Shown piece after piece: positions 1-22,134 of a stretch of 22,134 bases of DNA. Positions within the stretch are counted from its first letter, which is position 1, and every line of letters begins with the position of its first letter. The stretch covers positions 1-22,134 of the IMG/VR virus record IMGVR_UViG_3300010885_017335; one strand, given 5' to 3'. The notes below the pieces were generated by a model, which had not been told where the DNA came from, did not search any database, and worked only from the letters and a program-made list of their open reading frames with translations. This stretch comes from a virus. Position numbers and translations under genes: made by a program.

Positions 1-453
1 ACTACCATTGTCAAAGTCTAATGAGCCTTTGTTGTATGTAGTGACACCAGCTTTAATATGATTAGGGCAGTTCTCGTATGCATAACGAATACGTTGCATA
101 ATCTCCTGAGCCCCTGCATATTTATGCGCCGCAATAAGAATTGTACTGTCTGGTACAAACATAGCATACCAAAGTAGATATCCTGCCGCACTAGTTGACT
201 TACCCGTTTGTCGAGCCATTAAACTAATGCTGAAACGATAGTTATGGTAAGTATGTATTAGTTTTTCTTGGAAGTCCCATGGATGATACAACATGCTACC
301 GCGTGTTGGGTGTTGTATGTAAAAGAAGTTATCCATAAAGTATAGATAACCTGTGTTTGGATCACTACATTTGATAAAGTCATCTAATTCTTTATCCGAG
401 TTGAATGTAGTTTTTACATAAGGTGTTTTAACTAGTGAAGGTGTACCGCTCAT
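1..453 (-). CDS. terL: Terminase large subunit, N-terminal part (T4 gp17-like), cut by window edge
   Basis: Only the first 151 codons lie in the window; the gene continues past base 1. The product is the ATPase/nuclease motor that pumps DNA into the prohead. A Walker A motif, ARQTGKST, sits at residues 80-87. It is followed by the ILIAAHK strand (105-111) and by YNKGSLDFDNGS near residue 140. Motif and order match the T4 gp17 ATPase domain, where the P-loop is SRQLGKTT and the later segment is WNKGSIELDNGS. The ATG at 453 gives an N-terminus of plausible length before the P-loop. No Shine-Dalgarno precedes it, and a late-promoter-like box ends only 6 nt upstream, so the message may be nearly leaderless. 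The nuclease domain is outside the window. Confidence 0.93.
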   Translation of the reverse strand, partial: MSGTPSLVKTPYVKTTFNSDKELDDFIKCSDPNTGYLYFMDNFFYIQHPTRGSMLYHPWDFQEKLIHTYHNYRFSISLMARQTGKSTSAAGYLLWYAMFVPDSTILIAAHKYAGAQEIMQRIRYAYENCPNHIKAGVTTYNKGSLDFDNGS

Positions 454-459
454 AATTAC

Positions 460-467
460 TATTTAGT
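460..467 (-). promoter_or_regulatory. Weak T4-like late promoter box before terL
   Basis: On the minus strand this reads ACTAAATA, one mismatch from the NATAAATA box found before other late genes here. If the box occupies -13 to -6, as in T4 late promoters, +1 falls at about 454, one base before the terL ATG. Confidence 0.4.
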
Positions 468-485
468 AAACACAAGGGACTATGT

Positions 486-1640
486 TTATAATCCGTATCT
501 ACCGCGTAATGCGTTGAAGTTTTGTTGAATTTGAATTGCGTTTAATGCTTGTCCGTAGATAGCAACTGAGCCAATATCACCGCGCCAATAGTTATCTGAC
601 CTCGCTACTGCTTCTATTCCACTGTTTATAAATTGATAAAATGTTACGCCAGTATCTGGTGTGCCTATCTGTTGTCCGTTAATATAATAAGTCACTACTC
701 CACTAGTGGTTTGTGTTGCGGCTACGACTATCCACTGGTTATCTGTCACAGTGAAAGATGCGGATGCTGTGCTGGCCCACGGGCTACTAGGACCGGTGCT
801 GAAATGCATTGTCCAAGTGCTTCCGGACACATGATACATGTAGGTATTGAAATTACGATTATTACCGTTGCCACCAAACAAGTTACGATAAGTAGCATTA
901 CCGGTGTTGGCATTGACAGTTCTAATTGCAAACATTGTAGTCTTACCTGTGTAAGTGACATTCATTTTAGATGTGGTCACCGGAGCATACTGGTTAGTAC
1001 CATTAAAACTAAAATAACTTGCTGTACCGGCACTGGTAAAAGATGGACTGTTGGTCAAAGTGGCATCGTTTTGATATGTGCTAAGGTCCGTCCAAGTTGT
1101 CCCCGAGCCAGAATAACTACTAGTGTCGCCGGCATCAATGTATAATAGTTGACCTGATGTTACTATAGAGTATGATCCTGTCCAAGGATTACCTGAACTA
1201 TATGTAAATCCTGTTATAACGCCATTGTTGGCTGCACACACATAGTTCCATACTATATCATTGGCAGGACTAGTTCCCCCAATGAGTTGATTACCAGGCA
1301 TAGTTAATTGACCACTGCTGGCTGAATAGCCACCGGCACCATATGGGCAGGTAATATTACTAAAAACTCCGTTGGTTAGTGTAAAGCTGATTGTAGCTTG
1401 ACCATATGTAAAAGTCAAGCCTGTATATACCTGGGAGGTTATCCAAGGACGTCCCGCAACCAATCCATCAGTATTAGTATTATCTACTATATCATTGTCA
1501 GAATACTGTGTTGGTAATTGCGTAATATCATAATAGACTCTAGGATTAGATACTGCTAATCTATCGGATGACGCTAAATCTAGTTTAGCTTTTTGTCTTA
1601 ATTCTTTAGTTGATAATGTTGATATTCCGTTTAGTGACAT
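486..1640 (-). CDS. Virion protein with C-terminal LamG/concanavalin-like domain
   Basis: This 384-aa protein is a probable fibre or capsid decoration that binds glycans. The N-terminus has a helical, charged stretch (TKELRQKAKLDLASSDR, residues 11-27), then YYDITQLPTQYS and a GLVAGRPW motif near 59-66. I recall this arrangement as the head of many environmental phage structural proteins. From about residue 165 to the end it resembles the laminin-G/concanavalin A superfamily. Landmarks are LLYIDAGDTSSYSGSGTTW, DLSTYQNDATL, FNGTNQY, an YINGQQIG hairpin, and the closing ALNAIQIQQNFNALRGRYGL. The start has a good Shine-Dalgarno (AGGAAA) and lies one base after the stop of the upstream gene, so the two are co-transcribed. 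The family is fairly sure, the exact virion location is not. Confidence 0.72.
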   Translation of the reverse strand: MSLNGISTLSTKELRQKAKLDLASSDRLAVSNPRVYYDITQLPTQYSDNDIVDNTNTDGLVAGRPWITSQVYTGLTFTYGQATISFTLTNGVFSNITCPYGAGGYSASSGQLTMPGNQLIGGTSPANDIVWNYVCAANNGVITGFTYSSGNPWTGSYSIVTSGQLLYIDAGDTSSYSGSGTTWTDLSTYQNDATLTNSPSFTSAGTASYFSFNGTNQYAPVTTSKMNVTYTGKTTMFAIRTVNANTGNATYRNLFGGNGNNRNFNTYMYHVSGSTWTMHFSTGPSSPWASTASASFTVTDNQWIVVAATQTTSGVVTYYINGQQIGTPDTGVTFYQFINSGIEAVARSDNYWRGDIGSVAIYGQALNAIQIQQNFNALRGRYGL

Positions 1641-1641
1641 G

Positions 1642-1923
1642 TTATTTTCCTATAGGCTTTTCGCCAGTCAAATATGGTTTACTGAACCATAGTTGAAACC
1701 ACTCGGGAGTACCTGGTTTGATGTTATGTTCACGCATTAGTCGACCTTTTTCGTTTCCAGTAATACTTATATTGCTTTCTTCACCGATAATTTGCGGAGT
1801 AATTCCACTAAGTTTCTTTAAATCTTCTAATGTAGTATCGAGGTTTTCTTGACGTGAAGGGACAGATTTGAGTTTGTCAAATCCGTTCATTATTTTAGCT
1901 TGTTTCCATACATCAAAGGACAT
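1642..1923 (-). CDS. Conserved-looking small phage protein, function unknown (93 aa)
   Basis: I do not recognise a function. The protein is soluble and charged. A central stretch contains TLEDLKKLSGI, and the C-terminal part carries PGTPEWFQLWFSKPYLTGEKP. This Trp/Phe-rich tail has the look of a protein-protein contact. The gene ends one base before the LamG virion gene and probably forms a two-gene late unit with it. The ATG at 1923 has no Shine-Dalgarno, and a perfect GATAAATAC late box ends 4 nt upstream, so the transcript would begin at the start codon. If that promoter makes a normal leader, translation could instead begin at Met12, but no Shine-Dalgarno supports that either. Confidence 0.6.
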   Translation of the reverse strand: MSFDVWKQAKIMNGFDKLKSVPSRQENLDTTLEDLKKLSGITPQIIGEESNISITGNEKGRLMREHNIKPGTPEWFQLWFSKPYLTGEKPIGK

Positions 1924-1927
1924 GATG

Positions 1928-1935
1928 TATTTATC
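1928..1935 (-). promoter_or_regulatory. T4-like late promoter box GATAAATA, leaderless spacing
   Basis: The minus strand reads GATAAATAC ending 3-4 nt before the ATG at 1923. With T4 geometry +1 falls at about 1922-1923, on the start codon itself. The box is identical to those at 3060-3067 and in the 3837-3853 palindrome. Confidence 0.6.
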
Positions 1936-1938
1936 GGA

Positions 1939-2631
1939 TTATTTGATATCTAAAGGGCGAGTTTTAGTTGCTACTATGCAGTAGTATTTTTCTCTGGCTT
2001 CGATTTTATTGCCTTCTTCATCTTGCCCTACTGCTAAATCAAATTCTAGTGTATTGAACGCATTAATAGTAAATCCAGTACGGTCAATCAATGCGGCTAA
2101 CTGAGTAGAACCTAAAATGCTATAGTGATTCAAGTTAGTTTCATGCTTACGGTCACAATCTGGAGCAGGAACTTCAATATAAATCTTTCCACCTTGCTTT
2201 AGAATACGATTGTATTCCATTAATGAAAAGATTGGGTATGGACTATGTTCCAGTGCATGGCGCAAGAAGATAAAGTCTACACTTTCATCATAGTAACCGT
2301 CTTTTTGTGGTAAGAAGGTTAAATCATATGGTTTAACAACATGACCTTTGCTTTCACAAAGTTTAATATCGCCCGGACTTAATGTTACACCAACAAGATT
2401 AGTGTACCCGCGTTCTTTCATTGCATCTAAGAAGTAACCAGGACCGCAGCCTAAATCTAAGATATGTGCATCTTTCTTTAAATTTAATGGGTCAATGTAA
2501 GATTCAACTACTTGTTTAGTTAGTTGTAAATGAAAACCGCTTTCGCCCTCATCGTAGATATGGGCAGTGTATAACCACTCATTATAGAATTTTAGTTTAA
2601 TTAAGTCTAGTGTGTTGTTGATATCAATCAT
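1939..2631 (-). CDS. Class I SAM-dependent methyltransferase (Methyltransf_11/23 type)
   Basis: This 230-aa protein has a clear Rossmann-type SAM site: motif I ILDLGCGPGYFL at residues 57-68. The strand-4 region DFIFLRHALEHSPYPIFSLM at 119-138 follows, then LKQGGKIYIEVPAPD at 144-158, typical of small-molecule or sugar O-methyltransferases. Length fits the family. The substrate cannot be read from sequence. In phages such enzymes often modify surface glycans or nucleotides, and the nucleotide-sugar epimerase at 5992-6954 makes a sugar plausible (inference). The start ATG at 2631 has an AGGAAA Shine-Dalgarno. The stop lies 15 nt before the ATG of the 93-aa gene. Confidence 0.85.
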   Translation of the reverse strand: MIDINNTLDLIKLKFYNEWLYTAHIYDEGESGFHLQLTKQVVESYIDPLNLKKDAHILDLGCGPGYFLDAMKERGYTNLVGVTLSPGDIKLCESKGHVVKPYDLTFLPQKDGYYDESVDFIFLRHALEHSPYPIFSLMEYNRILKQGGKIYIEVPAPDCDRKHETNLNHYSILGSTQLAALIDRTGFTINAFNTLEFDLAVGQDEEGNKIEAREKYYCIVATKTRPLDIK

Positions 2632-2639
2632 AGTTTTCC

Positions 2640-2664
2640 TGAATAAGATAAAATTACTTATTCA
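2640..2664 (-). other. Inverted repeat (8-bp stem) in the methyltransferase leader
   Basis: TGAATAAG and CTTATTCA face each other across a 9-nt AT-only spacer, immediately upstream of the AGGAAA Shine-Dalgarno of the methyltransferase gene. The stem is AT-rich and has no U-tract, so it could be a weak leader hairpin or an operator. The minus strand also reads AATAAGTA at 2655-2662, one mismatch from the late box, with +1 about 18 nt before the ATG. The inverted repeat may therefore contain a weak late promoter. Confidence 0.35.
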
Positions 2665-2681
2665 AAAATAAAGTGATTGAA

Positions 2682-3053
2682 TTATTTTCCGAAACCTTTG
2701 AAGCCGCTGATTGGGCTTGATTTTTGAGTATCGTCTAGTTCTTTACTTTTCATGTCACCGTGATTTAAGTCTTTATACTCTGCACCAACAGCTTTATATG
2801 CTTGTTTTAGCATATCCTGTTCTTGTTGCGTATATGGGTGTGTGGTTTTTTGCTTACCTACCCAACTTTTTGCTGGCATGTGAAGTGGATCTTTTCCATT
2901 TGCGCCTGCTACTGCCATACCCAAACGATATGCAGTATAATCACTACTAACATGTTCACTATCACCGTATGTATTCAATCCCCTAGTAGACTGTGATTGT
3001 CTCTTAGAAACTTTCTTTTGGCTTGATTCAGCCATGAATTCATTCGCTCTCAT
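2682..3053 (-). CDS. Phage protein of unknown function beginning MRANEF (123 aa)
   Basis: No catalytic motif is visible. The protein is basic in its N-terminal third (SSQKKVSKRQSQSTRGLNTY). The middle holds SDYTAYRLGMAVAGANGK and KSWVGKQKTTHPYT, and a helical segment EQDMLKQAYKAVGAEYKDLN follows. From memory, proteins with this MRA-(N/S)-EF start and YTAYRLGMAVA core recur in environmental T4-like phage structural regions, but no role is assigned. The gene starts 2 nt before the stop end of the 253-aa virion gene. A perfect late box lies 6 nt upstream of the ATG with no Shine-Dalgarno, so it may be read from a near-leaderless message as well as by read-through. Confidence 0.6.
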   Translation of the reverse strand: MRANEFMAESSQKKVSKRQSQSTRGLNTYGDSEHVSSDYTAYRLGMAVAGANGKDPLHMPAKSWVGKQKTTHPYTQQEQDMLKQAYKAVGAEYKDLNHGDMKSKELDDTQKSSPISGFKGFGK

Positions 3054-3054
3054 A

Positions 3055-3816
3055 TCAAGTATTTATCTTAGCAACTACGTTATGAGTTATAGTGCTATTT
3101 GCAAAGGGTGAAACATTGAATTTTAGTTGTCCAAACGCAGTTGTTACACTATAGTGTGTTAGTACTGAACCAACAAATATAGTACCGGATATCACATATT
3201 TTACATCTGCATTATTGTTTTGTTTAGTAGCTTCTACTACTGCAAATTGACTGTTTTGTGTACTAGATTCAATTGATGTAATTTCAAATCTTACTGTTCT
3301 TACCTGAGACATTGGGATTTCATATAGTGTTTGGTCAATATCATTATTACTAGTGGTTGCCAAGAATGCACTGCTATCAACTAAAACAGTAGTACCAAGT
3401 CTTATTGTACTAGTAGCAGTAAGGTTAACTGCACGTAATGTGGCAGAAGAGGTAATAGTATCTGTACCACCGGTTAATGTTACACCATTGACTTTAATAC
3501 TATTCCCTACATATATATTTTGAATTGTATTTGATGAACTACCAATATTAACAGTGGTAATTGATGGTATTATATTAGTACCTATTGTGACATTACTACC
3601 GTCGAATGTTAAGGCACTAGTACCTGAGTAACTGTTAGAAGTTGCCCCGTCAATTTCTGAAATTGTTTTGAACTGAAAAGCTCCGATAGGACCTTCAGGG
3701 TCAACCAATGTCTGTAAATTAGCAAAATTATTGTTTATTTTGCCAAATGCAACTCGTAACGGATCACCCGTTCCGTCGTTGGGTAACTCACCTATAATAA
3801 TGTTTGCGTATGCCAT
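3055..3816 (-). CDS. Virion protein, tail-fibre/baseplate type with N-terminal NDGTGDPLR motif (253 aa)
   Basis: Residues 9-40 contain PNDGTGDPLRVAFGKINNNFANL, a motif widely shared among T4-like cyanophage and environmental phage tail-fibre and baseplate-associated proteins, where it heads a short virion-binding domain. The remaining residues are Thr/Ser/Asn/Ile-rich beta-forming sequence, with pieces such as TVNIGSSSNTIQNIYVGNSIKVNGVTL that echo the repeats of the large fibre at 13123. The C-terminal half (MSQVRTVRFEITSIESSTQNSQFAVVEATKQ) looks like a beta-sandwich rather than fibre repeats. The start ATG at 3816 has a short GGAA Shine-Dalgarno and a late promoter box giving a leader of about 16 nt. 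The exact structural position is inferred. Confidence 0.68.
   Translation of the reverse strand: MAYANIIIGELPNDGTGDPLRVAFGKINNNFANLQTLVDPEGPIGAFQFKTISEIDGATSNSYSGTSALTFDGSNVTIGTNIIPSITTVNIGSSSNTIQNIYVGNSIKVNGVTLTGGTDTITSSATLRAVNLTATSTIRLGTTVLVDSSAFLATTSNNDIDQTLYEIPMSQVRTVRFEITSIESSTQNSQFAVVEATKQNNNADVKYVISGTIFVGSVLTHYSVTTAFGQLKFNVSPFANSTITHNVVAKINT
3060..3067 (-). promoter_or_regulatory. T4-like late promoter box GATAAATA, leaderless spacing
   Basis: The minus strand reads GATAAATAC, followed by TTGAT and the ATG at 3053. T4 geometry puts +1 at about 3054, one base before the start codon. The box lies inside the last codons of the upstream 253-aa gene. Confidence 0.6.
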
Positions 3817-3836
3817 GTGATATGTTCCGTAATACT

Positions 3837-3853
3837 GTATTTATCATAAATAC
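3837..3853. promoter_or_regulatory. Palindromic two-way late promoter (GTATTTATCATAAATAC)
   Basis: Seventeen bases form a perfect inverted repeat centred on C3845. Each strand reads an NATAAATAC late box: CATAAATA at 3845-3852 on plus, GATAAATA at 3845-3838 on minus. The predicted +1 sites are near 3858 (plus, 18-nt leader, AAGGAA at 3865-3870) and 3832 (minus, 16-nt leader, GGAA). It sits between the two divergent start codons at 3816 and 3876. Confidence 0.72.
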
Positions 3854-3875
3854 TACATACTTCCAAGGAACACAA

Positions 3876-4415
3876 ATGGACTCGAAATACGTAAAAGCAT
3901 ACGTTTCTATGCTGAATAGATTAACAGAAGAAGAGGGCGTAAGTCGCTTTGCAAATACGGCTGATTTTTATGCCAATGGTAAAGAAGGTCCTGCAGGACA
4001 AAGAACTACTATTGATACTAGTACCGGAAAACAGACTACAACAAGTGGTATGGGATCCGATGTAACCAGTGTTCAAGGTACACCCATTTCACACACTACC
4101 CCAAGTTTAAATGGTTATTCAAAGAAAACATATACAGGTAGCGCACAGGGTAAGGGAATTGCTTCCGGTGGACAAAAACAAAGATACAACGATGGCAGTT
4201 TAGATGCAACTCAGTATCAAGACCCTGCAGGAAAACAAACATCTGCAAACATGTCATACGATATGGGGGTTGCTAAAGCAACAGTAAATCAACAAGGAGA
4301 TGAGAATGCTCCTGTACAGACAAGTATGCAGTATACACAAGGTGAACCCGACCAACCACAAACAATGGAAGAAGAACTAGATGCCATGCGTAGGATAATG
4401 AATCATAGAAGATAA
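3876..4415 (+). CDS. Gln/Gly/Thr-rich phage protein of unknown function (179 aa)
   Basis: I do not recognise the family. After a short helical head (MDSKYVKAYVSMLNRLTEEEG) the protein is low in hydrophobics and rich in Gln, Gly, Thr, Ser and Tyr, with stretches such as TGKQTTTSGMGSD and SAQGKGIASGGQKQRYNDGS. It ends in an acidic-then-basic helix (TMEEELDAMRRIMNHRR). This suggests an extended or disordered linker-like structural protein. The frame is open back to 3804, but the ATG at 3876 is chosen. It alone has a strong AAGGAA Shine-Dalgarno at 5-nt spacing, and the late promoter at 3845-3852 lies inside the longer frame. Its stop codon overlaps the late box of the downstream nuclease gene. 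Confidence 0.62.
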   Translation: MDSKYVKAYVSMLNRLTEEEGVSRFANTADFYANGKEGPAGQRTTIDTSTGKQTTTSGMGSDVTSVQGTPISHTTPSLNGYSKKTYTGSAQGKGIASGGQKQRYNDGSLDATQYQDPAGKQTSANMSYDMGVAKATVNQQGDENAPVQTSMQYTQGEPDQPQTMEEELDAMRRIMNHRR

Positions 4416-4418
4416 ATA
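4411..4418 (+). promoter_or_regulatory. T4-like late promoter box GATAAATA before the nuclease gene
   Basis: GATAAATA overlaps the TAA stop of the preceding gene (4413-4415). Predicted +1 is about 4424, giving a 17-nt leader with AGGAG at 4430-4434 before the ATG at 4441. Spacing matches the plus-strand late promoters at 3845 and 13094. Confidence 0.65.
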
Positions 4419-4440
4419 TACGTATATTTAGGAGACAAAT

Positions 4441-5256
4441 ATGCGTATATTTTTAGCACTGATGCTGGCTCTAGCATCTACAACCACTTTTTCTTGGGAT
4501 CAACGCCCTCCCCTACCCGTACAAGCATGTCAAGTTCATAGCCCTTATGGATTTGCACAAACTGCACGTACTGCACAACCAATCTGCCGCGAAGCATATC
4601 TTGTAGCATATGATGCTCCTGTTAAGATTCCAGTATATGTAGCATATACATTACTACCACAAAATGCAATAGGGTGTTTCCCACGTACTAATGCGTTTGT
4701 TGCTGACAAGAGTATAGCTGGCGGTGCAACACCGGATGACTATGCTGGTACAGGATACGATAAAGGACATGCTGTTCCTGATGGTGACTTGAGTTGGACT
4801 CAACAAGTAGAGTATGAGAGTTTCTTAATGACTAACATGTATCCACAACATGGTTCATTGAATCGTGGTATATGGAAACTATTAGAGACAAGTGTTAGAG
4901 GTTGGGCAGTCCAATTAAAACAACCCCTAACTGTTTATGTAGGTGCATTGTATGGTGCAGGTGATTTGACTATTGGTAGGGGAATTATCGTTCCGCATGC
5001 TTACTACAAGATTGTAATTAATCAAACTACAGGACAAGTTGCTGGATGGGTATTCCCTCATACTAAACCATATGTTAACTTGGGTAATGATTTGACTAAG
5101 TTCCGTGTATCGGTTGCTGATATACAGAAACAAGCGGGAGTAACTTATGCTTTCCCTAAAAACGCTACAGAATTGCAGCCGGGAAAAGAATGGCCAGTTG
5201 ACTATGGCGCATTAACTAACGCTAAACGTGCTAAATGCGGAAAGAATGCTGAGTAA
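4441..5256 (+). CDS. Secreted DNA/RNA non-specific endonuclease (NUC1/Serratia-type beta-beta-alpha-metal)
   Basis: The 271-aa product begins with a likely signal peptide (MRIFLALMLALASTTTFSW), so the mature enzyme would be exported. The NUC signature appears as GYDKGHAVPDGDLSW at residues 105-119, where the family usually has DRGH. His110 would be the general base. ESFLMTNMYPQHGSLNRGIWKLLE at 126-149 supplies the metal-binding Asn141 and the conserved Asn/Glu helix. Conserved Cys residues (30, 49, 79 and near the C-terminus) suit an oxidised periplasmic protein. The reaction would be Mg-dependent hydrolysis of DNA and RNA. A late promoter drives it. Its stop codon abuts the convergent o-spanin gene with no gap. 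A role in clearing host DNA at lysis is plausible but inferred. Confidence 0.86.
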   Translation: MRIFLALMLALASTTTFSWDQRPPLPVQACQVHSPYGFAQTARTAQPICREAYLVAYDAPVKIPVYVAYTLLPQNAIGCFPRTNAFVADKSIAGGATPDDYAGTGYDKGHAVPDGDLSWTQQVEYESFLMTNMYPQHGSLNRGIWKLLETSVRGWAVQLKQPLTVYVGALYGAGDLTIGRGIIVPHAYYKIVINQTTGQVAGWVFPHTKPYVNLGNDLTKFRVSVADIQKQAGVTYAFPKNATELQPGKEWPVDYGALTNAKRAKCGKNAE

Positions 5257-5544
5257 TTATTTGCCAGCTTTATCAAAAATATCTTTTTGAATTTTATACC
5301 ACTCTATCCATGAATCGTTTTTAACAGCGCATTCATAGTAAGTGGTATAATTTTTTATGATTGTCTTGGTTATGTCGCTTAACTTTGGTTCTTCTTCTAA
5401 TTTGTCTAATTGAGGACATTTTACTAAAAGTTGTTCCGGTGCTTCTGGAAACTTAACAGTTACTGGTACAATAGTACTACATCCTGTTGCTAAGAATGCA
5501 AGTATGATAAAAATTGCTAGTACAAATAATTTAAGTAAATTCAT
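5257..5544 (-). CDS. Probable o-spanin (Rz1-like outer-membrane lipoprotein)
   Basis: The 95-aa product has a lipoprotein signal: a hydrophobic run at residues 5-19 followed by the lipobox LATGC, so Cys22 would be lipidated. The mature protein starts with a Pro-rich stretch (VPVTVKFPEAPEQLLVKCPQL) resembling Rz1-type o-spanins. Its C-terminal half is helical and longer than classical Rz1. It overlaps the upstream two-TM coiled-coil gene by ATGA, the usual linkage of Rz/Rz1 pairs. The pair would fuse inner and outer membranes in the last step of lysis, which implies a Gram-negative host. Identification is from topology and neighbourhood, not strong sequence similarity. Confidence 0.68.
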   Translation of the reverse strand: MNLLKLFVLAIFIILAFLATGCSTIVPVTVKFPEAPEQLLVKCPQLDKLEEEPKLSDITKTIIKNYTTYYECAVKNDSWIEWYKIQKDIFDKAGK

Positions 5545-5987
5545 TTTGGTGCCTCCGCCGCATCATTCAATGCTTTAATAAAATCTTTAGGGATCTCACA
5601 TTGTCCACCGGGGGCAAATTTAGTGTCATACTTGACTATTTCACGGTCAATATATTTTACAATATTTTCTCCACGTGTCCGTACAATCTGAGTTTTTGTA
5701 ATTACTTTAGTAACTATCTTTGTATTCTCTTTGGCACTTTTAAGTTCAGCCTCAGCTAATTTAGCTTCAACTTCTTTGACTTTAAGCTGCCAGGCTGCAT
5801 AATCTGCTAATCCACCTTCTAAATATAAGGCAAAAGCAAGAACAATCAAACTAATGACACGTATTGGAAGAACATACATTTTGATTCCAGGAACCATTCC
5901 TAATACAAATCCGGCTACTGTTCCCAGTATACCACCGATTAACATTGCATGAAAGACCCAATCGGGCAAAAATGATATTATCCACAT
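5541..5987 (-). CDS. Probable i-spanin (Rz-like), two membrane segments plus periplasmic coiled coil
   Basis: Residues about 12-33 and 39-57 are hydrophobic membrane segments. From 67 to 120 the protein is a heptad-like charged helix (VKEVEAKLAEAELKSAKENTK). It ends with GGQCEIPKDFIKALNDAA, similar to the C-terminal ends of Rz-type proteins. Classical Rz has one N-terminal TM; two segments here are unusual. The downstream lipoprotein overlaps by 4 nt. The ATG at 5987 has no Shine-Dalgarno, and a late box (AATAAATA) ends 5 nt upstream, so late transcription would start on the ATG. The start also lies 4 nt after the epimerase stop, so early read-through is possible, with late-specific expression superimposed. 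Confidence 0.66.
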   Translation of the reverse strand: MWIISFLPDWVFHAMLIGGILGTVAGFVLGMVPGIKMYVLPIRVISLIVLAFALYLEGGLADYAAWQLKVKEVEAKLAEAELKSAKENTKIVTKVITKTQIVRTRGENIVKYIDREIVKYDTKFAPGGQCEIPKDFIKALNDAAEAPK

Positions 5988-5991
5988 ATAG

Positions 5992-6954
5992 TTATTTATT
6001 AAAATATGAGTCTGACTTTAACCAATCATAGTATATTTTGAAGCCCTCTGCTACATCAACTTTGGGGTCAAAGCCAAAGTCACGTCTGGCTGCATCAATA
6101 TTCAATGCACCCCTGCTTGGAAAGTCTAAATCTCTATCTCTTATGGTCAACATGCCGCCACCAGCAAGTTCTAGTGCCATACGTGCGGCTTCTAATAGTG
6201 TCACGCTGTGACTTTTTGTGATATTGTATGTCTTGTTTTCCGTATTATCAGATAGTGCGGCAGCAACAATACCATCTGCGGCGTCATCCACATATGTGAA
6301 GTCTAGTGTTTCTGTTTCACCGTTAACTTGGATAGTTTCTCCGCGCATTGCGGCAAGTAAAAATTTACTTATTACTCTATCTTCTACATCCAGAGGTCCA
6401 TAAACAGCACTAGGGCGAATGATAGTATGCACAATATTAGTTCTACGAGTATAATCTCTAACAAGCCATTCTCCTGCTAATTTCATAATGCCATATTGTC
6501 CTTGGGGATTACAGATGGCATCTTCTGTAACATCATCAGTAAAATCACCATATACCATTGAACTGCTGATATAGATAAACTTCCTTACTTCATATTTATT
6601 GCTAGCTTCTAATAAATTTATTAGTCCTTCACTCATAGTACGACTACCTAAAATTGGGTTTTCATTCACAACTTTTTGTCTAGGGAAACTTGCTAAATGA
6701 ATTACAATTTCAGGTTCTTCAATTTGAAATACACCATCAATATCATTGTTTGAAATATCGTATGTATAGATAGCACCTTTATATTCATCTATCTTTTTCA
6801 AACGATTATACATTAGATAGTCAATTTCTTCTTGCGGAATAAGTCCGTAATTTGTTTTTGTATCTATGATTGATACAATATGTCCTTGATCCTGTAGTCT
6901 CTTAACTACATTGTGACCAATCAATCCTAATCCACCTGTCACTAAAATATTCAT
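5992..6954 (-). CDS. NAD-dependent nucleotide-sugar epimerase/dehydratase (extended SDR, GalE/WbpP-like)
   Basis: The 320-aa length is normal for the family. The NAD-binding glycine motif GGLGLIG is at residues 7-13, with Asp31 ending beta-2. HLAS lies at 87-90, YISSSMVYG at 128-136 supplies the catalytic Ser, and YGIMK at 154-158 is the YxxxK pair. RPSAVYGPLD (180-189) and LDFTYVDDAADGIV (217-230) match the substrate-side motifs of UDP-sugar epimerases and dehydratases. The exact sugar cannot be told. It probably works in the host cytoplasm on a nucleotide sugar, perhaps for surface-glycan alteration during infection. It overlaps the upstream 72-aa membrane-protein gene by ATGA. Confidence 0.87.
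   Translation of the reverse strand: MNILVTGGLGLIGHNVVKRLQDQGHIVSIIDTKTNYGLIPQEEIDYLMYNRLKKIDEYKGAIYTYDISNNDIDGVFQIEEPEIVIHLASFPRQKVVNENPILGSRTMSEGLINLLEASNKYEVRKFIYISSSMVYGDFTDDVTEDAICNPQGQYGIMKLAGEWLVRDYTRRTNIVHTIIRPSAVYGPLDVEDRVISKFLLAAMRGETIQVNGETETLDFTYVDDAADGIVAAALSDNTENKTYNITKSHSVTLLEAARMALELAGGGMLTIRDRDLDFPSRGALNIDAARRDFGFDPKVDVAEGFKIYYDWLKSDSYFNK
5993..6000 (-). promoter_or_regulatory. T4-like late promoter box AATAAATA before the spanin pair, leaderless spacing
   Basis: The minus strand reads AATAAATA, spanning the last codons and the stop of the epimerase gene. With T4 geometry +1 falls at 5987, the A of the i-spanin ATG. It would give the lysis genes late timing inside an otherwise sigma70-driven gene chain. 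Confidence 0.55.
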
Positions 6955-7169
6955 AACGTAAATAATCCTTTAACATATAACGCAATCATAATAATATTCA
7001 ATACCCACATGCTTGGTTGTTTCCACATAAAGCCTAACCACATCCACAAGAATGCAGTTATGATACCTATATATTTGTTCAATGGTATAATATCATGGCT
7101 AGTAAGATACACTGTTGCAAGTGCAAAAACAGTAGCCGACCACTTAACAATAAATTCTAATTTATTCAA
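6951..7169 (-). CDS. Small membrane protein of unknown function (72 aa)
   Basis: Most of the 72 residues are hydrophobic. There are about two to three membrane segments (roughly 9-24, 34-49 and 53-70), linked by short polar pieces including SHDIIPLNKY and a WKQP turn. No family is recognised. It lies between an 87-aa gene (8-nt overlap) and the epimerase (ATGA overlap), so it is translated as part of the thyA chain. Small multi-TM proteins near lysis genes raise the question of a holin. Here the position inside an early-promoter operon and before a sugar enzyme argues neither for nor against. Confidence 0.6.
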   Translation of the reverse strand: MNKLEFIVKWSATVFALATVYLTSHDIIPLNKYIGIITAFLWMWLGFMWKQPSMWVLNIIMIALYVKGLFTL

Positions 7170-7425
7170 AACGTAACCTATAATACATTAATTGTTCTGA
7201 TGTAAGATAAGCACGAATTTCATATCTCCAACCATATCCATCAGGAATTCTATGCCAGCTTGCGGTGGGTTCACTATTATTCATTACCCAATTACCTGAA
7301 TCTGTTTTCTCCCACTCCCAAAGATGTTGTGATGCAAATAAATCAGGATCCTCAACATCACCCATCATAAACTCATGCACCAGATAAGTGAATACCTTAG
7401 TATCAGAATCTTCATACATTATCAT
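7162..7425 (-). CDS. Small soluble phage protein of unknown function (87 aa)
   Basis: No known domain is recognised. The protein is acidic and aromatic-rich, with VHEFMMGDVEDPDLFASQHL in the first half and a Trp-rich second half (WEWEKTDSGNWVMNN, then SWHRIPDGYGWRYEIRAYL), ending in a YYRLRFE strand. Such compact Trp-rich proteins are common phage accessory genes. The start is fixed by the ATGA overlap with the thyA stop at 7422-7424, which implies translational coupling to thyA. A second ATG two codons in cannot be excluded. Confidence 0.62.
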   Translation of the reverse strand: MIMYEDSDTKVFTYLVHEFMMGDVEDPDLFASQHLWEWEKTDSGNWVMNNSEPTASWHRIPDGYGWRYEIRAYLTSEQLMYYRLRFE

Positions 7426-8264
7426 ACTGCCATCTTTGCCCTAATCGCATCGTGGCTTTGATAGTTCTCTAAATGAATGTCCTGCATTGTCATTTCAAAG
7501 ATATTGTTCTTTTGTGAATTCAACATCAATATTGGTAATGGGTGTGGCTCACGATTTAATTGTTCTTTAACTTGGTCAACATGATCGGTATAGATATGCG
7601 TATCGCCAGTACTTATAATCAACTCACCTACTTTTAAATTACAATGATGTGCGATTAAATGTGTAAGCAACGCATAGCTAGCAATGTTAAAAGGTAAGCC
7701 AAGAAACACATCCACACTGCGCTGGTACATATGACAAGAGAGTTCTTTGTTTTTGTTGACATAAAATTGACTCATTACATGACACGGTGGCAAAGCCATT
7801 TGATCCATTTCACCTACATTCCAAGCACTAAGAATATGTCTACGACCATTAGGGTCTTTAACTAAACCCTCAAGTAAGTTCTTTAGTTGGTCAATTTCTT
7901 TTTCATCATTTCTCCAGTGCCGCCATTGTACTCCATATACTCTTCCCAAGTCACCTTCAAATTTTGCTTTATCTTTCCAGTAAGGTGCTAGTGCGTTTGG
8001 TGTCCAAATTGTTACGGTGCCTTCTCTGCTACCATGAGTAATCTCTGCTAAACGTCTTTCATCTTGCGAGCCTTCAATGAACCAAAGTAATTCACCTACA
8101 CACGCTTTCCAAGCCAACTTTTTAGTTGTGACGGCTGGAAAGCCCCTACGCAAATCAAAGCGAAGATTACGTCCAAACACACTAATAGTGCCAACACCAG
8201 TTCTATCATCTTTTGTTTCTCCGTTATCTAATATATCTTGTAAAAGTTGTAAATATGTTTTCAT
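7422..8264 (-). CDS. thyA: Thymidylate synthase
   Basis: This 280-aa enzyme methylates dUMP to dTMP using methylene-tetrahydrofolate, supplying thymidine for phage replication. The sequence follows ThyA from end to end. The dUMP phosphate Arg lies in DDRTGVG (Arg21). GELLWFIEGS is at 57-66 and WGxxxxxW-like pieces follow. The nucleophile Cys161 sits in ALPPCHV, and RSVDVFLGLPFNIASY at 182-197 carries Asp185 and Asn193. THIYTDH and the closing MAV terminus are also present. It is slightly longer than E. coli ThyA (264 aa), with extra residues in the 85-135 region. The start matches the family's MKxYLxLLxxxLxxG N-terminus. A sigma70 promoter ends 6 nt upstream and there is no Shine-Dalgarno, so the message is probably leaderless. 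Confidence 0.97.
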   Translation of the reverse strand: MKTYLQLLQDILDNGETKDDRTGVGTISVFGRNLRFDLRRGFPAVTTKKLAWKACVGELLWFIEGSQDERRLAEITHGSREGTVTIWTPNALAPYWKDKAKFEGDLGRVYGVQWRHWRNDEKEIDQLKNLLEGLVKDPNGRRHILSAWNVGEMDQMALPPCHVMSQFYVNKNKELSCHMYQRSVDVFLGLPFNIASYALLTHLIAHHCNLKVGELIISTGDTHIYTDHVDQVKEQLNREPHPLPILMLNSQKNNIFEMTMQDIHLENYQSHDAIRAKMAV

Positions 8265-8270
8265 GTTGCG

Positions 8271-8299
8271 ATTATATCAAATCATTAAACTTAATACAA
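8271..8299 (-). promoter_or_regulatory. Sigma70-type promoter for thyA, leaderless geometry
   Basis: The minus strand has -35 TTGTAT (8299-8294), a 17-bp spacer and a perfect -10 TATAAT (8276-8271), then CGCAAC and ATG. Standard spacing puts +1 at 8264, exactly the A of the thyA start codon. Confidence 0.72.
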
Positions 8300-8309
8300 C
8301 ATCATTTGG

Positions 8310-8338
8310 CAAATTGCCCTAAACTTTAGGGCAATTTG
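8310..8338 (-). terminator. Perfect 29-nt palindrome/hairpin after the 98-aa gene, upstream of thyA promoter
   Basis: The arms CAAATTGCCCTA and TAGGGCAATTTG form a 12-bp stem around a 5-nt loop, beginning 2 nt after the stop of the 98-aa gene. The minus strand lacks a U-run after the stem (CCAAATG). The plus strand does have one (TTTGTTTT), though no plus gene precedes it. It may therefore be an mRNA 3'-end hairpin, a weak terminator, or a DNA operator 11 nt upstream of the thyA -35. Confidence 0.55.
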
Positions 8339-8340
8339 TT

Positions 8341-8637
8341 TTATAGTTTACCTAATAACTTATCTGTCTCAGGCTGTACTGTATCAGCAATGTTTTCAAC
8401 ATTCAATATAAATTCAAGATTAACAATTTGATGGTCAAGTTCAATCAATTTGCGATTAACTATTTCTTCCACCTCTTCAGGCTCTAAGCCTTGTTTTAGT
8501 AATGTTTGAATATTAATAGTTTGTTGACGTTTTCCTTGAAATTTAAGAATAATCTTTTTGATGAATTGAATAGGTATTTTACTCTTTTCAACATCCTCAA
8601 GGATATTTTGCCATTTGTTATATAATTCATTTGACAT
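8341..8637 (-). CDS. Helical phage protein of unknown function (98 aa)
   Basis: The product is mostly charged helix. It starts MSNELYNKWQNILEDVEKSK, then IPIQFIKKIILKFQGKRQQTINIQTLLKQGL. An acidic EPEEVEEIVNRKLIEL helix follows, and it ends VQPETDKLLGKL. The pattern, a basic segment followed by TINIQTLLKQG and an acidic helix, could be a small helix-turn-helix or an assembly chaperone, but no family is assigned. I have a vague memory of similar proteins in T4-like environmental phages without known function. It is the last gene of the VWA-headed chain. AAGGA lies about 8 nt before the ATG. A strong hairpin follows the stop. Confidence 0.62.
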   Translation of the reverse strand: MSNELYNKWQNILEDVEKSKIPIQFIKKIILKFQGKRQQTINIQTLLKQGLEPEEVEEIVNRKLIELDHQIVNLEFILNVENIADTVQPETDKLLGKL

Positions 8638-8662
8638 TACCCGGTTCCTTTGTTAATCGGAA

Positions 8663-9349
8663 TTAGGCAGTGGTCTTAGTTTTTCTAGGTGCTTTAGCTG
8701 GTGCAACAACTGCTTCAACAACTTTAGCTTTTTTTGCTTTAGTTGTTTTTGCGGGTGCTGGTTGCAATGAAGGAGCCATTTGAACAGCTTCATCACGCAA
8801 ACGTTTAGATTCTGCAAGTAAACCATTTGCTTCACGTTCCATTTTTTCAGCTTGTTCAATACGTTGTTTAGCAAGAACCATGTCATCAAGTACAGCGTTA
8901 GATACGATTGGATCACGCATTTTACGTGCTACTTCTGCAGGAGTTCTCATTCCTGCACTTTGATCCATGTCAGCCATTTTTCTAACTGCATCCTCACCCT
9001 GTTTCATATCATTTAGTATCTTGTTTAATTCATCAAGTCTAATTGTAGTAGTAGGATTTGGTGTTACTAACACTTGAGCAGTTTGTACTTTTTTCAACAT
9101 ACCTTCTCTGTGCAACACTTGAAGAATGATTTTACCATCTTGTGTGTAACTACGGTTTAATGCATCAGCTAGGTGTTCGCTGGCTTGACCGATATCGCTT
9201 TCAATGCTTCTTATCAATGCATCATGTAATTGGGCATGAAGTGTTTCTGTATTAACAACTAAACCCATATGCGGCTCGCCGGGGATTTCCCGAAATACGA
9301 TTGCCACTTTTCTATCACCCATTTTACCAACATGTCTTAAAAAACTCAT
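8663..9349 (-). CDS. Conserved phage protein of unknown function with Lys/Ala-rich basic tail (228 aa)
   Basis: Residues 1-100 form a mixed domain: MSFLRHVGKMGDRKVAIVFREIPGEPH opens it, then SIESDIGQASEHLADALNRS and QVLVTPNPTTTIRLDEL. Residues 105-190 are largely helical and possibly coiled coil, rich in Met, Glu and Arg (MEREANGLLAESKRLRDEA). From about 195 the tail is Pro/Ala/Lys-rich (KTTKAKKAKVVEAVVAPAKAPRKTKTTA), resembling histone-H1-like DNA-binding tails. I recall homologues in cyanophage-type genomes without assigned function; binding to nucleic acid is an inference from the tail. AGGAG precedes the ATG. Just upstream lies a small imperfect hairpin (9359-9378). Another frame is open across the C-terminal third, but it only shadows this one. 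Confidence 0.7.
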   Translation of the reverse strand: MSFLRHVGKMGDRKVAIVFREIPGEPHMGLVVNTETLHAQLHDALIRSIESDIGQASEHLADALNRSYTQDGKIILQVLHREGMLKKVQTAQVLVTPNPTTTIRLDELNKILNDMKQGEDAVRKMADMDQSAGMRTPAEVARKMRDPIVSNAVLDDMVLAKQRIEQAEKMEREANGLLAESKRLRDEAVQMAPSLQPAPAKTTKAKKAKVVEAVVAPAKAPRKTKTTA

Positions 9350-9410
9350 AATATTCTCCTAAAGCTTTTATGCTTAAGATATTTAATATGAGTTTGATTA
9401 GTGGTAAAAT

Positions 9411-9821
9411 TTATCTTGTCAATAGGTCCAGCATTTTGTATTTTTCGTAGGCATCTACAACTGCAGGTGTATCATTATCAATAGTGGGGACAACTTGAAA
9501 CCAAAGTTTGTGACCATTTTTAAATGGATGTAAGTAATCATTGTCACCTACAAATCTTCTTGGTTGGTGAATCTTACCAGCATACCATAATCTATGTGCA
9601 AGGGCAACCAAATCCTCTAGTTCGTAATCATCCAAATCATAACGTTCAGGATTACGAGCAAAAGGATTACCTTGTGCGTGATATGCTTTCACTACACCAA
9701 TATATCTATCATAGTCAGGTGCATCGGTACGAGTTATGATGACCATAACCTCATCCTCGGACACTTCACCATTCATGAGGCTAAGCAAGCATCCACCAAA
9801 ACTAGTACCAATGTACATCAT
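9411..9821 (-). CDS. Phage protein of unknown function (136 aa)
   Basis: No family is recognised. The protein begins MMYIGTSFGGCLLSLMNGEVSEDEVMVIITRT, a small-residue-rich opening followed by a beta-strand. An acidic DLDDYELEDLVALAHRLWY helix comes next, then HPFKNGHKLWFQVVPTIDNDTPAVVDAYEKYK. The alternation of hydrophobic strands and helices suggests a compact alpha/beta fold. The frame can be extended to a TTG at 9833. The ATG at 9821 is preferred because a GAG sits 7 nt upstream and the TTG has no Shine-Dalgarno, although the TTG shares bases with the stop of the 43-aa gene. Confidence 0.62.
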   Translation of the reverse strand: MMYIGTSFGGCLLSLMNGEVSEDEVMVIITRTDAPDYDRYIGVVKAYHAQGNPFARNPERYDLDDYELEDLVALAHRLWYAGKIHQPRRFVGDNDYLHPFKNGHKLWFQVVPTIDNDTPAVVDAYEKYKMLDLLTR

Positions 9822-9829
9822 ATTAAATC

Positions 9830-9961
9830 TCAATCATCGTTGTTTTTAACAGTAGTTAAGGTATGTTTTAATAATCTATAAAAAACATAGAATATACCAG
9901 CAACACTTCCTAGTAGGAATAGTGTACCAAAAATATTAGCAAGAGTAGTTATAGTTTCCAT
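9830..9961 (-). CDS. Small single-pass membrane peptide (43 aa)
   Basis: The ATG at 9961 opens a 43-codon frame: METITTLANIFGTLFLLGSV, then AGIFYVFYRLLKHTLTTVKN, then NDD. Residues about 7-28 form one membrane segment with a small-residue face, followed by a basic then acidic tail, so the C-terminus is probably cytoplasmic. AAGGAAA lies 4 nt upstream, and the start is 9 nt after the VWA gene stop. Its stop ends 8 nt before the start of the next gene. The tight fit on both sides and the good Shine-Dalgarno support a real gene. Function is unknown; a partner of the VWA protein or an inner-membrane anchor are possibilities. Confidence 0.6.
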   Translation of the reverse strand: METITTLANIFGTLFLLGSVAGIFYVFYRLLKHTLTTVKNNDD

Positions 9962-9970
9962 TATGTTTCC

Positions 9971-11260
9971 TTATTTTTCATCATAAATTGCGTAAGTACC
10001 GAACGGGGGATTCGGGTTTTTGTCACCGTGAATGATCCAAGTAGTATCACAATAATCAGGGTCACCCCAGCTACCGAAAGGATATCCATCAGTAAACACA
10101 ATCAAACGATTAGGTTCAATTGCATTTTCTTTCAAGTAATCAAAGATACAATCAAAGTCAGTACCACCACCGCCTTGAGGTTCGTATTCATCAATACGAT
10201 CCATGTTCTCACTTGAGAAGTCTTGTGGGTTATATGTGTTAGTATCAAAACAGAATACATGTACCTTATAACCATCAAAGCTATCCATCATACCAGCAAT
10301 CTCACCCAAGAATGCTTGTGCTTGTGCATTGCTAATACTACCTGACATATCAAGTGACACAACAACGTCAATCTCTTCACCCGGTGTCATGCCGGGCATG
10401 ATAGCATCCATGTGCCAGCCTTTACGATTGGCTCGCATCCAGCTAAAGTCAGTGCGAATGCAACTAGTCAAGTTAGTTTGAATCAGTTCACGCCAGGGCA
10501 TAACTGGGTCAGTAACTTGTTTAATCAATCGTTCAACACCTGCAGGGATAGAACCTGCCTCAGCACTTTGTGCGGCTTGCAGAATAGCTTGTTTCATTTC
10601 CTGACGTGCTTGTTCACGTTCTTCGGAACTCATGCGTGGGCGTTTGCTTTTTTTGTCGCTATCACCGTCTCCATCACCCTCACCTTCGCTATCACCATCG
10701 CTATCACCATCCATATGCTCATCAAGCATTTGGTCAATTAGTTTATCCAAATTAATTTTGTCTGCTTTGTCGTATAAGTCATCATATACTGCCTCAGCAG
10801 TCCAGCCTTCATATTTTCTTTCATACAAGCAAGGCACCGATGTAATGAATTGGCCTACATTGTGCTTTTTCAAGTCAGCATTCACACAATAGTCATCAGC
10901 AATATTCCACAACTGAGGATCACGTGTACCTCTACGACCCATGTGGTCATATACAACATGTAACACTTCATGACCTACTAAGAATTCAACTTCTTTAGGC
11001 TTCAACAACATAATAAAGCGGCTATTGTAATAAAATTTTGATCCATCTGTTGCCGCTGTTGCACACCATTCATCAGCGTTAACTAATTTCATGCGAGTAG
11101 CAAGATTACCAAAGAAACTATGACGTAACAACAAACCAATACGTGCGGACACTAATCGTTCACGTGCTAGATTATCTACCTTAGCATCATATGGACCAAT
11201 AAGATTGTCAAATTTCTTATTGCGTCTTTTCTTTTTTGTAGGGGCAATTACGTCACTCAT
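9971..11260 (-). CDS. VWA-domain protein with DUF2201-type zinc-protease motif
   Basis: This 429-aa protein has two recognisable halves. Residues 1-165 resemble DUF2201 putative metallopeptidases, with the motif HEVLHVVYDH at 97-106 (two zinc His, catalytic-type Glu98, a further His106) and NIADDYCVNADL after it. Residues about 183-202 are a Gly/Asp/Ser/Glu repeat linker, and 210-250 a charged helix. The von Willebrand A domain starts near 297, with an intact MIDAS: DMSGS (304-308), Thr367 in GGTD and Asp391 in FTDG. In bacteria such proteins partner MoxR-type AAA+ ATPases; a MoxR gene lies directly upstream at 11399. It is transcribed from its own sigma70 promoter with AAGGAAA before the ATG. 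Whether the protease site is active is unknown. Confidence 0.88.
   Translation of the reverse strand: MSDVIAPTKKKRRNKKFDNLIGPYDAKVDNLARERLVSARIGLLLRHSFFGNLATRMKLVNADEWCATAATDGSKFYYNSRFIMLLKPKEVEFLVGHEVLHVVYDHMGRRGTRDPQLWNIADDYCVNADLKKHNVGQFITSVPCLYERKYEGWTAEAVYDDLYDKADKINLDKLIDQMLDEHMDGDSDGDSEGEGDGDGDSDKKSKRPRMSSEEREQARQEMKQAILQAAQSAEAGSIPAGVERLIKQVTDPVMPWRELIQTNLTSCIRTDFSWMRANRKGWHMDAIMPGMTPGEEIDVVVSLDMSGSISNAQAQAFLGEIAGMMDSFDGYKVHVFCFDTNTYNPQDFSSENMDRIDEYEPQGGGGTDFDCIFDYLKENAIEPNRLIVFTDGYPFGSWGDPDYCDTTWIIHGDKNPNPPFGTYAIYDEK
10655..10712 (-). repeat. Short tandem-like repeat encoding the Gly/Asp linker of the VWA protein
   Basis: ATCACC-like hexamers recur within about 60 bases and encode alternating Asp, Gly, Ser and Glu (residues about 183-202). 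The stretch separates the protease-like and VWA halves and is a probable site of length variation by slippage. Confidence 0.6.
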
Positions 11261-11288
11261 GTTGTTTCCTTAATAATTTAATACTGAT

Positions 11289-11317
11289 AGTATAGCAGAT
11301 GTTTGATTTATTGTCAA
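11289..11317 (-). promoter_or_regulatory. Sigma70-type promoter for the VWA gene with overlapping inverted repeat
   Basis: The minus strand has -35 TTGACA (11317-11312), a 17-bp spacer, and -10 TATACT (11294-11289) preceded by TGC, an extended -10. Predicted +1 is 11282, with a 22-nt leader to the ATG at 11260. An inverted repeat, ATACTGATAGTAT (11281-11293), overlaps the -10 and +1 and could be an operator. Confidence 0.8.
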
Positions 11318-11318
11318 T

Positions 11319-11353
11319 AAAAAAGAGCGGGGGCATTCACACCACCCCCGCTC
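11319..11353 (-). terminator. Rho-independent terminator after moxR
   Basis: On the minus strand a 9-bp GC-rich stem (GAGCGGGGG / CCCCCGCTC) closes an 11-nt loop and is followed directly by six T residues (11324-11319). The T-run ends one base from the -35 of the VWA promoter, so the element ends moxR transcription just where the next unit begins. Confidence 0.88.
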
Positions 11354-11356
11354 AAA

Positions 11357-11395
11357 GGTGTCTTTCGACACCGAGGGAGTCAACTTTCGTTGCCC
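11357..11395 (-). ncRNA. Candidate structured RNA: two GAAA-tetraloop hairpins in the moxR 3' region
   Basis: Starting 3 nt after the moxR stop, the minus strand first folds GGG-CAAC[GAAA]GTTG-ACT-CCC (11395-11375), a 7-bp stem with a 3-nt bulge. After two bases, GGTGTC[GAAA]GACACC (11372-11357) makes a perfect 6-bp stem. Both loops are GNRA tetraloops, and the terminator follows 3 nt later. It could be a 3'-UTR stabiliser or the body of a small RNA released from the moxR mRNA. I do not recognise a named RNA family. Confidence 0.5.
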
Positions 11396-11398
11396 AAA

Positions 11399-12499
11399 TC
11401 AATTACCTGCATCAACGATATATTTACCGTATTTCTTGTGAAACTCATCAAAGTTTTTCAACTGACTAGGTTCGATTGGAAGCAAATATGTTTTAAGTGC
11501 AATCTTTGCCGCAACCACGACCAACTCAGTCTCAAAGTTTGACATTGTGAAGTCAAAGAAGTTTTGAGCCATTTCGTGGAACTTCTTGCTATCAACTTTT
11601 TTGTTTTGGTGTGCATCACGCAATTCATAGCACATACCAATTGCAAGTGAATACATTGCAGAAATTTCTTTAACTGCAAGGTCTTTCACTTTACCTGCAA
11701 GAATGTCGCTAGGGTCGGGCATCTTACCTGCTACCTTGCGGTGTGCTTTAAACTTAACTGCAAGACCTTCACCAACAGCACCTGCTACCAAATTGAATTG
11801 AGTATCCTCATCCATTTCTGTATCGCTAATCAAATCGCTAACAAAACACCAGCTACGGGGTGTTGCAAATGCACGACTTGAGGATTTGCTATCAAAATCA
11901 TACAAATCTTGTTTAGCAAACGACAAGTAACCCACAACGTCTTTGTGAATACCTTTGTTTGCGGCCCATTGTTGCCATGACGTAAAGTCAGGGCGCATTT
12001 CTAAATGAATGAAACGATTAGCAAGGGGCATTGGCATACGATATGTAACACCTTTGTCACTATCACGATTACCTGCCGCTACAATAACAACGTTATCGGG
12101 CAAGAAATATTTACCAACACGGCGATTCAAAATAAGTTGATAACCTGCAGCCTGTACTGCTGGGGAGGCACTGTTCATTTCATCTAAGAACAATACAACA
12201 ATGGGATACTTGCTTGCGAGTTCCTCATCGGGCAAGTCTACTGGGGGAGCCCAGTCCATCTTGCTGATATCTTTGTTGAAGAACGGGATACCACGAATAT
12301 CAGTTGGTTCCATTTGCGCCATACGCAAATCAATAACATGACCTTTGAGTTCATCGGCAATTTCTTGCACGACCTCGGACTTACCGATACCGGGAGGGCC
12401 CCAGAGAAAAACTGGGCGTTTAGTTTTGAAAGCACTTAGAATTGCTTTACGGGTTTGAACACTAGTAATAGTGTGATTGTCAGATACTTGTGATGCCAT
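11399..12499 (-). CDS. MoxR-type AAA+ ATPase
   Basis: This 366-aa ATPase carries Walker A GPPGIGKS (residues 34-41), Walker B VVLFLDEMN (101-109), a sensor-1 region VIVAAGNRDSDKG, and ANRF, the arginine-finger segment. The DIRGIPFF and APP pieces (67-86) are typical of MoxR/RavA-like proteins, which remodel or activate VWA-domain partners. The VWA/DUF2201 gene immediately downstream is the obvious partner. The C-terminal 150 residues are a helical lid and extension with no match I can name. Translation starts at 12499 with AAGGAG at good spacing. Its own sigma70 promoter and a strong terminator isolate it as a single-gene unit, so its level can differ from that of the VWA protein. Confidence 0.9.
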   Translation of the reverse strand: MASQVSDNHTITSVQTRKAILSAFKTKRPVFLWGPPGIGKSEVVQEIADELKGHVIDLRMAQMEPTDIRGIPFFNKDISKMDWAPPVDLPDEELASKYPIVVLFLDEMNSASPAVQAAGYQLILNRRVGKYFLPDNVVIVAAGNRDSDKGVTYRMPMPLANRFIHLEMRPDFTSWQQWAANKGIHKDVVGYLSFAKQDLYDFDSKSSSRAFATPRSWCFVSDLISDTEMDEDTQFNLVAGAVGEGLAVKFKAHRKVAGKMPDPSDILAGKVKDLAVKEISAMYSLAIGMCYELRDAHQNKKVDSKKFHEMAQNFFDFTMSNFETELVVVAAKIALKTYLLPIEPSQLKNFDEFHKKYGKYIVDAGN

Positions 12500-12539
12500 T
12501 GTTGACTCCTTGTTGATGGCTTATTGATAAAGAAAACAT

Positions 12540-12568
12540 AGTATAACAATAAAATGATTTACTGTCAA
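12540..12568 (-). promoter_or_regulatory. Sigma70-type promoter for moxR
   Basis: The minus strand has -35 TTGACA (12568-12563), a 17-bp spacer and -10 TATACT (12545-12540). The -35 immediately follows the stop codon of the HExxH gene. Predicted +1 is 12533, leaving a 33-34 nt leader with AAGGAG. In that leader GCCAT can pair with ATGGC at the start codon. Confidence 0.78.
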
Positions 12569-13030
12569 TCATTTTTTGCGTTTTTTCGCTTTTTGGATAA
12601 CATTGTCCAACAATGCACATGCCAACTCACCTTCACGGCGAAAAGCTTCCTTTTCCCATGGTCGCTTGAGATATGCAACTGAATATGGCTTACCCAACCA
12701 AATACGTCTTACTTTGCCGTTACGTGACATTTCACCACGATATTGACCACGAACATATTGTTTTGCATGAACCATTTCATGGGCAAGTGTCATAAGCATT
12801 TGAGGTAATGCTAAAGCACTGTCCACTGCTATACTGATTTCTTTGTCACCGGTCTTGGCGCAGACACCGTTGTTACCGTCTCTTTGACGTAGTTTGGGGG
12901 CTATACAAACGTATACTTTGTACTTAAACTTTTCAATATTTAAGTATTTTGCATAGAATTTGGCAGTCTTTTGAAACATCTGGACCTTTTCAGGGCTAGT
13001 ATTTCCATGTGCTAAGATTTTTATTTCCAT
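12569..13030 (-). CDS. HExxH zinc metallopeptidase-like protein (153 aa)
   Basis: LAHEMVHAKQYV at residues 82-93 is a zinc-peptidase HExxH motif (His84, Glu85, His88). RPWEKEAF at 123-130 offers the likely third ligand, Glu126 or Glu128, the arrangement seen in small phage SprT/gluzincin-like peptidases. The upstream half, FKYKVYVCIAPKLRQRDGNNGVCAKTG, forms strands; the C-terminus is basic (KAKKRKK). The frame is open to 13144, but the ATG at 13030 is chosen. A perfect sigma70 promoter lies inside the longer frame, and its +1 falls on the 13030 A. The N-terminus MEIKILAHG is also more protein-like than the extension. The message is probably leaderless. It may belong functionally with the neighbouring MoxR and VWA genes. 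Substrate unknown. Confidence 0.75.
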   Translation of the reverse strand: MEIKILAHGNTSPEKVQMFQKTAKFYAKYLNIEKFKYKVYVCIAPKLRQRDGNNGVCAKTGDKEISIAVDSALALPQMLMTLAHEMVHAKQYVRGQYRGEMSRNGKVRRIWLGKPYSVAYLKRPWEKEAFRREGELACALLDNVIQKAKKRKK

Positions 13031-13036
13031 GCTGTA

Positions 13037-13065
13037 AGTATAGCAGATAGTCCATTTACTGTCAA
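13037..13065 (-). promoter_or_regulatory. Sigma70-type promoter for the HExxH gene, leaderless geometry
   Basis: The minus strand has -35 TTGACA (13065-13060), a 17-bp spacer and -10 TATACT (13042-13037) preceded by TGC, then TACAGC and ATG. Predicted +1 is 13030, the A of the start codon. The first 12 bases (TTGACAGTAAAT) are identical to those of the moxR promoter. Confidence 0.78.
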
Positions 13066-13093
13066 CCCAAGAACCATAGATACTTTCAAAATG

Positions 13094-13101
13094 AATAAAT
13101 A
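13094..13101 (+). promoter_or_regulatory. T4-like late promoter box AATAAATA before the large fibre gene
   Basis: AATAAATAC lies 21 nt before the ATG at 13123. Predicted +1 is about 13107, giving a 16-nt leader with AAGGAA at 13111-13116. It stands back to back with the sigma70 promoter of the HExxH gene. Confidence 0.65.
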
Positions 13102-13122
13102 CACTATAAAAAGGAATTCTCA

Positions 13123-16100
13123 ATGAGTTGGCCAGCCAATCCACTTAACGGACAGCAAGTAACAGTTAACGGTCTTTTATATTCTTGGAATAATAACAAT
13201 AAGACTTGGGACCGCATTGGATATGTCTCCTCAGCCGTTACTACTGATGAAACCGTTCTATCCAAACTAACTGTCACAGAACGTGCAACCCTAGGAGATA
13301 TAGCCAATGTGCATATTTCGGGTGGTACTGCCGGGCAAGTAATAAAAACAGACGGAACCGGTAACTTAAGTTGGCAGACAGAAGCAGTACTAAGTCCCGG
13401 TGGATCCAATACATTTGTTCAATTCAATGATGAAGGGACTGCCTTAGGTGGTGTTGCAAACTTTGCGTTTGATAAGACATCCAATACACTTAGTGTTGAT
13501 TATGCTAACCTAGTATTAACTAGTTATGCAAGCAGTCAACCTAATATCACAACAATCGGAGCCTTAAGTAACCTAGAGGTCACTGGTGACCTAACCGTTT
13601 ATGGTAACACTGACTTAGAAGGTAATTTACACATTGGCGGGACAGTTATTTCTGATGGTAGGGTTAGCGCAGGTGCGTATGCTGCACCAGCAGCCAATAA
13701 TCAAGTTTTACTAAACAAATCAGGTAACATCGACGGTACTGCTAATTTAACGTTTACTAATAGTAATACGCTTGCTGTCATCGGTAATGTTACTGTAACC
13801 AACAATATTACTGCAGGTACAGTTACAGGAACATTAACAACTGCCGCACAACCCAATATCACTACTGTTGGTACACTCACAAGTTTAGCAGTTACTGGTA
13901 ACATAGTTGCCGGTAATATCAAAGTTGCGTTTGCAAATGCTAACATATACAATGCACCCAATTCAACTGCTAATACACAAATATTAGTAAACAAAGCCGG
14001 TAACATCGGTAGTTACAGTAACTTGTTCTTTGATGGTAACTTATTAACTGTTACCGGAAATATTCAATCAAGAAATGCTAATTTAGGTAATGCGGTTATT
14101 GCCAATTACTTTACTGGTAATTTAACATCTGGTCCACAAACAGGTATCACAAGTGTTGGTACATTAGATAGTTTAGCAGTTACTGGAAATATTACAAGCG
14201 GAAATGCTAATTTAGGTAACTTAGCTACCGCTAATTATATTACAGGAACTTTAACAACAAACGCACAACCAAATATTACAAGTGTAGGTAATTTAACTAA
14301 TTTACGTGTTTCAGGTAACGCCAACATAGATGGTAATTTATATATAGGCGGAACAACTATTGGTGCTGGTGGAATTACTGCTCCAACGTTCACTGGTAAC
14401 GTTAATGGTAACATTAACGGTATACTTACTGCTCCTGGTTCAGACAAACAAATTCTATTTAATAAAACAGGTAACGTAGGTGCAAGTGCTAACATAACAT
14501 TTACTGAAGGTAGCGGTGCAATTAGACCTGCTAACTTAAATGTTATTGGAACTATCAGGGCAACTTCAATAACTGCAACTAACACATTATCAGCACCAAA
14601 CTTAGCAGGTACATTAACTTCTAGCGCAGGATATCAACCTAATATTGTTCAAGTAGGTACACTTAATTCATTGACAGTAGACGGTGGTGATACAATTTTT
14701 AGAAATACAATCATTGATACTACATCAAATGTAAAAATTAGAGGACCGTTGATTCCAACAGGGAATATGGTGGAAGATATTGGTACACCAACGCTTCATT
14801 GGCGTGATTTATATCTTGCTGGTAAAACTATTAAATTAGGTACTTCAACTATTACTGCTACTAGTCAAGGTGGTATTTTAGTTAGTGGTGCTGTAACAGC
14901 TACAGGTGGTGTTTCTAGTGACACTACTGCTACAGGTTTTACATTTGTAACATTGACTGCAACTAGCACCGGCGGTGTATCTACACTAACTTTTGAAGAC
15001 CAAACAGTTCCACCGTTTGTTGTTGGCGGACTTATTACTGTTAAAGGTGTAACTCCAACAGGATACAACGGAACATTTACTGTTACTGTGGGCACTGTTA
15101 GAAGTGTTTCATATTTAAAAACAGTAGTAGGTTCACAATCAGTAGCAGGCACAGTTGAATCCGGTGGAAATCCCCCGTTCACTGTTACTAGCCAGTTGAT
15201 GGTTGCAAATTTAAATGTTGAATTCTTACAAGGGTATACACCTACAACAATTGATGTTGCTAATACAATTGTATTGCGTGATTCACGTAGCAGTTTTAGT
15301 GCAAATGTAATTACTGCTAATTCTATCGTTGGTACTAATCCATTAAATCCAACAGTAGACATAGCCAATACAGTATTAGCAAGTTCTCAACCCAATATTA
15401 CAAGTGTAGGTACACTTACTAATTTAAATGTTACTAATCTTATTGTAGCCGCTAATATTGATATCAATGATTACGTTGATGCAGGATGGGTAAGAGCGAA
15501 CATACGTGATTCAGATGGTTATCTTGGTTCTAAGCTTGTTGGAGAAGTAGCTTATGCTGCCGTAGCCAACAATGTATCAGGATCAAACGTAGTTGGTCAA
15601 GTGTCCAATGCGTTAGTTGCTGGAACTGTTTATACTCATGCACAACCTGCAATTACTAGCGTAGGTGCTTTAACAAGTTTACATGTTGCTGGTGATGCTA
15701 ATGTTGACGGTAATTTATATGTAGGTGGCACTACAGTCAGTGCTGGTGGGTTATCTGCTTCTACAATTTCTGGTACGATTTCCGGAACATTTATATCACC
15801 CGGATCAAATTCAGAAATATTAATAAACAAACAAGGTGTGATTGGTACTGATAGTGACTTCAAGTACAACCAACTAACCAAATCACTAGCCATTGTAGGT
15901 AAGTTTACCTCACAAGATGCTAACTTGGGTAACGCAGTAGAATCTAATTATTTCTTAGGAAATGGTAACTTCTTAACAAATATTCAAGGATTAAATGTTA
16001 CCGGTACAGTGGCTCTTGCAACAAAAGCAGGAACAGTTACTACAGCCGCACAACCAAATATCACTAGTACAGGCACATTAACAACACTACATGTATCAGG

Positions 16101-19100
16101 TGATGCTAATATTGACGGTAATATATATATTGGTGGTGTTACGGTAAGTGAAGGTGGATTATCTACACCATCTATTGTTATTGATAAAGGTCCAATTACT
16201 ACCGATCAACCATTCTCAATTAATGAAGAATGGAATAATAGTTTAGTTAGTTTTACATCATTCCAACAAGAAATTATTGATACCGCAAGCGATTCAACAT
16301 CATTACTAGCAGAGTTTAATGTTAACAACATAAATGTATTCAAAATTGACAAGAAGGGTAATGTTTGGGCTAAAGACATTACAGCAAGTAATGTTGCAGG
16401 CACAATTACATATTCTTACCAGCCATATATTACAAGTCTTGGAACGCTTAGTTCATTAAATGTATCAGCTAATATTAATTCAGGTAATGCTAACTTAGGC
16501 AATGCTGTTATAGGTAACTATTTTGTAGGCAATGGTGTTTACTTAACTGGTTTACCAAAACCAACAGAAATCAAAGATGACACTAATACTAGCAATGTAA
16601 AAGTTGAACTTGACGGGAATATAACAGTATCTATTTCTGGTACAACCAATGTTGCATTGTTTAGTGGTTCAAACCTTACAATCAAAGACACAATTATATC
16701 TGCTAATGCTAACTTAGGAGATGTAGTAAGAGCAAACTATTTTATTGGTAATGGCAATTCATTAGCAAATCTAACCGGTGCAAATGTTACCGGCACTGTT
16801 CCTTCAGCTACAGTAGCTACAACAGCGGGTACTGTCACTGCAAGTAGTCAACCAACGATTACAAATATTGGAACATTAGTTTCGTTAGCAACTATTAATA
16901 CAGTTAATGCTAGTTTAGGAAACAGTGTAACATCAAATTACTTTGTAGGTAAGATTGCAACCAGTGCAAACAATCAAAATAATATTACAACTGTAGGCAC
17001 ACTTACTGGATTGACCACTGTTGCTAGTGCAAACCCAAGCTTAGGTAATGCAGTAACTGCTAATTTCTTTGTTGGTGACGGCTACTATCTATATAATATT
17101 GTAGGTAGTAACGTTGTTGGTGCAGTAGCAAGTGCTACAGCAGCCACAACAGCAGGTACTGTTACCGCAAGTAGTCAACCAACAATTACAAGTTTAGGTA
17201 CATTAACCAATTTAGATGTTTCAGGCACTACAACAACAAAAGATATAACTATCACCGGTAACTTGACTGTATCCGGTGACACAATAACTGCTAACGTCAC
17301 TGGTTTAGTAGTACAAGACCCATTAATTGAAATGGGCGGCAACTTAAATGGAACATTAACTACTAATGATGGTTACGACCGCGGCACAATAATGCATTAC
17401 TATGATACTGGCTCTGCAAGTCAAACTGAAGCATTTATGGGTTGGAAGAACTCAGCTAAAGAATTCGTATTTGCAAGTAAAGCAACGATTGCAACTAACA
17501 TTGCAACAATCGTTAACTTAGGCAATATCAAGGTTGGCAATGCTAACGTTACAGGCAATCTTAAAGTTGGTGGCAACTTGATTGGTATACTGGATGCTAC
17601 GTCTAGTTCTCAACCAAACATTAGTAATATCGGCAAATTATCTACGTTAGTGGTAGGTAATACAACAAACTACGCAACGCATGGTAATGGTACTATTACA
17701 ACAAATGGAAATATAACAATTACAACTGGTTATTATTTTGTAGGTGATGGTAGTAAATTAACAGGTATTGATACATCTAGTCTTAAAAATGGTACTAGTA
17801 ACATGTTCATTTATAATAATGACAATGTTGCGTTCAGTATAAACGGTACTACTAATTCCGCAGTTATCACAAGTACAGGTATTGTTACTATAAATGCTAA
17901 TCTATCTGCTAATTTAGATGCAGGCAATGCGTTTGTTACAGGGACTGTTAGGGCACCAACATTAGTTGCTAACATAGCAGATGGTACAGCTCCATTAACA
18001 ATAACAAGCAAAACACGTGTAAATAATCTTAACGTTGATTACTCTAACGTAAGTGATTACACTGCACTTAAGAACACAAACACTGGTACATATTATCCTG
18101 CATTAGTAAGTGGTGTAACTGATGGTAATTATCAGTTTGCAGGTAATTCTACACTATCATATAACGTAGCTACAGGTAACTTAAGCGCAACTCTACTAAC
18201 GGGCACCTTAACAACAGCATCACAACCTAATATCACTAGTATTGGTAGATTAACTACATTAACAGTAGGTGGACTCTCAGCTAATACAATCATTGACAGT
18301 TCAGGTGTAAATGCAAATGGTATAGTAACTTCAATAGATTTGAAGGTTGAAAATCCTAGCTTTGGTTCTGGTTCAGGTACTGTTAACTTCATCAAAACAG
18401 CTAACGTATCATTAGGTGGTATTGCTAACTTACATATTTCTGGTGGTTCGTCAGGTGACTTTATTCAGACAGACGGCGCAGGTGTTCTTGGTTTCGCTAA
18501 ACCAAAAGCAAACGTCATAACAACAGTAACCAATCTTGTAGCTGGTTCTGGTATTGAGGTTGTTTCTGACTTTACTAATACTAGTTTTCCAGCAGGTAAG
18601 TTTACAATTAATCAATTAGGACCAGTAGCAATATCAGTAACTGATAGCTGGTCAATTGGAGGTAGCACTGTAGGTACTAGTAAAAACGCATATATTGATT
18701 TCACTACTACTACCGTTAATACAGCAAACATTTCAATAACAATTAATTTAGTAAATGCTACGTTTGACGTTAAGGCAACCGATACTATTGTTATTGGTGG
18801 CATAGCAATAACCGGTACAAATATCACTGGTCTAGGAATTACTGGTACAGGGGGAACTTATATCATCAATAGTACTCTACTAAATAGCATATCCGGTGGT
18901 AGTGCTATACAAACTAACGCTTCTAGCACAGTTTCTGTTAATTTGACTACCACTAGAGGATCATATATAGCGACAGGTACAACATTGACAAACGTTCAGC
19001 AAACACCATTCAGCGTGAGTTTATCAGGAGGATTTCCAAGTTCTTCAGTTCCTTATTGGGCCACTACACAAGCGTTTAATTGGAATATGACGCCGGTTGT

Positions 19101-19608
19101 TGGTACAGTTGTTTCAGGTAATGTTACATATGGTGCGGGGATATCATTAACAAGCACAGGTGCTACCAGTGGATCTAGTGCTTCAATAAACAGTTTAGTA
19201 AGTTATACAATCACTACCACTGACTATCGTGGTACTGGTTTAAACGGCGGGGGAACTAAAACACTTCCCACAACAACTGCTACAGTCGCGGCAGCTACAA
19301 GTTATACTCCGTTGTTCTATAAAACAACTACAACAAACACACCCCCAACACTTACAACAAGTGATAGTTATTTACCATATGCTTATGCATTAGGGCAAGG
19401 TGCTACTACTCCTAGCGTTACTTCTAGTTACTTATGGATAGCTACCCCAGGGACTACATCACACACTTGGCAATTCATTGCATTTGGTAATCCTGCAACA
19501 AAAACTCCTGACGTAGGACCTAGTACAATTACTATTTCAGGACAAACATATAATTTGTATGGGTTTACAAATTATAACCAAGCAACAGCATTATATACGG
19601 TAACATAA
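13123..19608 (+). CDS. Giant modular tail fibre (2161 aa) with repeated SQPNITxxGTL units
   Basis: The start (MSWPANPLNGQQVTVNGLLYSW) resembles virion-attachment ends of environmental phage fibres. ISGGTAGQVIKTDGTGNLSW is at 66-85, with a variant at about 1766-1794. The shaft from about 137 to 1711 carries 14 copies of a (S/A)QPxITxxGxL unit, usually followed by a V-x-G strand. It also has seven or more NANLGNxVxxNYFxGNG units. Inserted modules include HWRDLYLAGKTIKLG (559), a VGGLITVKGVTPTGYNGTF domain (606-682), a WNNSLVSF...FKIDKKGNV domain (1037-1086) and VQDPLIEMGG (1397-1456). The last 330 residues lack these repeats and are probably the receptor-binding end. A late promoter and AAGGAA precede it. 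A second fibre gene follows after one base. Confidence 0.85.
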   Translation: MSWPANPLNGQQVTVNGLLYSWNNNNKTWDRIGYVSSAVTTDETVLSKLTVTERATLGDIANVHISGGTAGQVIKTDGTGNLSWQTEAVLSPGGSNTFVQFNDEGTALGGVANFAFDKTSNTLSVDYANLVLTSYASSQPNITTIGALSNLEVTGDLTVYGNTDLEGNLHIGGTVISDGRVSAGAYAAPAANNQVLLNKSGNIDGTANLTFTNSNTLAVIGNVTVTNNITAGTVTGTLTTAAQPNITTVGTLTSLAVTGNIVAGNIKVAFANANIYNAPNSTANTQILVNKAGNIGSYSNLFFDGNLLTVTGNIQSRNANLGNAVIANYFTGNLTSGPQTGITSVGTLDSLAVTGNITSGNANLGNLATANYITGTLTTNAQPNITSVGNLTNLRVSGNANIDGNLYIGGTTIGAGGITAPTFTGNVNGNINGILTAPGSDKQILFNKTGNVGASANITFTEGSGAIRPANLNVIGTIRATSITATNTLSAPNLAGTLTSSAGYQPNIVQVGTLNSLTVDGGDTIFRNTIIDTTSNVKIRGPLIPTGNMVEDIGTPTLHWRDLYLAGKTIKLGTSTITATSQGGILVSGAVTATGGVSSDTTATGFTFVTLTATSTGGVSTLTFEDQTVPPFVVGGLITVKGVTPTGYNGTFTVTVGTVRSVSYLKTVVGSQSVAGTVESGGNPPFTVTSQLMVANLNVEFLQGYTPTTIDVANTIVLRDSRSSFSANVITANSIVGTNPLNPTVDIANTVLASSQPNITSVGTLTNLNVTNLIVAANIDINDYVDAGWVRANIRDSDGYLGSKLVGEVAYAAVANNVSGSNVVGQVSNALVAGTVYTHAQPAITSVGALTSLHVAGDANVDGNLYVGGTTVSAGGLSASTISGTISGTFISPGSNSEILINKQGVIGTDSDFKYNQLTKSLAIVGKFTSQDANLGNAVESNYFLGNGNFLTNIQGLNVTGTVALATKAGTVTTAAQPNITSTGTLTTLHVSGDANIDGNIYIGGVTVSEGGLSTPSIVIDKGPITTDQPFSINEEWNNSLVSFTSFQQEIIDTASDSTSLLAEFNVNNINVFKIDKKGNVWAKDITASNVAGTITYSYQPYITSLGTLSSLNVSANINSGNANLGNAVIGNYFVGNGVYLTGLPKPTEIKDDTNTSNVKVELDGNITVSISGTTNVALFSGSNLTIKDTIISANANLGDVVRANYFIGNGNSLANLTGANVTGTVPSATVATTAGTVTASSQPTITNIGTLVSLATINTVNASLGNSVTSNYFVGKIATSANNQNNITTVGTLTGLTTVASANPSLGNAVTANFFVGDGYYLYNIVGSNVVGAVASATAATTAGTVTASSQPTITSLGTLTNLDVSGTTTTKDITITGNLTVSGDTITANVTGLVVQDPLIEMGGNLNGTLTTNDGYDRGTIMHYYDTGSASQTEAFMGWKNSAKEFVFASKATIATNIATIVNLGNIKVGNANVTGNLKVGGNLIGILDATSSSQPNISNIGKLSTLVVGNTTNYATHGNGTITTNGNITITTGYYFVGDGSKLTGIDTSSLKNGTSNMFIYNNDNVAFSINGTTNSAVITSTGIVTINANLSANLDAGNAFVTGTVRAPTLVANIADGTAPLTITSKTRVNNLNVDYSNVSDYTALKNTNTGTYYPALVSGVTDGNYQFAGNSTLSYNVATGNLSATLLTGTLTTASQPNITSIGRLTTLTVGGLSANTIIDSSGVNANGIVTSIDLKVENPSFGSGSGTVNFIKTANVSLGGIANLHISGGSSGDFIQTDGAGVLGFAKPKANVITTVTNLVAGSGIEVVSDFTNTSFPAGKFTINQLGPVAISVTDSWSIGGSTVGTSKNAYIDFTTTTVNTANISITINLVNATFDVKATDTIVIGGIAITGTNITGLGITGTGGTYIINSTLLNSISGGSAIQTNASSTVSVNLTTTRGSYIATGTTLTNVQQTPFSVSLSGGFPSSSVPYWATTQAFNWNMTPVVGTVVSGNVTYGAGISLTSTGATSGSSASINSLVSYTITTTDYRGTGLNGGGTKTLPTTTATVAAATSYTPLFYKTTTTNTPPTLTTSDSYLPYAYALGQGATTPSVTSSYLWIATPGTTSHTWQFIAFGNPATKTPDVGPSTITISGQTYNLYGFTNYNQATALYTVT
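13537..18261 (+). repeat. Degenerate protein-level repeat array in the large fibre
   Basis: Fourteen copies of the QPNIT-type unit were counted by eye, for example SQPNITTIGAL, AQPNITTVGTL, AQPNITSVGNL and SQPTITSLGTL. They alternate with NANLGN-NYF-GNG and NIDGNLYIGGTTVSAGGL units. Spacing is irregular because other modules interrupt the array. The DNA copies share words such as AATGCTAACTTAGGTAA and so could recombine. Confidence 0.75.
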
Positions 19609-19609
19609 T

Positions 19610-22134
19610 ATGGCAACCTCAGCATCATTAACCTTCCCCACAACACTTCAACTTAAAAACTTAGCAGATCCAACTGACGCACAAGATGCGGCAACAAAAG
19701 CCTATGCTGATACGTTAAAAGTTGACCCTACAAAAATTGCAAACGGAACAAGTAATGTAGCAATCACCACAGCTAACGGTAACGTTACTACAAGTGTCGG
19801 TGGTTTTGATAACGTATTAACTGTAACAGCAACCGGTACATTAGTTAAAGGATCAGAAAATGTGTCCGGAAATTTAATTACTTCTGGTAATCTATTAGCC
19901 GGTTTACCCGGCACTAATGTATTTTTAGGTAATATTAGTAACATCAGAATTTATGGTGGTACTACTGGACAATATTTAAAATTAACTAGTGCGTCTGCTT
20001 CCACTGCTGTTACTTCACAAGTACAAACAACTGATACAACAATTACAGTTACCAGTACTACTGGATTCCCTACTTCCGGTTATATTATTGTAGAGAATGA
20101 GGTAATTTCGTATACCGGAGTTACCGCAACAACATTTACAGGTTGCACTAGAGGTCAACTGAATTCTACTACTTCCGGACATGCAACATCTGCAACAGTT
20201 TATAGTTATAACAGCGGTACATTGGGTTGGGCTAGTCTTGATGCTACTCAAATATTCAACGGCACAAGTAATGTAAGTATACCCGCTACAAACGGTAACG
20301 TTGGTATAAGTGTCAATGGTGTTTCAAACGTTGCTAATTTTTCTAGTTCTGGATTAACTGTAGCTAACGTAGTATACGCAAACACTATTCAATCTGTTAA
20401 TAAGATTATTGCTCCTGTCAACCCAACTGGTGCAGGTACATTAGCACTTACAGGATTAGGTATTACTAATATTACTCCTAACAACAACTTTACTAGTCCT
20501 GTAAGTAAAAATCCCCCGCTATTTGATCTTTCTGGCAATTATCTTATCGTAATTATTAATTATGGTTGGGCTGTTTATAAAATTAATGGTGATGGTACTC
20601 TTTCCCCAGTTCTTAGTCCAAATAATAATGTGCAGTCTACTGGTATAGGTAATGGTTATGTATTTGATGCATATATGCATCCAAATGGTTTATGGATTTA
20701 TGTTGGTATTGCTCACCCTGATGCCGTACAAACAAAGAGAATTAGTTATATTAGATTTGACCCTAATACAGGAACAATTACTGATTACGCTAGTGTAACA
20801 AACTCAGATGTTGGTTCAGCAATGGGAATACAGTTTATGAGAAGTATGACCATGCATCCAAGTGGTAATTGGCTTTACACTATGAGCTCCGGGGTTAATG
20901 GGGCAGACAGTTATATTTACCAATGGGGTTTTAATCCCGGACCAGCCGCTGTCGGTACATTAACCGGCGGCAATGGAACTGCTGCCAATTTAGGACAAGC
21001 AGATGCTAATTTTATATTGTTTGATAGAACTGGTAAATTCTTTTATGCTTTTTTAAGTTCAAGTTATACTGCCGCAGAGATGTTTACCGTAGACCAAACT
21101 ACTGGAATATTTACTCCTTTACTGTCAAGTTCCGCAGTTACTGTAAATGCTGGATCATTTGTTACAGGTACTTGGTATAAAATTTCAACTTTAGGGACTA
21201 CTACATGGAATTCTGTTGGTGCCGGAAGCACTGCTAGCGTAGGTACTGTTTTTAAAGCTACTGCTGCTGGTTCTGGTACTGGACAAGTTACAACATTACC
21301 TCATTTTGTTACTACTGCCGGTGGTGTTGACCATGCTGTAATTGATTCAGCTAATAAGTTTCTTTATGCTGGTATGAGTAATAGTAATGGCGTATATGTT
21401 TATAAGATAGATACAATTACCGGCGCTCTTAGTTATGTAGCTAATTATACTATTGCTGTAGGTGCACAGAATTATCCTAGTAACCAACTTAAAATTGATA
21501 GCACTGGTAATTTTTTATATGTTATAGGTGGGGGAACTAATGCATTTTTGGCTCAAACTATTTTTGCATTTAGAATTACGCCAATTACCGGTTTATTAAC
21601 TCCATTATCAACTACTTACGTTCAACCAAGTAACAACGGCACAGTCATAACAGTAAGTCCAAAAAATAATATATTGTATAGTTTTGGAAATGGATCAATT
21701 GACTATATTTCTATTAACAATCTTTCCGGAGGAGCAATAACTGCTACTTCGTTAACTACAAATACTGCAAATGCTAATGTCATCACTGCAGGTTCATTAA
21801 CTGCTGATTCAGGTGCAATTGGATTAACACAAAATATACCAGGGATATCTGTATCACAAATATGGAATAACAGTGCAGTTGGTTTTACCGGCATATACGA
21901 AAACATAACTGATACAGCAAGTGCTTCGGGTAGTAAGTTGATTGATTTACACGTGGCAGGTGTAAGTAAATTTTCAGTAGATAAAAAAGGTAACCTTACT
22001 CTACCTGCCAATGCTAGTTTAAGTGTAGGAACCATGTCTGTAAATAGCACAAGTGTTACTGCTAATTCAATTATTTCTAATAATCATAGTATATCCGGTG
22101 CAGTTACTGGTAATGCGAATATTTCAACAGTGAC
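19610..22134 (+). CDS. Second tail fibre with seven-bladed YVTN/lactonase-like beta-propeller, cut by window edge
   Basis: The frame is open from the ATG at 19610 to the window end (841 codons) and the gene is incomplete. It starts one base after the stop of the large fibre. The N-terminus, with LADPTDAQDAATKAYADTLK, is fibre-type. Residues 128-201 hold a TDTTITVTSTTGFPTSGYI...CTRGQ module. Residues 304-703 hold seven repeats of (D/H)xxGxxLY followed by a YxIxxxTGxLxP hairpin, the YVTN/6-phosphogluconolactonase-type beta-propeller pattern. Between the fourth and fifth repeats a different module is inserted (514-560, AGSFVTGTWYKISTLGTT...GTGQ). After the propeller, IWNNSAVGF...SKFSVDKKGNLTL (751 onward) matches a module of the first fibre. 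A glycan- or protein-binding role for the propeller is inferred. Confidence 0.8.
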   Translation, partial: MATSASLTFPTTLQLKNLADPTDAQDAATKAYADTLKVDPTKIANGTSNVAITTANGNVTTSVGGFDNVLTVTATGTLVKGSENVSGNLITSGNLLAGLPGTNVFLGNISNIRIYGGTTGQYLKLTSASASTAVTSQVQTTDTTITVTSTTGFPTSGYIIVENEVISYTGVTATTFTGCTRGQLNSTTSGHATSATVYSYNSGTLGWASLDATQIFNGTSNVSIPATNGNVGISVNGVSNVANFSSSGLTVANVVYANTIQSVNKIIAPVNPTGAGTLALTGLGITNITPNNNFTSPVSKNPPLFDLSGNYLIVIINYGWAVYKINGDGTLSPVLSPNNNVQSTGIGNGYVFDAYMHPNGLWIYVGIAHPDAVQTKRISYIRFDPNTGTITDYASVTNSDVGSAMGIQFMRSMTMHPSGNWLYTMSSGVNGADSYIYQWGFNPGPAAVGTLTGGNGTAANLGQADANFILFDRTGKFFYAFLSSSYTAAEMFTVDQTTGIFTPLLSSSAVTVNAGSFVTGTWYKISTLGTTTWNSVGAGSTASVGTVFKATAAGSGTGQVTTLPHFVTTAGGVDHAVIDSANKFLYAGMSNSNGVYVYKIDTITGALSYVANYTIAVGAQNYPSNQLKIDSTGNFLYVIGGGTNAFLAQTIFAFRITPITGLLTPLSTTYVQPSNNGTVITVSPKNNILYSFGNGSIDYISINNLSGGAITATSLTTNTANANVITAGSLTADSGAIGLTQNIPGISVSQIWNNSAVGFTGIYENITDTASASGSKLIDLHVAGVSKFSVDKKGNLTLPANASLSVGTMSVNSTSVTANSIISNNHSISGAVTGNANISTV

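Follow-up and report, generated by a model that had tools for sequence, protein, structure and literature searches.

Does a phage late promoter that ends only a few nucleotides before a start codon give rise to an mRNA without a leader? The question is posed by the window, which comprises the whole of a 22,134-base IMG/VR virus record and represents a fragment (a 22-kb contig) of a T4-related phage. Its gene content, comprising terL, a spanin pair, a NUC1-type nuclease, an epimerase, thyA, a MoxR-type ATPase with a VWA partner, and a giant fibre, places the window with the large T4-related phages, and its nearest sequenced isolates are those of the PA5oct group, with amino acid identities of 53% for terL and 50% for the ATPase. 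A first-pass annotation had described eight late boxes before genes of the window, in two spacing classes of which one would be leaderless. We reproduced all eight boxes from the sequence, with their coordinates, spacings (counted as nucleotides between box end and ATG), and Shine-Dalgarno (SD) states.

1 to 453, minus strand: terL, terminase large subunit, 5' part, cut by the contig end; ATG at 453, where coding constraint begins; PHROG terminase large subunit, E 6e-34
460 to 467, minus strand: short-spaced late box ACTAAATA, 6 nt upstream of the ATG of terL, SD absent
1642 to 1923, minus strand: 93-aa unknown gene, proposed leaderless start; directly upstream of terL in relatives
1928 to 1935, minus strand: short-spaced late box GATAAATA, 4 nt upstream of the ATG of the 93-aa gene, SD absent
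2682 to 3053, minus strand: 123-aa unknown gene (MRANEF family), proposed leaderless start in the window
3060 to 3067, minus strand: short-spaced late box GATAAATA, 6 nt upstream of the ATG of the 123-aa gene, SD absent; over the last codons of the 253-aa gene
5541 to 5987, minus strand: i-spanin-like gene, 148 aa, proposed leaderless start; PHROG Rz-like spanin, E 5e-5
5993 to 6000, minus strand: short-spaced late box AATAAATA, 5 nt upstream of the ATG of the i-spanin, SD absent; coincides in part with the stop codon of the epimerase gene (320 aa)
3838 to 3845, minus strand: long-spaced late box GATAAATA, 21 nt upstream of the 253-aa gene, with GGAA as SD; back to back with the plus-strand box at 3845 to 3852
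3845 to 3852, plus strand: long-spaced late box CATAAATA, 23 nt before the 179-aa gene ATG at 3876, SD AAGGAA
4411 to 4418, plus strand: long-spaced late box GATAAATA, 22 nt before the 271-aa nuclease ATG at 4441, SD AGGAG
13094 to 13101, plus strand: long-spaced late box AATAAATA, 21 nt upstream of the ATG at 13123 (2161-aa fibre), SD AAGGAA

The terL box ACTAAATA is the weakest of the eight matches, with two mismatches to TATAAATA, and the window has no surplus of box-like octamers (74 one-mismatch matches to TATAAATA compared with 69 ± 8 in shuffles). Four TAAATA motifs lie 4–6 nt ahead of an ATG at the head of an ORF of 60 aa or more, where permuted hexamers predict 0.2 (P = 7e-5), and none was found in the window at 8–14 nt before an ORF-opening ATG. 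Hence, the non-random feature of these boxes is their position and not their number. Searches of PHROG and Pfam families returned no match for the 93-aa gene, and a tblastn search of the i-spanin against isolates returned none either.

Conservation of the short spacing in relatives

The first-pass annotation had held that a sharp SD-less peak at 4–6 nt, conserved across relatives, would support the leaderless class, and we observed such a peak. In the long relatives G001–G004 (contigs of 524, 259, 191, and 116 kb), the TAAATA-to-ATG distance is bimodal, with a sharp peak at 4–5 nt and a broad peak at ~16–28 nt separated by a real trough at 9–15 nt. The pooled short peak contains 92 sites where 14 are expected, and it is present in each contig alone (60 vs 14, 20 vs 4, 17 vs 4, and 9 vs 2.6 for G001–G004, respectively, observed vs expected). 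Because the distance control includes one-base-shifted forms of the motif, these comparisons are conservative. Resolved by position, ATG occurs 34, 58, and 13 times at 4, 5, and 6 nt against expectations of 7.6, 6.7, and 8.3, while GTG, TTG, CTG, and ATA show no comparable excess at short spacing in the pooled relatives. An SD is present at 2 of 105 short-class starts vs 87 of 173 long-class starts, both classes including chance matches (~20% of the short and ~45% of the long). An unbiased scan of all hexamers returned TAAATA at 5 nt as the top non-SD hexamer at 3–8 nt in G001, G002, and G003, and as the top hexamer of any kind in G002 and in the Pelagibacter phage HTVC008M. In six contigs the short and long classes each serve 110 called genes, both counts again including chance matches; ORF calling was crude, and G001 has repeated gene pairs, so its matches are not independent. 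Together with AUG-only starts, upstream terminators, SDs in box-less genes, and a sigma70-type class shifted by one nucleotide, all described below, the peak supports two spacing classes of which one is leaderless, although no RNA 5' ends have been mapped.

We compared upstream regions of terL in two scans, the first covering 80 loci at 79–98% identity and the second, from the PA5oct side, 80 more loci of lower identity, for a total of 137 distinct regions. Upstream of nearly all first-scan loci the sequence has diverged save for an [ACGT]TAAATA box a few nucleotides before the ATG. TAARTA lies 4–8 nt before the ATG in 115 of the 137 distinct regions, at exactly 5 nt in 78, and a strong SD accompanies 1 of these 115 vs 4 of the remaining 22. 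Variability at third codon positions starts at codon 2 after these ATGs and thus indicates that coding starts at the predicted ATG. In 21 of the 115 short-box regions a perfect intrinsic terminator precedes the box, its T-run ending a few nucleotides before it, as in AAAAGCCCGCTCCGGCGGGCTTTTTTTTGGATAAATACAAGT-ATG; with a terminator so placed, an upstream transcript can hardly supply a terL leader. The short spacing was found at terL in 9 of 9 contigs examined (window included), and on a quick tree with weak deep support it recurs throughout the uncultured clade that surrounds PA5oct, having changed state at least 15 times. In one subclade the terL box has become ATAAGTA with the spacing of 5 unchanged. 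Altered sigma specificity in this subclade was ruled out: boxes genome-wide are ATAAATA, including the other short-spaced ones, and the G variant occurs only at terL among short-spaced starts.

Conservation of the short box is gene-specific. The i-spanin carries a box at 4–8 nt in 33 of 35 distinct homologues (the exceptions are L061 and G011), the 93-aa gene keeps it in 9 of 23, and the 123-aa gene in 2 of 61 (only L002 and L056). The first-pass reading is qualified to this extent: the short box is strongly conserved at terL and the i-spanin, partly conserved at the 93-aa gene, and hardly conserved at the 123-aa gene. The first-pass statement that no intermediate spacing occurs held in the window; relatives show the 9–15 nt trough but also a minor i-spanin group at 8 nt (14 of the 35 homologues). 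Several genes that lack a short box have an SD instead. At terL and the i-spanin, loss of the box tends to go with an SD or with overlap of the upstream gene, as for the box-less terL of L080, L307, L309, and L342 and the box-less i-spanin of L061 and G011, and some box-less terL relatives (L328, L344, and L077) overlap the upstream gene.

Promoter geometry and translation machinery

A parallel class is formed by sigma70-type promoters. In the relatives the TATAAT-to-ATG distance peaks at exactly 6 nt, with 33 sites where 5.6 are expected and only 8 and 4 sites at 5 and 7 nt. A -35 element lies 16–18 nt away for 18 of 32 of the 6-nt sites vs 11% of all TATAAT (P = 3e-10), and none of the 33 starts has an SD. 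The window holds one such arrangement:

8265 to 8299, minus strand: thyA sigma70-type promoter TTGTAT-17 nt-TATAAT; TATAAT 6 nt before the thyA ATG at 8264

Thus, thyA is likely a leaderless early-type counterpart of the short late boxes, an inference from sequence made without mapped RNA 5' ends. The T4 late box is located about one helical turn before +1 (PMC2988020). In T4 late geometry the box occupies -13 to -6, and in sigma70 geometry the -10 box occupies -12 to -7. Since the two differ by one nucleotide, offsets of 5 and 6 both put the A of the AUG at +1. The spacings of two unrelated promoter types are very probably to be read in this way, as consistent with ATG = +1 for both, with +1 itself carried over from T4 and sigma70 geometry.

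The machinery was sought in relatives, the window itself being a 22-kb fragment. A gp55-family late sigma is encoded by every first-set relative contig >100 kb (G001–G005), by 3/4 of the second set, and by PA5oct; matches in the relatives reach E values of about 1e-21 (phrog_234) and about 1e-73 (phrog_12791). The first-pass annotation had also argued that leaderless late mRNAs imply a host or phage factor favouring 70S initiation. This part was not supported: ordinary bacterial ribosomes translate 5'-AUG leaderless mRNAs (PMC9031893), and a special 70S factor is neither needed nor shown. A dedicated ribosomal factor, bS21, was ruled out as a general explanation, being encoded by one of nine long relatives (only G001, in two copies), though also by HTVC008M.

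These observations suggest a model in which the short-spaced boxes are, with high probability, true T4-type late promoters that make leaderless late mRNAs, with some early mRNAs made leaderless as well. The motif, its spacing and conservation, the AUG-only rule, SD absence, upstream terminators, and the late sigma gene are shown; the 5' end and 70S initiation are inferred. Two traits expected of T4-type late promoters are present, an ATAAATA core box enriched at fixed positions and, in relatives, a phage-encoded gp55-family sigma; three expected of leaderless genes are present as well, a promoter element that leaves no room for a 5' UTR, the lack of an SD, and a strong preference for AUG. In this model, a gp55-type late sigma on host RNA polymerase would read [GCA]ATAAATA, and RNA would start ~6 nt downstream of the box, a position with which the ATG peak at 5 nt is consistent; +1 would then fall on the A of the start codon, to within one base. 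On the resulting 5'-AUG leaderless mRNA, ribosomes, probably as whole 70S particles, would initiate via the AUG itself. A second, leadered class in the same phages, with the box ~16–28 nt upstream and an SD between, would serve the most abundant virion proteins, and some sigma70-type early promoters would be built leaderless in the same manner. Two caveats apply. Spacings of 4 and 6 require a one-base shift of the polymerase start, and the 14 i-spanin homologues at 8 nt would be predicted to have a ~3-nt leader.

Alternative explanations

The first alternative is that the late promoters are real but the genes are translated from longer polycistronic transcripts by coupling or re-initiation, the box near the ATG being incidental or serving the next gene. 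In its favor, three of the four short-box genes of the window belong to a train of genes on the minus strand, two of the boxes (those of the 123-aa gene and the i-spanin) reach into the end of the preceding gene, and some terL relatives without a box overlap their upstream gene, as noted above. However, intrinsic terminators stand directly upstream in the 21 short-box terL regions, some other short-box starts follow tRNA 3' ends, and coupling would not predict the 4–5 nt peak, the fixed box sequence, or the AUG-only rule. We consider this alternative very unlikely.

Alternatively, the motif might be an A/U-rich translation enhancer (an S1-type or non-SD initiation signal) that resembles a late box. 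SD-less genes of AT-rich genomes often have A/U-rich upstream regions. Against this reading, the same octamer occurs 16–28 nt before SD-bearing genes, where a translation signal is impossible; the box is position-exact and is not at that position in T4 and PA5oct, which are just as AT-rich; and the -10 box of sigma70 promoters, together with its -35, behaves alike, one nucleotide further out. The enhancer, too, has very little in its favor. That start codons are misassigned, with true starts downstream at normal spacing behind leaders and SDs, is left possible by the lack of N-terminal proteomics for the lineage but is highly improbable, given that the codon-position-specific pattern of variability sets in at codon 2, counted from the predicted start, that enrichment at short spacing is confined to ATG, and that GenBank starts in HTVC008M and Mosig coincide with these ATGs.

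Three further candidates were ruled out. Chance placement of the short boxes was excluded by the permuted-hexamer controls and the unbiased 6-mer scan. A general T4-like trait was excluded by absence of the class in T4, the cyanophages S-SM2 and P-SSM2, Phosso, phiM12, XaC1, Vibrio 2.275, and Atu_ph07 (some only partly sequenced here); T4 has 3 sites at 4–6 nt where 4.4 are expected. Inheritance from a PA5oct-like state was excluded as well, since PA5oct lacks a short-box peak and all of its late genes in the portion that was read are leadered. The first-pass statement that leaderless late mRNAs are not a normal T4 feature held accordingly, with no peak in T4 or PA5oct.

Known systems, pelagiphages, and switches between classes

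Our preferred reading, that the short boxes drive leaderless transcription, can be set beside known systems. Like T4 late promoters, which depend on gp55/gp33/gp45 (PMC2988020), the promoters proposed here lack a -35 and have a TATA-like box of 8 bp, located about one helical turn ahead of +1; the relatives carry a gp55-family sigma gene, and their long-spaced SD class is T4-like. Unlike T4, which lacks the 4–6 nt class, the relatives use it for about as many called genes as the long class. Bacterial leaderless genes with a TA-like signal ~10–12 nt before the start (PMC3160421) likewise have a -10-type signal too near the start for a leader, and the inference is of the same kind, but here it concerns a phage lineage, a phage-type late promoter, and an SD class in parallel. 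In that study, just 9 of 71 genomes of beta-proteobacteria and 15 of 239 of gamma-proteobacteria yielded such genes (PMC3160421). The AUG-only rule of the short class is the same as the AUG dependence known for leaderless mRNAs of E. coli and Caulobacter (PMC9031893). Classical leaderless phage mRNAs such as lambda cI from PRM also begin with a 5' AUG and lack an SD; however, cI is a single repressor gene, whereas here dozens of genes per genome, packaging and lysis genes included, would be involved, with a spacing conserved across the lineage. The open-access literature that we searched contains no report of leaderless late mRNAs in T4-like phages.

In HTVC008M, TAAATA lies exactly 5 nt before the ATG at 12 genes, and short-box start codons comprise 13 ATG, 0 GTG, and 1 TTG. 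The 5-nt set includes the annotated starts of gp092 and gp093 (tail completion), at 75559 and 75830, gp092 being directly behind a terminator. Mosig has 6 starts at exactly 5 nt, although its 4–6 nt total is not above control, and it keeps the arrangement of terminator, box, 5 nt, and ATG before the homologue of the HTVC008M tail-completion gene. Both phages thus share the exact 5-nt placement, upstream terminators in places, and a late sigma gp55 with the relatives of the window. They differ in belonging to another T4-like branch, with the cyanophages by taxonomy and terL, and in that their own terL is not leaderless. Late-promoter prediction was unsuccessful in pelagimyophages (PMC7029224), a failure that may fit the unexpected placement of the boxes; searches that expect leaders could fail for this reason.

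The group concerned is a large set of uncultured, mostly giant T4-related phages. What is likely new here, as inferred from sequence without mapped RNA 5' ends, is that known promoter types and a known leaderless mode come together as a systematic class, once in a single phage lineage and a second time in pelagiphages. Leaderless mRNAs are usually seen as curiosities in phages and proteobacteria; here they would be made by gene after gene of an abundant environmental lineage. The rule can improve start and promoter calls in these genomes, and HTVC008M, with Pelagibacter ubique HTCC1062 as host, provides a cultured test system that makes 5'-end mapping feasible.

The class of promoter is also relevant to how viruses adjust protein amounts by means other than SD strength. 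SD-led starts are found at the genes for the major capsid (gp23) and the tail sheath (gp18), at most tail-tube homologues, and at one further conserved structural gene. With terL short-spaced and these genes SD-led, a dosage logic is plausible, and a dosage role that leaves terL leaderless and the capsid, sheath, and tube SD-led is possible but inferred. A bolder reading, which taken whole we are inclined to doubt, is that large T4-related freshwater phages and, independently, pelagiphages run two standing translation classes side by side during an infection: SD-led mRNAs would supply the mass-produced virion proteins, and leaderless mRNAs, transcribed from both sigma70 and gp55 promoters, those that are low-copy or enzymatic; the ribosome state late in infection might then shift the balance of the two. 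Orthologous genes offer a natural library of leaderless/leadered switches: homologues of the PA5oct structural gene 5756 are short-spaced without an SD in G001 and G002, and long-spaced with an SD in G011, G012, G014, and PA5oct.

Promoter spacing at early-type genes

The short spacing between promoter and start codon is not confined to late boxes, as illustrated by thyA in the window:

8265-8299, minus strand: sigma70-type promoter of thyA, with TATAAT ending 6 nt before the ATG

The same TATAAT-to-ATG spacing (6 nt) forms a genome-wide peak in relatives. Together, these observations suggest that some early-type genes are leaderless as well, an inference from promoter spacing.

Gene order and promoters around terL

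One gene separates the 93-aa gene from terL in the window:

486-1640, minus strand: 384-aa gene between the 93-aa gene and terL, without a Pfam match

Because terL is directly preceded by the end of the 93-aa homologue in several relatives, the 384-aa gene is probably an insertion, as inferred from gene order. Position also suggests, tentatively, that the 93-aa gene is a small-terminase candidate.

At relatives' loci L075, L069, L060, L026, and L072, the late box upstream of the 93-aa homologue is immediately followed by a hairpin and T-run (GATAAATACTCACTACATGTGAGTATTTTTTT) and then the ATG. Judged from sequence alone, this element resembles a terminator or attenuator overlapping the initial transcript.

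In a terL subclade (L292, L314, L320, L336, L348, and others), ATAAGTA replaces ATAAATA at the terL promoter with the 5-nt spacing kept; these genomes retain ATAAATA at their other short-spaced genes. The variant could be a tuned-down promoter.

Other loci and relatives

Back-to-back divergent late boxes at 3838-3852 of the window share one base pair, the minus-strand box serving a 253-aa gene and the plus-strand box a 179-aa gene. For MRANEF-family (123-aa) homologues in L003 and L014-L076, the preceding gene often ends ...FKGYK(RK), and its KGYK codons (AAAGGATATAAA) double as the downstream gene's Shine-Dalgarno.

A metallophosphoesterase gene (..KxYxSIFxSDxHLG / MTKKYRTITVSD) carries a short-spaced late box in Mosig EXVC030M and in the long relative contigs G001 and G003, and this box is common to the pelagiphage and freshwater lineages. 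G001 (IMGVR_UViG_3300027749_002876, 524 kb) contains many genes twice on opposite strands, e.g., MRLKFLSFSNLT and MNSKIVRKRRTDRN, and two copies of bS21; the genome is either very large and carries inverted duplications, or the assembly is chimeric.

What the first reader, a model, noticed from the sequence alone, without database searches (positions are those of the whole stretch)
9830..13030. Phage cluster of MoxR ATPase, VWA/zinc-protease protein, HExxH peptidase and a membrane peptide
MoxR-VWA pairs in bacteria act as chaperone or stress-remodelling systems. Here the VWA protein itself keeps an HExxHxxxxH motif and an intact MIDAS, a second HExxH peptidase sits next door, and a 43-aa membrane peptide follows. 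This could be a phage-borne proteolytic or remodelling machine acting on host proteins, or a counter-defence device. All parts have early-type promoters.
Basis: partly seen in the sequence, partly recalled or inferred. Interest (0 to 1): 0.65.

Follow-up and report, generated by a model that had tools for sequence, protein, structure and literature searches.

The report
Phage MoxR ATPase with metallopeptidase-VWA partner
A large freshwater phage carries a protein-remodelling motor (a MoxR ATPase) and a partner that combines a zinc-peptidase-like domain with an adhesion domain; the pair is widespread in phages and already described, and what is new here is mainly that it is driven by strong early-type promoters and that the two extra genes beside it are optional.

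Summary
The genes are real. The core is a two-gene pair: a MoxR-type AAA+ ATPase (11399-12499) and a DUF2201 protein (9971-11260) with an N-terminal HExxHxxxxH domain and a C-terminal VWA domain with intact MIDAS. It is widespread: about 800 phage records, including N4 gp24/gp25, RaK2, PA5oct and Vequintavirinae, and bacterial operons. Iyer et al. 2021 described it in group 2.2 jumbo phages and proposed virion assembly plus proteolytic processing; their exemplar (Atu_ph07) is a detected homologue.

The other parts are accessories. The HExxH peptidase (12569-13030) adjoins in 49 of 119 loci and lies over 130 kb away in two of four large contigs with a strong match. The 43-aa membrane peptide was found in 11 of 81 loci. 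A better conserved neighbour is the coiled-coil gene 8663-9349.

The promoter claim holds for three genes: near-consensus sigma-70 sites precede peptidase, moxR and VWA, conserved across the lineage and almost absent from downstream genes. The peptidase promoter predicts a leaderless mRNA.

Best reading: an early-expressed, MIDAS-dependent remodelling machine, in which the zinc domain probably clips or presents the client. The client is unknown. Counter-defence is unsupported. Ordinary as a system; function is open.

The parts
11399..12499 (-). MoxR-type AAA+ ATPase (366 aa), phrog_1297; Walker A GPPGIGKS, Walker B LFLDEMN
   Evidence: nearest solved AAA module is midasin/Rea1, E 3e-17
9971..11260 (-). 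Metallopeptidase-VWA protein (429 aa): DUF2201_N with HExxHxxxxH (aa 97-106), acidic linker of low model confidence (about aa 179-203), VWA with MIDAS D304/S306/S308/T367/D391
   Evidence: AlphaFold2 mean pLDDT 79, pTM 0.55, Foldseek hits to VWA domains including MDN1/Rea1-MIDAS
12569..13030 (-). Small HExxH metallopeptidase (153 aa), HEMVH...PWExEA; optional neighbour
   Evidence: weak profile similarity to MJ1213
9830..9961 (-). 43-aa single-TM peptide; optional neighbour
13037..13065 (-). Sigma-70 promoter TTGACA-17-TATACT of the small peptidase; -10 ends 6 nt before ATG, so a leaderless transcript is predicted
12540..12568 (-). Sigma-70 promoter of moxR (11/12)
11289..11317 (-). Sigma-70 promoter of the VWA gene (11/12)
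11325..11353 (-). Intrinsic terminator after moxR (11 pairs then TTTTTTATTG); with the next promoter it makes moxR and VWA separate transcription units
8663..9349 (-). Coiled-coil protein (phrog_15894), a more consistent downstream neighbour than the membrane peptide; relatives follow VWA in RaK2, phAPEC6 and Vibrio 2.275.O

Best explanation
A new member of the known phage MoxR plus DUF2201 (metallopeptidase-VWA) pair. Shown by sequence: both proteins, all catalytic and MIDAS residues, near-invariant pairing, separate sigma-70-type promoters. Inferred from relatives such as NorQ-NorD and midasin: MoxR forms a hexameric ring, the VWA protein docks on it, its MIDAS metal grips an acidic residue of a client, ATP hydrolysis twists or pulls the VWA part, and the tethered zinc domain clips or holds the exposed client. 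Made early by host RNA polymerase, it acts before or during phage replication. The client is more likely a phage-made or conserved core complex (replication, nucleotide metabolism or an assembly intermediate) than a host-specific defence protein. The neighbouring small peptidase and membrane peptide are accessories.
For: Families and motifs. MoxR upstream of VWA in 145/160 viral loci and on the same strand in 76/80 bacterial loci; near 1:1 presence by phage genus, e.g. Escherichia 214/214, Pseudomonas 112/112, Klebsiella 70/70. MIDAS DxSxS conserved in all 23 named phages. Midasin AAA is the best solved relative of MoxR and MDN1-MIDAS is among the Foldseek hits of the VWA protein. NorQD mechanism: PMC13036017. 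Sigma-70 sites before moxR in 48/66, VWA 55/74, peptidase 14/16, against at most 2 loci for most other genes and 8/75 for ORF 7162-7425. N4 gp24/25 are middle transcripts (PMC4193335). Recurrent replication/nucleotide neighbours: thymidylate synthase, dCTP deaminase, DNA polymerase, helicase. MoxR and VWA rank second and third in conservation in the neighbourhood (84% and 78% median).
Against: No expression, interaction or phenotype data. Complex formation was not modelled. The catalytic Glu is Gln in Atu_ph07 (HQILH), so proteolysis is not needed everywhere. MoxR was found in CsCl-purified phAPEC6 virions (6 peptides) and carries an ESI-MS/MS note in PA5oct, which favours virion assembly. Early promoters are inferred from consensus only, and were weaker or absent in most other phages checked.
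Confidence: 0.5

Rival explanations
1. Virion-assembly chaperone with proteolytic maturation, as proposed by Iyer et al. 2021: MoxR-VWA helps assemble tail or other structural parts and the zinc domain processes them.
For: Published proposal with ATV p618/p892 as precedent (PMC7824862); MoxR in phAPEC6 virions and MS-tagged in PA5oct; virion genes close by in RaK2 and GAP32; a mid-expressed structural module near gp24/25 in roseophage RPP1. From general knowledge, some T4 assembly chaperones are made early, so early promoters do not exclude this.
Against: Shared by T4-type jumbo phages and N4-type podoviruses with unrelated virions; the VWA partner gp264c is absent from the phAPEC6 virion list, while thymidylate synthase is in it, so carry-over is possible; neither protein appears in the RPP1 virion table.
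Confidence: 0.3
2. Early host-takeover or counter-defence machine that dismantles or cleaves host proteins.
For: Strong early-type promoters; optional extra peptidase with a leaderless early-type promoter; Iyer et al. suggest patchy phage zincins target host proteins.
Against: Near-universal and highly conserved in phages of very different hosts, also chromosomal in bacteria; no defence-family match for VWA and only weak AAA-level ones for MoxR.
Confidence: 0.12
3. Metal-insertion or enzyme-activation chaperone (NorQD/CbbQO/CobST-like), the HExxHxxxxH site being a metal carrier rather than a protease, serving a phage metalloenzyme.
For: Best-studied MoxR-VWA pairs insert metals or activate enzymes (PMC13036017); Atu_ph07 keeps the three His but not the catalytic Glu; nucleotide-metabolism neighbours.
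Against: HExxH is conserved in 89 of 90 homologues; no specific client metalloenzyme is consistently linked.
Confidence: 0.08

Closest known systems
Group 2.2 jumbo-phage MoxR + metallopeptidase-vWA pair (Iyer et al. 2021, PMC7824862; ASV44729.1/ASV44728.2 of Atu_ph07)
   Same: Same two proteins, same domain fusion, same order; Atu_ph07 matches at 36% and 34% over nearly full length
   Different: Window protein keeps HExxH while Atu_ph07 has HQxxH; strong sigma-70-type promoters here; additional small peptidase and TM peptide
Phage N4 gp24/gp25 (Schitoviridae)
   Same: Homologous adjacent pair, gp25 with PF13203 + PF09967
   Different: 27-28% identity; middle transcripts in N4, next to dCTP deaminase rather than thymidylate synthase
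NorQ-NorD, CbbQ-CbbO, RavA-ViaA (bacterial MoxR-VWA chaperones)
   Same: MoxR ATPase plus MIDAS VWA partner
   Different: From general knowledge, their VWA partners lack the DUF2201_N zinc domain; their clients are respiratory enzymes or rubisco
Midasin/Rea1
   Same: Closest solved AAA module to MoxR and a MIDAS that hands force to a client
   Different: Single giant eukaryotic protein for ribosome assembly, no zinc domain
ATV p618/p892 (archaeal virus)
   Same: Viral MoxR-VWA pair, cited
   Different: No peptidase domain; archaeal tail development; not compared here

Membership tests
Phage MoxR + DUF2201 metallopeptidase-VWA pair | MoxR-type AAA+ with Walker A and B | tested here: met
Phage MoxR + DUF2201 metallopeptidase-VWA pair | Partner with PF13203 N-terminal HExxH domain and PF09967 VWA domain | tested here: met
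   (E 5e-45, 2e-14)
Phage MoxR + DUF2201 metallopeptidase-VWA pair | Complete MIDAS DxSxS-T-D | tested here: met
Phage MoxR + DUF2201 metallopeptidase-VWA pair | Adjacent, same strand, MoxR first | tested here: met
Phage MoxR + DUF2201 metallopeptidase-VWA pair | Physical complex and ATP-driven remodelling of a client | not testable with these tools
Virion-assembly chaperone | Needed for or present in particles | tested here: inconclusive
   literature on relatives only: MoxR homologue in phAPEC6 virions, VWA not listed; neither in RPP1
HNH endonuclease (RefSeq/PHROG label of the VWA family) | HNH domain | tested here: not met
   Pfam finds only DUF2201_N and VWA-type or M48 peptidase domains in the window protein and four named-phage homologues and N4 gp25
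Anti-phage defence or counter-defence system | Match to a known defence family | tested here: not met
   no PADLOC hit for VWA; MoxR best E 7e-6 to DolB over the AAA core only; peptidase only E 0.008 to DrmD. Counter-defence families are not covered by that library
SprT/zincin small peptidase (12569-13030) | HExxH active site with zincin fold | tested here: inconclusive
   HEMVH plus PWExEA invariant or nearly so; model pLDDT 93 but no Foldseek hit below E 1e-3; weak profile hits to MJ1213 and SPRTN

The most novel reading that the evidence does not exclude
In this T4-related jumbo lineage the pair is an immediate-early, ATP-driven metalloprotease acting on a host or replication target rather than a virion-assembly factor, supplemented in some members by a second zincin made from a leaderless early mRNA.
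Probability: 0.25. Interest if true: 0.6.

Novelty: new member of a known kind. Interest (0 to 1): 0.33.

Why it matters
The pair sits in roughly 800 sequenced phage records and in N4, a genetically tractable phage, yet its client is unknown and its VWA protein is widely mislabelled 'HNH endonuclease'. The conserved early-type promoters found here argue against taking the published virion-assembly idea as settled, and the question is directly testable in N4 gp24/gp25.

Tried and rejected
Fixed four-gene machine: rejected, since peptidase and TM peptide are optional. Counter-defence family: no match in PADLOC. HNH endonuclease label: no HNH domain. T4-type late promoters (TATAAATA): none in the window and none exact before these genes in any locus, so no late class could be assigned. 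Structural placement of the small peptidase by Foldseek: no significant hit. Bacterial context of the pair (one Comamonas locus read): uninformative. Published N4 knock-down data: the CRISPRi-ART passages found mention only rIIA/rIIB and the capsid gene for N4. Two alignment calls failed because match ranges crossed stops and were redone from ORFs. The PA5oct omics paper is not held.
Full report
What is there. The window is a 22,134-base IMG/VR virus record, probably a fragment. Large contigs carrying close homologues of the VWA gene reach 230-367 kb, and the eight checked all have a T4-gp23-type major capsid gene, so this is very likely part of a T4-related jumbo phage. On the minus strand, in transcription order, lie a small HExxH peptidase (13030-12569), a MoxR-type ATPase (12499-11399), a metallopeptidase-VWA protein (11260-9971) and a 43-aa single-TM peptide (9961-9830). 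Family scans: MoxR = phrog_1297 (E 2e-99) and several AAA Pfam families; VWA protein = PF13203 (E 5e-45) + PF09967 (E 2e-14), phrog_1314 (E 4e-110); peptidase = phrog_10499 (E 5e-14), nothing over the Pfam cut-off; TM peptide = only weak hits. No meaningful PADLOC match.

Is it conserved? tblastn finds the VWA protein in 790 and the MoxR in 846 of 50,697 phage records, with matching counts by genus (Escherichia 214/214, Pseudomonas 112/112, Klebsiella 70/70; Vibrio 97/114). In 160 viral loci from two scans (some contigs appear in both) MoxR is found in 145, always upstream on the same strand, 40-1605 nt away; of the 15 without, 14 have under 1 kb of upstream sequence and one (L171) lacks it within 3.5 kb. 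In bacteria 77 of 80 loci also have MoxR, mostly touching or overlapping the VWA gene. The motif HExxHxxxxH is present in 89 of 90 VWA proteins from a search seeded on other peptides plus named phages, and MIDAS residues in all viral loci where the columns are covered. The second viral scan and the bacterial scan were seeded on these motifs, so their conservation figures are biased upward. Among 23 named phages all keep DxSxS, 20 keep HExxHxxxxH, two keep HExxH without the third His spacing, and Atu_ph07 has HQxxH. That last phage is the exemplar of the published description.

What is not core. The small peptidase is found near MoxR, mostly within 100 nt, in 49 of 119 loci with at least 1 kb upstream. 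In the four large contigs with a strong match it lies beside the pair in two and more than 130 kb away in two. The TM peptide is detected in 11 of 81 loci, which may be an undercount for so short a protein. The downstream coiled-coil gene 8663-9349 is in 79 of 81 loci, and relatives follow VWA, after one or two small ORFs, in RaK2, phAPEC6 and Vibrio 2.275.O, so it is the better third-partner candidate.

Promoters. The three best sigma-70-like sites in 10 kb stand before peptidase, moxR and VWA. Sites of at least 11/12 occur before moxR in 48 of 66, VWA in 55 of 74 and peptidase in 14 of 16 comparable loci, but in at most 2 loci for most other genes and 8 of 75 for ORF 7162-7425. A terminator follows moxR. 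These are consensus matches, not measured promoters, but the conservation is strong. In named phages upstream regions are more variable. Before the peptidase the -10 box ends exactly 6 nt before ATG, so transcription would start at the AUG. Across the lineage 43 of 329 promoter-ORF pairs have exactly this spacing, against 2 and 4 at 5 and 7 nt, in two main families (the peptidase and an 84-aa protein). Many of the 43 come from related loci, so they are not independent events.

How it most likely works. The nearest solved relative of the MoxR profile is the midasin AAA ring (E 3e-17). The VWA protein profile and model resemble MIDAS domains of integrins, MDN1/Rea1 and others; the model is confident for the zinc domain and much of the VWA domain, with a low-confidence acidic linker between. 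By analogy with NorQ-NorD, where a VWA finger enters the AAA pore and ATP hydrolysis twists the VWA domain against an anchored N-terminal domain (PMC13036017), the phage ring would move the VWA domain relative to the zinc domain while MIDAS holds a client. This is inference; no complex was modelled.

Early machine or virion assembly? Iyer et al. 2021 proposed virion assembly with proteolytic processing (PMC7824862). For it: MoxR gp265c gave 6 peptides in CsCl-purified phAPEC6, PA5oct MoxR carries an MS note, and virion genes lie close by in RaK2 and GAP32. Against: VWA gp264c is not in the phAPEC6 list while thymidylate synthase is; N4-type podoviruses share the pair but not the virion; N4 gp24/25 are middle transcripts; neighbours are repeatedly thymidylate synthase, dCTP deaminase, DNA polymerase or helicase. 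Early synthesis does not by itself exclude an assembly chaperone. I lean to an early or middle function with an unknown phage or core client (0.5), then virion assembly (0.3). Host-directed counter-defence is little supported because the pair is near-universal and highly conserved (MoxR 84%, VWA 78% median, against 54-59% for spanin and the coiled-coil gene).

Novelty. The pair and its domain fusion are published; this is a new member in an uncultured jumbo-phage lineage. Details that I did not find in the papers read are the conserved sigma-70-type promoters, the optional status of the peptidase and TM peptide, the Glu-to-Gln change in the published exemplar, and the leaderless-promoter class.

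Noticed in passing
window 13037-13065 and loci such as L002, L025, L048, L064: Sigma-70-type promoters whose -10 box ends exactly 6 nt before ATG, predicting leaderless early mRNAs: 43 of 329 promoter-ORF pairs in the lineage, mainly the small peptidase and an 84-aa family.
   Followed up: partly
phrog_1314 and records such as NC_071039, NC_019526, NC_019401: The metallopeptidase-VWA protein is labelled 'HNH endonuclease' in many phage records, but Pfam shows no HNH domain in those checked.
   Followed up: yes
window 4441-5256 (+): DNA/RNA non-specific endonuclease (PF01223, E 2e-39) with an apparent signal peptide, on the opposite strand next to a spanin-like pair, highly conserved where present.
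   Followed up: no
window 5257-5987 (-): Rz/Rz1-like pair: membrane protein with PHROG spanin hits and a small protein with a lipoprotein-like signal.
   Followed up: no
L083/L090, Atu_ph07 VWA protein: The published exemplar of the family has HQILH in place of HExxH (catalytic Glu to Gln) but keeps the three His.
   Followed up: yes
window 8663-9349 (-): Coiled-coil protein phrog_15894, a syntenic neighbour of MoxR-VWA across several jumbo phages; its phAPEC6 relative gp262c was seen in virions with one peptide.
   Followed up: partly
window 13123-19608 (+): 2161-aa repetitive open frame, probably a fibre protein, divergently oriented from the peptidase gene.
   Followed up: no
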